From positions 98,633-162,632 of the forward strand of contig JAKVCR010000016.1 of NCBI GenBank assembly GCA_022448985.1: a stretch of DNA of 64,000 nucleotides, given 5' to 3'. A model generated the notes under the pieces. It worked only from the letters and a program-made list of their open reading frames with translations, ran no database searches and was not told where the DNA came from. Both the position numbers and the translations under genes were made by a program. The stretch comes from Roseibacillus sp. GTDB taxonomy: Bacteria; Verrucomicrobiota; Verrucomicrobiia; Verrucomicrobiales; Akkermansiaceae. Each line of letters opens with the position of its first letter. Position 1 is the stretch's first letter. Shown in pieces: positions 1 to 64,000 of this stretch.

Positions 1-1098
1 CACCTCCACATCGGTCGCGTCTCAAAGAATGCCTTCAGCGCCGTCAAGGTGGATGTCCATGTCCACGACGACGCCCCGGAGCGCCATCTTGCCGACATCC
101 GCAAGGTGGTGGAGGACAGCGATCTCTCTGATCATGTGAAGGAACGCGCGATCCGCATCTTCACCCGCATCTGCGAGGCAGAGGCGGCAATCCATGATTC
201 CACGGTCGACAAGGTCCACCTCCACGAAGTGGGCGGGGTCGATGCCATCGTTGATGTCTGCGGCACCCTTGCCGGTCTGGAAGCTCTCGGGATTGAACAG
301 GTCCAGGTTTCGCCCTTTCCCCTGGGCCGCGGGTTCGTGACAGGAGCCCACGGCCAGATTCCCCTGCCAGCCCCCGCCGCCCTCGCCCTCATGAAAGGCT
401 GTCCGGTTGCAGGCACCCGCATTGATGCCGAACTGGTCACCCCCACCGGGGCCGCCATTCTCTCGGAAGTGGCTGACAGCTTCGGGCCCATTCCCGCCCT
501 GGCCCTCGATGCGATCGGATACGGCGCAGGCAGCAACGATCTCGAGATCCCCAACGTCCTGCGTCTCATCCTCGGGGATGCGATGGGCACCTCTGGACTC
601 CTCACCGAGACCCTCATACAACTGGAAACCAACCTCGACGATGAATCGCCGGAACTCGTGGGCCACCTCGCGGGCCACCTGATGGAAACTGGGGCGCTCG
701 ACGTTTCCGTCATTCCGGCCCAGATGAAAAAGGGCCGCCCCGGAGTCCTGCTCCAGGTCCTCGCCAAGCCCCAGCATGCTGATGCGCTTGAGCATCTCCT
801 CTTCCACGAGAGTTCCACCCTCGGGGTGCGCCGCCAGGAAGTCCAACGGGACTCCCTTCCCCGCCGGAGCGAGGCCCTCGACACCAAGTTTGGCAAGATC
901 CGGGTCAAGATCGCCACTCTTCCGGGAGGGCAGTCCCGCGTCACCCCGGAGTACGACGACTGCCGGGAGGCTGCCGGCAAGAGCGGAACCCCGCTCCGGG
1001 AAATTTACGATCAGGTCAGACATGAAGCTGCCCACGCCCTGAATCTCCCTCACTCCCACGGGCATGATCCTTCCCATGATCACGACCATCACCACTAG
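1..1098 (+). CDS. larC: LarC, nickel-pincer cofactor biosynthesis nickel insertion protein (5' truncated by window start)
   Basis: Frame open from base 1; KVHLHEVGGVDAIVDVCGTLAGLEAL, PFPLGRGFVTGAHGQIPLPAPA and LIQLETNLDDESPELVGHLAGHLMETGALDV are LarC-family motifs; His-rich C-terminus HSHGHDPSHDHDHHH. Confidence 0.9.
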   Translation, partial: HLHIGRVSKNAFSAVKVDVHVHDDAPERHLADIRKVVEDSDLSDHVKERAIRIFTRICEAEAAIHDSTVDKVHLHEVGGVDAIVDVCGTLAGLEALGIEQVQVSPFPLGRGFVTGAHGQIPLPAPAALALMKGCPVAGTRIDAELVTPTGAAILSEVADSFGPIPALALDAIGYGAGSNDLEIPNVLRLILGDAMGTSGLLTETLIQLETNLDDESPELVGHLAGHLMETGALDVSVIPAQMKKGRPGVLLQVLAKPQHADALEHLLFHESSTLGVRRQEVQRDSLPRRSEALDTKFGKIRVKIATLPGGQSRVTPEYDDCREAAGKSGTPLREIYDQVRHEAAHALNLPHSHGHDPSHDHDHHH

Positions 1099-1181
1099 GG
1101 CCTGAGGTTGAGGGTTCAAGGAGGCCGTTCCGCTGTTCCATTTTCCCGTTTCCTCCCCCCTGTCGCGGTGTAGCATCAGGC

Positions 1182-1550
1182 GTGCTCCAGATCGTATTCA
1201 ACGAGATCAGTGCGGCCGAGATCTCCCGGCTCGGCACCCTGGAACAACTTGAACTCCTCGACGAGTTTCAGGTGAGCGAGGACGACCTTGCCCACCTGGG
1301 GGATGAGCGCTTCGGCAGGATTGAGAGGGATGGCAAGACGCTCTACCGGTTCCGCTCCCGTGACTGGCGCTTTTACTTCGAAGTGCTCGACGACCATGTG
1401 AAAGTCCACCGCGTCCTCCACAAGAACACCTTTCAGGACTTCATCTTCCGCTCCAAACTCCCCTTCGGTGCGGAAGACGAGGAACTCGCGCAATCCAAGC
1501 AGTTCTGGCGCCTCATCGACGAAGGACGCAATGCAAGACCGAGCGCCTGA
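1182..1550 (+). CDS. RelE/ParE-like small protein (putative standalone toxin-fold protein)
   Basis: 122 aa ORF; GKTLYRFRSRDWRFYFEVLDDHVKVHRVLHKNTFQDF resembles the RelE-fold core; no antitoxin-like ORF adjacent. Confidence 0.6.
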   Translation: MLQIVFNEISAAEISRLGTLEQLELLDEFQVSEDDLAHLGDERFGRIERDGKTLYRFRSRDWRFYFEVLDDHVKVHRVLHKNTFQDFIFRSKLPFGAEDEELAQSKQFWRLIDEGRNARPSA

Positions 1551-1619
1551 CGAAGGGCCCCGGCCTGAAAACAGAGCCCTGGACCCCAGTGCCTCGACCG
1601 CTGGAGGCGGGCGGGTACG

Positions 1620-2651
1620 TTAGCCTTCGTCCTTGGGCTTTTCGCCCTCTTCGTCCTTGGGCTTCTCCCCATCCTCGACCTTCTCTTCCGCATCGGCCTT
1701 CGGTTTGGGCTTGGCCTTCACCTTCGGCTTGTTGTCCTCCCGGTAGCGCAGGAAGAAGGCATGCTCGGCAGGCAACGGCTTGCCGCCACCGAGGGACTTT
1801 TTCCAGAGATCGCACATCGCAAGCCCCTCCTGCAGGAGAAAATACCCGGGGGAATTCGGATCCTCGTCCTCCGTGCCCCAGAGCTGGATGGCCAGCTTCA
1901 CCTCTTCGTTAGCCTTGATGATGCGAAGGCAGGCAAGGGCCGCCGACTGGGTGAGCTCTTCCGAAGCTGTGTAGTCCGCGGTGACCGCCCCATTGAAGGC
2001 GATAAGGGCATCAGTGTCCCGACCCAGGCCCTCAAGGGCGAGTCCATGGCAGTATTTGAGCTGGGCCAGGTGCTCCCCGATCCACTGCTTCTTTTCCATG
2101 ACTTCCGTGGCCAGGGCATCAAGGCGGGCCCAGCTCTTGGTGCGCACTGCATCCCAGACGGCATAGACTTCCAGCTGGTTGCGCTGGTGCTCACGGACCA
2201 AGGCCCCGAACTGATAGACGTCGAGTAGCTTCTTAAGCGTGTCCAAGTCAAATATCTTGCGGCAGGTTTCCAGCTCGTAGAACCCTGCCAGGGTCCCGTA
2301 GTTGCCCTCGAGATTGTCGAGCTTGTCGAAGGCTTCCTTGCATGCCGCGAACTTGTCACGCGCCCCCCGGTAGTCGCGACTCTCATAGAGCTCCATGGCC
2401 TCCTTGAAGATAGGAGGCTCGAAGAAGTAGACCGACTTCACCTCGGTCTGCCTGATCCGGCTCCGGTTCAAGCTCTGCGGGGTGGTCTTATACTCGATCT
2501 GGGTTGAGCTCGCGGCCGTAATCCACACCTTCATGACGTCGTCCTGCTTGTTCACCGGCTCGGTGTAGACGAGGAGAGCCAGAGCATCCGCGGCTGTGAG
2601 CCTGGCAAGGGAAGCTAAAAGGAAGATGGTCCCGAAAATCAGTTTTTTCAT
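1620..2651 (-). CDS. Secreted TPR-like hypothetical protein with Lys/Pro/Glu-rich C-terminal tail
   Basis: N-terminal signal peptide MKKLIFGTIFLLASLARLTAADA; helical repeat-like sequence; tail KPKVKAKPKPKADAEEKVEDGEKPKDEEGEKPKDEG; same strand as the Exb operon. Confidence 0.75.
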   Translation of the reverse strand: MKKLIFGTIFLLASLARLTAADALALLVYTEPVNKQDDVMKVWITAASSTQIEYKTTPQSLNRSRIRQTEVKSVYFFEPPIFKEAMELYESRDYRGARDKFAACKEAFDKLDNLEGNYGTLAGFYELETCRKIFDLDTLKKLLDVYQFGALVREHQRNQLEVYAVWDAVRTKSWARLDALATEVMEKKQWIGEHLAQLKYCHGLALEGLGRDTDALIAFNGAVTADYTASEELTQSAALACLRIIKANEEVKLAIQLWGTEDEDPNSPGYFLLQEGLAMCDLWKKSLGGGKPLPAEHAFFLRYREDNKPKVKAKPKPKADAEEKVEDGEKPKDEEGEKPKDEG

Positions 2652-2690
2652 GGTTTCAGTCAGATTAAGCGTTCAGCGGTCAACAAGAGC

Positions 2691-5600
2691 CTATCTCCCC
2701 TCTTCCTCCTCCACGATCTTGGTAACCGAACTATGGTCCTCATACTGCTGGACAAGCTCTTGCACCTGCTCCCAGAGCTTCTTTTCCTCGTCCTTCATCT
2801 GCTTGAGAAGGTGCTTCGTGGAACTATGGAACGTGTAACCGATTTCATACGCCTGCTGGTGATCGTCCCCGGCATTGCGCTCCCATACCAGTTCCATGAC
2901 CCGCTTCATGGAAGGGGCCGAGACCCTGATAAGGCCGGTGTAGCTGGCCCACGTCTTGTTGTAGGATGAGATCGCGTCTTCCCGCATCCCGCGTTTGTCA
3001 TAGGACTGGGACAGTAAAAACGAGACCTCGGCCGCATAGCGGCGATAGCCTTCGGTGGTGAGGTATTCCTTGGAGCGGGTGGTCACGTCTTCCCAGTCGC
3101 CCTTGGCCGCCAGGATGGTGACAATCCGGTAGAGAGCCCGCTCCTGCTGTTTCTTCTGCGGAGCGTTCTTGAAGACATGCTCCAGGCTCTCCACCGCCTT
3201 GAGCTTCTCGGTCGGGCTCTGGGAGCTCCCGAGGATGTCCGCCAATCCGAAATTGGCATTAAACCGGTAGGACTGGTCTTCGCGACCCACCACTGCGTTG
3301 TAGTAGGACAGCGCCGCCCGGGGTGTCCCGGTTCTTTCCCGCAGGTAGTCACCGAGGCGCACGAGCACATAGTTGGTAAGCTGGGCGGGCTGAAACTCAT
3401 TCTTCAGGTCGCGGAAAAGGACGCCGACCATGGCATCCGCAAGACGCTTGTCAGCGGGATTCTCCTCCTTGTCGGCCTTCTTGCTCTTCTCCTCAAACAC
3501 CGTGATGAGCGCAATCCGCAGGAGAGCCTGGGCTTCCTTGTTGCCGGAGTCGATTCCGGGGAAGTTGTAATAGTGCTCCTTGAGCTCGTCCTCGTTGTGG
3601 TTCTCCAGATAGGCCCGGGTGTAGGAATTGATGGCCTCCTCCAGCCCAAAGGCCCCGGCCACCGCGGCAAGCTCTGCAATCACTCCCTGCAGCCGCTCAA
3701 GGGCTTCCTCTTCGCGACCCACCACCGTGAGGGGATGGACCCCGGCCACCGCGGTCTGCGCCTTGTAGGGCGAGGCCGATCCGTGATCCTTCCAGAACTC
3801 GTCGTAATAGGGAACGGCGTCCTCCACCCGCGGGTTCTCCGCCTTCCCCCGCTTTTCCTGCCCGAGCAGTCCGACGAGGTAGAAGAGGGATTCCCCTACC
3901 ACGATGGTATTTTCACGGCGCTTGGCGAGTTCCATCGCCTTCTTGTAGTAGTCCTCCGCCGGATCCCACTCTTCCTGCGTCTGAAAGACGTTGCCCTTCA
4001 GGTTGAACGCCATGTCCATGATATCGCTGTTGGGAAACTCGCTCTCGAGACGATTGAGCTTTACGAGGGCAGGATCGAGCTCGTCCTCGGCAAAGTGGCA
4101 GTTGGCCCGGTCATACAGCGCAAAGGGGAGGTAGATATTCTTGCCCGGATCCGGATACTTGGAGAGAAAGACGTCGAGAAGTTCGGCGGCCTTGGCCCAG
4201 TACTGGAGCCGGGAGAGGTTCGACCCCTGGAAGTAGAGCGCCGCCATGCGAAACTGGCTCTTCTCATACATCTCCACGTGCTCGTCGAGAAACTTGCGGG
4301 CCGTGTCATACTGTCCCGTGTAATAGTAACTGCCGCCGAGAACATGAAGGCAGATGTCGTGCTGCTTGGAGGGCGCGGGCAGCTTGGGCAGCATGATCGT
4401 GGCCACCTCAATGCACTTCTCGTACTCCCCTTCCATGAAAAGGCTGGTCAGCATCATGCTGCGCACCGACTCCACATGCTTGCTGTCGGGGAAGTCCTTA
4501 AGGAAAAGGCTCCCGTATTTCTCGGTCACCAGTACCTCCCCGATAATGGCGGAGGTCCGGACCAGGTTATAGAGGTACTCCTCGCGCTTCTTGGACTTGT
4601 TGTAGTAGAGTTCCAGCTGCTCATAAGCGGCGAAAGCGCCTCGAACGTTCTTATATTGTTCGTGAATGTAGGCCGTGGCCGCAGTGGCGATCACCTCGTG
4701 AGGATCCCCCGAGCGCCACTGATTGTTCAGCTCCTCAAGGTCGGCCTCAAGAATCTCCTTATGGATCTGGCGGTTGCTTTGCGGCGGGTCCTGGAACTGG
4801 CGCTCGACAATGCCGATCTGGGCCAGGCGGGCCTTGATGTCGTCGATAGAGGCCTTGGTGCTGGGCACAAGGGCATAGAGCTCAAAGGCGGAACGTTCCA
4901 TTTCAGCATCCAGGGCATCGGCCGCCAGCTTCATAAATACCGGGGCGAAACTGTGCATCTTGAAGGGTTCGAGCTTGATGTCGGCCCGGTTCTTCCCGAG
5001 GAAGTCCATCAGGGCCTGCTCATTCTGCTTCTCGATAACCGCTTCCACCAGGGCCTGGAATCCCACCATGATTCCCTCGTCGGGCGTGGGGAAGGTTTCC
5101 TTGTTATCGATCGCTATTTCAAGGTTCTCAATTCCACCGGGAACCTGGAAAAGCTTGAAGTGCGCCATCGCCATGTTCACGTAAAAGGCGCCCCTCTGGT
5201 AGGTGTCCCGCTTTTTATCACGCTCCTGCAGGAATTTCTTGTACATCTTGATGGCAACCTCCCACTCCTGCGCGCCGATGGCAGCGTCCCCCCACTTGAG
5301 AAGGGACTTCTTGTGATAGTGGTTGAAGCTCCCCTGAGTAGCACCGTCCAAGCCCGCCCCCCCGGCATTCTTATTGGGATACTTGGTATAGCACATCTTG
5401 AAGGACTCCATCGCCGCCTCCCACTGCCTGAGCTTCAGCTCGCAGTAGCCCTTATGGTACCAGAACCAGCCGAACTTCGGACCAAAGAGCGTCTTGGCTC
5501 GGCCGTCGTACTGGGCCACGGCCTTGGCGAGAATTGCATGGGCCTTGGCCCATTCCTTGGCGCGCATGGCGGTAAGCGAATTGGACCAGGCCGTATCGAT

Positions 5601-5693
5601 CCCTCCCTGGGCAGACGACTTATCTGGCACGCAGACCGCGCAGAAAAGGGCCAGAAGCCCGCATAGCATTCGGTTCTTGGTGAATTGAATCAT
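2691..5693 (-). CDS. Large secreted tetratricopeptide repeat protein
   Basis: ORF to 5759; likely start at MIQFTKNRMLCGLLALFCAVCVPDKSSAQ (signal peptide); many TPR-like helical units (e.g. YYKKAMELAKRRENT, YYTGQYDTARKFLDEHVEMYEKSQ). Confidence 0.85.
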   Translation of the reverse strand: MIQFTKNRMLCGLLALFCAVCVPDKSSAQGGIDTAWSNSLTAMRAKEWAKAHAILAKAVAQYDGRAKTLFGPKFGWFWYHKGYCELKLRQWEAAMESFKMCYTKYPNKNAGGAGLDGATQGSFNHYHKKSLLKWGDAAIGAQEWEVAIKMYKKFLQERDKKRDTYQRGAFYVNMAMAHFKLFQVPGGIENLEIAIDNKETFPTPDEGIMVGFQALVEAVIEKQNEQALMDFLGKNRADIKLEPFKMHSFAPVFMKLAADALDAEMERSAFELYALVPSTKASIDDIKARLAQIGIVERQFQDPPQSNRQIHKEILEADLEELNNQWRSGDPHEVIATAATAYIHEQYKNVRGAFAAYEQLELYYNKSKKREEYLYNLVRTSAIIGEVLVTEKYGSLFLKDFPDSKHVESVRSMMLTSLFMEGEYEKCIEVATIMLPKLPAPSKQHDICLHVLGGSYYYTGQYDTARKFLDEHVEMYEKSQFRMAALYFQGSNLSRLQYWAKAAELLDVFLSKYPDPGKNIYLPFALYDRANCHFAEDELDPALVKLNRLESEFPNSDIMDMAFNLKGNVFQTQEEWDPAEDYYKKAMELAKRRENTIVVGESLFYLVGLLGQEKRGKAENPRVEDAVPYYDEFWKDHGSASPYKAQTAVAGVHPLTVVGREEEALERLQGVIAELAAVAGAFGLEEAINSYTRAYLENHNEDELKEHYYNFPGIDSGNKEAQALLRIALITVFEEKSKKADKEENPADKRLADAMVGVLFRDLKNEFQPAQLTNYVLVRLGDYLRERTGTPRAALSYYNAVVGREDQSYRFNANFGLADILGSSQSPTEKLKAVESLEHVFKNAPQKKQQERALYRIVTILAAKGDWEDVTTRSKEYLTTEGYRRYAAEVSFLLSQSYDKRGMREDAISSYNKTWASYTGLIRVSAPSMKRVMELVWERNAGDDHQQAYEIGYTFHSSTKHLLKQMKDEEKKLWEQVQELVQQYEDHSSVTKIVEEEEGR

Positions 5694-5845
5694 GACAAAG
5701 GAATTTCTAATATGGGTTGATCTTCTCTCAAAAACAGAGCCGCCCGGCAAGAACACCAACGCACGTGCTTGGTTTTTCTTAGATCCTGCCCCGGGAATCC
5801 ATCAGAAAATCGCTGTATGGCAGCGAAGAAGGACGGGGCTATAAC

Positions 5846-6331
5846 CTATTTGTTCTGCTCATCCTGAGCCACCAGGTCAGTAAAGGTGACTGTAGTAATC
5901 TTATGCTTGGCGAGGTGGTTGAGCACATCGGACACCACCTGCTGCTCAGCCTCGGCCTCGACGTAAACCTGAACCAGGGGCTTGTTGTTTCCCGCCTTGG
6001 CTGCCGCGGCATAGATCTCAAGGCGCTGGTCGAGAAGCGGAAGGGTCCGCTCGGTCCCCTGCGCTTCGGTATCGAGCAACTCCTGGGCCGCTCCCACGTT
6101 CGCGTAGATTTCCCCCCCTTGGCTGATCTTGATGAAAAACGGCTGGATATCCGGCTGGGCCTCCGAAGGGGCTGCGGAGGGCAGGGCCATGCTGTTATCC
6201 CGTTCCTTCTGCTTAATGGTAGTCGTCACCAGGAAATAGATGAGAAGTAAGAAACAGATATCAATGAGCGGAGAGATGCTCAACTCGGGCTCGTCCTCCT
6301 CGAGGTTCTCGGCGCGGCGATGTCTTGCCAT
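5846..6331 (-). CDS. ExbD/TolR family biopolymer transport protein
   Basis: LSISPLIDICFLLLIYFLVTTTI near the N-terminus is the ExbD TM signature. Confidence 0.88.
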   Translation of the reverse strand: MARHRRAENLEEDEPELSISPLIDICFLLLIYFLVTTTIKQKERDNSMALPSAAPSEAQPDIQPFFIKISQGGEIYANVGAAQELLDTEAQGTERTLPLLDQRLEIYAAAAKAGNNKPLVQVYVEAEAEQQVVSDVLNHLAKHKITTVTFTDLVAQDEQNK

Positions 6332-6353
6332 GGGTTCGGATCTCCTTGCTACA

Positions 6354-6824
6354 CTAACTCTTGCGGGACCAGAGGCTCACGAAAATGACCTCGTTTACTC
6401 CCGCGGCTGCGGCCGCGCGAATAACCCGGCGAACATAGGTGAAGTGAACCTTGCCATCTGCCCTGAGGTGCAGACGGGCCGTCTGGCCCTTGAGATCCCA
6501 CTTCTCCTTTTCCTTCTTGATGAAATCCACCAGATCCTCGTCGTCAACGAAGATCTCCTTGCCATCCGCTCTTCGGAAACGGCCCTCCCCGGCGTGCTCA
6601 TCGCTGTAAACGTTGACCACGATACGACCCATCTTGTCGTTCTGCTTCTCCGAGTAACGCGCAATCGGCACCTGCACCCTCTTATCCATCTCCACGATAA
6701 TGAGGGTAGCGTTGACGATAAAGAAGATCAGCAGGAGGAATACCATGTCGATCATGGGCGACATGTCGACCTTTGTATCATCGTCCTGCTCCTGCTGGAC
6801 TGCGCGCAGTTTCGTAGAGGCCAT
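6354..6824 (-). CDS. ExbD/TolR family biopolymer transport protein (second copy)
   Basis: DDTKVDMSPMIDMVFLLLIFFIVNATLI ExbD TM signature. Confidence 0.9.
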   Translation of the reverse strand: MASTKLRAVQQEQDDDTKVDMSPMIDMVFLLLIFFIVNATLIIVEMDKRVQVPIARYSEKQNDKMGRIVVNVYSDEHAGEGRFRRADGKEIFVDDEDLVDFIKKEKEKWDLKGQTARLHLRADGKVHFTYVRRVIRAAAAAGVNEVIFVSLWSRKS

Positions 6825-6871
6825 TGTTCGGACTGATTCGGTTGCCGGGAAACAGGGACTCCCCCGTCCTT

Positions 6872-7660
6872 TTAGACGGCAATCCCTTCCGGGATCTTAG
6901 CCAAATATGCGTCCTGATTAACGGTCTGGATGGAGGCGTTGATCAACTCCTCGGAGGTGTGGTGAGCTTCGGCCACCAGGTTATTGAGCCTGTTCTTGAA
7001 GTAGAAGTAGGCGATCAGCGAAGGGATGGCGGTAAGCAGACCCCAGAAGGTGGTGAGCAGCGCGATCTGGATATCGCCGGCCAACTCGGCAGGTTCAGCT
7101 GCGCCAGTGGCACTCAGCACCCCGAACGCGTTGACCATCCCGTAGACCGTCCCGAATAGTCCAAGCATGGGCGCGGCCTGTGCAATCAGGGCGATATAGT
7201 TAATCCACACCATGTTCTTACGGCTTTCATTGATGGTGAAATCCGCGACGGCATCCTCAACCCCATCCCGTCCGAGGTCCTCGGGCTTGGTCGCATCAAT
7301 GTTGGGAAGGGAGTAGGCAAGCATGCGTCCGACGTAACTCGGATGGGAAGCGGCGAGCTCAATGGCGGAGCGCACGCGACAGTTCATCATGTGGTCAAGC
7401 AGCGCTGCCTTGAGATCATCGGGACAGAACTTCGGCTTGGTGAGGTTGATGAAATTGAACACGCTCAGGGCGAGGAGGGCGATAATCGCAAGGGCGATCA
7501 AAATCATTGGCCAGCCTCCGCTGAGAACCCATTTTTCGAGAGCATTCATCTCCTTCCCCCCGGTATCGTCCTGCGCCAGAAGGGCGGGAGCCGAAACAAA
7601 GAGAGTAGCGAGCACTAGCGAAAAAACGCTGAGAAGACGTTTCTTGGTTGTATAGATCAT
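6872..7660 (-). CDS. MotA/TolQ/ExbB proton channel family protein
   Basis: Signal-like N-terminus; AAPMLGLFGTVYGMVNAFGVLS and IQIALLTTFWGLLTAIPSLIAYFYFKNR are TolQ/ExbB motifs. Confidence 0.92.
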   Translation of the reverse strand: MIYTTKKRLLSVFSLVLATLFVSAPALLAQDDTGGKEMNALEKWVLSGGWPMILIALAIIALLALSVFNFINLTKPKFCPDDLKAALLDHMMNCRVRSAIELAASHPSYVGRMLAYSLPNIDATKPEDLGRDGVEDAVADFTINESRKNMVWINYIALIAQAAPMLGLFGTVYGMVNAFGVLSATGAAEPAELAGDIQIALLTTFWGLLTAIPSLIAYFYFKNRLNNLVAEAHHTSEELINASIQTVNQDAYLAKIPEGIAV

Positions 7661-7978
7661 GATTGATTCCGGATTCGTTGCGCGGGGCTATGAATAGGGG
7701 CGCGATTCTCTAAGGTGGAGGGAACGAGTAAAGGCTGGTTTTGAAAAAATTTGCCCTGCTCTGCCAAACTGGTTCTCCCCCCACCATAATCGGCGCTGAT
7801 AGGGCGAATCCCTGAAGATCAGGCCTTTAGGGATTACCCGAATGAGTGGAACCAACGCGCGTAATCGTCTCCAGCCCTAAAATCCGATCCCCAGCCAACG
7901 ATCACAATCTCGCCTTCTATTACAGGGGCTGGAACACGGCATCTCCACCCTCCAAAAATTTGGCCCCTGCTCTGCGGC

Positions 7979-8632
7979 TCACGCCTTCTTCGTCCGTACG
8001 GGCGACTTCCGGGCAGGAAAAAGGGTGCGGCATATCTCACAGACCCTGCCATCACATCCACGTGCGGTGCAATGCTCCCGCCCGTAGAAAATGATGCGCA
8101 GATGCAGTTTGTTCCAGCTCTCCTCGCGAAAGAGCGTTTTCAGAGACCGCTCGGTATCGGCTACATTTTTCCCGCTCGCCAGTTTCCAGCGCTGGGCGAG
8201 ACGGTGAATGTGGGTGTCCACTGGAAATGCTGGCACCCCAAAGGCCTGTGAGATCACCACGGAAGCCGTCTTGTGCCCTACGCCGGGAAGAGCCTCCAAA
8301 GCAGCCAAAGAGCCCGGAACCTGCCCGTCATGGATCTCAACAAGGATCCGGGAAAGTTCCGAGATCGCCCGAGCCTTGCGGGGAGCAAGGCCGCAGGAAC
8401 GAATAGCGGCCCGGATCTCCTCCACCGGCAGGGCCTGCATTCTCTCTGGCGTATGCGCAAGGGCGAACAGTCCGGGGGTGACCTTGTTGACCCGTTCGTC
8501 CGTGCACTGGGCCGAGAGAAGGACTGCTACCAGCAGGGTGAAGGCATCCCGGTGGTCCAACGGAATCGGCGTCTCGGGATACAACTCCGCGAGACGCCGA
8601 TGAACAAATTCAGCTCGCTCTGCCCTGGTCAT
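7979..8632 (-). CDS. nth: Endonuclease III (HhH-GPD base excision glycosylase)
   Basis: LLSAQCTDERVNKVTPGLF, ALPGVGHKTASVVISQAFG, FPVDTHIHRLAQRWKL; C-terminal Cys cluster. Confidence 0.92.
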   Translation of the reverse strand: MTRAERAEFVHRRLAELYPETPIPLDHRDAFTLLVAVLLSAQCTDERVNKVTPGLFALAHTPERMQALPVEEIRAAIRSCGLAPRKARAISELSRILVEIHDGQVPGSLAALEALPGVGHKTASVVISQAFGVPAFPVDTHIHRLAQRWKLASGKNVADTERSLKTLFREESWNKLHLRIIFYGREHCTARGCDGRVCEICRTLFPARKSPVRTKKA

Positions 8633-8653
8633 GCAAAGCCGGTGGGAAGCCGA

Positions 8654-9391
8654 TCATAGAGAGGGCCTCTTGCCTCTCGATTCTTCGCGCAGAGCTACCC
8701 GTCGAATGTGGATCTTGGCAAGGGCGGCGTAATACATGCGCGCACAATGTTCAAACCTCGTCCGTCCACGCAGGAGGTTCGCAGCCTGCTCCCAGGATCC
8801 CCACCTGACGACGTGAATTTCAGCATCACGGGTGGCCCACTTCCGCATCAGGCGCAGGGTCGGGTGGTAGATGTCGATCGTGTTCGTGCCCACGAGAGAG
8901 GACCCGTAATCATCCACCACGTAGACATGTGGCAGTCCCTTGATCCGAAACACAGTGCCGACCGGGTAGCGGGACCAGTCTGCCGCCGCACTGCGAACCC
9001 GCCCGTATTTCAGGGTCGTCCCCATGGCGTTAAGGCGCCCGACTGCGCCTACTTCGTTCTCCTGGTGGGAATAGGACGTGGTTCGAACGTAACGATGGCG
9101 GATATCCTCGTTAAAATAGGTCGGCCGGCCATGCCGGTCGACGGGAAGGGTTGCGGCCGCGGCTTTCACCGCCAGAGCAACCTCCCCGGGCAGGAAGCCA
9201 TCAGGTTGACTGCTGGCGCCCCCGGAGGGCCAGAGCGCGGAGTCCCACGAAGAGCGCTGGTCACTCACCCGCTCGGCTTCCACCTTGGAAAGGAGGCGGG
9301 GCTGATGACTGGCACGCTGGAAAAAGCTACAGCTGGAGAGCGCTCCAAGAGCAATCGCGGCCAGAACCGCTTTCAAAAACAGGACTTTCAT
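8654..9391 (-). CDS. 3D (Asp-Asp-Asp) domain-containing lipoprotein
   Basis: Lipobox-like ALSSCSFF; GAVGRLNAMGTTLKYG...YPVGTVFRIKGLPHVYVVDDYGSSLVGTNTIDIYHPT resembles the 3D domain. Confidence 0.75.
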   Translation of the reverse strand: MKVLFLKAVLAAIALGALSSCSFFQRASHQPRLLSKVEAERVSDQRSSWDSALWPSGGASSQPDGFLPGEVALAVKAAAATLPVDRHGRPTYFNEDIRHRYVRTTSYSHQENEVGAVGRLNAMGTTLKYGRVRSAAADWSRYPVGTVFRIKGLPHVYVVDDYGSSLVGTNTIDIYHPTLRLMRKWATRDAEIHVVRWGSWEQAANLLRGRTRFEHCARMYYAALAKIHIRRVALREESRGKRPSL

Positions 9392-9424
9392 GACGACAGG
9401 CAGGGGATCTTGATTTCCAAGAAG

Positions 9425-9452
9425 GCCGAGTTAAATCTCGGCTAGGTTTTTT
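9425..9452 (+). terminator. Terminator-like hairpin (GCCGAG-ttaaat-CTCGGC followed by a T run)
   Basis: 6-bp inverted repeat 9425-9442 with T tract at 9447-9452; orientation does not match flanking minus-strand genes. Confidence 0.35.
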
Positions 9453-9667
9453 AATCTAACGGAAGGGCGAGGACAATTCTTTATTCCCAAACTATCCTCA
9501 TCGCAGGATCCAACCTCGGAAGTTCCTCCCAAATCTTCCAATTATATAGGTCAGTGGAAGTAGATGGGCAAATTTTCACTCCAGGGGGACAAGATCAAAA
9601 GAATCCATGGCGCACCCTTTTGCGTATCCTGAATTACCCAAGGGTCTCTCCCGGGGTGCCGGCAGCG

Positions 9668-11341
9668 TCAACTACCGTCCTCTGCTTCTTCCAGCAAACT
9701 GCGAATCTTGGCGGGAACGAAGGAGGCCTCAGTCGACTCATCCGCCGCAAGCTTCATCTGGTGACGGAGGATGTGCAGGGCAATGGGGGGAACATAATCC
9801 TCAAGGCAGGACCGCAAAGCCGCAACCGCATCCATCCCGGTAATCTTCACCTGCCGATAACACTTCACTGCGAGGGCCTCCGCAGCACCCGGGGTAAGGA
9901 AATCAGGCACGCGATCCTTCAATTCTCCAAAGGCTTCCTTGGGGATATCGAGCCCACGTTTGCGGGACAGTCCCCGCAGGAGGGCGAAGCCTTGCGCAGG
10001 CTCGGTGGTCGGAAAAAGTGGAATCTTGATATCAACCCGCCCCGGCCGTTTAAGATCAACTTCGATCAGGTCCGGCCGGCTGGAGGCGAGGACCCAGAGG
10101 AGATGGCCACGGTTGTCAGGATCCGACATCTCGCGTGCTATCATGGAATAGACCCGGCTCGACACTCCGGAGTCCCCGCTCGCCGATTGACGCTGTCCAA
10201 GCGCCTGATCGGCCTCGTCCACGAACACGATGCAGCGGCCCAGGGCGTGTAGGAGTGAAAAAATTTTCTCGAGGTTGGCTTCTGTACTGCCCACCCAGCG
10301 ATCACGGAAGTTGCGCAGGGTAACCACTGGCACCCCTGCCTCCCCGGCCAGACATTCCGCCAGATATGTCTTCCCGGTCCCCACCGGTCCACAGAAGAGG
10401 TAGCCCATGGGCAACGCCTGCAACTCGTCCTTGGCCCAGAGGGCCAGATCCTGGCGCAACCAATCCTTCACCGAGTCGAGTCCGATAACATCCTCAAGGT
10501 CGCGGTCGGGTTCAACGAACTCGATAAGCCCCTCACAGTCCTTCTCCACCAGCGTCTTCTTCAATTCCCCAAGGTCCTCGGCATCAAGCGGCCGGTTCTC
10601 ATGGTTGTGCCGCTGCAGGAGCCCCTGTACCGAGCTGAGGCTGGCGCCCGAAAGGCGGCGGGCCGGAAGGTCGAGGCGACCTTCAAAGTTCTGCAATCCG
10701 ACGGGATAGTCCGATCGCAGGGCCTCCAGAGCTCCCCCCAGCTCCTCTTCGCCAGGGAGCGGGATCTGCTGGACGCTGGTTCGCGGGTTCCCCGCTACCA
10801 GCGGATGCAGATTGTTGATGTGATCGGAGAGTAAAAACGCTGCCTGCCCGTTTTCATTGAGCCGGGCATCGGCCGCCCAGGAGCGAAGGAGAGAAGCCAC
10901 TGCGCTAAGGTTGTTACTGTAGGCGGTGGGGTTGTTGGGTGCCACCAGGTGAGCCTGGCGGATGATGATCGCCACTCGCGGGGCCTCGCGTTTGATGGCC
11001 CGCAGGTTCCTCAGGTAGATGAGATAGTGCGTGAGATCCCGGACGGCCGCGAGAGGATCGGTCGGCGACGGTCGCAGCCGATCCTCTTCTCCAGAGGACC
11101 AGTCTGCCACCAATTCCTGCCCGCGCTCCACACGCAACCCGAGGCCCAACTCATAGGAGAAAACCACCTCGAACTGTGGGAGGAGGACTTCCAGCAGAAA
11201 ATCATTGAGCCGTCCCAACCGCGGATTTTCACCGGGCAACAGGAAGAGGTCATTAATATTGCCATGCAGGATAAAGCAGCCCGCCGTCCCGGACTCATAC
11301 CGGGCGATGACTTCACGGGCCCAGGAAGGCAGTCCGGCCAT
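9668..11341 (-). CDS. AAA+ ATPase with degenerate N-terminal AAA-like domain (Ycf46/Vps4-like architecture)
   Basis: Walker A GPVGTGKT, Walker B CIVFVDEADQALG, Arg-rich SRPDLIEVDLKRPGRVDIKI; N-terminal RVAIIIRQAHLVAP resembles a degenerate Walker B. Confidence 0.85.
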   Translation of the reverse strand: MAGLPSWAREVIARYESGTAGCFILHGNINDLFLLPGENPRLGRLNDFLLEVLLPQFEVVFSYELGLGLRVERGQELVADWSSGEEDRLRPSPTDPLAAVRDLTHYLIYLRNLRAIKREAPRVAIIIRQAHLVAPNNPTAYSNNLSAVASLLRSWAADARLNENGQAAFLLSDHINNLHPLVAGNPRTSVQQIPLPGEEELGGALEALRSDYPVGLQNFEGRLDLPARRLSGASLSSVQGLLQRHNHENRPLDAEDLGELKKTLVEKDCEGLIEFVEPDRDLEDVIGLDSVKDWLRQDLALWAKDELQALPMGYLFCGPVGTGKTYLAECLAGEAGVPVVTLRNFRDRWVGSTEANLEKIFSLLHALGRCIVFVDEADQALGQRQSASGDSGVSSRVYSMIAREMSDPDNRGHLLWVLASSRPDLIEVDLKRPGRVDIKIPLFPTTEPAQGFALLRGLSRKRGLDIPKEAFGELKDRVPDFLTPGAAEALAVKCYRQVKITGMDAVAALRSCLEDYVPPIALHILRHQMKLAADESTEASFVPAKIRSLLEEAEDGS

Positions 11342-11370
11342 GGCTTTACAATGATTCTGCGCTCGTCGCC

Positions 11371-12135
11371 CTACTCACTGACGGAAGGACCCATCGTTCC
11401 CCTTGAGCTATCCTCTTCTTCGCCCTCTCCGCCCCCGGGCGCTGTTTCCGTATCCTCCAGCTCGATGCCCTCGGCAGCAGCAAAATCAGCAAGGGCGAGT
11501 TCCTCCATGGCGGATTTTTCAGCCTCCGCAATCTCGATTTCACTCAAATCCATGCTGTCACGGGCCACCCGGGCCCGGCCCGCAGCCTTGGTCCGCTCCT
11601 CTTCCACCATTTCTTCGAGACGGTTAAGGGTATCTCCTGAGCCCCCGATCTTGGTTACCATCCCGGCGGCCATCTCGTTAAGTTCGGCCGTGGCCCTCTG
11701 CACCTCCATGTCGTTGATGCCCCTCGTGATCTTCTCAATTCGCGCCTTGGCCTCCCGCACGCTGGTATCACGGGCGCGGATCAACTCCCTGTAGCGCTTT
11801 TCCGCTTCCTCAAACTGGACCGCCACCTCATCGTGAGACTTGCCAACCTGCTTGAGCTTGAGCGCCAGTTGCCCCGCCGCGGCCCGGTTTCCCGCTTTCA
11901 AATTGGCGGCCGTCTTGGCCCGCAATTCCTCTTCCTGCTCATCAAGTTTCCGCGCCCTTGAATTCAGATCCTCCACCAGGGCCGCGTGAGAGGCGAGAGC
12001 GGTATTGAACTTGGTCGTCTGCTTCCGAAGGTTTTCTTTCTCGACCTCAAGCAAGGCCTTCGGATTCGCCCTCTCTGCCTTTCCAATCAGGCGCAGAAAA
12101 ATCCCCTTAATGATATTGCCGATCCGCTTGAACAT
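11371..12135 (-). CDS. PspA/IM30 (ESCRT-III superfamily) protein
   Basis: MFKRIGNIIKGIFLRLIGKAERANPKALLEVEKENLRKQ and long coiled coil with AEKRYRELIRARDTSVREAKARIEK; start placed at the internal Met 12135. Confidence 0.75.
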   Translation of the reverse strand: MFKRIGNIIKGIFLRLIGKAERANPKALLEVEKENLRKQTTKFNTALASHAALVEDLNSRARKLDEQEEELRAKTAANLKAGNRAAAGQLALKLKQVGKSHDEVAVQFEEAEKRYRELIRARDTSVREAKARIEKITRGINDMEVQRATAELNEMAAGMVTKIGGSGDTLNRLEEMVEEERTKAAGRARVARDSMDLSEIEIAEAEKSAMEELALADFAAAEGIELEDTETAPGGGEGEEEDSSRGTMGPSVSE

Positions 12136-12336
12136 AGTGAGTTGGAACTGATTCGGGCCAGCATGGCGTTTCGGACTGGAAGCGGCAAGTACAAGGAAAC
12201 GAAGGAATTGGAATGGCATGAGGGCATGAGTCCACGCCCCTCCGGTCAGAATCTACCTGGTCGTCTTGCTTTCAACCTCCAGACAATCCCCGTGGACACA
12301 GGCGTCGTATTTTAGGGTCCTGCAGGGCTCGCCCCC

Positions 12337-13257
12337 GTGGTTTGGGGCTTGGACCCCCCGGTGCTTCCTGCTTTTCTTAAGGCCGTGTCACGAGCCGCTC
12401 CCCTCATCAAGTATCTCAGGCAGCTGGAGTGTGGTGGGCAGACGCATATTCGCTTGGATGAAGAGGCCAAGGAGGTGCTGCGGAGTCGGTTGCGGATGCG
12501 GAAGGAAAGCACTTCAACGCCTCCCCCGCTCCGCTCGCAAGGAGTTGCCAGCCTGAGCGCGGAAGCGAACCCGTCGGACCGGAAGGAGACGACCCCGCCA
12601 TCCGTTCCCGCCGTGCAGGCCGAGGGGGTCACCGCCACCGAAAAGCTCGCCTCCCTTAAATCCCAGGCCGAGAATTGGGGCCCGGCCCGCTCTCTGGAAT
12701 CGCTGCGCGAGCCCATGGTCTTCGCGGTCGGGAATCCGGCCGCTGATCTCATGCTGGTCGGTGAGGCTCCGGGTTACGAAGAGGAACGCCGACACGAGCC
12801 CTTCGTGGGCAGGGCTGGCCAAAAACTCGACCAGATCCTGGCCGCGATGGGTTTCGCCCGCGAAGACGTCTACATTTCCAATATCTGCAAATTTCGACCG
12901 GCCCTTAAAAACCAGACTACCAACAACCGCAAACCGACACCCCAGGAGATGAATGCCTGCCTTCCCTTCGTGCGGGCGGAGATCGAAATCGTGCAACCTA
13001 GGTGCATTGTGGCTCTGGGTGGAACGGCGGCGGAGGGCCTGCTCAACTACCAGGGGCAACCGGTAGGGCGAATGCGTGGACGCTGGCATGAATTCGAAGG
13101 CATCCCGGTGCGGGTCACCTACCACCCTTCCTATCTTCTCCACAACGACTCCGCGGTGAGCGAGAAGCGCAAAGTCTGGGATGACATGTTAAGTGTTCTG
13201 GAGTTTCTTGGTATGCCGATTTCTGAGAAACAGCGCGGATTTTTCGCTGAAAAATAG
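12337..13257 (+). CDS. Uracil-DNA glycosylase (family 4-like)
   Basis: LMLVGEAPGYEEERRHEPFVGRAGQKLDQILAAMG, VYISNICKFRP, VTYHPSYLLHN; long low-similarity N-terminus. Confidence 0.88.
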   Translation: MVWGLDPPVLPAFLKAVSRAAPLIKYLRQLECGGQTHIRLDEEAKEVLRSRLRMRKESTSTPPPLRSQGVASLSAEANPSDRKETTPPSVPAVQAEGVTATEKLASLKSQAENWGPARSLESLREPMVFAVGNPAADLMLVGEAPGYEEERRHEPFVGRAGQKLDQILAAMGFAREDVYISNICKFRPALKNQTTNNRKPTPQEMNACLPFVRAEIEIVQPRCIVALGGTAAEGLLNYQGQPVGRMRGRWHEFEGIPVRVTYHPSYLLHNDSAVSEKRKVWDDMLSVLEFLGMPISEKQRGFFAEK

Positions 13258-13401
13258 GCCGTCGCGAGGTTGTCCGGTAAGGATTGAAAAATCTTGTGCG
13301 AATCCGGCGCAGTTCGACGTTTCATGTCCCTGGTGGGCGGCACCTCTCGCCGCCCCACCCGACCCTTTCTTTTCTTCTTTGCAGTCTTAAGAATCGGTCG
13401 A

Positions 13402-13437
13402 GCCCCGCCGGACTAATCTCCGGCGGGGCTTCTTTCT
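13402..13437 (+). terminator. Rho-independent terminator-like hairpin
   Basis: GCCCCGCCGG-actaatct-CCGGCGGGGC perfect 10-bp stem followed by ttctttct. Confidence 0.75.
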
Positions 13438-13562
13438 ACAACTGATGCCGCCGCTGAAGCACGCCACGGCAAAAATCCAGAAGTCGCCCCGCCACCTTCC
13501 CGGAGCCCTTTGGCCCGTCCCCGCTTTTGACATTCCGGGCTTCCACTTCCAAGCTCCCTCCC

Positions 13563-15662
13563 ATGTCTGATCATCCCTTTCTGGCCGACGAGTTTCACAT
13601 CCGCTGGTCACAACTTGTCCCGGAGAAGGTGGAAGTCGATATCGAGGCCGGTATTACGGAAGCGCAGGGCTACATCGATGGGATCTGCACGGTTTCCGCT
13701 GCGGATGCCAACTACGAAAATACCTTCGCCGCGCTTGAATTGGCCACCGAGGCGCTCTCCAGGGGATGGGGACGCCTCAATCATCTCGCGTCCGTCCGGG
13801 ATAACGACGCCCAGCGGGAAGCTCTCAACAAGATGCTTCCAAGGGTCACCGCTTTCTACGCCTCCATCCCCCTCAACGCGGAGCTTTGGTCCACCTTGAA
13901 ATCTTTTGTCAGCTCCGAGGAAGCGAAAGGCCTCGACCCCGTGTCCAAGCGTTTTGTGGAGGAGACCTGCGCAGAATTCCGCGATGCCGGCGCGGATCTT
14001 TCCCCGGAAAAAAAGGTGCGCATGGCCGACCTGCAAAGCGAGCTGGCCGAGGTCACAAAGAAATTTGGTGAAAACGTCCTCGATTCCGTCAAAGAGTGGG
14101 AGCTCATCGTCGAGGACGAGGGGGAACTAGCCGGGCTTCCCGAGAGTTGCCGGGCAGCTGCCCGCGCAGATGCAACTGCGAAAGGCCTGGGCTCCGAGGA
14201 AGCCCCCTGCTGGCGCTTCACCATGCAGTTCCCCTCCTTCTATCCCGTTCTCCAGTATGCTGAGAGCGAAGACCTTCGCAAACGCATCTTCGAAGGCCGG
14301 GGCACTATAGGTTTTAATGAGAAATTCGATAATTCGGAGCTGGTCTGGCGGATTGTCAAGCTGCGCCAGGAGAAAGCCGATCTTCTCGGCTTCCCCAATT
14401 TTGCCGACCTCAGCCTCCAGCGCAGCATGGTCCGCAACGGAACCCGGGCGATCCGGTTCGTCGAAGATCTCCACCACCGAATCGTAGAGGCCTTCCGGGA
14501 AGAGTGTTCCCAACTGGAGACCTACAAGGCCGAAAAGACCGATACCCAGCCTTCTCCGCTTGAACCCTGGGAAGTCTCCTACTGGGCAGAAAAGCAGCGC
14601 AGGGAACGCTACGATTTTGATGACGAGGACCTACGCCCCTACTTCCAGGTCGAAAGCGTCATGGAGGGGCTCTTCGGCCTCACGAGCCGTCTTTTCGGTA
14701 TTAGCATCACCCCCTGCAAAGGTGCCTACCATGAACCGGGACCCTCCGCCCCCAACGACACGATTGAAGTCTGGCATCCCGACGTCGCCTTTTACGATCT
14801 CCACGATTCCGCCTCAGGCGAGCACCTCGGTTCATTCTATGCCGACTGGCATCCGCGGGAGTCGAAACGAAGCGGGGCCTGGATGAACTATCTGGAGACC
14901 GGCCTCCCCAAAAAAAATGGGACGGCCCGCAAACCTCATCTCGGCTTGATTACAGGAAACCTTACCAAGCCGATCGGGGACCAACCCGCCCTCCTTACCC
15001 ATAGTGAGGTGGAAACCATCTTCCACGAGTTTGGTCACCTCCTTCACCAGCTCCTCAGCGATGTCCCCGTCAAGAGCCTCGCCGGAGTCAGCGTCCCCCG
15101 CGACTGGGTGGAGCTCCCATCCCAGATCATGGAGAACTTCTGCTGGGACCGTGAATCACTCAACTTTTTTGCCCGCCATCACGAAACCGGGGAGCCCATC
15201 CCGGACGACCTCTTTGAGAAAATGATCGCGGCCCGCAATTATATGAGCGCCTCCACCACCATGCGGCAGCTCGCCCTGGGAAAACTCGACCTTGAATTCC
15301 ACATCCAGCCCACGCTTTACCTCGATCGTAATCTAGACGAGGTGGATCGCGAGATCCTGACCGAGTACAAGGCCACGTTGGCCTCTCCCTCCCCCACCAT
15401 CGCCCGCCAGTTCAATCACCTCTTTGACAGCCCTGGCGGATACGCCGCGGGATACTACTCCTACAAATGGTCGGAGGTTCTCGATGCCGATGCCTTCACC
15501 CGCTTCCGGAGCGAGGGGGTCCTCAACCCGGAAACCGGACGCGCCTTCCGGGAAAGCATCCTGAGCAAGGGCAACTCCCGCCCGGTAGATGAACTCTACC
15601 GCGATTTCATGGGCCGCGAGCCAGAATTACAGCCTCTCCTTGAGCGCAACGGGCTGGCCTGA
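13563..15662 (+). CDS. M3 family oligopeptidase (oligopeptidase A-like)
   Basis: Zinc-binding HEFGHLLHQLLS; start at MSDHPFLADEF; M3 C-terminal GYAAGYYSYKWSEVLDADAF. Confidence 0.95.
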   Translation: MSDHPFLADEFHIRWSQLVPEKVEVDIEAGITEAQGYIDGICTVSAADANYENTFAALELATEALSRGWGRLNHLASVRDNDAQREALNKMLPRVTAFYASIPLNAELWSTLKSFVSSEEAKGLDPVSKRFVEETCAEFRDAGADLSPEKKVRMADLQSELAEVTKKFGENVLDSVKEWELIVEDEGELAGLPESCRAAARADATAKGLGSEEAPCWRFTMQFPSFYPVLQYAESEDLRKRIFEGRGTIGFNEKFDNSELVWRIVKLRQEKADLLGFPNFADLSLQRSMVRNGTRAIRFVEDLHHRIVEAFREECSQLETYKAEKTDTQPSPLEPWEVSYWAEKQRRERYDFDDEDLRPYFQVESVMEGLFGLTSRLFGISITPCKGAYHEPGPSAPNDTIEVWHPDVAFYDLHDSASGEHLGSFYADWHPRESKRSGAWMNYLETGLPKKNGTARKPHLGLITGNLTKPIGDQPALLTHSEVETIFHEFGHLLHQLLSDVPVKSLAGVSVPRDWVELPSQIMENFCWDRESLNFFARHHETGEPIPDDLFEKMIAARNYMSASTTMRQLALGKLDLEFHIQPTLYLDRNLDEVDREILTEYKATLASPSPTIARQFNHLFDSPGGYAAGYYSYKWSEVLDADAFTRFRSEGVLNPETGRAFRESILSKGNSRPVDELYRDFMGREPELQPLLERNGLA

Positions 15663-15670
15663 ACAGGCAA

Positions 15671-17212
15671 CTACTTCTCCCGCTCCACTCGAAATCTCTC
15701 CGGCAGCCAGGAAGTGGCTAGCACATCGTTGATCTCGGCCACCGCCCCGGACTCCTCCCCGGTCTTGAACTCCTTGACGTAGGTCAACTTGAGGAGGGCC
15801 ATCACGGCTTCGTGACGATTGAAGCTCACCGGCTCATTACGCAAGGCATCGGAAATTTGCCAGTCATCTCCAAGACCGCGACTGGCATAAGCCAGAACCT
15901 TGTGCTTCTCGGCATAATCGTGAAGCATGTAACTTTGCCACTTTTTCTTGTCGTCGTAGCCGCTGACGTATTGCTCCACCGGATACAGCCACACCCGCAT
16001 CTCTACCGGGCTTGTCGGCCGCTCGGAGAAAAACTCGTGCCAGGACATATCCCCAATTTCTTCAAAGAACTCCCAGAAGACCTTGGGCATCGCCCCCTCG
16101 GGAAGCACCAGCAGGCTGCGAGCCTTCTCCCCGGGCAAGCCTACCCGATAGAAAAACTGCGCCTTCCCATCCTTCCCAATCACCCGCTGCCGCAAACTCA
16201 GCTCGTAGGAACCTGGCTGGGAAAGCGGTTGGAAGTAGCGCTCGAACTTATCCTTGATTGCCTCTGACTCCCACACAAAGGGCCGCGCTGCCTTTGCACT
16301 GGTGGCATTGAGATACCCCCGGACCACAGTCTCGGCCGTGGCCGCTGCCGGATCATCCGCCATGAGCCTGCTGAGGTCTGTTCCCTGGGGAGCCGGAAGG
16401 TTCAGTTCTTCGTTGGCACGCCTGCCAGCAGTGAGACCTTCCATCCATAAAATGGTCCCCATTATCAACGCTCCTACCAGAACCGTGGACACTGCAACCG
16501 TGGTCTTGGGATAGTTGCTCATCAGCCAGGAGAAACCGGTCCGGTCGGCAGGGGCCGCCCGCTCATCCCAATCCCCCTGAGTGTGCTTTTCGCGCCGAAA
16601 CTCATGCGCGGCCCTGGCGGCTTCCCGGCGCACCAGCACACGGGCATCCACGGGGTTGGCCTTGCCATTGCCACAGAACTTTTCCTTCTCCTCCGGCTCC
16701 AGGTGGACGATTTTCCCATCCTCGTCCTCCCCGTTGCCTTTGCCCATGACAACCTTCACCCCGTTGGTCTGGGAGCCGTCCTTTTCGGGGACCGGATCCG
16801 AAGCGGTTCCCTCCTCCACTGCCACCTCGCTCCGCTCCTCTTCCTTTTCGTCCGGGACCGTGGCTCCTCCCTGTTCGTGCCGTGTCAGCCGTTCATCAAG
16901 GTGCCCAATGGAATGCGCGAGGGACTCAAGCGCCCTGGCCAACACCAGTTCCACGCTGTTTTCATCCTCCGATTCCTCGGTCGTTTTCTTATAACGCCCG
17001 ACCAGCAGCGAGGACTTGTCCGCCACCGAACTCAAATCCACATGCGCGAATTCCTCAGGCAGGCTCATACTGACCGGGATGGCCATCTGTTCGTCGCACT
17101 CCCGGTAACGCACTTTCACCAGACATCCCGGGCAGGTCTCCTCCACCATGGGGGAGAGTTCCTCAAATTCCACTTCCGCACCGCAAGCGGCACATTTCAA
17201 GGTTATGGGCAT
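15671..17212 (-). CDS. Hypothetical membrane protein with N-terminal zinc-ribbon-like motif
   Basis: CAACGAEVEFEELSPMVEETCPGC Cys pairs; single TM TTVAVSTVLVGALIMGTILWM; acidic linker. Confidence 0.7.
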   Translation of the reverse strand: MPITLKCAACGAEVEFEELSPMVEETCPGCLVKVRYRECDEQMAIPVSMSLPEEFAHVDLSSVADKSSLLVGRYKKTTEESEDENSVELVLARALESLAHSIGHLDERLTRHEQGGATVPDEKEEERSEVAVEEGTASDPVPEKDGSQTNGVKVVMGKGNGEDEDGKIVHLEPEEKEKFCGNGKANPVDARVLVRREAARAAHEFRREKHTQGDWDERAAPADRTGFSWLMSNYPKTTVAVSTVLVGALIMGTILWMEGLTAGRRANEELNLPAPQGTDLSRLMADDPAAATAETVVRGYLNATSAKAARPFVWESEAIKDKFERYFQPLSQPGSYELSLRQRVIGKDGKAQFFYRVGLPGEKARSLLVLPEGAMPKVFWEFFEEIGDMSWHEFFSERPTSPVEMRVWLYPVEQYVSGYDDKKKWQSYMLHDYAEKHKVLAYASRGLGDDWQISDALRNEPVSFNRHEAVMALLKLTYVKEFKTGEESGAVAEINDVLATSWLPERFRVEREK

Positions 17213-17506
17213 CGATGGGTTCCAGCGTTCGCTGATCGGTCGGATCTAGCAAGGCAGAGTTACAATACGGCATCGGGAAGGAAACAAGGAAGAAGATGAG
17301 ATCCCGAGCAGCGTGCTAAATGGGGACTGGCTCCCATTTAACTCACAATCATACGGATTGCTTCAGCTCTTGCCGTCGTCGCTCGGCGCTTCCTAGCAAC
17401 GGAAGCGGGAAAGCTGGCTGCAACGTCCTCGGTCCTTGCGATCGCGCTACAATGTTTCAGCCAATTTCTTTTATCACCCGGCCCTGAAGGGACCGACGGG
17501 ACTCGC

Positions 17507-17722
17507 TTATTCCCCTGCCGCCCCCGGGCGCTCTCGGTCGTCGGGGCGTATGCGGACGCTTGCCGCAGTGCTGGTAACCACCTCCCGCTCCTCACCTACA
17601 GCTGTCACGGCAGGAGAAGACGAGCCCAGATAGCTATCCACGGGAACAGCCCAAAAGTAAGTTGTCGTCAACCATGCAAAAATCAGGGTCGCAGCTAACG
17701 GCACGAAAAGGCGAACGGTCAT
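17507..17722 (-). CDS. Small hypothetical secreted or membrane protein
   Basis: 71 aa ORF with hydrophobic N-terminus MTVRLFVPLAATLIFAWLTTTYFWA preceded by an AT-rich region. Confidence 0.35.
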   Translation of the reverse strand: MTVRLFVPLAATLIFAWLTTTYFWAVPVDSYLGSSSPAVTAVGEEREVVTSTAASVRIRPDDRERPGAAGE

Positions 17723-17902
17723 AAATTGCGCGAATGTAAGGGGTAAAGGAAATGCATTATTTATTAAATATCAATTATTTGCAACCTTTTAAAGGGTAGC
17801 TAACCGGCTGCCTGTAGCTTGAACTCCCATCATCCAGGACCCGCGGTGCTACAAAATCAGCCGGGAGGAAACGCCGCGGGAAACATCTGCGCCGATTTGA
17901 AC

Positions 17903-19336
17903 CTACTTCCGCACCAACACAGTCGGTCGGGAAGTCGTTCCGTAACGGTCAACCGCGCTCACTGCCACGGCGCGGGGGGATCCGCTCAAAGTGAAATCCA
18001 ACCGCCCCCCATGAGTAACCGCCATGGTCTCCCACCGTGAACCGTAACGTGCCTGTAGCACGTACTTTGATGCAGTTGGAACTCGCGACCAGCGCACCAG
18101 CGTTCCGCTCCTTGCCTTGGTCGCGCTGGCACCGGGCGCGGGGGGCTCAGATTTGCTCGCCCACGGCATGGGCGGCACAAGAGCGGGGCCAGTATAAATA
18201 CTCTTTGCCAGCGCGCTGGTGACCCCTCCGCGATTCTGCATGAGAGCCTTCGCGCTCCAGTGTACGTGCCCGGCGTAATTCTTCCCGATGGTTCGGGAGA
18301 GCTTAACCTGACTGACAATTTCACTGGCGGGCCGCCCGGGATCCTCGCTGGACTTGATCCTTGAGGTTGCAATACCAGGCCAGACCGGTCGGCGGCCCTG
18401 GCCACGCCACCAGTTCAAAAGCAGGGTATAACTCTGCGGTCCCTGAATCCTCCAGTAGAGCTGGGGGGATAGATAGTCACACCAGCCCGAGACCAGCCAT
18501 TTGCGCGAATCAGCCGCCAGGTGTTCGTAAGCATTAATATGAGCGGTAGTCCCCCGGGGAACCCCTGGCTTCCAGATTCCGAACGGGCTGATGCCTATCC
18601 TTACCCACGGCTTGGCACCCTTCACCCTCGAGTACATCGAACGCACAAAGGAATTTACATAGCCCCGTCGCTGCGAAGGCGATTTCCCATCCGGGAAATC
18701 AGGCGTGGCGCGACCACCCACCACACTGGGATAGGGATAGAAATAGTCGTCGATATGCACTCCATCCACATCGTAGCGCCGCACCACGTCCATGATGACA
18801 TCAAGCGCCCGCTGGCGGGTAAAGCTGCTCGCGGGGTCCATCCATTTGTGAACCTTGAAGTTGCGGATAATGGACGGATGGGTGCGGGAAACATGCCGTG
18901 AGGACACGCGGTGATCCTTGTGGGGGACCGCCCGGAAGGGATTGAACCAGGCGTGTACTTCAATATTGCGCGCATGGGCCTGCTGGATGCAATAGGCCAG
19001 TGGATCGTAGCCGGGATCACGCCCCATTGTGCCGGTGAGCCATGGAGACCACGGCTCGATCCTGGACCGGTAGACCGCATCCGCCTGCGGCCGCACCTGA
19101 AAAATAATCGCGTTCATCCGCAGAGAGGCCATCTTGTCGAGGATCCGCCGCAGTTCTGCCTGCTGCGCCCCCCCGCTGAGTCCCTTCCTGCTGGGCCAGT
19201 CAATATTGTAGACGCAAGCGACCCAAGCCGCGCGGAACTCACGATCCGGGGAGGGCGCGTTCTCGCGGCTCGCAATATAACTCTGGGCGCCTGCTACGGA
19301 GAAAAGTCCCATCCACAATGCCAAAAGCCGGATCAT
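17903..19336 (-). CDS. Family 10-like glycosyl hydrolase (GHL10/YngK-type)
   Basis: FRAAWVACVYNIDWPSRKGLS, MNAIIFQVRPQADAVYRS, VHAWFNPFRAVPHKDHRVS, VHIDDYFYPYP. Confidence 0.88.
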   Translation of the reverse strand: MIRLLALWMGLFSVAGAQSYIASRENAPSPDREFRAAWVACVYNIDWPSRKGLSGGAQQAELRRILDKMASLRMNAIIFQVRPQADAVYRSRIEPWSPWLTGTMGRDPGYDPLAYCIQQAHARNIEVHAWFNPFRAVPHKDHRVSSRHVSRTHPSIIRNFKVHKWMDPASSFTRQRALDVIMDVVRRYDVDGVHIDDYFYPYPSVVGGRATPDFPDGKSPSQRRGYVNSFVRSMYSRVKGAKPWVRIGISPFGIWKPGVPRGTTAHINAYEHLAADSRKWLVSGWCDYLSPQLYWRIQGPQSYTLLLNWWRGQGRRPVWPGIATSRIKSSEDPGRPASEIVSQVKLSRTIGKNYAGHVHWSAKALMQNRGGVTSALAKSIYTGPALVPPMPWASKSEPPAPGASATKARSGTLVRWSRVPTASKYVLQARYGSRWETMAVTHGGRLDFTLSGSPRAVAVSAVDRYGTTSRPTVLVRK

Positions 19337-19432
19337 CGTGCCCTAACAGTTTCAGGTTTCCTAATCATTTCCAAGGCGATTCGCACCCGGCGAAAGCGGA
19401 AAGGCCCCCCTGCGCGCATCCGCCGCTTCTCC

Positions 19433-20533
19433 CTACCAGTTCAGCTTCTGCAGGGACTTGGGCAGGAACTTCCCGTTCTTGCGGACGAGTTTGCCATCAA
19501 ACCAGATCTCCCCACCCCCATGGTCACTGCGTTGGATGCTCACCATGTCCCAGTGAACCTTGGATTTGTTTCCATTGCTGGCCTCGTCGTAGGCCTGCCC
19601 GGGGGTGAAATGGAAAGAGCCCGCAATTTTCTCGTCAAAGAGAATGTCGCGCATTGGTTCCCGGATCTCCGGGTTGAAACCCAACGCAAATTCCCCGACA
19701 TAACGTGCCCCGGCATCACCATCGAGAATCTTATTGATCTCCTTGTTCTTCCCGTCCGCCTCCGCCTTCACGATCTTGCCTCTCTCAAACTCAAGCACGA
19801 TGCCGTCAAATGGAATACCGTTGTAGATCGTAGAAGCGTTGTGGGAAATCACTCCATTGACGGAATCTCGCACGGGGGCGGTGAAACACTCCCCGTCAGG
19901 AATGTTGCACTCCCCCCCACAAGGAATGGCGGGAATTCCCTTGATGGAAAACTCAAGGTCCGTTCCCGGGCCTTTGATGTGCACCCGGTCGGTATTAGTC
20001 ATCAGTCGGCCCAGGGAGTTCATGGCGGGCTTCAGCGATCTGTAATCAAGAAGGCACACTCGAAAATAGAAATCCTCAAAGGCCTCCGTGCTCATCCCTG
20101 CCTGCTGGGCCATTGCGGCATGCGGCCAACGCAACACACACCATTTCGTTTTTTCCACCCGATGGCGCAGGACCTTGCGGGTGTGCCCCTGTGCCAGGTC
20201 CATCCGCCCGGCCGGCACGTCACTCCATTCCGCGATGTTATGGCTGCCCCGGACCGCTATGTAGGCATTCATGTCACGCATCTCAGCCATGCGGTGCTTG
20301 GCAAGAAGGCGATACTGCTCGTCGGTCGCCCCCAGAAGAAGTTCCCGCGAAACACGCAGGGAGTTAACCGTGACAAAGGGGAGCGCCCCGCGTCTGCGCG
20401 CTTCCCTGACTAGGGCAATTCCCACCGCTTCCGGAACATCATAAAGGTCGATAAGAACCTTCTCGCCCCGTTTCAGGTCAGTCGAGTAGCGCACTAGCTG
20501 TCGCGCCAGTTGGTCGATCCTGGGATCGTGCAT
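19433..20533 (-). CDS. M29-like aminopeptidase
   Basis: [80 protein letters not shown]. Confidence 0.8.
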
Positions 20534-20563
20534 TTTCGCCTCGGCCTCGGAAGAAGTTTAGGC

Positions 20564-20776
20564 CTACTCGTGGCGCCACTGCTGGTAGGACGGCACCGCG
20601 GTCTTTCCCTTCTCGTTGGGATTATCCTCCAAGCTCGGATTGTTCGAATCGAGGCGCTTCCCGAGGTAGGAATCCTCGAAGGCCCCGCCACCCGCCTTAC
20701 GGTCATCGACCGTTTCGCAGGAGCACATCACCAGCCCAAGGCCGGCACTTAACAGCACAAAAAACGCAAGTTTCAC
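20564..20776 (-). CDS. Small lipoprotein (GTG start)
   Basis: VKLAFFVLLSAGLGLVMCSCETVDDRKAGGG signal plus lipobox-like Cys; embedded in a longer spurious ORF. Confidence 0.5.
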   Translation of the reverse strand: MKLAFFVLLSAGLGLVMCSCETVDDRKAGGGAFEDSYLGKRLDSNNPSLEDNPNEKGKTAVPSYQQWRHE

Positions 20777-20953
20777 AGCAAGCGCACTATGCCCCCCCGC
20801 CCCGGTGGGGGCAAGTGAAAGCAGCGGCCCGGGGGGAATCTGTCCCACTCCTCTCATTGTGCAAGGTGGCGGCAGACGGCCCATCGGGCCCTCCCACGCC
20901 CACTCCTCCCCGGAGCGCTTGTCTCCACGTGTTTCCGCTCGTAGCATTCCGCC

Positions 20954-21538
20954 GTGATTCGCCTCGGTATTCTCGGTTCCGGTTCCGGTTCCAATATGCA
21001 GGCCATCCTCGACGCCATCGCCGCGGACGACCTGAAGGCCGAAATCGCCCTCGTCCTCAGCGATATCCCGGACGCCTACATCCTGGAACGGGCCGCCCGG
21101 GCCGGGTTGCCTACCGGCCTGATCAACTGCCGTGATTTCAAATCGAAATTCCCGGAAGAGGCCCAACATGAGACTGCCGAAGCGCTCCGCCAATCCGGTG
21201 TCGAACTGGTCTGCCTGGCCGGGTTCATGCGCTTGCTGAGCGCTCCCCTCCTCCACGCCTTCGCCGGACGTATCATCAATATCCACCCCTCTCTTCTGCC
21301 TAGTTTTCCCGGCCTCCGGGCCTGGGCCCAGGCGGTGGAAGCAGGAGCCCGCGAGAGTGGCTGTACCGTGCACTACGTGGACGCCGGAATGGACACCGGA
21401 CCCATCATTTCCCAGGCCATGGTCCCCGTTCTTCCCGACGACACCCCGGAATCTCTCCACGCCCGCATTCAGGTCGAAGAACACAAGATCTACCCCGCGG
21501 CCATCGCAGAAGTTGCCTGCACCCTCAAGCAAGGCTAG
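20954..21538 (+). CDS. purN: Phosphoribosylglycinamide formyltransferase
   Basis: LGILGSGSGSNMQAILDAI; VCLAGFMRLLSAPLLHAFAGRIINIHPSLLPSFPGL; DTGPIISQAMVPV. Confidence 0.95.
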   Translation: MIRLGILGSGSGSNMQAILDAIAADDLKAEIALVLSDIPDAYILERAARAGLPTGLINCRDFKSKFPEEAQHETAEALRQSGVELVCLAGFMRLLSAPLLHAFAGRIINIHPSLLPSFPGLRAWAQAVEAGARESGCTVHYVDAGMDTGPIISQAMVPVLPDDTPESLHARIQVEEHKIYPAAIAEVACTLKQG

Positions 21539-21714
21539 CCAATCCCGCCCCTTAAGCTCCCCGGATTCCGCTATCCAGCCTGGCACGCAATGCCCGGAAG
21601 TGCACGGAACGAGGCCCCTAGCGACGTTCTATTTCTGGGCAATCCCCTGCTCGACTTCAGAACCTCAGGAAATTTCCCATTTTCCCCTTCGAGTTTAGCG
21701 AGTAACTCATTCCC

Positions 21715-22629
21715 GTGCCTCACGACTCCCTCCAGACGCTTCGCAAAGCGCTCAACGACACGATCCTGGGCTCCAAGCAGGCTGCCGACCTCCTTCTCAC
21801 TGCTCTCCTCGCCCGGGGCCATGCCCTCGTGACGGGCCCGCCCGGGATCGGAAAGACTTCCCTGGCCTCTACCCTCGCGGCCTCCCTGGGTGGCATCTTC
21901 AAGCGCCTCCAGTTTACCCCTGATCTGCTCCCTTCCGATATCCTCGGCTACAATCTCTACCACCAGCAGAGTGGTGAGTTCGATTTTGTCTCCGGTCCTG
22001 TCTTCTCCAACCTCCTTCTGGCCGACGAGATTAACCGCGCTTCACCCCGCACCCAGTCCGCCCTCCTCGAATCAATGAACGAACGACAGGTTTCCATCGA
22101 CGGGGAAACAAAAAAACTCCCTGATCCCTTTCTGGTAGTGGCTACCCAGAACGATACCTCGTCCACCGGAACCTTCCCTCTTCCCGAGCCTCAGCTTGAC
22201 CGCTTCCTGCTCTCAATCCCGATGGCCCTGCCCCCGGAAGACTGTCAGCTCGATATTCTCAAGCTCCACAGCAACGGCGCCGTTGGCCAGGAGGATGTCC
22301 CCTGCATCCTGCGCCTCGTGGATCTTGTCACCCTCCAGGAACAGGTCGCCGGGCTTCCAATCTCCGACAATCTCCAACGTTATCTCCTCGCTCTCTGCCA
22401 ATCGGCCCGATCCCTTGCGGGGCAGGACCACGCCGTTTCGGTACGTGGAACGCTCGCCCTGCAGGCCGCGGCCCGCTCCTATGCCCTCCTCGACGGCCAA
22501 TCGGCAGTTCACCCCGATCACGTGCAGGCAGTCTTCCCCCACGTCCTGCGGCACCGTCTCCTCACCGATGACACTCTTGACCCTGATCCCATCCTGAACA
22601 GCGCCCTCGAACAGACACCGGTCCCGTGA
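21715..22629 (+). CDS. MoxR family AAA+ ATPase (GTG start)
   Basis: GPPGIGKTSLASTLA, RLQFTPDLLPSDILGYNLY, LLADEINRASPRTQSALLESMNERQVSIDG. Confidence 0.93.
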   Translation: MPHDSLQTLRKALNDTILGSKQAADLLLTALLARGHALVTGPPGIGKTSLASTLAASLGGIFKRLQFTPDLLPSDILGYNLYHQQSGEFDFVSGPVFSNLLLADEINRASPRTQSALLESMNERQVSIDGETKKLPDPFLVVATQNDTSSTGTFPLPEPQLDRFLLSIPMALPPEDCQLDILKLHSNGAVGQEDVPCILRLVDLVTLQEQVAGLPISDNLQRYLLALCQSARSLAGQDHAVSVRGTLALQAAARSYALLDGQSAVHPDHVQAVFPHVLRHRLLTDDTLDPDPILNSALEQTPVP

Positions 22630-22727
22630 TTCTCGCTACCGATTGTACGCCTCCGGAGGAGATCTTCCCCTTTTCTGAAACCCACCTTCTCTACTCCGCC
22701 CCTTGGAAGGTCCGAAACTGACCCCAA

Positions 22728-23834
22728 ATGCTCACTCCCCGCGGTGCCATTCTTCTCGGTGCATCACTTGCGCTCATCGTGCTGGGCTTGCTGCGGACCG
22801 ACGGGGTCCTCCTCACTCTGGGCGCAAGTGGCGGCATCCTCCTGGCGGGGGCCTGGATCCTCATCCGCCTGAATCTCAAAAGGCTCTCTCTCAGCCTACG
22901 TGCTCCCACAAGAATCTACGCTGATCACCCGTTCGACCTGCGGGTCTTTCTCCACAACAATCGCCGCCTGCTCGACGCCTTCAGTATCAAGATCAACCTG
23001 CGGCTCGCAGGACAGGTCGATATCCACACCTTCGCCCCCTGGACGGCCGCCCATTCGATCTCAGAAGTGCGCCTGCGAGGATCCATCCCTGGACGCAGTT
23101 CCTTGCTTGAACACGACTACACCCTGGAAACGAGCATGCCTCTTGGCCTCTTGCACATGAAAGCCTCGGGAATGATCACGCATGAAATCCTGGTGTTCCC
23201 GCGCCCTCTCATACCCAAGGAGCTCTCAACCCGAGGGGCCCTGCACGATGCCTCCCTCCTGCCGGGCACAACTCCCGGTCAAGCCCCCGGCGAGCTGAGG
23301 GGCATCCGGCCCTGGCAAGCCGGTGACCCTGCCAAGCATATTCACTGGCCTGCTTCTGCCCGCTCTCTCAGCCGGGGCCGCGGACTACGTGTCAGGGAAA
23401 ACGATCCCCCCGGCTTTTATCCCCAGCACTGTACCGTGCTTTTCCATTCCTTCGGGATGTCCGGACAACTAATCCGCGCCGACCGCTTTGAATGGGCTCT
23501 CTCTCTGGCCTGCGGCACCTTGCGCCATCTTCGGGAACACGGAATCCCCACTACCTTCCTCGCCGATTTCAATGAATGGCAGCCCCTTTCCGTGGTTTCC
23601 CGCAGCGGCTTTGGCAACCTCCTTGTCTCCCTCACCCGGGCCCAGCGGCGCAATGATACCGAAGCCCACGACCTCGCGCCGGTAATCGAGCGCATTCCCG
23701 AGGACCACTCCCTCATCATCCTCTCAGATATGCCAACGGAAGCCTGGGCAGACACGCTGCCTGAGCGCCCGGCGCTCCTCATAGATATCCGCCAGCACAG
23801 GTATGGCGCAAAGAAACTGCAAGTCCACGAATAG
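22728..23834 (+). CDS. DUF58 domain-containing protein
   Basis: Two N-terminal TM helices; GELRGIRPWQAGDPAKHIHWPASARS matches the DUF58 core (hRxYxxGDxxRxIdWkasAR). Confidence 0.88.
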   Translation: MLTPRGAILLGASLALIVLGLLRTDGVLLTLGASGGILLAGAWILIRLNLKRLSLSLRAPTRIYADHPFDLRVFLHNNRRLLDAFSIKINLRLAGQVDIHTFAPWTAAHSISEVRLRGSIPGRSSLLEHDYTLETSMPLGLLHMKASGMITHEILVFPRPLIPKELSTRGALHDASLLPGTTPGQAPGELRGIRPWQAGDPAKHIHWPASARSLSRGRGLRVRENDPPGFYPQHCTVLFHSFGMSGQLIRADRFEWALSLACGTLRHLREHGIPTTFLADFNEWQPLSVVSRSGFGNLLVSLTRAQRRNDTEAHDLAPVIERIPEDHSLIILSDMPTEAWADTLPERPALLIDIRQHRYGAKKLQVHE

Positions 23835-23891
23835 TCATTTCCGAAGAAGCCCTCACCACCCCTACCGGGAACAGACCCCCGCAACACAACC

Positions 23892-25643
23892 ATGCGCAGT
23901 ATCTTCCTCGCCCTAACGGTCACCACCGCCTATGCCCTCCTGCGCGGCTGGCCGGAGGCGCTGCACCCGGTCCTGCGGGCCTGTTTTGCAGTCCTCGTCC
24001 TGGTCCTGGGAATGGGGTTGTGGCGGCGACGGGAACCTCCCACCCCCAGCATGGCAAGGTCCGCCCGGCGGCCCAGCTGGCCCGACTATCTTGCCATTGG
24101 CCTGGGCGTCCTCAGCATCGAATGCCTCTTCCTTTGCTTCCTGAGCGTGGTTCCCCCTCACGCCGAATCCCTCTCCCAAGCTGTGGTCGCCAGACTGTTT
24201 CCGGCACGGGTTGAGGAAAGCCAGGCGGGCGGCGGGGACGGCGACGGTTCACACGGCACTACCGTTTCAGGCAATTGGCTCTGGGATTCACAGGGCCGAA
24301 GGCGCCTCCCTCTCAGCAGTAATGCGCGCCCCTCCAACAAACCTGAAATCTTCTTCCGGCCCCAGGACCCGGCAACCTCCTCAAGCCTCCTCCGCAGCCG
24401 GATCTACCTGCGCGCCTTTGCCCTGGAAAAATTTGATGCCTCCTCCTGGTTACCAGTGGGCATGGCCCCCGAGCTCCTCCTTCCCGACGAGAAAGGCAAC
24501 GTCAATCTTGCGCAACCGGAAGGACGCCCCGGGCCCCTCCTCCGCGGCGAGATCGTGCAGCCCTCTCACCCCGGAGGCGACGACCTCTTCACCGCGCCCC
24601 AAGGGGCGACCCGGGGAAAGGTTGCACAACTGCGCCATGTCGATCCCGGGATCTTTCGACTCAATCCCGCCGCCGATCCGAAACGGGGCTACACCTATGA
24701 GGTGGCCGCCAGGACCGTCACCCTCACCAGCCTGCTTGAGTCCGGAGCGCTGGACACATTCCGCTTCCCGGCCCTTCCAGAAGACTCACATCTGCTTGCG
24801 TTGCCTGCCAATGAGGAACTGCGCGATGAAATCATCAACCTCTCAAGCAAGACCTTGCGCGATCCCGCCTCCCGGCTTGTGGGTCTTCGCAAGCTACTCT
24901 GGGAAAATTACCAATATTCCCTCGAAATCGAAAACTCTGAAGAATTCGACCCCATGCTCAACTTCATGCGTCATGAGAAGCGGGGCCACTGTGAGTTCTT
25001 TGCCACCGCCGGAGCCCTCCTCAGCCGCGCCCTGAATATTCCATCCCGGATTGCCTATGGCTGGAGCGGGGGCAAGTGGTACAGCGGTCCCGGCTACTTC
25101 ATGTTCCGTGCCAGCGAAGCCCACGCCTGGACCGAAATCTACCTCGAAAATGTGGGCTGGGTCGTCTTCGACACTACCCCACCGGGGTCGCGGACCCGCA
25201 TCGACATCGCCGACACCGGGGAAGAGCTGCCCCTCTACAAGGAACCCGACTCCTCCCCGACCTCCCCGGGACATGCCCTTGGGGGCTCCTCCCTCTGGAT
25301 TTACCTCGTCCTCGGAGCCGGCCTCACCCTCATCCCGCTCTCCTTCCTCATTCTACGCCTCCGTCGTGCACCGGCCGGAATCCCCGGCACAACCTCTGAG
25401 GAATTGCTGCCCAACCCTCCCGGCTATCTTGCGCGGTTCCGTCAGGGCTGTGTAAAACGCGGACAGCCAATGCCCCCTGGCCGCACCCTGCGCCAGCAAC
25501 TCACCGCTCTCGCCGAGGAAGATCAGATGCCCGGCTTTTCCGAGGATCTCCTGGAATACCACTACGCCATTACCTACGGCAATGCCCGGCCCAACAAGCT
25601 CCGTGAATCCGCTCTCCTGCGAGCCATCAAACACTGGGCCTGA
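23892..25643 (+). CDS. Transglutaminase-like domain membrane protein (TgpA-like)
   Basis: KRGHCEFFATAGALLSRALNIPSRIAYG...EAHAWTEIYLENVGWVVFDTTP Cys-His-Asp triad region; flanking TM helices. Confidence 0.9.
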   Translation: MRSIFLALTVTTAYALLRGWPEALHPVLRACFAVLVLVLGMGLWRRREPPTPSMARSARRPSWPDYLAIGLGVLSIECLFLCFLSVVPPHAESLSQAVVARLFPARVEESQAGGGDGDGSHGTTVSGNWLWDSQGRRRLPLSSNARPSNKPEIFFRPQDPATSSSLLRSRIYLRAFALEKFDASSWLPVGMAPELLLPDEKGNVNLAQPEGRPGPLLRGEIVQPSHPGGDDLFTAPQGATRGKVAQLRHVDPGIFRLNPAADPKRGYTYEVAARTVTLTSLLESGALDTFRFPALPEDSHLLALPANEELRDEIINLSSKTLRDPASRLVGLRKLLWENYQYSLEIENSEEFDPMLNFMRHEKRGHCEFFATAGALLSRALNIPSRIAYGWSGGKWYSGPGYFMFRASEAHAWTEIYLENVGWVVFDTTPPGSRTRIDIADTGEELPLYKEPDSSPTSPGHALGGSSLWIYLVLGAGLTLIPLSFLILRLRRAPAGIPGTTSEELLPNPPGYLARFRQGCVKRGQPMPPGRTLRQQLTALAEEDQMPGFSEDLLEYHYAITYGNARPNKLRESALLRAIKHWA

Positions 25644-25705
25644 GAATCGTTTGTTCCCCTCCGCTCTTCCCCGGTCATGGCCCCGGCGAACTCTTCCGGA
25701 GGAGT

Positions 25706-26356
25706 CTATTTCGACTCGGTAATGTGGGGAGGGCGCAGGTAGAAGGGCTCGGGCACTACTCCCAGCAGTTCCTGCCGTTCCTCCTCGGAGCGCATCCGCC
25801 AGGCCTCCAGCAGCAGACCCGCCGAGGGAGTCCCCCGACGAACATCACGACCAGGAAGATCAAGACGGCCCGGCTCCTCCAGGCTCACAAGGGTCCACCC
25901 GCAATCTGCCGCCGCATCAACCCGTTTCCTGAATTCCAGATGATCCGAAAGGCAGGGATCCCCGGCCGCTTTCCCATCGCAGAGCTCTAGGGTGAAAAAC
26001 GTTTCTCGTCGAGCGTCCCCCAAGGCCAGACACGGCCCCCCGGCCCGCACCTCGGCAAGAGCCTCCAGGGAAGAAATCCCCACCACGGGACACCGGTGAA
26101 CGATCGCAATCCCCTGCCCCGCCGCAATTCCTACCCGCGATCCGTTATAACTCCCGGGACCCGTCCCGATCAGGACGAGATCGACCAACCCCTCCCCCAC
26201 GTGGTCTAAGGCCTCCTGCAAGGGCTCAAGAAGGAGCTCCGAGGGCCGTCGGCCAGCCTCAAATCCTGCAGAAAAGATTATATCTCCCCCCCGTCCTGCC
26301 GCCACCGAGCCGAACGGCGCACTCGTCTCGATCGCAATCTGGCAGGCCTCTTCCAC
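25706..26356 (-). CDS. tsaB: tRNA threonylcarbamoyladenosine biosynthesis protein TsaB
   Basis: IAIETSAPFGSVAA; LVLIGTGPGSYNGSRVGIAAGQGIA. Confidence 0.88.
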   Translation of the reverse strand: MEEACQIAIETSAPFGSVAAGRGGDIIFSAGFEAGRRPSELLLEPLQEALDHVGEGLVDLVLIGTGPGSYNGSRVGIAAGQGIAIVHRCPVVGISSLEALAEVRAGGPCLALGDARRETFFTLELCDGKAAGDPCLSDHLEFRKRVDAAADCGWTLVSLEEPGRLDLPGRDVRRGTPSAGLLLEAWRMRSEEERQELLGVVPEPFYLRPPHITESK

Positions 26357-26520
26357 GCCCCAAATGGTAGGCTGAGCCGAAAACTCTCCAATGAATAATC
26401 TCTTTTAATGGAAATCTTAACCTATTCCAACTTGCGCCTCGCAGCGTTGCCCGCTTGTTTCGCGGGGCGCACGTTTCCCCTCTGGGTCCCTGACGTGAGC
26501 ATTCCACCTAATTAATACGC

Positions 26521-27651
26521 ATGTCCGATTACGCCAAAGGTCTTGAAGGAGTCACCGCCAACGAATCCGTCCTCTCGAATGTAGAAGGCCTTGACGGCCG
26601 CCTGTCCTACCTCGGCTATCACATAGATGACCTGGTGGAGCACTGCTGCTACGAGGAAGTAGTCTATCTTCTCTACCATCGCAGGCTTCCCACCCAGGCT
26701 GAGCTTGATGCTTTTCAGAAAGACCTCGCCAGCCGCCGGGCCATCCCGCAGGGAGTCATCGACTACCTTCAGGCGGCCCCGAAGGATGCCGGCCCAATGG
26801 ACATTCTCCGCACCGCGGTCTCCATGCTTGGCCTCTACGACAAACGGGCCAAGATCGGAGAACCAGACCATGAGGCCAATCGCGAGGTCGCCATGTCGCT
26901 CTGTGCGCAGGTGGGCACCATCGTGGCCTACTACCACCGGGCCCGCCAGGGGCTCGAACTCCCTCCCGTTCGGGAGGACCTTTCCGAAGCCGGCCACTTC
27001 ATTTATCTCTACACGGGAGAAGAGCCCGGCGAGCAAGCGACCAAAACCCTCGACGTCGCCTACATTCTCCATGCGGACCACGGCATGAATGCCTCCACCT
27101 TCTCGGCCCGGGTGACCATCGCAACGCTCTCCGACTTCTACTCCGCAATCACTTCCGCAATCGGCACCCTCAAGGGCCCGCTCCACGGCGGCGCCAACGA
27201 GGGCGTGATCAGAATGCTTGAGGAGATCGGCTCCGTCGACAAGGTCGATGCCTACATTGAGGACGCGCTTGCCAACAAGCGCAAGATCATGGGCATCGGT
27301 CACCGCATCTACAAGGTGCTTGATCCTCGTGCCCCCCACCTCAAGCGGATGGCGCGTAAACTTACCGCCGAACTGGGTGAACCTAAATGGGTCGAGATGT
27401 CCGAACGCATCGCCCAGCTCATGGAAGAGAAGAAGGGCCTCAACGCCAACGTCGACTTCTACTCCGCGACCGTCTACTACTCCCTCGGCCTCCCCACCGA
27501 TCTCTTCACTCCCATCTTCGCCATCGCGCGCACAAGTGGGTGGACTGCCCAGGTCCTCGAGCAACTCGAAGACAATCGGCTCTACCGCCCCCTCACCAAG
27601 TACGTCGGGCCCCAGGAACTCGTCCCGGTCCCCCCAATCGACGAACGGTAG
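26521..27651 (+). CDS. Citrate synthase family protein
   Basis: GLEGVTANESVLSNVEGLDGRLSYLGYHI; LHADHGMNASTFSARV; GPLHGGANEGVIRML; GIGHRIYKVLDPRAPHLK. Confidence 0.95.
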   Translation: MSDYAKGLEGVTANESVLSNVEGLDGRLSYLGYHIDDLVEHCCYEEVVYLLYHRRLPTQAELDAFQKDLASRRAIPQGVIDYLQAAPKDAGPMDILRTAVSMLGLYDKRAKIGEPDHEANREVAMSLCAQVGTIVAYYHRARQGLELPPVREDLSEAGHFIYLYTGEEPGEQATKTLDVAYILHADHGMNASTFSARVTIATLSDFYSAITSAIGTLKGPLHGGANEGVIRMLEEIGSVDKVDAYIEDALANKRKIMGIGHRIYKVLDPRAPHLKRMARKLTAELGEPKWVEMSERIAQLMEEKKGLNANVDFYSATVYYSLGLPTDLFTPIFAIARTSGWTAQVLEQLEDNRLYRPLTKYVGPQELVPVPPIDER

Positions 27652-27681
27652 AGCGCCCGGAAGATTCCCCGCGATGCGGAC

Positions 27682-27704
27682 GAAGGCGGCTTCAAGCCGC
27701 CTTC
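27682..27704. other. Hairpin at convergent gene junction
   Basis: GAAGGCGGC-ttcaa-GCCGCCTTC inverted repeat overlapping the stop of the 27692..28066 gene; no strong T tract. Confidence 0.4.
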
Positions 27705-28066
27705 AGCATCAGCATCCGTACTCCTACCAGGATCAGGAGGACCCCGAAGATGCGGCTGAGTTGCTGGTTGCTCAAATTCCTCATCAGCTCGGTTCCATAC
27801 CATGCCGCCACCGCCGCTCCCACGGCCGTAAAGGCCACCAGCTTCCAGTCAATCAGCTCGCTTTTATCCCTGAGGACATGATTGGCGGTCCCCGCCAGGG
27901 CGGTCACCACCACAATGGCCAGAGAGGTCGCCACCGCGTGCTTCTGGCCCATCCCGAGGACCAGGACGAAAGCTGGGACCATGAGGATTCCGCCGCCTAC
28001 CCCGCAAAGGGCCCCTACCAAACCGGCTGCCATGCCCACCAGGAGGCCAATTAATACGATTCTCAT
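27692..28066 (-). CDS. Half-length TauE/SafE-type sulfite exporter family protein
   Basis: GLVGALCGVGGGILMVPAFVLVLGMGQKHAVATSLAIVV is the family signature; 124 aa. Confidence 0.85.
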   Translation of the reverse strand: MRIVLIGLLVGMAAGLVGALCGVGGGILMVPAFVLVLGMGQKHAVATSLAIVVVTALAGTANHVLRDKSELIDWKLVAFTAVGAAVAAWYGTELMRNLSNQQLSRIFGVLLILVGVRMLMLKAA

Positions 28067-28133
28067 CTCTTCCAGAGCAGCATGAAGAGATCCCGTTTAT
28101 CAAGAACGCGTTTCGTTCGTTCCCGCCTCCCAA

Positions 28134-29261
28134 TCACGCACTCTTGCGTTTCAGCCTCTTCTTCCCGCCCATGGTCAAATCAGCGACCAGGCGATGAAGC
28201 ACCATCCGGGGATCCAGCTGGGTGGTCACGAGGGACTTATCCGCCTCAAGCGCTGCCTCCAGTGCATGGCCCATCTCCACAGTCGTAAACTGTCCTGCCT
28301 TTCTGGCCGCGAAGAAAAGACCCCACGCATTCACACTTCCGCTCTTGGTCCGCGGCAGCCAGGCCTTGTCCCCGTCGGGAAGCCGGTTGAGCGCTGCGGT
28401 AAATGAATTCCCATTGTGCACGGGCAGTCCCGGATGAGCATCGAGCAGCACCCGGACCATGAAGAGATTGCGCACCGTGGGAATAATTGCCGCGCGCATG
28501 AGGCCAATCGCACTCTCACCCCGTTCCAGCTGCGCATCGACCAGCTTAATGGCCCTCACGGTATCGCGGCTTTCAAGGGCGCGGCTGATTTCCCAGACCA
28601 CCCCCTTACGACTGAGGGGCACCATCAGGCGGACATCTTCCAGCTCCGCCAATCTTCTCTCCCCAAGATAGAGATTGAGCTTTTCCAGTTCGTTGCCGAT
28701 CTGCCGTGTCTCTTCCCCGGCCATCTGCACAAACAATTCAAGGGCCTCGTGGTCGAAGGCGAGCCCCAGTTCCTTGGCCCGCGTAGTCACCAGCAGGGCC
28801 ACCTCTTCCTCCCAGCCTTCCTTGGAAACGTCGATCTTGTCGAAGATCGCCACCTCGGCGTTCTTCTGCAGCCACTTGTAAAACCCGCGTCGCTTGTCGA
28901 TGGCGCTGGCACTGATCAGGAAGGTCACCTCTTCGCCGATTCCCGCCTTGAGCAGCTCCAGCAGATCTTCCACCCCCTGCTTGGCTCGTGCGGATCCTCC
29001 GGTGCGGTCGTCGGCCAGAAAATTGGCCCCCTTCACCCACACAATCTTGTCCGCTCCGAAGAACCCGATAGTCTGCAGCGCCTCGATGGCCCGGACACAC
29101 ACCTGGTAGGCCTCCTCACCGTTGGCCGCGGTCCCCTCAACCACCTCATTGGTGAATTCTTCGGCCTCTCCCTGGGGCTTGAGATCATTAAAGAGGGCCA
29201 ACGCTTCCTCCGAAACCCGGCCATCATCCGTTCCGATCACTGCATGAACCCTCCCCGGCAT
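28134..29261 (-). CDS. holA: DNA polymerase III subunit delta
   Basis: VHAVIGTDDGRVSEEALALF; LFVQMAGEETRQIGNELEKLNLYLG; length and layout fit HolA. Confidence 0.85.
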   Translation of the reverse strand: MPGRVHAVIGTDDGRVSEEALALFNDLKPQGEAEEFTNEVVEGTAANGEEAYQVCVRAIEALQTIGFFGADKIVWVKGANFLADDRTGGSARAKQGVEDLLELLKAGIGEEVTFLISASAIDKRRGFYKWLQKNAEVAIFDKIDVSKEGWEEEVALLVTTRAKELGLAFDHEALELFVQMAGEETRQIGNELEKLNLYLGERRLAELEDVRLMVPLSRKGVVWEISRALESRDTVRAIKLVDAQLERGESAIGLMRAAIIPTVRNLFMVRVLLDAHPGLPVHNGNSFTAALNRLPDGDKAWLPRTKSGSVNAWGLFFAARKAGQFTTVEMGHALEAALEADKSLVTTQLDPRMVLHRLVADLTMGGKKRLKRKSA

Positions 29262-29424
29262 GCCCCCTGCTTAGGCTTCATCCCTCAAACCAGCAAGCCT
29301 GCACCGGAACTGAAGAGTCGGCGGATATCAGCACTTCCGAAACAACAGCAAAATAACACAATCTCTACCGAGTTTGCGATTTCCTCCTCCTGAAATTTAC
29401 ATTAGTAAGCCTCTCCCCCGGCCC

Positions 29425-30111
29425 ATGAAAACGCTCGCAACTCTACTAACCTCCGCGGTGGTCACAGCCTCTGCTCCCGGTAGCCTTATCATCACCGGAG
29501 TTTTCGATGGCCCCCTTCCCGGGGGAGATCCAAAAGGGGTTGAACTGTATGCCACCACCGCCATTGCAGACCTCAGCGCCTTTGGGCTTGAGACCGCCAG
29601 CAACGGCGGCGCTTCAGGCGGGGCTCCGGAGGCCTCTCTTCCGGCCGTCAGTCTCGGCGCAGGCGAATTCTACTACATTTCCAACTCCTCCGATGGGGAC
29701 TTTGCGCAGTGGTTTGGTTTTGCAGCCAATTTCTCGGGCCCCTCGGGGGGAGCGGTGAACCACAATGGAGACGATGTCCTTCTTCTCTACCAGAATGGAG
29801 CGGTAATCGATTCGTTCGGCGTCCTTGGAGTGGACGGCAGTGGGGAGCCTTGGGAGACTCTCGACGGCTGGGCCTATCGCAATGATGGGGTGCTTGCCAA
29901 CGGTGGCGCCTTCGACGCCAGCAACTGGTCCTTCTCCGGTCGCAACGCTTGGGATGGCGATGACAACTTTGATGGTGGCTCCGACAACGGCACGAACGCC
30001 ACCGCAAGCCCGCCGTTCCCCGCCGGGACTTTCCAGATCCCGGAACCGACCTCGGCCCTCCTCGGTGGAATCGGCCTCGGGCTTCTCTTCCTGCTCAGGC
30101 GCAAGAAGTAA
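29425..30111 (+). CDS. PEP-CTERM sorting signal protein (lamin-tail-like domain)
   Basis: C-terminus PEPTSALLGGIGLGLLFLLRRKK; signal peptide from MKTLATLL; IITGVFDGPLPGGDPKGVELYATTAIADLSAFGLE. Confidence 0.85.
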   Translation: MKTLATLLTSAVVTASAPGSLIITGVFDGPLPGGDPKGVELYATTAIADLSAFGLETASNGGASGGAPEASLPAVSLGAGEFYYISNSSDGDFAQWFGFAANFSGPSGGAVNHNGDDVLLLYQNGAVIDSFGVLGVDGSGEPWETLDGWAYRNDGVLANGGAFDASNWSFSGRNAWDGDDNFDGGSDNGTNATASPPFPAGTFQIPEPTSALLGGIGLGLLFLLRRKK

Positions 30112-30122
30112 GGAATCCTTCC

Positions 30123-30656
30123 TCAGTTATTGGACGGCGCCTGGGACGCCGGACCGGACCCGCTGTCATCCGGCTCCTTGGCCCGTGCCTCCCGGAAGAA
30201 ACTCCGGAGCAAGCCCACGCACTCGTCTTCCCGTACGCCGCCAGTCACCTCACAGCGATGATTGAGGGGGGGATTGGCCTCAAGCAGGTTGATCCATCCA
30301 CCAGCAGCTCCCGCCTTGAGATCGGGGCAGCCAAAAACCACCCGCTCCGGCCGGCAGTGTACAATCGCCCCCGCACACATGGGGCAGGGTTCCTTGGTGA
30401 CATAGAGGGTGCACCCGGCCAGGCGCCAGTCCTCCATCGCATTCTGCGCGGCCGTGAGCGCCAGCATTTCCGCGTGGGCGGTCGCATCCCGGAGCGTCTC
30501 CACCTGGTTCCAGGCCCGCGCGATGACCTTCCCCTCCTGCACCACCACCGCGCCGATGGGAACTTCTTCCGCAGCATACGCCTTATGAGCCTCCCGCAAG
30601 GCCTGATCCATGAAGTAGGCATCACTGGCAAGGTCGATGATGGGCTCCTCACTCAC
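30123..30656 (-). CDS. tadA: tRNA-specific adenosine deaminase / nucleoside deaminase
   Basis: VPIGAVVVQEGKVIARAWN, ATAHAEMLAL, TLYVTKEPCPMCAGAIVHCRPERVVFG; GTG start chosen at 30656. Confidence 0.9.
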   Translation of the reverse strand: MSEEPIIDLASDAYFMDQALREAHKAYAAEEVPIGAVVVQEGKVIARAWNQVETLRDATAHAEMLALTAAQNAMEDWRLAGCTLYVTKEPCPMCAGAIVHCRPERVVFGCPDLKAGAAGGWINLLEANPPLNHRCEVTGGVREDECVGLLRSFFREARAKEPDDSGSGPASQAPSNN

Positions 30657-30825
30657 GCTGCACAGGCAAGCACAACCGGGGAAATACCCAAACCCCCAAA
30701 TTCCCCGGAAACCGGGCCGGGTTGAGCCTCTCCGGCCCGAAGAAAAAGAACAACCGCGGGCGGCGGGCCCGCCACGGCTCCCCCGGAAGTCTTGAAATGC
30801 CACGCCACGTCGCTAAACCAAGTGC

Positions 30826-31500
30826 GTGAAGAGCTGGACCCACGTTGACCGCATCGTAGCGCCCTCCGTGCTGGCGGCTGATTTCTCCCGCCTCGGGGAG
30901 GAATGCTCACGGGCCATTGCAGGCGGCGCCGATTGGCTGCACCTCGACGTCATGGACGGACACTTCGTGGATAATATCTCCTTCGGCCCTGCGGTGGTGG
31001 AAGCCATCCACACCACGAATGATATCTTTCTCGACGTCCATCTCATGATCTCGAGACCGGACCACTATATTCCTCGTTTCCTTAAAGCGGGTGCGGACCT
31101 TCTCTCCGTCCACGTGGAACCGGAGGCCAAACATGACATTACGGACAGCCTGGCCACCATCCGGGCCGCAGGCTGCAAGGCCGGGCTTGCCTTCAATCCG
31201 TCCACACCCCTCGAGGCCGTGTTACCCTACCTCGACCAGATCGACCTTCTCCTCGTCATGACAGTGGTCCCGGGCTTCGGGGGCCAGGAATTCATGCCCG
31301 AGGTCATGCCCAAGGTGAAGGAAGCCGTCCGCCTTCGCGAAGAGCGCGGCCTCACCTTCCATATCGAGGTGGATGGAGGCCTCGATCCTCAGACCGCCCC
31401 CACCGCGGCCGCGGCCGGGGCAAACGTCTTTGTGGCGGGCTCCTCCACCTTCAAGGCCCCGGACATCGGGGAAGCCATTCGCGCAATCCGGGAGGCTTGA
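30826..31500 (+). CDS. rpe: Ribulose-phosphate 3-epimerase
   Basis: VAPSVLAADFSRLGEE, LHLDVMDGHFVDNISFGP, VMTVVPGFGGQEFMPEVMPKV, EVDGGLDPQTAP. Confidence 0.96.
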   Translation: MKSWTHVDRIVAPSVLAADFSRLGEECSRAIAGGADWLHLDVMDGHFVDNISFGPAVVEAIHTTNDIFLDVHLMISRPDHYIPRFLKAGADLLSVHVEPEAKHDITDSLATIRAAGCKAGLAFNPSTPLEAVLPYLDQIDLLLVMTVVPGFGGQEFMPEVMPKVKEAVRLREERGLTFHIEVDGGLDPQTAPTAAAAGANVFVAGSSTFKAPDIGEAIRAIREA

Positions 31501-31631
31501 TTCCAGGCCCTTGAGGCCCGTCTCTCCCTCTCTCTCCCTTGCATCCCCTCCCAAGGGTCTCCTCCTTGAGCGCCAGATCCTGTCCGACTTTTTCTGGTGA
31601 TGGTCCAACTGCCCCCGTTAGCCTTGCGCTC

Positions 31632-33131
31632 ATGCTTCGCCTCGCTCCCGTTCTCATCCCTGTTGCCTGCGCGCTTCTCGCCCTGGCCCCTTCAAAGGCC
31701 CCCGGCAACCAGGCCTCCCCCGGGCGGCCCAATGTGCTGCTCCTGCTGGTCGATGACCTCAAGCCAGCCCTCGGGTGTTACGGGGATCGCCACGCCCACA
31801 CGCCCCACCTCGATAAACTGGCCGCCCGTGGAATGCGCTTCGAGCTGGCCTACTGCAACCAGGCCGTCTGTGCGCCCTCGCGATTCACTCTCATGCTCGG
31901 CGCCCACTCCACCGCCACCGGACTCTACGGACTCGGCAACAAGCTGCGACGTTCTCACCCGAAGGCTGTTACCATGCCACAGTTCTTCGCCAAGCATGGC
32001 TATCGTACCGAATCGATGGGCAAGATCTTCCATATCGGTCACGGCAACGAAGGCGACCCCGAGTCCTTCAGCGTTCCACACTTCCATGACAAGGTCATCG
32101 AATACCTCGATCCCGCCAGCACGGAGGGCGGCAAACTCACCCGGGAGGAAGCCTACTTTACCAACCAGCAACTCGATCGCATCCATTCCCTTCCCCGTGG
32201 CGCCGCCTTTGAATCCACCGACTCACAGGACGGAGACTACGCAGATGGCAGAGTAGCTGCGGAGGCTGTCAAGCGACTCCAGGCCGCGAAGAAACGCAAG
32301 GCCCCCTTTTTCATGGCAGTTGGATTTGTCCGCCCTCACCTTCCCTTCAGTGCCCCCCGGAAATACTGGGATCTGCACAATCCTTCCAAACTTCCCCTCG
32401 CCCGCAACGAAGACCATCCCGCAGACTCGCCCAAGATCGCCCACAAGCGTGCTGGCGAGATCGCCATGTACTCCCCAGTGCCACGCAGGAACGAGGACTA
32501 CACCGTCGCACTCAAACGCAAGCTGGTGCATGGCTACTATGCCAGTGTGAGCTACATGGACGCCCAGATTGGGAAAGTGATCGCCGAACTCGATCGCCTC
32601 GACCTGGCACGCAACACCATCATTGCGTTGTGGGGAGATCACGGGTTTCACCTGGGCGACCTCGGCATCTGGACCAAGCACACGAACTACGAGCAGGCCA
32701 ATCGCATTCCCCTTCTCCTCGTCGCCCCCGGAGTCACGAAGCAGGGCACCGTCACCCGCCAGCTCGCAGAAAGTGTCGACCTGTTCCCCACCCTGGCGGA
32801 ACTCGCGGGCCTGCCGGCCCCGAAGGTCCCGCAACCGCTGAGCGGCACAAGCCTTGTCCCCGTCCTCAATGACCCGGCCCGGCGGGTGCGGGACCACGCC
32901 TTCCACTGCTACCCACGAAGAGGAGGAGTGATCGGCCGTGCCATCCGCACCGAACGCTACCGGATGGTGGAATGGAAGAGGCCGGGGGCCCCCGCCAGAA
33001 CCGCGCAATACGAGCTCTACGACTACAAGGACCACCCCGTGGAGCAGAAGAACCTCGCCCCCGGCCAGGGGAAGGTCCTCGCCAGGTTGAAGGAAATCCT
33101 GGCCCGCTACCCGGAAGCGGTAGCGAGATAA
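31632..33131 (+). CDS. Secreted sulfatase (iduronate-2-sulfatase-like)
   Basis: NVLLLLVDDLKPALGCYGD, CAPSR active-site motif, GDHGFHLGDLGIWTKHTNYEQANRIPLLLVAPG. Confidence 0.93.
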   Translation: MLRLAPVLIPVACALLALAPSKAPGNQASPGRPNVLLLLVDDLKPALGCYGDRHAHTPHLDKLAARGMRFELAYCNQAVCAPSRFTLMLGAHSTATGLYGLGNKLRRSHPKAVTMPQFFAKHGYRTESMGKIFHIGHGNEGDPESFSVPHFHDKVIEYLDPASTEGGKLTREEAYFTNQQLDRIHSLPRGAAFESTDSQDGDYADGRVAAEAVKRLQAAKKRKAPFFMAVGFVRPHLPFSAPRKYWDLHNPSKLPLARNEDHPADSPKIAHKRAGEIAMYSPVPRRNEDYTVALKRKLVHGYYASVSYMDAQIGKVIAELDRLDLARNTIIALWGDHGFHLGDLGIWTKHTNYEQANRIPLLLVAPGVTKQGTVTRQLAESVDLFPTLAELAGLPAPKVPQPLSGTSLVPVLNDPARRVRDHAFHCYPRRGGVIGRAIRTERYRMVEWKRPGAPARTAQYELYDYKDHPVEQKNLAPGQGKVLARLKEILARYPEAVAR

Positions 33132-33237
33132 TCCCGCCGCATCGAAGTTCGTCCCCGGACCCGGAGGAGGAGATCGTTTGCCTTGGGCCTGAAGCTGCGG
33201 CATGGTTTTCCCTGCTTCGCCCAAAGCAGTTTTCGCC

Positions 33238-34434
33238 ATGTCCTGTTCCTGGCTTTCAATTTTTGCCCTGGTCGCATTTTGCGTCTTCCCGTCCTGCTCT
33301 CCCCCACGGGTCGATCCCGCCCGGGCACGCGCAGTCAGTTCGGGTAATCCGCCCGGCACCTTTGCTACGCTCTGGCCCCGTCGACTACCCCCCGGCACTC
33401 CCTCCTACCACGTGAAGCAGGGCGCGCCGCCGGTGGACGAGGGCACCTTCAAAAGTTGCCGGATTTTCAAGGCCGGGGCGGTCAAGGACGGAGTGGCTCT
33501 CTTCGTGGCCAGTAGGCGACAGTTTCCCATCGAGGAAAGCGAGGAGCCCTTTACCCTTACGGTTGCCGATGCCGGGAAAGACCGGGTCCTGGAGATCCAG
33601 ACCGCGGACCACCGCGTAACCCTCGCGGTGGCGCGCCGCGCCAAGTCAGATCGCCCCCGGGGACTGGTGATCTATCTCGCAAGCATCATGCTCATTTCCG
33701 ATGAGGAGAAGGCCTTCATCCGCCAACTTCAAAAACGGGGCTGGAACGTAATCGCCATCACCCCCTCCATTGATCTCTTCGCCAAGGATCGCTGGGACCA
33801 GGAATGGGATCTCTCCCAGCTCAATCAATACGCCAGCCTGATGGCCTACGAGATCGACAACCATCTTGTCGAAACCGCCTATGCGACGGAGGCGGTGCTG
33901 GCCTACCTGCACCAAAAAAACCCTTCCTGGGTGCGCGGGCCCCATGTCGTGATAGGAGCCAGCGCCGGGGCCCTCGCCGCTCCTGTTCTCATCAAGCGTC
34001 TGGAGGGCGTCGACGCAGCCGTCTACGTCGGCGGGGGCGCTAATGTCCCGGAGATTGCGCTGGAATCGTCCATCCGGATCTATCGCCCGAAAATCCTGAT
34101 GAGTGAAAAGGGCTCCCCCACCCGGCACAGGGCCAGTCGGGAAAACGCTATTCAACGGCTCAAGGAGCTTGCCCTCCAGCGCTCACAAATCGATCCGCTC
34201 AAAATAGCGCCCACTCTGCCGCCGGTTCCCACCCTGATGTTGAGCGGCGAACTGGATCGCATCGTCCCCGCCCACACCGGAGATCTCCTCTACAATGCCC
34301 TCGGCCGTCCCGAGCGCTGGCGCTATCCGGCTGGGCACATCGCCCTCTTCCTCGGCTTGCCCCTCCAGGCCAATCGCGTGATCGACTGGATTGAGGCTGT
34401 GGTCGCGCGCACTCCGGGAATCGCGCGCAATTGA
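33238..34434 (+). CDS. Alpha/beta hydrolase-fold lipoprotein
   Basis: MSCSWLSIFALVAFCVFPSCSPPRV lipoprotein signal; VVIGASAGALAAPVL nucleophile elbow; LMLSGELDRIVPAHTG. Confidence 0.7.
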   Translation: MSCSWLSIFALVAFCVFPSCSPPRVDPARARAVSSGNPPGTFATLWPRRLPPGTPSYHVKQGAPPVDEGTFKSCRIFKAGAVKDGVALFVASRRQFPIEESEEPFTLTVADAGKDRVLEIQTADHRVTLAVARRAKSDRPRGLVIYLASIMLISDEEKAFIRQLQKRGWNVIAITPSIDLFAKDRWDQEWDLSQLNQYASLMAYEIDNHLVETAYATEAVLAYLHQKNPSWVRGPHVVIGASAGALAAPVLIKRLEGVDAAVYVGGGANVPEIALESSIRIYRPKILMSEKGSPTRHRASRENAIQRLKELALQRSQIDPLKIAPTLPPVPTLMLSGELDRIVPAHTGDLLYNALGRPERWRYPAGHIALFLGLPLQANRVIDWIEAVVARTPGIARN

Positions 34435-34506
34435 ACCGCCCCGATCCAGCCTTCCCTTCCCGCTTAACCCCGGCCAGGATTGGCGATCCTGGTTCCTCTC
34501 GGATTC

Positions 34507-35769
34507 ATGTCCTTCCGTCTGATCATCACGGCTAGCATCTGCATTCTGGCATTCGTGCAGTTTGCCGCGGCAGGCAAGATGCTCTTTACCGACCGCGGCT
34601 CCAGAATTGTCCGGATTGCCAACCTTGATGGGTCCGGTTTGCAGACTCTCATCCCCTCCGCAGGTTCAAACATCCGGGGCATCGCTATCGACGTCCCCGG
34701 TGATGATCTGTTCTATGCCGACAACGGTGCCGACATCATTTACCGGGCCCGTCTGGACGGTTCCGGACGAGAGGCGATCGTAAGTACTGACCTCGGCTTC
34801 CCCGCCGACCTCGCCCTCGACCAGGCCGCCGGGAAACTTTACTGGTGCGATCGCAACAACAACCGCATCGAACGCGCCAACTATGATGGCAGTAATCGTG
34901 AGACCCTGGTTTCCACCACCCGGCCTTATTACCTTGATCTCGATCGGCTACATCAAAAAATCTACTGGGGGGACTTCTCGGGAGGAAACATCTTCCGGGC
35001 GGACCTTCCCGATGCGACGAATATCGAGACCGTCGTCAGCGGCCTTGTCCAGACGCGTGGGGTCAAGGTTGATCCCGCCGGGGGCTACCTCTACTGGTGT
35101 GATCGCAACGCCCACAAGATACAACGCCGACATATCAACAACGGCCCGATCGAGGACCTTTACACCGGCCTGGACACGCCGCACGGCATGACCCTGGACA
35201 TCCCCGCAGGCAAGGTCTACTGGGTCGATACCGGCACTAACAACGTGACTGCCAGCAGGGGAGCCATGGCCGTAAACCGCGGCGACATGAACGGAGCAGG
35301 CCCGCATGAGGTAATCGCCAACGTCAATCAGCCATGGGATATCACCCTTGATACCCGTGTTGCCACTTATCCTGAGTGGATCCAGCGACGCTTCCTGAAG
35401 AATGGGCCCGCCTCCCTCTCCGATCCGACCGCCGACCCCGACCGGGACCAGCAAAAAAACCTGCTGGAGTATTTCGCCGGGCTCAATCCACTGGTCGCCG
35501 AAACCCTGCCGATGACAAATCACGCATGGTCAAATGGGACCCTGCTCTTCACTCACCCCCGGAGGCGGTCCCCGGTCACTGACATCCTCGCTACTGTCGA
35601 GATTTCAACCGACCTCGAAACCTGGAACTCGGGTGCCGCCTTCACGGACATCCTTGAAACAAATCCCGGCAATGATGGCGTGACTGTTGTCCATGCGGTA
35701 AACCACGAGACTATCAAGGCATCCAGGAGCCTCTTCATGCGCCTGAAGGTTGAATTCGCGACCCCATGA
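34507..35769 (+). CDS. Secreted YWTD (LDL-receptor class B-like) beta-propeller protein
   Basis: Repeated LYWCDRNNNRIERANYDGSNRETLVS, IYWGDFSGGNIFRADL, LYWCDRNAHKIQR, VYWVDTGTNN; C-terminal DPDRDQQKNLLEYFAGLNP. Confidence 0.88.
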   Translation: MSFRLIITASICILAFVQFAAAGKMLFTDRGSRIVRIANLDGSGLQTLIPSAGSNIRGIAIDVPGDDLFYADNGADIIYRARLDGSGREAIVSTDLGFPADLALDQAAGKLYWCDRNNNRIERANYDGSNRETLVSTTRPYYLDLDRLHQKIYWGDFSGGNIFRADLPDATNIETVVSGLVQTRGVKVDPAGGYLYWCDRNAHKIQRRHINNGPIEDLYTGLDTPHGMTLDIPAGKVYWVDTGTNNVTASRGAMAVNRGDMNGAGPHEVIANVNQPWDITLDTRVATYPEWIQRRFLKNGPASLSDPTADPDRDQQKNLLEYFAGLNPLVAETLPMTNHAWSNGTLLFTHPRRRSPVTDILATVEISTDLETWNSGAAFTDILETNPGNDGVTVVHAVNHETIKASRSLFMRLKVEFATP

Positions 35770-35792
35770 TCCGGGGGCACTGCCTCGCGCCC

Positions 35793-36641
35793 TCAGCGAG
35801 CACCTTTCTTCAGGTAATTCAGCCCCTCGAGGAAGTTTTCCGTGCTCGCGAGGGTCTCCCAGTAGTTCTCGTTATCTCCCCGCGCATTGAAAAATCCATG
35901 TTTCTGTCCCTGGGAGATGATCAGCTCACACGGACGCTTCTTTTCCTTCATCCGTGCCGCGAAAAGCTTGTGGCCGGTGACCGGAGTTGTGGTGTCCGCC
36001 GATCCGACCAGGATCAGGGTCGGGGCAGTCTTGCCATGCACGTGTTCTACCGGGGAAAGTTCGCGGTAGCGCTCCTTCAGTTTGTCATGGCCGTAGCCCT
36101 TCGGCGACGTATCGATGACAGGATTGAAGAGGACCATGGCGGAGGGAATGAATACGGGCTCGCCTTCCTTTAGGTCATCATGGCCGGCAACCAGGCCGCA
36201 GCAGGCCGCAAGATGACCCCCGGCCGAGCCCCCCGCGGATACGATCCTCCTCGGGTCAATCCCCTGGCCCCCTGCATTCCGCCAGATCCAGCGGAGGGCC
36301 GTCTTGGCATCCGCCACCGCTTCAAAGGGGGAAGTCTTATGCCGGCTGCGCACCCGGTAATCCGCACAATAGGCAACCATTCCGCGCGATGCGAGCCGGG
36401 TGGCTTGGGGATGGAATTGCCTGGTCGATCCGCCCACCCAGCCGCCGCCGAAGAAAAAGACGATGGAGGGCCGCTTGTCATCGGCCTTCCACCCCGCTGG
36501 TCGGAAGATCTCGAGCTTGAGCTCGGCCTGTTCGGTTTTTCGGTAGGTCACCACCTCATCCGGTTTCCGGACTTCCGGCTTGGGAGCTCCCAGAGCAATC
36601 GAACAGGGAGCCAGAAGAGAAATGGTCAGGAGCGCGCGCAT
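35793..36641 (-). CDS. Secreted alpha/beta hydrolase (esterase/lipase-like)
   Basis: VFFFGGGWVGGS oxyanion region, IVSAGGSAGGHLAA, PTLILVGSADTTTPVTGHKLFAARM; start at internal Met 36641 with signal peptide. Confidence 0.88.
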   Translation of the reverse strand: MRALLTISLLAPCSIALGAPKPEVRKPDEVVTYRKTEQAELKLEIFRPAGWKADDKRPSIVFFFGGGWVGGSTRQFHPQATRLASRGMVAYCADYRVRSRHKTSPFEAVADAKTALRWIWRNAGGQGIDPRRIVSAGGSAGGHLAACCGLVAGHDDLKEGEPVFIPSAMVLFNPVIDTSPKGYGHDKLKERYRELSPVEHVHGKTAPTLILVGSADTTTPVTGHKLFAARMKEKKRPCELIISQGQKHGFFNARGDNENYWETLASTENFLEGLNYLKKGAR

Positions 36642-36730
36642 GTGGCATTCTCCCCCCACCACCCGCGAAGGAGCGAGAAAAAGATGTCGCTCCCGCCCTG
36701 GCCGCCTCCCCATATTTCTGAATCACCAGC

Positions 36731-37321
36731 ATGACCCGGCGCAGTCTCGGTTTCATTTTCCTCGGCCTCGGCCTGGCCTCCCTCGCAGGAGGTCTTCTCC
36801 TCTTCTTCTCCGGCATCTTCACGTTGGATCAGTCCCTGAACCCTGTTGCCCGAATCACCTCCCCGGGAGAGGTTCCGGTCACGATTGACGAGGCCGGGGT
36901 CTACACCCTCTGGAGTGACAAGAAGGTCCAGGCCGGGGCGTCGTCGCTCGAGTTCTGGGAAATGGTGCCGATCGGCATGAGCTTTTCCCTCATCCGGGTT
37001 TCTGACCGGAAGGAATTTCCCGCCCGCTTGGCGGAACGCTCCCCAGCCACGGTCTCAACCCCGGACCGTCAGTCCTTCGCGATCGGGACCTTCGAACCTG
37101 ACATGGGAGGGCCCTATCTCCTGAAGGCGGCCGACTCCTTGGGCAAGAACCAAGAATTCTCGCTCACCAAGGGGAGACTCACTCGTAACATCACCCAGTT
37201 CGGCCTGCACTTGATTCTCACCTGTCTCCTCGGGTTTTTCGGAGTGGTGTTACTCGCCCTTGGGCTGGTCTTTCTCCTACTGAAACGGAATGCCTCGCCC
37301 CTCGCGCCACCCGCAGCCTGA
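36731..37321 (+). CDS. Hypothetical protein with two TM helices
   Basis: TM segments GFIFLGLGLASLAGGLLLFFSG and LILTCLLGFFGVVLLALGLVFLLL flanking an extracytoplasmic domain. Confidence 0.7.
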   Translation: MTRRSLGFIFLGLGLASLAGGLLLFFSGIFTLDQSLNPVARITSPGEVPVTIDEAGVYTLWSDKKVQAGASSLEFWEMVPIGMSFSLIRVSDRKEFPARLAERSPATVSTPDRQSFAIGTFEPDMGGPYLLKAADSLGKNQEFSLTKGRLTRNITQFGLHLILTCLLGFFGVVLLALGLVFLLLKRNASPLAPPAA

Positions 37322-37331
37322 TACTATTTAC

Positions 37332-38006
37332 ATGCCCTCTCCCCTTCGCGCCCTGCTCTTCGATTTTGATGGCCTGATCGTCGACACCGAGTGGCCTATC
37401 TACCAGGCCTGGCGCCAGACGTTCCATGACCATGGTCATTCTCTTCCGCTGGAAACCTTCAACCAGTGTATCGGCACAAACTTTGACACCTGGTCGCCAA
37501 AAACCCATCTCGAGGAACTGACCGGGAGCCGCATCGACTGGGAGCCCCTGGATGGCGCCCGGCAGGCCTCCATTGAAAAGGACCTCGAAGGGGCTGCTGC
37601 CATGCCAGGAATCCCCGAAGCGGTCTGTGCCGGCAAGGAAGCCGGGCTCAAACTTGGTGTCGTTTCGAGTTCCTCCCATCGTTGGGTTGACGGCTGGCTC
37701 GAGAAAATCGGTCTTTCCGAGCAATTTGACCTTACCGTTTGCCGGGACGATGCCCCGCAAATCAAGCCTGCTCCCGACCTCTACCTTGAAGCCGCTCGCC
37801 TGCTCATGCTCGAGCCCGCAAGTTGCCTCGTGGTGGAGGATTCCGTCAACGGCATCAAGGCCGCCAAGGCCGCGGGCATGCCCAATGTTGCCATCCCTAA
37901 CCGGGTGACCTCCTGCTGCGACTTCTCCCTCGCCAGCCACGTGCTGGCCAGTGCCCATGACTTGCCCGGACTCATCGCAAACCTTCCCGCAGAACCCGCG
38001 GAGTAA
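37332..38006 (+). CDS. HAD superfamily hydrolase (beta-phosphoglucomutase-like)
   Basis: RALLFDFDGLIVDTEWP; LGVVSSSSHRWVDGWLEKIGL; CLVVEDSVNGIKAAKAAGMPNVAIPN. Confidence 0.92.
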   Translation: MPSPLRALLFDFDGLIVDTEWPIYQAWRQTFHDHGHSLPLETFNQCIGTNFDTWSPKTHLEELTGSRIDWEPLDGARQASIEKDLEGAAAMPGIPEAVCAGKEAGLKLGVVSSSSHRWVDGWLEKIGLSEQFDLTVCRDDAPQIKPAPDLYLEAARLLMLEPASCLVVEDSVNGIKAAKAAGMPNVAIPNRVTSCCDFSLASHVLASAHDLPGLIANLPAEPAE

Positions 38007-38026
38007 TTGCCACCCCGGAGCAAGGG

Positions 38027-38539
38027 CTAAAGCCCGGGCGGATGACGCACCACATGTCCCCTCGTAGAACGCGGGAGCGGTCGCCAACGCGGACCATCCT
38101 GACGGTAGCGCCCGTAGGTATCAAAGCGTAAGCCCGCGATGACCAGAAACACGTGCCCATTGCGGACGTAGACTGTGATCCACTTCCCGTAACCACGCTT
38201 CCCGTAAAAGAAGAAGCCCCTTGAAGGCATCTGGTCTTCCATGAGCCCGGCGCTGCGAAGGACGTAGGATACTGCCCCGGAGCAATCGTAGCCGCTATCA
38301 TTAAGCCGGGCGTGCCCTCCACCCCACTTATAGGGCAACCCCTGAATGCGGTTGGCCGCTGCAATGGCATCTTTAACCGGCAGAGGAGCATTGCGAGGCG
38401 CGACCGCCCGGCCGTTGACGAGGATCGCATTATTGGGATCGGCCTTGTAGGCAACCGCGTAGCCAGCCCGGCCCTGGCGGGAGCACGACGACAGGCAAAG
38501 CGCGAAGGTGAGCGCGAAAAATACGAGGGACGACCTCAT
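38027..38539 (-). CDS. NlpC/P60-like lipoprotein
   Basis: Lipobox CLSSCSRQ; GLPYKWGGGHARLNDSGYDCSGAVSYVLRSAGL; NGHVFLVIAGLRFDT. Confidence 0.78.
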   Translation of the reverse strand: MRSSLVFFALTFALCLSSCSRQGRAGYAVAYKADPNNAILVNGRAVAPRNAPLPVKDAIAAANRIQGLPYKWGGGHARLNDSGYDCSGAVSYVLRSAGLMEDQMPSRGFFFYGKRGYGKWITVYVRNGHVFLVIAGLRFDTYGRYRQDGPRWRPLPRSTRGHVVRHPPGL

Positions 38540-38686
38540 TAATTTAATGCGTAAAGGGTGAACGTAAAGCATCCTAATATTAAGGGCCGGGGCTGTCGAT
38601 CTCTTTTGGCAACGTTGGGCCGCAGAGATTGGGCGGGGGAATTGACCCCTCCCGAAGGCCTGCCAGCAATGAACACGCACGACCTT

Positions 38687-39277
38687 TCACTCTGTCCCGT
38701 GCAACCAGTCGACCAGTTTTTCCATGGCGCACGCCCGGTGGCTGAGTCCGTTCTTGATCCCGGGCCCAAGCTCCGCAAATGACTCCGTGTAGCCCTCCGG
38801 CACAAAGAGCGGATCATAACCAAAGCCCCCGGTTCCCGCGGCCTGCTCAAGAATCCTTCCTTCCACGCTGCCCTCAAAGTCCCCGAGGACAACACCGGCC
38901 CGGGCCACCACCATTACACATCGAAAGCGTGCTGTCCGTTTCTCCATGGGAACCCCATGGAGTGCGGCGAGTAATTTATCGTTGTTTGCACGGTCGTCGG
39001 CCTCCGGTCCCGCATAACGGGCCGAATAAACCCCCGGCGCACCCTGCAAGGCATCGACTTCCAAGCCGGAATCATCCGCCAGGATAAGCGCCTCACTCAC
39101 GTTGCTTATAGCAACCGCCTTGAGCGTCGAATTCTCAACAAATGTCGACCCGGTCTCTTCCACCTCCGGAGCACCGGGAGCCTCGGAAAGATCGACGACT
39201 TGGTAAGAGTCCCCGAGAATGGAGCTGATCTCCTTGGTCTTGTGCATATTCCGGGTCGCTATCAGCAATCGCCTCAT
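38687..39277 (-). CDS. rdgB: Non-canonical purine NTP pyrophosphatase (RdgB/HAM1)
   Basis: LLIATRNMHKTKEISSIL; ILADDSGLEVDALQGAPGVYSARYAG; GFGYDPLFVPEGYTESFAELGPGIKNGLSHRACAMEKL. Confidence 0.95.
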   Translation of the reverse strand: MRRLLIATRNMHKTKEISSILGDSYQVVDLSEAPGAPEVEETGSTFVENSTLKAVAISNVSEALILADDSGLEVDALQGAPGVYSARYAGPEADDRANNDKLLAALHGVPMEKRTARFRCVMVVARAGVVLGDFEGSVEGRILEQAAGTGGFGYDPLFVPEGYTESFAELGPGIKNGLSHRACAMEKLVDWLHGTE

Positions 39278-39577
39278 TCCCTGATCCTCCCTACACCAAT
39301 TTGATAATAAAATCCGAAAATGCAGGGATGACTCCCGTGATTTCATCCCGGGGCGGCGACAATTCCAATTGCTTCCCCAGCTCCGTTTTCATGCGCGCAA
39401 AGCCGCCGCCCACTGTCCGACAAAATAATGGAGGATTTCACTCGCGCGCTAACTGCCTCCGCCTCAATGTTGTATAAATAGGCCTCGGCGGTTTTTTCGC
39501 GATAGCGCAAGAAGAGCGCCTTGGAGCAGAGGAAAAACAGTTCTTCGCTCCTTTCTTTCAGGAAGGAGTGACAGAGG

Positions 39578-39620
39578 CCCCGTCGTGGCTCCGGTGCTGC
39601 CGCGACGGGGTTCTGTTTTG
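39578..39620 (+). terminator. Rho-independent terminator-like hairpin
   Basis: CCCCGTCGTGGC-tccggtgct-GCCGCGACGGGG (one T-G wobble) followed by ttctgtttt; no annotated + strand gene directly upstream. Confidence 0.65.
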
Positions 39621-39696
39621 AGCCCGTAGGACCTGGCAGACAAAGCCCCCGCAAGGCTGCTTGCCTTGTTCGTCACCATCACAGACAACACCTGTT

Positions 39697-40953
39697 ATGA
39701 AGCCTCTTGCCGCTATCCTCCTTTGGACGGTTGCCCCTGCCCTTTCTCTGGCGGAACAGCCCCGTCTCATACGGGAGCTCCCCCTGGCAAAACCTGCCGC
39801 CGTCGGCATGTCGCGCGCCAAGCTCGAATTAGTTGACGAGAAGGTAACCGAGTTGATTGCCCGGAAACGCCTGGCCGGTGCTGTCGTCGTCATTACCCGT
39901 AGAGGCAAGCTGGTCTACAACAAGAGCTTCGGGCTCCGGGACATTGAGAACAGTAAGCCCATGGAGCCCGATACGATCTTCCGGATCTTTTCCATGACGA
40001 AGGCCATTACCTCGGCAGCTGCCATGATGCTTGTCGACGAAGGGAAACTTCGCATCGAGGACCCTGTTTCCAGCCACCTCCCGGCATTCAAGAAGGCCCG
40101 GGTCTGGAAGAACGGAAAAGCCATTACCCCTAACAATCCTCCCACCGTCAAAGACCTGCTCTGCCACACCGCAGGATATTCCTACGGATTCACGGGCATC
40201 CCGGAAATCGACAAGCTCCACCGCCAGGCGGTCCCCCTCGTGGAAGGGGAGCTTCTCACCGATTTCTGCGCAGGCATGGCAAATGTTCCGATGGCATTTG
40301 AGCCGGGCGAAGGGTGGCTCTACGGGATCTCCACCGATCTCCTTGGCGCAGTAGTCGAGCATGCATCCGGAATGCCTCTCGCCCGGTTTTTCCAGGAACG
40401 CATTTTCGAGCCACTTGGGATGATCGATACCGCTTTCGTCATCCCCGAGGCCAAACGGGGCCGGATGGCGGTAGTCTATCGCGTGGACAAGAAGGGCGCG
40501 TTGACCAGGAACGACCGCAACCTGTTCAGCTACAGCTCCAAGACGAAAATGCGATCGGGTGGTGGTGGGCTGGCCTCTACCATCGGCGACTACACCCGGT
40601 TCCTGCAGATGATCGCCAATGGTGGCGAATTGCACGGGCAACGGTTTCTGAAGAAGAAAACGGTGGCCGAGATGACCCGCAATCACCTCACGGGGCCTGC
40701 AATGCCCATCCGTTTTCCCAACAACATCCGTCATGGCACAGGCTTCGGGCTTGGTTTCTGCGTAAAAGTCGCCCAGACAGACTGGAACAAGGCCGGGCGC
40801 CTGGACGAATACGGCTGGGGTGGCATGTTGAGCACCCATTTCTGGATTTCCCCCCGTGATGAGCTCGTGGTCGTCACCATGGAGCAGACCCTCCCCTTTG
40901 ATTTCATGCTTGAGGACGCCATCAAGCCCCTGATCTACGACGCGATCGAATAA
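39697..40953 (+). CDS. Beta-lactamase-related serine hydrolase (class C/esterase-type)
   Basis: SMTK SxxK motif in IFRIFSMTKAITSAAAMMLVDEGKL; DLLCHTAGYSYGF; GWLYGISTDLLGAVVEHASGMPL; signal peptide. Confidence 0.9.
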   Translation: MKPLAAILLWTVAPALSLAEQPRLIRELPLAKPAAVGMSRAKLELVDEKVTELIARKRLAGAVVVITRRGKLVYNKSFGLRDIENSKPMEPDTIFRIFSMTKAITSAAAMMLVDEGKLRIEDPVSSHLPAFKKARVWKNGKAITPNNPPTVKDLLCHTAGYSYGFTGIPEIDKLHRQAVPLVEGELLTDFCAGMANVPMAFEPGEGWLYGISTDLLGAVVEHASGMPLARFFQERIFEPLGMIDTAFVIPEAKRGRMAVVYRVDKKGALTRNDRNLFSYSSKTKMRSGGGGLASTIGDYTRFLQMIANGGELHGQRFLKKKTVAEMTRNHLTGPAMPIRFPNNIRHGTGFGLGFCVKVAQTDWNKAGRLDEYGWGGMLSTHFWISPRDELVVVTMEQTLPFDFMLEDAIKPLIYDAIE

Positions 40954-41064
40954 ATGCGTGGCGAACCGGGTGCGCTGACCCCGGAAACCCGGCCTGCCGG
41001 GCGCTTGCCCTGACCCGGGTTATCTGGCACCGTCCCGCCCCGTTTCGGGGTTACAGGACTTACG

Positions 41065-43614
<2,550 letters not shown>

Positions 43615-43663
43615 GGCGTTCTTTCGAGTTGGCGATCCGCCGCTCCGGCGCTACCTCTCAACC

Positions 43664-44563
43664 ATGCTTCGCGTCAACGGAGAGCTTATCGACCCCAACC
43701 TCCTTGAGGATGCCTTCGCCCGGATCAAGTCCGAGGCGGAAGCGCGCCTGCAGGTTTCCTGCTGCGAACGCGACCCCGAATTCATGACCCAGGCCGAAGA
43801 GGAGGTTATCGACTCCGTCCTGATTGCCCAGGAGGCCGAGACCCGCTTCCCGGAGCTTCCTGGCGATGAGATCAAGGCCCGATTCGAAAAAACCCTCCAA
43901 GACTATCGCAAGCATGGGGCAAGCTGGGACATGCTGGAAGCTCAACGTGAAAACCTTCTCGACGAGTGCGAAGCCAACCTGCGCATGGAGAAGTTCCTCG
44001 ATAGTGTGCTGGCCGGCAAGACCGATGTCAGTGAGGACGACCTCCAAACCTACTACCAGGCAAACCAGCGAGAATTCCGCACGGTGGCTGAAGTCCGCGT
44101 GCTGCACCTCATGAAGGCTCTTGAGAAGCACGAGGATCCCGTCCTCCTGCTGGAGGAGATGGGAGAACTCCGCGAGACCCTGGTCGAGGGGGCCGATTTC
44201 GAACAGATCGCCAAGGCCGAGACGGAAAAGGAGTCAGGCGAAATCGATCTCGGATGGATTACCTTCGACCGGCCCTCGAATCCGATCGAGTCCATCATGT
44301 TCACCATGCGACTGGACGAGGTAAGTCCTGTCGTCGCCTACGAACAGTCCTACCACATTCTCAAGGTCGCGGAGACCAAGCCCGCCACATTGCGCCCCTT
44401 CGATGAAGTGAGGGAAGATATCGCCCACCGGGTCGAGTTTGAAAAACGCCGCAACGCCCTGCGGGAGTTTGCATCCGGCCTGCGCGAAGACGCCACCGTG
44501 GAACGGGTCGATTTCAGTGGCGACGAGGAAGAACAGAACGAAGAAACAGCTGCCCCGAGCTGA
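43664..44563 (+). CDS. Peptidyl-prolyl cis-trans isomerase (SurA/PpiC-like parvulin)
   Basis: VRVLHLMKALEKHEDP...EMGELRETLVEGADFEQIAKAETEKESGEIDLGWITFDR...DEVSPVVAYEQSYHILKV. Confidence 0.82.
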   Translation: MLRVNGELIDPNLLEDAFARIKSEAEARLQVSCCERDPEFMTQAEEEVIDSVLIAQEAETRFPELPGDEIKARFEKTLQDYRKHGASWDMLEAQRENLLDECEANLRMEKFLDSVLAGKTDVSEDDLQTYYQANQREFRTVAEVRVLHLMKALEKHEDPVLLLEEMGELRETLVEGADFEQIAKAETEKESGEIDLGWITFDRPSNPIESIMFTMRLDEVSPVVAYEQSYHILKVAETKPATLRPFDEVREDIAHRVEFEKRRNALREFASGLREDATVERVDFSGDEEEQNEETAAPS

Positions 44564-44617
44564 GAAAATCCACGCGACCCTTCAAGCCCCACTGATGGGG
44601 GAGCCTCCCCCCTCGCT

Positions 44618-45523
44618 TCACTTCATCCACCGGTTGTGCCGCATCCAGTCCTCAAGTCGGGCGGGCCAGGTCTTTGCGTCTCCCGAGCGTCCCAGTCCAT
44701 AGCCGTGGCCTCCCTGCGCATAAATATGGCAGGACACCGGCACGCCCTTGTCTGAACAGGCCGCCGCAAAGTCCGTTCCATTGCGCAGGGGCACCGCCCG
44801 GTCATCCGCGGAATGCACGAGGAAAATAGGCGGGGTCTTACTGGTTACCCGCCGGGCGGTGTTGTTCCTGTCCAGAAGCTCCCTGGAGGGATTAGCCCCC
44901 AGAAGATTACGCACCGACCCCTGGTGACAGTAGGGCTGCCCCATCGCGATAACCGGGTAGCAGAGAATGCCAAAGTCCGGTCGGCAGCTGACCTGATCAA
45001 TGGGATCGTCGGTCTCCTCCTCAAACTTGTCGTCAAACATGGTCACCGCAGTGGAGCAGAGATGCCCGCCAGCGGAAAACCCAAGGATCCCAATCCTGGT
45101 GGGATCGAGCCCCCAGTCCCTGGCCTTGAAGCGCATCGTGCGAATCGCCCGCCGCGCATCCATCTGGGGAACAGGAAAGTGATAGCCGAGCGCAGGATTA
45201 GAGCTGACTCGATACTTCACGACCATGGAAGTGATCCCCCGTCTGGCGAACCACTCGCCCACCTGCCGGCCCTCGTGATCAGCCGCCAGCATGGCATAGC
45301 CGCCCCCGGGCAGAACGACAACACCCGTTCCATTTGGCTTCTCCGCCTTGAAGAGCACGTACTGCGGCACTTCGGTATGAGAAATACGCCACCCGTCGCC
45401 TCCTGTTTCCGTGCCTGCCTTGGGGCGTTTTGCGCCCGGGGCCTCCCCGGGCCATAGGTCAATCCAATCGGCCCCAAAGACCATCGGTGCCGTCATCAGC
45501 AGGACCAGCAGCAGTTGTTTCAT
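44618..45523 (-). CDS. Secreted alpha/beta hydrolase (acetyl-xylan esterase-like)
   Basis: Signal peptide; VVVLPGGGYAMLAADHEGRQVGEWF; IGILGFSAGGHLCSTAV; FLVHSADDRAVPLRNGTDFA. Confidence 0.9.
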   Translation of the reverse strand: MKQLLLVLLMTAPMVFGADWIDLWPGEAPGAKRPKAGTETGGDGWRISHTEVPQYVLFKAEKPNGTGVVVLPGGGYAMLAADHEGRQVGEWFARRGITSMVVKYRVSSNPALGYHFPVPQMDARRAIRTMRFKARDWGLDPTRIGILGFSAGGHLCSTAVTMFDDKFEEETDDPIDQVSCRPDFGILCYPVIAMGQPYCHQGSVRNLLGANPSRELLDRNNTARRVTSKTPPIFLVHSADDRAVPLRNGTDFAAACSDKGVPVSCHIYAQGGHGYGLGRSGDAKTWPARLEDWMRHNRWMK

Positions 45524-45572
45524 CCAGGCAACCTAGAAAGCCCTGTGGCCGACGGGAAGTCCGGAGTTGCTC

Positions 45573-48500
45573 TCACCCCCCAAAGCCGGCCCGACGGCGG
45601 TAGCCCACCACGTAGCCAACAAAAGCCCAGAACATGCTGTTGAGCCCGATGAGGCCCACCATCACGCCCAGCCCAACGAGTGTTGCCATCGGCGGCGTCC
45701 CGCTGAGGGCGGGCAGGATGGCCACCAGGGCAGCAAGGAGACCGATCAAAAACGCCCACCCGATGAAAGCCCGTACCTCCTTGAAAATGACGCTTCTTGT
45801 TACCCGATGGGGAATGCCAATAGTTTGAAGGATCCCAAACTCCTCCCGCCGTTCAGCAAGGTTGCGGGCAGTCACGATTCCCAGCCCGGCGCTGCCGAGA
45901 ATGAGGCCCAAGCCCCCGAGGACATGGAAAATCGCGATGTAGGTGTTCTCCACGCCGTGAAATCCCTCCAGGCGTTCCCGTGTCAAAGTGACCGTGCTCC
46001 CACGATCTGCAGTGGCTTTCTGGAGCTCCTCCAGGGCGGGCCCGGGATCCCCCGGCACATCAGCCAGAAAGAGGCGATACCCCTCCTGGGATGGGAACAG
46101 CCTCAGGAAGGCCGCCTCGTCCACGATCATGTTCCCCTGGAAGATGCTGTCGGCCAAGGCGCCTGTGATTTCGACTTCAAAATCCTCCCCCCGCTCATCC
46201 TGGTAGGTGATGCGGTCCCCCACCTTCTTTTTCAGGACCCACATCATGGTCGTTTGATCGACAAAGGCCCTCAGGACACGCGGTTCCGCCGGTTCCCGGA
46301 GAATATTCCAACCGTCCTCGATAGTCCTTCCTTCCTCCACCTCCCTGATGGTGAACGCACCGCGCTGAGCCATGGCGCCAACATCAGTGGCCAGCAGGCG
46401 GGGACGTGTCGCGGTATTCAGATTGAAACAGCTCGCGTCATCTCCCACTCCCATTCGAAAGGGTCGGATCTCGCCCAGCAGGCTCCGTTGATCGCCCAGT
46501 TCAAAATAGTCCGGGTCCTTCTTTGCATCAGCCGCACGGTTAATCGGATTGGTCGTCTCGACCCAGAAGGCAAACCCACCGGCCCCGCTCGATTTTTCGG
46601 CCCACTCTTCTCCTCCGTGCTTCCGGAAAGCCGTCACCGCAATGACTAGGAAAACCCCGCAGGCCATGATCCCCACCACCACCAGGCTGCGGGTGGGACG
46701 GCGTCCGCTGTTGAGGGCGGCCAACGAGCGGGACGAAAGGACCCGACGACTCCGAGCGCCATTCCAGCCCAACCACGCGCGATAGCTCAAAAGACCCGCC
46801 ACCAGTAAAAACGTCCCAGAAAGGAAAAAGGCCGCCTGTGGACCCATTCCGGCCCTGGCCAAGATACACCCCGCCCCAAGGAGAACGCAGACAATCCCAC
46901 AGGCCAGCATAAGGCGCACCCGAACGCTCCCACGACGCACCTCCTCCGCTCCCGCCTCCAGCCGCAAGGTCGCGCTTTTCCGTGCCTGCTTCCGCGCGGT
47001 GAGCCAGATCACGCTCATCGACAACGTGATGAAGGCGAGGAGGCCGGTGACCATGCTGACGGGATTGAGACGAACGGCGAAAAAGGTGCCGGCAGAGTCC
47101 TCGCTCCAGATCGTTTCCAGGAAGCGCAGAATCCCTACCGAGTAGGCGATCGCAATAAAGAGGCCGATGACCCCGCTCACGGTAACGATCATAAGGCCTT
47201 CCATAAGGCGCCACCGCAGAACCCTCCCTGCGGGCACTCCCAGCGCTGCCAGGAGTCCGCTCTCCCGGTTCCGCTGTTCGATATTGAAGCGGAACAACAT
47301 CGCCGTAAGGGCCACGGATGCCACAATCAGGAAAAAGCTCATGCTCAGGAAGAGCCCTGCTATATCGACCGGCGACCGGGCGGCCGTCTGCGCTTCTTCG
47401 CCAAGGTTCCGGAGAAGCAATCCGGCCATCCCGGGCTGGAGAAGAGGGAGAAGCTCCTCCTCCAGCCCAGCCCCCGGAGCGTCCCTGGTGGGAACCCGCA
47501 GGGAAGTGAACTCCCCCCAGCGGTTCCCGAACAATTCACGCCCACGCTCCTCGGAAATGAAGGCCTTGGGGGTCCCCCGGTGTTCATCCCAGTAGTCTTC
47601 GTCCTTCTGCCGGATGCGGCCCAGATCAAGGGGTAGCCCTGGCGCCCAATCCTGGGCATCTTCTGCCTCTGCCACCCCCGGAAAGTCCGGCATCCAGAGC
47701 TGGTCCGCTGCCAGGCCCTCGCGCGCTACGATGCTGCGCACCCGGAACCCGGCGGTGGCCTCTTCCAGCTCGTTGCCCCGCACCAGCTTGAAAAAGGCCA
47801 GGCTGATTTCCTGCCCCTCCTTGAGGGCAAGGTCCTCCGCCAGCCAGTCGTTGATCACAATGTCCTCCTTCGAGAATAACTCAGGCAGGAAGGCCGCTCC
47901 CCTGGACTGGACCGCTGCTACCATGGAGTAGGGAGTCTCCTTTCCGTTGGCTGCGTAGGTATTGATCAGGTAACTGGTCACCGGGAGAGTCTCCGGAAAG
48001 CGGGCCCTGACCGCTTCCACGATCGGAGCCTCGAAGAAAATCCGTGCCGAGCGGATTTCGGTCGCCTGTGCCAGCGGAACATCGACCAGCGAGAGCCCGT
48101 AATCGAGCAAACGCATGCGGCTGCGGATATGCTTGGCGAGATCACCGCTGTATGAAGTCCCGTCTTTCCCCGCACCCAGAAGGATCAGGTTGGCCCTAGC
48201 CGGTTGATCGACTACCTGCTGCAGGCGGCTGAGGGGGACAAAGACGGTCGGGACCGGAAGCTGAGTTGCCTGCAGGTTGAAACGCCCGAACTGCCCGTCA
48301 CCCACGACGGCCCGCACCTTGGCGCGGAAGCTGATCACGTCCTCTGCTTCTCCGGAAAGCGGCGCATCGCGCGACAGCATCCCGGGTTCCTGCAGGCGCA
48401 GGATCACCGAGTCGTCCTCTTTCAGGTCCAGTGCCTGCGCCAGGTAATCATTCACCGCCACCTCGCGGGACTGGAGGGTCACCGCCTCACCGGTCCCCGG

Positions 48501-48854
48501 TGCAAATCCCCAGAACCGATCATCCACTCCAAGGATCTGGACCCTGCCCAATCCACGCTCACTGGACTGTGAATTGAGCTGGCCCCGCAGGAACAGAATG
48601 GGCGCAGCCCGCAGAGAATCCGTAGCCACGTCCGTAGCAAGAGCGTCACGGAAGAACCCCTCCCCCGCCACAAAGACCTGGTCGACCTCCCCCACCCGCT
48701 GGCGCGCTACCTCACGAAGGGTCTCTTTTACCGAGTCGCCTGCAATCAATGCGCCCAGCAGGACGGTGGCCCCCAGAACCGCCCCTGCTCCTACCCCGAG
48801 GTAGGACAGCTTGTAGTGCCAGATGCCGCGCCGAATGAACTTGAGGGCATTCAT
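45573..48854 (-). CDS. ABC transporter permease (FtsX/MacB-like, two FtsX domains)
   Basis: 1093 aa, FtsX-type TM clusters in middle (LFLSMSFFLIVASVALTAMLFRFNIEQRNRESGLLAALGVPAGRVL) and at C-terminus; overlaps the ATPase gene by 4 bp. Confidence 0.88.
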   Translation of the reverse strand: MNALKFIRRGIWHYKLSYLGVGAGAVLGATVLLGALIAGDSVKETLREVARQRVGEVDQVFVAGEGFFRDALATDVATDSLRAAPILFLRGQLNSQSSERGLGRVQILGVDDRFWGFAPGTGEAVTLQSREVAVNDYLAQALDLKEDDSVILRLQEPGMLSRDAPLSGEAEDVISFRAKVRAVVGDGQFGRFNLQATQLPVPTVFVPLSRLQQVVDQPARANLILLGAGKDGTSYSGDLAKHIRSRMRLLDYGLSLVDVPLAQATEIRSARIFFEAPIVEAVRARFPETLPVTSYLINTYAANGKETPYSMVAAVQSRGAAFLPELFSKEDIVINDWLAEDLALKEGQEISLAFFKLVRGNELEEATAGFRVRSIVAREGLAADQLWMPDFPGVAEAEDAQDWAPGLPLDLGRIRQKDEDYWDEHRGTPKAFISEERGRELFGNRWGEFTSLRVPTRDAPGAGLEEELLPLLQPGMAGLLLRNLGEEAQTAARSPVDIAGLFLSMSFFLIVASVALTAMLFRFNIEQRNRESGLLAALGVPAGRVLRWRLMEGLMIVTVSGVIGLFIAIAYSVGILRFLETIWSEDSAGTFFAVRLNPVSMVTGLLAFITLSMSVIWLTARKQARKSATLRLEAGAEEVRRGSVRVRLMLACGIVCVLLGAGCILARAGMGPQAAFFLSGTFLLVAGLLSYRAWLGWNGARSRRVLSSRSLAALNSGRRPTRSLVVVGIMACGVFLVIAVTAFRKHGGEEWAEKSSGAGGFAFWVETTNPINRAADAKKDPDYFELGDQRSLLGEIRPFRMGVGDDASCFNLNTATRPRLLATDVGAMAQRGAFTIREVEEGRTIEDGWNILREPAEPRVLRAFVDQTTMMWVLKKKVGDRITYQDERGEDFEVEITGALADSIFQGNMIVDEAAFLRLFPSQEGYRLFLADVPGDPGPALEELQKATADRGSTVTLTRERLEGFHGVENTYIAIFHVLGGLGLILGSAGLGIVTARNLAERREEFGILQTIGIPHRVTRSVIFKEVRAFIGWAFLIGLLAALVAILPALSGTPPMATLVGLGVMVGLIGLNSMFWAFVGYVVGYRRRAGFGG

Positions 48855-49525
48855 TGCTTCTCAAGGTTCCCGCCCCGAAGCTCATAATAGTTCTGCATTC
48901 TCCGGGCGAGAGCCGCATTGTGAGTGACCACCACCAGAGTCACGCCCATCTGAGCATTAAGCTGCTCAAGCAAATCGGCCACTACCCCGGTGGTCTCCTC
49001 ATCAAGGGAGCCGGTCGGCTCGTCCGCAAGCACCAGTCTCGGCTCGTTGACCAGGGCCCGCGCGAGGGCCGTCCGCAGCCGCTCCCCCCCCGAAAGCTGA
49101 TAGGGAAAGTGCGCAAGACGATCCTGCAGGCCGACCTCCGCGAGCAGCTCCTCGGCCCGGGCGGTGGTTTCAGCCTCCGCTTCCGCCCAGCTTCCGGCCA
49201 GCCGCGGAAGCACGACGTTCTCCAGGACACTGCACTGTGGCAGCAAGTGGTGGTGCTGGAATACAAAACCAAGGGACTGATTCCGGAAGGCGGCCGCCTG
49301 TTCCTCGCCAAATGACGCCACGTCCCGCCCGTCGATCAGAACGCGGCCCTCACTGGGCCGGTCCAGCACCCCGAGAAGATTGAGCAAAGTCGTCTTTCCA
49401 CTTCCCGACGGACCGACTACCGCGGCCGTCTCCCCCGTGGCCACCTGCAGGTTCACCGCCTCAAGCACACGCAGCGACTCGCCGGGCATCTCGTAGACTT
49501 TGCTGACATTTTGGACATCGATCAT
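48851..49525 (-). CDS. ABC transporter ATP-binding protein (LolD/MacB type)
   Basis: VGPSGSGKTTLLNLLGVLDRPSEG; LSGGERLRTALARALVNEPRLVLADEPTGSLDEETT. Confidence 0.95.
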   Translation of the reverse strand: MIDVQNVSKVYEMPGESLRVLEAVNLQVATGETAAVVGPSGSGKTTLLNLLGVLDRPSEGRVLIDGRDVASFGEEQAAAFRNQSLGFVFQHHHLLPQCSVLENVVLPRLAGSWAEAEAETTARAEELLAEVGLQDRLAHFPYQLSGGERLRTALARALVNEPRLVLADEPTGSLDEETTGVVADLLEQLNAQMGVTLVVVTHNAALARRMQNYYELRGGNLEKQ

Positions 49526-50808
49526 TCGCGAATCACCTTCCAGCGCTGGGCCTTTACTTCAGAAACCGGCAGGGTGCCGAGCCCTACTGCTTTTACTGGA
49601 ATCCGCATGGAAAAGACAGCGCGGAGTCGGGCTTCAAGCGCCTCTTCGGCCTGCCCGTCACCAAGGTTCTCGATCACCAGGCTGATCTCCGGCAGCGCTC
49701 CCTGCTCATCCACTTCCACCTGGTACTCCCCCACTCCGTCTACCGAGCGCACTACCGCCTCAATCGCGCTGGGATAAATGTTCACCCCTCGCACCACCAC
49801 CATGTCATCCGCCCGCCCGATAATTCCACCCTCCAACGCAAAGGGAGCAGGATCCGTTTCCCCGGTGGCAACCGGCCGGACGAGATCCCCGGTGCGGTAG
49901 CGGATCAGCGGAGCCCCATAACGGCCCAGGGTGGTCAGGACCAGCTCTCCCACCTCTCCCAGCGGCACCTGCTCAAGACTCTCCGGGCTGACAACCTCGG
50001 CGTGATAGGAGGGATGGTAAATGCGCAGCAAGTCGGGATTGCCGGGATCGCTCACGGTAACCGGCCCGACCTCCGTCATCCCGTGGTGATCGACCACGCC
50101 CGCCCCCCACTCGGTCTCAATGCGCTCCCGCACTTCCGGGATGCTCCCGCCGGGCTCCCCGCACACCACCAGGGCCTTGACCCCCAGGCTGTCCACCGCG
50201 AGATCCATCCCCTTCCCCACCAAGGCAAGATGCAGGGCATAGGTGGGCGTACAGGCCATGAATTGCGGCCGATGGAGAGCCATCATTCGCAGCCGGTCCT
50301 CGCTGGAAAGGCCCCCGCCGGGAATCGCCCGGATCCCCATCGCGGCGGCGGCCTCAAAGGCCGACCAGAACCCGAGAAAGGGCCCGAAGGAGAAGGGAAA
50401 GAAGGCGCTGTCGCCAGGACACGCGCCCGCGTTGGTCCACACCCATTGCCATGACTCAAGGATCCACGCCCACCCCGCGGGGTCGTCGAGCCAGGCCATC
50501 GGGTTGCCCCGTGTCCCGCTCGTGTGGTGGAAACGGGTATAGGTCTCCAGCGGATACGTCAGGGTCGTCCCATAGGGCGGATGGGCCTCGTGATCGGCGG
50601 CCAGTTCATCCTTGGTAGTGAAGGGAACCTCCTCCCTGAATTCCTCCAGGCTCTCGACCCTGCGTCTCTCTCCCAGCTTCGCCGCGTAAAATTCATTCGC
50701 GGGAAGAATGGCACCGAGCAGATCGTTGATGGCGCTCAGGGATTTCATTGCTTCAAAGCGCTCCGGCAGACCGAAGCTTTCCAGACTACTCCTTCGCCGG
50801 GGCTTCAA
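49522..50808 (-). CDS. Phenylacetate-CoA ligase-like acyl/aryl-activating enzyme (ANL superfamily)
   Basis: TRFHHTSGTRGNPMAWLD P-loop-like; VDHHGMTEVGPVTV; YRTGDLVRPV; GRADDMVVVRGVNIYPSAIEAVVRSVDGV. Confidence 0.9.
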   Translation of the reverse strand: MKPRRRSSLESFGLPERFEAMKSLSAINDLLGAILPANEFYAAKLGERRRVESLEEFREEVPFTTKDELAADHEAHPPYGTTLTYPLETYTRFHHTSGTRGNPMAWLDDPAGWAWILESWQWVWTNAGACPGDSAFFPFSFGPFLGFWSAFEAAAAMGIRAIPGGGLSSEDRLRMMALHRPQFMACTPTYALHLALVGKGMDLAVDSLGVKALVVCGEPGGSIPEVRERIETEWGAGVVDHHGMTEVGPVTVSDPGNPDLLRIYHPSYHAEVVSPESLEQVPLGEVGELVLTTLGRYGAPLIRYRTGDLVRPVATGETDPAPFALEGGIIGRADDMVVVRGVNIYPSAIEAVVRSVDGVGEYQVEVDEQGALPEISLVIENLGDGQAEEALEARLRAVFSMRIPVKAVGLGTLPVSEVKAQRWKVIRE

Positions 50809-51373
50809 TGCCCGGCTTCCTCGGCGGGGACCCGTGGGACCCGGCGGGCTTGAACTTCACCACCATGAACCCTCCGAGAGCGGCCATCAGGATGCCGCAG
50901 AGGAATTGCCAGGGGACCGCCGCAAGGCCACCCTCGGGTCGATCCATGCAGATGGACACGATGGCATTTACGAGCGGGGCTCCGCAAAAGATGATCGACA
51001 TAACCGAGATCGCCACCACCGCCGGGGACATCCCTCCTTTTGCCCCGGAAGCCATGGCAAGCAGGACGCAGAAGGCTCCGGCCGCCCCGAGAATCCCGGC
51101 AAAAAGGGAAAGCCACATCCCCTTCCCCGGCATGGACCAGTCGGTCTCCTTGTTGATCAGAAGGACCACCAGAGGCGCCAGCACCGCGGTGATAAAATAG
51201 GCGATCCCCACGAAGAGAAACGCCTTGTAGCGCCCCAGATGCGGGTCCCGCATCCCAACCTGGCCCGCGTGGAGGAAAATCCCGTAGAGGCCCCAGCAGG
51301 CCACGGTCATGAGGGCGAAAATAAGCCAGTTCATGGATTTCTTTTTCTTGGGTGATGGAAGAGTGGCGCTCAC
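50786..51373 (-). CDS. EamA/DMT-like multi-pass membrane protein
   Basis: Several TM helices; MNWLIFALMTVACWGLYGIFLHAGQ and FAGILGAAGAFCVLLAMASGAK. Confidence 0.65.
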   Translation of the reverse strand: MSATLPSPKKKKSMNWLIFALMTVACWGLYGIFLHAGQVGMRDPHLGRYKAFLFVGIAYFITAVLAPLVVLLINKETDWSMPGKGMWLSLFAGILGAAGAFCVLLAMASGAKGGMSPAVVAISVMSIIFCGAPLVNAIVSICMDRPEGGLAAVPWQFLCGILMAALGGFMVVKFKPAGSHGSPPRKPGIEAPAKE

Positions 51374-51381
51374 TTGGTTAG

Positions 51382-51831
51382 TCAGGACTTGGCCGCCGCC
51401 AGGGCGGCTTCGAGATCGGAGCGGATCTGGTCCGGAATGGGGACCGCGCTGATACCCCCGTTCTCAAACTTCACACAGGCCACAGCCACTTTCCCGGTGG
51501 CAATGGGTGCATCCGCAGGATCGAGATAAAAGCGAAAACCGTAGCGAACCGAGCGGGTGCGGATCTCGTCAATGGAGACCCGGATGACAAGGATATCATC
51601 GTTGCGGGCAGGCTTACGGAATTCACAGCTGGCACTCACCCGCGGCCATCCGATTTCCGCCTCCGCCATCTGCCGATGAACGGGATGGCCGAGACTGCGC
51701 ATGAACTCATGCTCTGCGGTCTCCATGTAGCGGTAGAAGTTGGAAAAATGCACGATCCCGGCGAGATCGGTTTCGTGAAATTCGACCCGCCGCTGATATT
51801 CGAAGGAATAGCTCTTGCTCTCGTCACTCAT
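51382..51831 (-). CDS. 4HBT/YbgC-like acyl-CoA thioesterase
   Basis: YQRRVEFHETDLAGIVHFSNFYRYMETAEHEFMRSLG; overlaps the next gene by 4 bp. Confidence 0.92.
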   Translation of the reverse strand: MSDESKSYSFEYQRRVEFHETDLAGIVHFSNFYRYMETAEHEFMRSLGHPVHRQMAEAEIGWPRVSASCEFRKPARNDDILVIRVSIDEIRTRSVRYGFRFYLDPADAPIATGKVAVACVKFENGGISAVPIPDQIRSDLEAALAAAKS

Positions 51832-53141
51832 GAATCCCGTGGTCCGGCTGCGGCGCAAACCCGTCCGGCGAGTTCGAGGAAACCGTCCTTCATTGCAGTA
51901 ACGCTATACCGTTCCGCCACCCCGCGGCGACCTCTTTCTCCCATCGCGACCGCCTCCTCCGGATTTGCGAGGAGTTCTTCCCAGCCCCGGGCCAGCGCGG
52001 AAGGATCGCCGGGTGCCACCGTCTGCCCTCCTCCGGTCACCGCGGCAATCTCCTCGAAGGCCGATCCTCCCGGATTGACCACCGGCACCCCGCTCGCCAT
52101 CGCTTCGATCAGGCAGAGTCCAAAGGCCTCGGAATACTGCATCGGCACGGAAAACACCGTCAGTCCCCGAAGAAACTCCGTCTTCTCCTCCCGCGTCAGA
52201 TTGGGATGCCAGTCCACCATTTTACTTAGCCCGGCCCGCTCAATCTTTTCTTTCTGGTCCTTCACGAAAGCCTCATCTCCCGGGGTACATGCTCCCGCAA
52301 TCCTGAGGCGACACTGTGGAAACCTCCCTCCCTCCTGCAGCAGAAGGTAGGCATCCACCAGGTCCCCGAGGCCCTTCTCACGGCTCATGCGGGCGAGATA
52401 GCCAATAGCCTGAAGACCATTTCCCACGGGTTCCCCATAACCCTCCAGATTGATTCCGTTGGGAAGAACCTCGATTCCGGCCACGGGGATTCCAAGACGC
52501 TTCGCCATCACCCCGGCATAGAAATTGCTGGGAGCTACGAGCATGTCACACTCTCCCAGCCGCTCTTTCATTTCCTCCCAGCTTCTTGTCCGATAGGGTT
52601 CCGGCAGGCTGTCCAGAAACCCATCCTCTCCCTGGAAGAATGCCATCACCGGGATGTCGCCAAGTCGCTTCTTGAGTTCCCGTGTCATCCCCGAGAGCAA
52701 CGAGTTGGAGAGCGCTATCAGGTCCGGTCGCTCATGATGCTCTAGCCAGTCCATCAGCTTGTCCAGTTCCTTGGTGAGATCACTCTCGTCCACCTGCAGC
52801 ATGGCCAGGCACATTTCAGCCTGCTCCCGAGGACTGGTCATGTGGCTGCGTCTGGCTGCTGTCCGCAGAAGCCCTGCCCCGTTGAGGAGCCTGTCCAGCC
52901 AGCGGGGGGTGTGACGGAAAAAAGAGAACTTCTGCTGCAGGTAGACATTAATTCCACCAAAGAATATTGGCGCTTCGCGCACCTGCGGAATGACATCCTC
53001 ATCCAGCTGCATGGGCAGGTACAACGGTAACAATGCCACCTCGTGCCCATCCCGGTGGAGGGCCGTGACCAGAGTGTTGTCACGCATGCACGCCCCGCAG
53101 TGATAGCTACCCGTGCCCGCGGTCAGGAAGGTGACTTTCAT
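51828..53141 (-). CDS. Glycosyltransferase family 4
   Basis: GIEVLPNGINLEGYG; SMPQYSEAFGLCLIEAMASGVPVVNPGGSAFEEI-like GT4 motif (FSVPMQYSEAFGLCLIEAMASGVPVV). Confidence 0.9.
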   Translation of the reverse strand: MKVTFLTAGTGSYHCGACMRDNTLVTALHRDGHEVALLPLYLPMQLDEDVIPQVREAPIFFGGINVYLQQKFSFFRHTPRWLDRLLNGAGLLRTAARRSHMTSPREQAEMCLAMLQVDESDLTKELDKLMDWLEHHERPDLIALSNSLLSGMTRELKKRLGDIPVMAFFQGEDGFLDSLPEPYRTRSWEEMKERLGECDMLVAPSNFYAGVMAKRLGIPVAGIEVLPNGINLEGYGEPVGNGLQAIGYLARMSREKGLGDLVDAYLLLQEGGRFPQCRLRIAGACTPGDEAFVKDQKEKIERAGLSKMVDWHPNLTREEKTEFLRGLTVFSVPMQYSEAFGLCLIEAMASGVPVVNPGGSAFEEIAAVTGGGQTVAPGDPSALARGWEELLANPEEAVAMGERGRRGVAERYSVTAMKDGFLELAGRVCAAAGPRDS

Positions 53142-53159
53142 GCAGGATGGGAAAGGACG

Positions 53160-54431
53160 TTATTGGACCGTATGCGGTACGCGCCCATGCTCCAGTGGCT
53201 CGGGAAGGGCCGCAAGGCTGCTCATCGCTTCCGCGAGAGGCCTGTAGTCCTTGCCGTCCAAATCCCCGATAAGGCAGTCGGTCAGCATCGGCCGGATATC
53301 TTCGTGCTTCTTGATCAGTTTCGCAAAGCTGAAGTCCTTGTCGTAAAATGCGTAGACCAGTTTACGCATGACCTCGATCATCTGGCAGAGTTTCTCCCCG
53401 TAGCCCTGGAACTGCCCCGCCGACACATCCCCCGCTTCCAGCGCGCCGCTGATTGCATCGGCCGCCATCTCCCCGCTCTTAAGCGCGAGAAACACCCCGG
53501 AGGAAAAGACCGGGTCAAGGAAGGCAAAGGCGTCCCCGGCCATGACCAGCCCGTCCGAGGCACAGTGCTCGCCACGATAGGAATACTCCCCGGTCACCCA
53601 GTAGTCGCCAAACTGCTCACCTGTGGCAAGGTGCTCCGTGATCCAGCTGTTCTCCTTTATCTCGCGCTCATAAATCTCCTGCAGGTCACGGGTATCGCGA
53701 TAGAGGTAGTCCCGTTCCGCAACGATCCCTGAACTCACGATGTCATTGCGCAGCGGAATGTTCCAGAACCACCCCCGCCCGTCCAGATAGGCCACGGTGG
53801 TCGCTCCTTCATCCAGGCCTTCATCCCGCTTGGCGCCCCGGAAAAGGGTCCAGATCGCGATTTTGTTAAGCTGCGGATCACGACGACGCCATTGCTTCTT
53901 GCGCAGAAAGAGCGCATCCCGCCCGGTGCAGTCCAGCGTCACGGGGGCTCGGAGGGAATAGTCCTCTCCATCCTTCCCCCTCGCGACTACCCCGGTGACA
54001 CACTCCCCGTCATATGTGAAGTTCCTGACCTCCGTTTCCTCACGAACTTCCGCTCCCTTCTCCTCCGCGTTCCGCAGGAGCATTTCATCAAAGACAGCCC
54101 GCTCCACCTGCCAGGTGGTCGCCGCCGGATGATCGAGATGCTGGAAGAAGTAGAACGGCGCAGAGATCTTTCCCTCCTGCGTCACGAACTGCACGCTATG
54201 TTTCTTCACGAAGGCGTGCTCTTCCATCTGCTCCAGGACCCCCAGACGCTCCAGCGGAAAGTAGCAGAAGGGCATGAGCGATTCCCCCACGTGATAGCGG
54301 GGAAACCTCTCCTTCTCGAGGAGAATGACCTTATGCCCCTTTTCCGCCAGCAGCGCCGCCGCGGTAGAACCGGAGGGGCCGCCACCGACCACGATGACGT
54401 CACAGGACTGGGGCTCACTTGGCATCTTCAT
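53160..54431 (-). CDS. FAD-dependent oxidoreductase, flavin-dependent halogenase-like
   Basis: VIVVGGGPSGSTAAALLAEKGHKVILLEKERFPRYHVGESLMPF; GWFWNIP (WxWxIP halogenase signature); GLVMAGDAFAFLDPVFSSGVFLAL. Confidence 0.85.
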   Translation of the reverse strand: MKMPSEPQSCDVIVVGGGPSGSTAAALLAEKGHKVILLEKERFPRYHVGESLMPFCYFPLERLGVLEQMEEHAFVKKHSVQFVTQEGKISAPFYFFQHLDHPAATTWQVERAVFDEMLLRNAEEKGAEVREETEVRNFTYDGECVTGVVARGKDGEDYSLRAPVTLDCTGRDALFLRKKQWRRRDPQLNKIAIWTLFRGAKRDEGLDEGATTVAYLDGRGWFWNIPLRNDIVSSGIVAERDYLYRDTRDLQEIYEREIKENSWITEHLATGEQFGDYWVTGEYSYRGEHCASDGLVMAGDAFAFLDPVFSSGVFLALKSGEMAADAISGALEAGDVSAGQFQGYGEKLCQMIEVMRKLVYAFYDKDFSFAKLIKKHEDIRPMLTDCLIGDLDGKDYRPLAEAMSSLAALPEPLEHGRVPHTVQ

Positions 54432-55045
54432 GAATCAGAGGAACGGGGAATAATCTCGAGAATACGGGCCAGGCAACTGCCGTCCGGCCTCATAAGCTGA
54501 TTATAGCGACCGTAGAACATCTCGTCATTTCCGAGGGCAGACAATTTCGTTGGAAGCTTCCCGCGCGCAACCGAAAAGTAGCCCAGCGGTCGGCTTTCAT
54601 AGGTCATCCCGCTCTCGTTCATGATTCCGCCCAGCGGTTTTCTCCCCGAGAGAATGGCCTCGTGCAGGTCCCCGGGGAACTGGCTGACCTCGATTTCGAT
54701 CAGCCCGAATTCGGCCGCCCGGCCTGTTGCCGCTCCCCGCAGGATCACTTCGCGGAAGTAGTAGCCGTCGGCCTGTCCATCGGCCAGGACCTCCAGGATC
54801 ATCTGCTCCCCGTGATGCCGTTCCAGGGTAGAGGTCATGTCCACCTCGTGAACGAGGAGCCCGCGGAACGGTTCCGGCACCGCATCGGGCTCCTGCCATG
54901 AGAACCAGTCTCCCAGCAACCCTGCCCGCGAAAGCGATTCGCGCAGGAACTCGGGGAAGGCTGGCTGCTGGAGTTGATCCACGGAGAATTGATTACAATC
55001 TGATCGGGGAAAACTGTCGGACGAGATCGCCATCCCCGGGGGCAA
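54428..55045 (-). CDS. Chorismate pyruvate-lyase (UbiC)-like / 4-hydroxybenzoate synthase-like protein
   Basis: LLVHEVDMTSTLERHHGEQMILEVL...YYFREVIL...EFGLIEIEVSQFPGDLHEAILSGRKPLGGIM resembles the chorismate lyase-like fold; overlaps the halogenase-like gene by 4 bp. Confidence 0.6.
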   Translation of the reverse strand: MPPGMAISSDSFPRSDCNQFSVDQLQQPAFPEFLRESLSRAGLLGDWFSWQEPDAVPEPFRGLLVHEVDMTSTLERHHGEQMILEVLADGQADGYYFREVILRGAATGRAAEFGLIEIEVSQFPGDLHEAILSGRKPLGGIMNESGMTYESRPLGYFSVARGKLPTKLSALGNDEMFYGRYNQLMRPDGSCLARILEIIPRSSDS

Positions 55046-55072
55046 TGCCGGTGACGGTCTGAAATCCGGAAC

Positions 55073-56398
55073 CTACACGATCTGATCCGTCTTATGGTGT
55101 TCGAGAAAGAAATCGTGAAGGAGGTTGTCCACGCAAAGGAGCCCGTCGCGGTTAAGAATAATGAACCCATCCGCCACCTTCAGGAGACCCTCCTCGGTCA
55201 GTTCTTCCAACTGGCCAACGAAACGCTCCAGAATATTTACGCCAAACTTGTCCCGGAAGTAGGCTGAATCAACGTGCCCGAGCTTCATCTGCAGAATGAA
55301 CTCGCGGATCATGCGCTCTTCCTCGCTGGTCCGGAAGGCGCGCTTGATGGGCATCTCCCCTGCCTCAACTGCTCTGGTATAATCGTCGATCTCGGTCAGG
55401 TTCTGGTAGTGCACCCCCTGCACGTGGGAGAAGGAGGCCACCCCCAGGCCAACCAGGTCGGCTCCGCCCCAGAGGGCATCGCGGTAGATAAACCTCGTCT
55501 TATCCGGATTCTTCACCGCGGTGTAGCCCGAGCTGATGGTATACCCATTGGCCTCCAGTTCCGCGAAGGCCTCCTTCACCCAGCGGCGCTTGGTCTCCCA
55601 GTCGGCCACCGGGGCGACCAGTGCCCCGCTCTCCTTCATGTCCTTGTAGATGGTCGTATTGTAGGGGATCTCCATCTGGTAAATGGTGATGCTGTCCGGA
55701 CTGAGCTTGAGAACCTGTTCGATATTCTTCTGCCAGTTCTCCTCGGTTTCCTCCAGCATGCCGGCAATGAGGTCGATGTTGATCTGTTCGAACTCTTCCG
55801 CCTGAGCCCTTTCGTAGGCACGCCACACCTCCTTGCTGCGATGAGCGCGCCCGTTGATCTCAAGGATCCGGTCATCAAAGTTCTCGATCCCGAGGCTGAG
55901 CCGCGTGACCCCGATTTCCTTGATCGCCGCCAGCTTCCCCGGGTTGAGAGTCCCTGGTTCGCATTCAAAGGCGACTTCCTCCGCCTCGTCCCAGGGCAGG
56001 ATGGCCTTCATGCGATCGGTCAACTCGGTAAGCTGCCTGGCAGAGAGGTAGGAGGGCGTCCCGCCACCAAAGTAGACAAAGTGCGGCTTGCGCCCCTTGA
56101 GAAGGGGTTTGGCCGCCAAACGCTCCAGTTCCCGCATGGTGTCCTCAAGGTAGTCGCGGATCTCCTGCGCATTCTTGTCGGTGTAGACCCGGAAATAGCA
56201 GAAGTGGCACCGCTTCCGACAGAAGGGGATGTGATGATAGAGGCCCAGGGGCGTCTCCGGGGAGGGCGCCCTTTCAAAGGTCTCCAGGACTTCCGTTCCC
56301 TGCTCTTCCGACCAGAAGGAAAAAGGAGGGTAATTGGAAATGAAGTAATTCCCGGCCCGGGTGGCCTTCTTTTTTGGAGGGGGGGCGGTATCACTCAT
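55073..56398 (-). CDS. HemN/HemW-like radical SAM protein (coproporphyrinogen oxidase family)
   Basis: HIPFCRKRCHFCYF (CxxxCxxC); FVYFGGGTPSYLSARQL; ECEPGTLN; VTRLSLGIENFDDRILEINGRAH; start at MSDTAPPPKKK. Confidence 0.9.
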   Translation of the reverse strand: MSDTAPPPKKKATRAGNYFISNYPPFSFWSEEQGTEVLETFERAPSPETPLGLYHHIPFCRKRCHFCYFRVYTDKNAQEIRDYLEDTMRELERLAAKPLLKGRKPHFVYFGGGTPSYLSARQLTELTDRMKAILPWDEAEEVAFECEPGTLNPGKLAAIKEIGVTRLSLGIENFDDRILEINGRAHRSKEVWRAYERAQAEEFEQINIDLIAGMLEETEENWQKNIEQVLKLSPDSITIYQMEIPYNTTIYKDMKESGALVAPVADWETKRRWVKEAFAELEANGYTISSGYTAVKNPDKTRFIYRDALWGGADLVGLGVASFSHVQGVHYQNLTEIDDYTRAVEAGEMPIKRAFRTSEEERMIREFILQMKLGHVDSAYFRDKFGVNILERFVGQLEELTEEGLLKVADGFIILNRDGLLCVDNLLHDFFLEHHKTDQIV

Positions 56399-56610
56399 GG
56401 CTTCGGGGATAGGTTCGCGAACAGGGCCTCCGTAAATCACCTCGGAGATCCGGATCGAAGTGTAATGGAATCTCCCGGCAAATGGAACAACGCAGCTTGC
56501 GGTGCTGCCTCCGCAGGCCTTTCTGCACGACAAGACTTCATGAGTCTGGCCCGCCACAAGAGTCTATTTTGAGCACTCCCCGGCATTTCAATGATCAATC
56601 GCTGAGGGGT

Positions 56611-57771
56611 TCATTGTCCTTCGATGCAGAATAGGCTGCCATCCGCGCCGCCCACCACGATACATCCGCTGGCGAAGGCAAGATCAGAGCCGATGCCCTC
56701 TCCCAGGTCGATCCGCCAGATCTCGCTGCCGTCTGAGGGCTTCAGGGCATACACCCTCCCGTCCCCGGAACCAAAAACAACAGCATCCCGGAACACGATG
56801 GCGCCACCATCGATACGTGAGCCGGTTTTAAAGCGCCATGCCCGTTTCCCGCTTTCCCGGTTCACGGCGTGCAGATGCTTGTCGCGGGAGCCAATGAAGA
56901 CCAGCTCGTTGTTCAGGGCGGGGGCAGCGTAAAATCCGAAATCCTTGTCCTCGTAAATCCACTTCGGCTTCTTCTTCTCTATGTCCACCGCCACCAGCTG
57001 GTTCCCGTAATTGGCAGAATAAACCATGCTCCCCATGGTGGCTACGGTCCCGATAATCTCGGCGTCTACCTGCACTTCATTAACGGCCTTGCCATTGGTA
57101 ACATCGACGACGTGCACAAGAGCATCGCAGCCGCCCAGGACCACTGTCTTGCCATTCACGAGGGCCGGCGTCCCATTAATCTGCTCGGCGGTCTCGTAAA
57201 TCCATGCCTCGCTGCCGTCTTTCGCCCGCAGGGCACGGCAGATGCCATCATAGCCGTTGACCACGATCCAATCCTCCTTGTTATCGGGACTTCGGACCAG
57301 GAGACCGCCCCCCACGAATTTGTCTGCCCCCTCATATTTCCAGAGTTCCTTGCCGGTCTTTTGATCGAGGCAATAAAAGAAGCAGTCGCTTGACCCGATG
57401 AACACCCTGCCCAGCCCGACGGTGGGCGGAGCGTCAATGGTGTCTTCCGTCTCGAATTTCCAGCGGACCTTTCCGGTCTCAAAGTTGACGGCGTAAAAGG
57501 TTCCCATCACCGTCCCGATGTAGACCGTTCCATCCGCAATGGCAGCATCGCCGATGACCGGCCCATCCAGGACGGCATCCCACTTGACCCTGGGCTTGCG
57601 GGGGGCCGCATCCGCCACCCGGCCCTGGAGGGCATTTCCGCCCCGCGGGAGGGTCCAGCTTTTCGTCACGGGTGCGGCCTTGTTCTCTACAGGCGCCCCA
57701 TTTCCCTTGGTCAATCCCAGCAGGACCAGGGAGATCCAGATGGCGAGAAGTCCTGATAACGGGTTCTTCAT
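56611..57771 (-). CDS. Secreted PQQ-binding-like beta-propeller protein
   Basis: Repeats IADGTVYIGTVMGTFYAVNFETGKVRWKFETED, VFIGSSDCFFYCLDQKTGKELWKYEG, VFIGSRDKHLHAVNRESGKRAWRFKTGS; signal peptide from MKNPLSGLL. Confidence 0.93.
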   Translation of the reverse strand: MKNPLSGLLAIWISLVLLGLTKGNGAPVENKAAPVTKSWTLPRGGNALQGRVADAAPRKPRVKWDAVLDGPVIGDAAIADGTVYIGTVMGTFYAVNFETGKVRWKFETEDTIDAPPTVGLGRVFIGSSDCFFYCLDQKTGKELWKYEGADKFVGGGLLVRSPDNKEDWIVVNGYDGICRALRAKDGSEAWIYETAEQINGTPALVNGKTVVLGGCDALVHVVDVTNGKAVNEVQVDAEIIGTVATMGSMVYSANYGNQLVAVDIEKKKPKWIYEDKDFGFYAAPALNNELVFIGSRDKHLHAVNRESGKRAWRFKTGSRIDGGAIVFRDAVVFGSGDGRVYALKPSDGSEIWRIDLGEGIGSDLAFASGCIVVGGADGSLFCIEGQ

Positions 57772-58931
57772 AGTGCACTCGGGGCTGAAACTGCATCCAT
57801 CGCGCGCTGATAGAGTAGCACAAATCCTTCCGCGGTCATGGCCCGGGGATTGAACTGCCCCGTCCACTGTCTGGTTGCGTCCTCTGCCAGCTCGGGAAAA
57901 ACGCGGGGATCCACCCCGACTTCCCCCAGGGAAGGCAGGGCCGCAAGGCCCAGCAGGTCCTCGACCCACTGGGTAACCGGAACTTCTGCGTAGCCACGGC
58001 GGGAAAGAAGTCCTCCATAGTGATCATACGTATCCCGGGCAGCCGGTTCTTCGTAGTTATATCGCATGACATGCGGCAGCATGAGAGCAACCGCATGCCC
58101 GTGCGCCAGGCCAAACCGGGCCGTGAGCGGGTTGGCAGAGGCGTGGGCCGCTCCGAGCATGCTGTTCTCGATAGCCAGCCCGGAGAAGGACGCGCCCAGC
58201 AGCATCTCACTGCGGTCCTGTCCGGTGGCGTTGCCCGCCAGGGTCGACTCGATGGCGGAAGCGATGTGCAGGAAGGCTTCCCGGGAAAATGCAGAGGAGA
58301 GCGGATTGCGCCGCGTGCACACCGCCGTCTCAAGGGAGTGCGCAAGAGCATCGAGAGCTGTCAGGACCGCAACCTGGTGGGGCATGGAGGCGGTGAGCTC
58401 CGGGTCCAGGATGGCGAACGTAGCCAGGGCCCCGGGATCGCCACAGGCCATCTTCTCATGCGACTGGTCACGGCTGATCACCGCGTAGCTCTGGCATTCG
58501 CTCCCCGTCCCCGCGGTGGTGGGAACCGCCACGAACGGGAGCAGGGGGGTCCGGGCCAGGGCATAGCCCTTGTAATCGCTCATGGTCCCGCCGTTGGTAA
58601 GAAGGAAGTTGCAGCCTTTTGCCGTATCCATGCTGCTCCCGCCCCCGAGGCCGACAAAACAGTCGACTTCCACCCCCCGGGCGAATTCACAGGCAGCGGC
58701 GATATCACTTTCCTCCGGATTCTCGCTGGTGTCGTCGTAAACGGTGAAGTCGATCCCCGCCTCCGTCAGCATGGCAGTGGCACGTGCAACGTGACCCGCC
58801 GCCACGATCCCGGGATCCGTCACGATCAGCACATTTTTCCCGCCGCTCTCCCGGATACAAGCGGGCAACTCCGCGAGAGCGCCTGGTCCACCCACCAGCC
58901 GCGGGCTGGGTCTGGTCGTGAAAGGTTCCAT
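57768..58931 (-). CDS. Iron-containing alcohol dehydrogenase
   Basis: VDCFVGLGGGSSMDTAKG; FVAVPTTAGTGSECQSYAVIS; LTALDALAHSLE; GLAHGHAVALMLPHVMRYN. Confidence 0.95.
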   Translation of the reverse strand: MEPFTTRPSPRLVGGPGALAELPACIRESGGKNVLIVTDPGIVAAGHVARATAMLTEAGIDFTVYDDTSENPEESDIAAACEFARGVEVDCFVGLGGGSSMDTAKGCNFLLTNGGTMSDYKGYALARTPLLPFVAVPTTAGTGSECQSYAVISRDQSHEKMACGDPGALATFAILDPELTASMPHQVAVLTALDALAHSLETAVCTRRNPLSSAFSREAFLHIASAIESTLAGNATGQDRSEMLLGASFSGLAIENSMLGAAHASANPLTARFGLAHGHAVALMLPHVMRYNYEEPAARDTYDHYGGLLSRRGYAEVPVTQWVEDLLGLAALPSLGEVGVDPRVFPELAEDATRQWTGQFNPRAMTAEGFVLLYQRAMDAVSAPSAL

Positions 58932-58938
58932 TTCGAAT

Positions 58939-60387
58939 TCAGCTCACCACCGCAAGATCTCCCTGGATCGCCCGACGACGATACAGGAACTCGAACAAGT
59001 TGCCCTCGTGGGGCTGCTCCCACTGGACCCGGTTGGTCGGGAATGGTCCAATATTCAGGCGCTCGATGTCGGGCGAATTCATGAGTTGGCGGATCCAGTC
59101 TGGATCCTCGGTCCAGGCCGAAACCACCAGGGTTTCCCCTATCTCATCAAGCATTCGCTCCTGCGGAATCTCCGAAACACTGGCAAAGGGGAACATGAAC
59201 TCCGTGTTGGCGAGCGGATGACCGGAATCGGCACAGGAAATCAGGGTCGGCCGCAGGTAGGTCTGCCCATGCATCTCGACCAGCCGCGGCCCATTACGGT
59301 AGCGGGCCGTCACATCCTCGGCCCCCTCCACCTTGAGGTGTTGATCGATGAGGTCATTGATTGAACCCGCCCACTCGGTGTTGGAGAAGCCGCAGAGCAG
59401 GGCCTCCTCATGGTCGCGGGGGAGGGGTTCAATGGCCGCGAGTTGCCTTGCGATGGCATCCGCCAGCTCCTCCCCCCCGGAGGGGACCAGGATCGCGGAG
59501 GTGTTGATGCAACTACGACCCCCATTCGCGGAAATGGACTCTACCAGGGTCCTGGCATGATCCTCCCACTTGTCAGCGTAGTCCGCCCCGAGGAGGACCT
59601 TACTTCGTCCCGTGCCGTGCACCTGGATACTGGGAAAGCCGGCATACTTCCGCACTGTGGCATCGCTGCCGAAGGCAATGCCTCGTCCGCAGGTCATGAG
59701 AATGGTATCCCCGCCTTCATGGGTGGTGGGATAAAAGCCGAAGGCCTCCTTCGGAAACCCTGCCGCGATGAGGGCCTGCACGATACGTAATGGCGTGAAG
59801 GGATCCTCCCGGCCGGGCTTGAGGAGAACCGGGATCTTGAGGACGGGGGCCGGGAGCCAGAGCGAGTTGACCGCCGGGGCGTTGCTGGGAAGGGATACCC
59901 CCAGGGCCTCCGTGACCGGATAGTAGTTTACCTCCAAGTCCCCAAGAGTAGAGAGCCCCCGGTCAAAGAGCTCGAGGGGAAGGTTGCGGGTAAGCCCCCC
60001 GATCACGGTTCGGATCTGGGACATGGCGGCATGAATCTTCCCCATGTTCATGCGCACCAGGGTGTGCGGCAGTTTCGTCAGGGCAGAGAGCGCCTCGACG
60101 TAGTCCTGGGGCCCCTGCGTTCCGTCCCCCACCGGCAATTCCTCATGCATGAAAAGTTCCGCCGCCTGTTCGCAGTAGCCGGCCAGGGTGTCGGCCGGGA
60201 TGGCATCGAGCGCTGCCTGCGACTTCTCAATCCCGAGGAGATCCCGCCTTATCAGGCCCGGGTTGGCGGTGTGGGTGAAGACCCTGCCGTCCGTCACCGC
60301 TTCCAGCTCCACGGTATCGAGACTGCGGTACTCTTCGCCCAGGCGCAGGATGGGAATATGAATCTCGTCACTCATCGCAAGCAGCAA
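58939..60387 (-). CDS. Aldehyde dehydrogenase/acyl reductase family protein
   Basis: GVSLPSNAPAVNSLWLPAPVLKIPVLLKPGREDPFTPLRIVQALIAAGFP; putative catalytic Cys in ANGGRSCINTSAILVPS. Confidence 0.85.
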   Translation of the reverse strand: MLLAMSDEIHIPILRLGEEYRSLDTVELEAVTDGRVFTHTANPGLIRRDLLGIEKSQAALDAIPADTLAGYCEQAAELFMHEELPVGDGTQGPQDYVEALSALTKLPHTLVRMNMGKIHAAMSQIRTVIGGLTRNLPLELFDRGLSTLGDLEVNYYPVTEALGVSLPSNAPAVNSLWLPAPVLKIPVLLKPGREDPFTPLRIVQALIAAGFPKEAFGFYPTTHEGGDTILMTCGRGIAFGSDATVRKYAGFPSIQVHGTGRSKVLLGADYADKWEDHARTLVESISANGGRSCINTSAILVPSGGEELADAIARQLAAIEPLPRDHEEALLCGFSNTEWAGSINDLIDQHLKVEGAEDVTARYRNGPRLVEMHGQTYLRPTLISCADSGHPLANTEFMFPFASVSEIPQERMLDEIGETLVVSAWTEDPDWIRQLMNSPDIERLNIGPFPTNRVQWEQPHEGNLFEFLYRRRAIQGDLAVVS

Positions 60388-60475
60388 AACGTCCGCGCGT
60401 TACGGGTAGAAAAGTTACTCTGGTAATTCATTGTTTCGGTCCGGTCTCCGGGTTCTCCACCCGGGGCTGGTTTCA

Positions 60476-61546
60476 TCAATAGACCCCCTCGATCACCTGC
60501 TTTGTCCCGCTCTGAAAGGGGCGCACATCCCCTACCCCATCCCACGGGAATTCCCCACAGGGCTCGCGACGAATGGCTTCATCCCGCTCAAGGAAGCGCG
60601 GCACGAAGAACTCCTTCGTCATGGTAGTCAGCTCCACCCGTCCATACTCACCGTATTCCACGTCTCTGGTGGCGTCATCAGGGTCCACAATCCGCAGGAC
60701 GGCCCGCGGTTGGGGTGCATAATAGGTCAGGCTGTACTCCCCGGGTTCGCGCTTCCGGCTGATCGCAAGCCCCATCAGGGTGTTTCCATACGTCGGGGCG
60801 TAATTGATCTGCCCCTCGAGAACCTCTTCCTCAATGAACCGGACATACTGGGGCGTCATGGTCGTTCCTCCCGCAAAAACCCCCTTGATGCCAGCATTCA
60901 CCAGGGACATGCGCTCCGCAAGGCTCTCAAGGAGCTTGGGGGTGGTGAACAGGCACTTGATATCCCGGTGCCGGATGATGGTGACGGCCTGGTCAATGAC
61001 ATGCTCCTGGTACTTGCGGGCCATGGCATATTCCCCGTCGGAGATCAGCCGCTTCACCCAGCGCGGATCGAGATCAATAAAATAGCAGGCCCCGCCCCGG
61101 CGATTGGCAAGATGCTCGATCGAGAGTCTCAACCTTCGCGGTCCGGTGGGCCCGACCATCAGCCAGTTGCCCCCCTGCGGGAAGAAGTCGGGCGCATAAT
61201 GATCACTGAACTCCGAGTAGTCGGTCTTGTAGTCTTCCCAGCCGATCCGCTGCTTGGGCATCCCGGTTGTCCCCCCGGTCTCGAATACGTTGTAGGGCTG
61301 GCCTTCGTAGGCCTTCGGGATGAACCGGGCGGGATCCTCTTTCCGCAGCACTTCATCGTCAAAGCTCGGGAACTTCTGCATGTCGGCGAAGCAGGTCACC
61401 TCCGCGATGGGGTCGAACCCGAGACCCGCAGCCCGGTCAAGCCAGTAGGGGCAACCGGTTTCGGGCGAAAAGTGCCACTTCATGCTTTCGCGGACGCGCT
61501 CGTCCAGCGCCACGCGGGCCTCTTCCACGGTCAGATCACAGCTCAT
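60476..61546 (-). CDS. Acyl-adenylate-forming ligase-like protein (phenazine-biosynthesis EhpF/LuxE-like)
   Basis: NVFETGGTTGMPKQRIGWEDY adenylation P-loop; YAPTYGNTLMGLAI; GEYGRVELTTMTKEFFVPRFLERDEAIR; WDGVGDVRPF. Confidence 0.78.
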   Translation of the reverse strand: MSCDLTVEEARVALDERVRESMKWHFSPETGCPYWLDRAAGLGFDPIAEVTCFADMQKFPSFDDEVLRKEDPARFIPKAYEGQPYNVFETGGTTGMPKQRIGWEDYKTDYSEFSDHYAPDFFPQGGNWLMVGPTGPRRLRLSIEHLANRRGGACYFIDLDPRWVKRLISDGEYAMARKYQEHVIDQAVTIIRHRDIKCLFTTPKLLESLAERMSLVNAGIKGVFAGGTTMTPQYVRFIEEEVLEGQINYAPTYGNTLMGLAISRKREPGEYSLTYYAPQPRAVLRIVDPDDATRDVEYGEYGRVELTTMTKEFFVPRFLERDEAIRREPCGEFPWDGVGDVRPFQSGTKQVIEGVY

Positions 61547-61689
61547 GTCTATTGTGTCCCCAAAGGACGGGGCTAATCCCTACCGCTTTCTGCAAATCCC
61601 GCAAGTCCCACGATCCCACGGCCCCCGCTATTACTTTGGATTCGTGGACTAATTGGTCTCCGGTAGCCGCCCTGGAGCAATGACGGCCT

Positions 61690-63381
61690 TCAGGGAAAGA
61701 ACTTCTCCACCGTCTCCCGGTCCGGAGGGGTTGTGGCAAGAGACCCTGCGATCATGGCGAATGCCCCCGCCCCCCAGCATATGGCTACCGGCATGACCCC
61801 GCCCAAAACGGTGAATTCTCCTCCGAATCCTGACATCGCGAAAAAGATGAACCAGCTGACGGCCACCACGATTACGCTGGCATATGCGCCCACAGCGGTG
61901 GCTCGCTTCCAGTATAGCGCGGCCAGGACGAGAGGCGTAAGCGCCGCAAATCCGGAGAAACACCAGACCGCGAGGTCAAAAACATTCTGATTCTGCAAGA
62001 GGAGCGCAAGGACGTATGTGAGGGCCACGACAGCGACAACGAATCCGCGAGCCATGAACAGGATCTGCTTGTCGGTGTAGTCCTTCTTGGAATTATGCAG
62101 CACCACGTCGTTAGTGAAAATCGTCCCAAGGCAGAGGAACTGTGAGTCGAGCGAGGACATGATCGCGGCCAGGACCCCGGCGGTAAGCATGCCTGTGAGG
62201 ATCGGATTGCCGATCAGGGTCTTCAGGACATTGGATAGCACCGCAGCCGGGGGCATTCCCCAGGGTAACAGTCCGCTGGCCCAGATCCCGATCAGGACAC
62301 AGGGAACCCAGACGATCATGATGCACAGCGGGTGCGCAATGAGGGTCAGCTTGAAAGCCTTCGCGCTCTTTGCGGTGAGCCAGTGCTGGAACAGGTGGGG
62401 AAACATCCCCACGCTCAGGGGAATGAACATATAGGTCAGGAACATGAGCCAGGGCACGCCCACCTCACGATCCTTGTCGATGAGCTTCTTCGTTTTCGGA
62501 TGCTTGGCCTTATGACTGATCTCCACTTCCCCCCGGGTAAGGTGCGGCTGCTTCCCGGCCCACTTCTCCGCCTCTTCAGGATGCTTGAGCTTGCCGACCA
62601 CCTTTGGTTTCTCCGCCTTGACCAGTTTCCGCGACTCCTTGTCAAAGGCATACTCCTGCACGACCGTCCCCTTCTCGGTGACCCGGGCCGCCACGTTGGT
62701 AGGATTCCCAGCCTGGTTGAGCACGTTATAGATGAAAATGAAGGCTACCAGGCCCATGATCATGAAGACAATGGTCTGGAACGTGTTGGCCCAGGCCGCC
62801 GCCCGCGAACCGCCGGCAAAAATGTAAGCGAGAACCACTCCGCAAATCACGAGACCGCTCAGCCAGGGCGGAACCCCGCCATTCAGAATCGGATTGTCGT
62901 TCTGGAAGAGCTCGGGAAAGGCCCCGGCCGTGGCCGGCTGCAGGGTCTTGCCTGCCCCGATCACCCCGATCAGCAGGTAGGGAATGACCAGGAGGACGAA
63001 AATCGGAAAGAGAAGATAGCCGAGCCCGTTCGATCCGAAACGCGCCCGGAAAAACTGTATCTGGGTGACAAAGCCGTGGCGTTTCCCAATCGACCAGATC
63101 TTCACACCAATCAGGAAGAAACAGGCCGCATGAATAAGTCCCGAGGAAGAGGCCATCAGTCCGTAGGTTCCCACTCCGCGTTCAAAGGCCTTTCCGGTCG
63201 AGCCAACCAGTGCGAAGGCCGTCATGGTCGTTCCGAAGACCGACATGAGAAGCATGAAGGGGCCAATCGAACGGCTGGCCACGAAGTAGTCATTACTCGT
63301 GCCACGGAAAAACATCTTGGAGCCCAGCGCGAAGGCGAGCAGGGCGCCGAGGTAGCAGACAATAACCCAGACAGTTGCCAT
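61690..63381 (-). CDS. Sodium:solute symporter family protein
   Basis: Multi-pass; FGTTMTAFALVGSTGKAFERGVG; AAAWANTFQTIVFMIMGLVAF; AGVLAAIMSSLDSQFLCLGTIFTND. Confidence 0.93.
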   Translation of the reverse strand: MATVWVIVCYLGALLAFALGSKMFFRGTSNDYFVASRSIGPFMLLMSVFGTTMTAFALVGSTGKAFERGVGTYGLMASSSGLIHAACFFLIGVKIWSIGKRHGFVTQIQFFRARFGSNGLGYLLFPIFVLLVIPYLLIGVIGAGKTLQPATAGAFPELFQNDNPILNGGVPPWLSGLVICGVVLAYIFAGGSRAAAWANTFQTIVFMIMGLVAFIFIYNVLNQAGNPTNVAARVTEKGTVVQEYAFDKESRKLVKAEKPKVVGKLKHPEEAEKWAGKQPHLTRGEVEISHKAKHPKTKKLIDKDREVGVPWLMFLTYMFIPLSVGMFPHLFQHWLTAKSAKAFKLTLIAHPLCIMIVWVPCVLIGIWASGLLPWGMPPAAVLSNVLKTLIGNPILTGMLTAGVLAAIMSSLDSQFLCLGTIFTNDVVLHNSKKDYTDKQILFMARGFVVAVVALTYVLALLLQNQNVFDLAVWCFSGFAALTPLVLAALYWKRATAVGAYASVIVVAVSWFIFFAMSGFGGEFTVLGGVMPVAICWGAGAFAMIAGSLATTPPDRETVEKFFP

Positions 63382-63401
63382 GATTCTTCAGGGTGTTGTG
63401 A

Positions 63402-63629
63402 TTAGTGTTCCTCTCCTCCCTCGGCCCACTCTTCCAAGTCATCCGGCCATGCCACCTTGATCACAATCCCCCAGAAAATCGCGGCCATCACTGAGTAGGC
63501 CGCATGATAGGCAAGGCCGACGGGCATAAAGCCAAAGACAAGTTTGGAGCTGTCCCAGTTCCATGCGTCTTGGTGCAGAACGGCTAGGATTACAAAGACA
63601 ACCAGGAAGACGAGGGAGTGCTTTTTCAT
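63402..63629 (-). CDS. Small DUF3311-like membrane protein accompanying the symporter
   Basis: 75 aa, two TM segments, LVFGFMPVGLAYHAAYSVMAAIFWGIVIKVAWP; directly upstream of the SSS gene on the same strand. Confidence 0.75.
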   Translation of the reverse strand: MKKHSLVFLVVFVILAVLHQDAWNWDSSKLVFGFMPVGLAYHAAYSVMAAIFWGIVIKVAWPDDLEEWAEGGEEH

Positions 63630-63729
63630 ACGGAGAGCCGGGTCGTGGTCGACCCACGTCCCGGATATCTTCCCTGAATCGCCCGCAGGGTGTCAAACAC
63701 CGATGCGGGAGCTCCCGGCCTGACCCCGC

Positions 63730-64000
63730 CTACTCGACGGTCCCGATGGCATAAAGATGGGTCTGGCTCGCCACGTAGACCGTGTCGTTGGCCACCACGG
63801 CCGAACTGTAGATCGGAGCGTGGAGCTCAATGGTCCCGAGATGCTTCTTCTCCTTGGTAGCTCCCAGGATCACAACCTCGCCGTCCTCCGTGCCAAGGAA
63901 GACCTTGCCGTCCGCCACCAGGGTGGAGGCCCACACCCGGCTCCCGGTTTCGTGCACCCAGTAGGCCTTGCCGGTCTTGGCGTCCACACAGTGGATGTCC
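63730..64000 (-). CDS. PQQ-binding-like beta-propeller protein (N-terminal part beyond the window end)
   Basis: DIHCVDAKTGKAYWVHETGSRVWASTLVADGKVFLGTEDGEVVILGATKEKK...VYVASQTHLYAIG; frame open through base 64000. Confidence 0.85.
   Translation of the reverse strand, partial: DIHCVDAKTGKAYWVHETGSRVWASTLVADGKVFLGTEDGEVVILGATKEKKHLGTIELHAPIYSSAVVANDTVYVASQTHLYAIGTVE

Follow-up and report, generated by a model that had tools for sequence, protein, structure and literature searches.

The window, i.e., the whole 64,000-nucleotide stretch of Roseibacillus sp. DNA analyzed here, contains a gene encoding a PspA/IM30-like protein and, immediately downstream, a gene encoding a protein with two AAA domains, and these two genes are inherited jointly among related genomes, even where they are not neighbors. 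This coupled inheritance of even unlinked genes makes the pair a good candidate for the bacterial counterpart, so far missing, of the ESCRT-III/Vps4 membrane-remodeling team, as does a short conserved C-terminal tag of the PspA-like protein that the clearest relatives lacking the motor do not possess. Ravi et al. (2024; PMC11237479) had already predicted both the pairing and its analogy to Vps4, and the window pair is a well-delimited variant of that prediction. The present analysis adds a phylogenetic profile of both genes, their occurrence in a two-gene form and a tail motif that is absent where the ATPase is absent.

Examination of the region revealed the two ORFs to have the coordinates and strands (Table 1) assigned to them in an earlier note on this DNA, with the PspA-like gene upstream of the AAA gene and the intergenic gap (positions 11342-11370) being exactly 29 bp, as that note had also reported. 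The PspA start codon at position 12135 (MFKR...) is backed by orthologs in the PspA-family alignment. The window genome (G000) is a MAG of 4.6 Mb that is 96.9% complete, with 5.6% contamination. A search of this genome with the PF04012 profile revealed no canonical PspA, nor did a genome search reveal PspC, in agreement with the earlier placement of the pair in a setting other than that of PspF. As for the surroundings, the 3D-domain gene listed in Table 1 often adjoins the ATPase gene (10 loci), although its membership in the system is not established, while an endonuclease III gene (positions 7979-8632, minus strand) is found near the ATPase gene at nine loci; in several genomes, both lie downstream of the ATPase gene even with PspA located elsewhere. 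A uracil-DNA glycosylase gene (positions 12337-13257, plus strand) is divergent from the PspA-like gene and adjoins it also where the ATPase gene has moved away (loci L129, L142, and L153). Finally, positions 2691-7660 (minus strand) hold genes encoding a TPR protein, two ExbD proteins and one MotA/ExbB protein, comprising an energizing cluster of the TonB/Tol type.

Table 1. The PspA/AAA gene pair, its sequence motifs and an adjoining gene in the window.
Feature	Position	Strand	Basis
PspA/IM30-like protein, 254 aa	11371..12135	-	ORF and translation; PF04012 in orthologs; AlphaFold2; Foldseek
N-terminal basic amphipathic helix (alpha-0), codons 2-23, probable membrane anchor	12067..12132	-	model helix 2-23, pLDDT about 55
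Conserved tail peptide RGTMGPSVSE, codons 245-254, proposed ATPase docking tag	11374..11403	-	alignment of 55 sequences
AAA protein, 557 aa: degenerate N-terminal AAA (about 1-262), active C-terminal AAA (about 280-445), C-terminal helical part	9668..11341	-	ORF, Pfam, alignment, hhalign
Walker A GPVGTGKT, residues 318-325	10367..10390	-	conserved through ATPase family alignment
Pore-loop-1 position FRDRWVG, residues 345-351, aromatic W349	10289..10309	-	alignment
Walker B IVFVDEAD, residues 371-378	10208..10231	-	conserved through ATPase family alignment
3D-domain lipoprotein-like gene	8654..9391	-	PF06725 E 2e-4, just under cut-off

To determine whether the two genes are coupled beyond the window genome, their distribution was considered in 98 related genomes. 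PspA was detected in 46 of these and the ATPase in 47, with all 46 PspA carriers containing both and G086 being the only genome with the ATPase alone (Fisher p 2e-27, with no correction for kinship). In each of the eight genera in which presence is mixed, a genome has either both genes or neither. Indeed, presence and absence agree in 97 of the 98 genomes, a value never reached in 20,000 within-genus shuffles, the best of which gave 93. Likewise, in a class-wide set of 384 genomes, 29 of the 30 with a strong PspA match also offered a strong ATPase match; in the exception, G651, a genome that is 90% complete, no ATPase was detected. The gene pair is thus kept beyond the window genome, as the idea of a functional unit of ESCRT-III-superfamily and AAA proteins, raised in the earlier note, had called for. 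In 22 of the 46 carriers, the genes lie within 6 kb of each other on one strand, 16-3084 bp apart. In the other 24 they are not so linked; G032 carries both on one contig, 409 kb apart, whereas in some of the remaining cases the split may be due only to contig ends. When the pair is split, each gene often retains its window-type outer neighbor, with the uracil-DNA glycosylase gene being beside PspA at L129, L142, and L153, and the 3D-domain and endonuclease III genes being beside the ATPase gene at L146, L148, and L152. As the outer neighbors of each half were kept, the gene order suggests that a once-linked arrangement broke up and that both genes were retained.

The assignment of the window protein to the PspA family draws on its relatives and on modeling. 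Scanned alone, the protein falls below every Pfam cut-off, whereas that of PF04012 is reached by orthologs: this profile matches 16 of the 19 family members in the alignment (E up to 0.01) and its cut-off is exceeded in 31 of the 98 related genomes, mostly by orthologs of the window protein. A phmmer search of the PDB with the protein yielded only a chance coiled-coil match, and the family profile likewise returned a chance match, plus a non-significant match to Asgard ESCRT-IIIB (E 0.26). When the family alignment was compared to one canonical PspA sequence using hhalign, a weak match was obtained (E 0.002). An AlphaFold2 model built on a four-sequence alignment (mean pLDDT 73; 85-96 for the hairpin) predicts helices at residues 2-23, 25-80, 84-163, and 167-222, followed by a disordered tail (residues 223-254). 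This corresponds to the ESCRT-III layout of an N-terminal helix, a long helical hairpin and further helices, and the best Foldseek matches of the predicted fold in the PDB were to Vipp1, PspA, and Asgard ESCRT-III (probability 0.98-1.00; E 5e-3 and worse). The first helix presents a hydrophobic moment of 0.54 and a charge of +4. Given the PF04012 matches of the orthologs, the model, the fold matches and the basic amphipathic first helix, the window protein is, as judged by sequence and model, a divergent member of the PspA/ESCRT-III superfamily, with an ESCRT-III-superfamily fold being predicted. In one genome lacking the ATPase, a partial PspA_IM30 match (44.5 bits) was noted at G083:C34:41977-42504; this ORF continues unlike PspA and is possibly frameshifted.

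In the AAA protein, Pfam detected PF00004 at residues 315-441 (E 1.6e-24), that is, in the C-terminal half only, and it is here that the Walker A and B motifs are intact, as previously noted. Residue W349 is invariant in the ATPase-family alignment, with distant homologs retaining tryptophan or, once, tyrosine at this position, and the RW motif of pore loop 1 and the arginine pair of LKRPGR are conserved throughout the family. The N-terminal half offers no Pfam match of its own. Yet when the two halves were compared by hhalign (E about 1e-4), the Walker B, sensor 1, and arginine-finger regions fell in register, with a degenerate form of Walker B (VAIIIRQAH), the sensor 1 region and 'NPR...IPLP' of the N-terminal half being aligned with their C-terminal counterparts. 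Because the N-terminal profile aligns with the C-terminal half with its degenerate motifs in register, the protein is, by alignment, a two-tier AAA protein with a predicted inactive first tier, as the earlier description of a degenerate N-terminal AAA-like domain had proposed. An AlphaFold2 model of the ATPase from a four-sequence alignment attained a pLDDT of 40 and was discarded. Pfam scans revealed no MIT domain in 20 members of the ATPase family, no Vps4_C domain in the window ATPase or family members and no sigma-54 activation domain in the window ATPase. With neither MIT nor Vps4_C and with two AAA domains, the protein was rejected as an ortholog of Vps4, and kinship with Vps4 itself, one of the families named for comparison in the earlier note, is not supported.

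The C terminus of the PspA-like protein was next considered using an alignment of 55 sequences. The columns of the linker preceding the terminal peptide are variable, with the top residue mostly being below 45%. The peptide itself conforms to the consensus (K/G)(T/S)M(GP), with the Met column containing 93% methionine and leucine or isoleucine in three other sequences. In family f2, the protein terminates at this very methionine in all but one of six sequences (DEKTM, GGKTM), and neither G064 nor G067 has such a peptide in its canonical PspA paralog. Genomes G132 and G141 (100% and 99% complete, respectively) encode a clear PspA ortholog from which the tail peptide is missing, and the ATPase of this family was not found in either at E 1e-25. 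In G651, the ATPase-less exception described above, the tail is a degenerate KRLQP. These sequences, representing one clear clade and one uncertain case, are suggestive of a correlation between loss of the tail peptide and absence of the ATPase. The earlier note had pointed to an acidic docking tail, yet the stretch it quoted ends short of the last residues, RGTMGPSVSE. The idea of a docking tail thus survives in the form of the terminal TM(GP) peptide, while the acidic segment belongs to the variable linker.

Taken together, the two gene products probably form a compact ESCRT-III-like module at the membrane, in which the ATPase would bind the PspA tail and extract subunits. Based on its family and fold, the PspA-like protein would bind the inner membrane via its N-terminal amphipathic helix and polymerize via its helical core, with the disordered linker displaying the conserved terminal peptide. 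The inactive N-terminal AAA domain would probably serve as an adaptor or docking ring for the tail, whereas the active C-terminal AAA ring, with its aromatic pore loop, would thread PspA subunits out of the polymer at the expense of ATP, as Vps4 does with ESCRT-III. The coat would then be recycled or reshaped. What we infer is that the tail is bound and subunits are extracted, in which direction the ATPase acts and what the pair does at the membrane.

The direction of action is also where the main rival explanation differs, with the PspA-like protein instead being a regulator or membrane adaptor of an ATPase that targets other membrane proteins. Inhibition of the AAA+ protein PspF by PspA provides a precedent (PMC13051332; PMC11746142), and coupled inheritance and a tail peptide are equally compatible with such an arrangement. 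The window ATPase, however, is a classical AAA protein of the threading type, with an aromatic pore loop and no sigma-54-activator domain, and free C-terminal tails are suited to substrates of threading ATPases, so that this reversed direction is considered rather unlikely.

The pair can also be viewed against the wider ATPase family. Elsewhere in the phylum, homologs sharing 25-41% identity are encoded within a long operon (L118-L122) that comprises genes for vWA, PspA-like, solute-binding/OmpA, ABC permease, ABC ATPase, and membrane coiled-coil proteins and the ATPase. The PspA-like protein of this operon ends in a conserved RQKIAE after a linker, while in another subfamily (L124, L125, L128, and L205) a conserved LPE occupies the same place; both subfamilies adjoin homologous ATPases. 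At intermediate loci, PspA and the ATPase are separated by the membrane coiled-coil gene (L192 and L194) or by a gene for a small membrane protein (L133). The coiled-coil protein (L118-L123, L198-L204) is about 310 residues long, belongs to no Pfam family, is present in multiple copies in several relatives and may correspond to the TM Snf7-like protein that Ravi et al. described. As the window genome does not contain its gene, which was found in 18 of the 98 related genomes, it was rejected as a required third component. More distant homologs of the ATPase, one of which is 28% identical over 98% of the length, occur on Paenibacillaceae plasmids with no annotated PspA nearby; the broad ATPase family is therefore not always found beside PspA. 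Those at L156-L159 are two-tier homologs on large Paenibacillaceae plasmids, three of them near DUF262 genes.

These longer operons, in other classes, in which the ATPase and PspA-like protein are accompanied by an ABC transporter, a solute-binding OmpA-like protein and a membrane coiled-coil protein, together with the intermediate loci where a membrane protein separates both genes and the link to solute transport proposed by Ravi et al. (PMC11237479), raise the possibility that the pair is the remnant of a transport-linked envelope complex and still assembles such complexes. In the window genome, though, the membrane coiled-coil gene is absent and no such transporter genes lie beside the pair, making this improbable. 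It is scarcely credible that the genes are chance neighbors or are carried along on one shared genomic island, as they are still kept and lost jointly although about half of the carriers have them unlinked, and chance adjacency was rejected on these grounds. Just as implausible is that the AAA protein is part of an IetA-like anti-phage system, since the weak PADLOC matches to IetA (E 2.9e-11 at best) cover the generic AAA domain only and the adjoining partner is PspA rather than a subtilase; with no full-length IetA match and other genes as neighbors, defense of this type was rejected.

The ESCRT-III-like module favored here can be compared to several known systems. Ravi et al. (2024, mSystems; PMC11237479) described a PspA homolog with a protein containing two AAA+ domains, the first inactive, as well as longer operons with an ABC ATPase, a permease, a PBPB-OmpA protein and a TM Snf7-like protein, and proposed the ESCRT-III/Vps4 analogy. 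The window PspA is similarly coupled to a two-AAA ATPase with an inactive N-terminal copy, and the relatives at L118-L122 similarly lie in operons with an ABC ATPase, a permease and a PBPB-OmpA protein; their example (the neighbor of AEY64321.1) is likened to the window ATPase by description, not by sequence. Whereas their association was occasional and drawn from gene neighborhoods, here co-inheritance is near-perfect even without linkage, the system takes a two-gene form and the tail is conserved. ESCRT-III and Vps4 (CdvB and CdvC in Archaea) likewise combine an ESCRT-III-superfamily protein bearing a flexible C-terminal tail with a classical AAA protein containing an aromatic pore loop, but the window ATPase differs in its lack of MIT and Vps4_C domains and in its two AAA domains, while the polymer would involve a single PspA-type subunit ending in a peptide that is not among the known MIMs. 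PspA-PspF of the proteobacterial Psp response also joins PspA to an AAA+ protein, yet PspF is a sigma-54 enhancer-binding protein, a domain that the window ATPase lacks, and the window genome lacks PspC. Finally, at the archaeal Halo_adaptin locus (PMC10936438), a PspA-like gene lies upstream of a gene encoding a Vps4-like ATPase without a MIT domain, as in the window, although that ATPase contains a VAT-like N-terminal domain and its neighbors encode winged-helix proteins.

Bacterial PspA and Vipp1 have been reported without a clear Vps4 (PMC7615534; PMC11791191), which raises the question of how bacterial ESCRT-III polymers are recycled. No experimental study of a PspA/two-AAA pair of this kind was found in the open-access literature, to which the search was confined. 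We tentatively propose that a dedicated two-tier AAA ATPase that reads MIM-like PspA tails may be the functional counterpart of Vps4 in Bacteria, with the peptides of the different subfamilies (TM(GP), RQKIAE, and LPE) matching the respective ATPases. The window pair is a two-protein system with a candidate docking peptide, a mutable catalytic residue and natural controls in the form of relatives without ATPase and tail, and for these reasons allows the question of recycling to be tested directly. If true, Bacteria, on the one hand, and Archaea and eukaryotes, on the other, would use different ATPases for the ATP-driven remodeling of ESCRT-III polymers.
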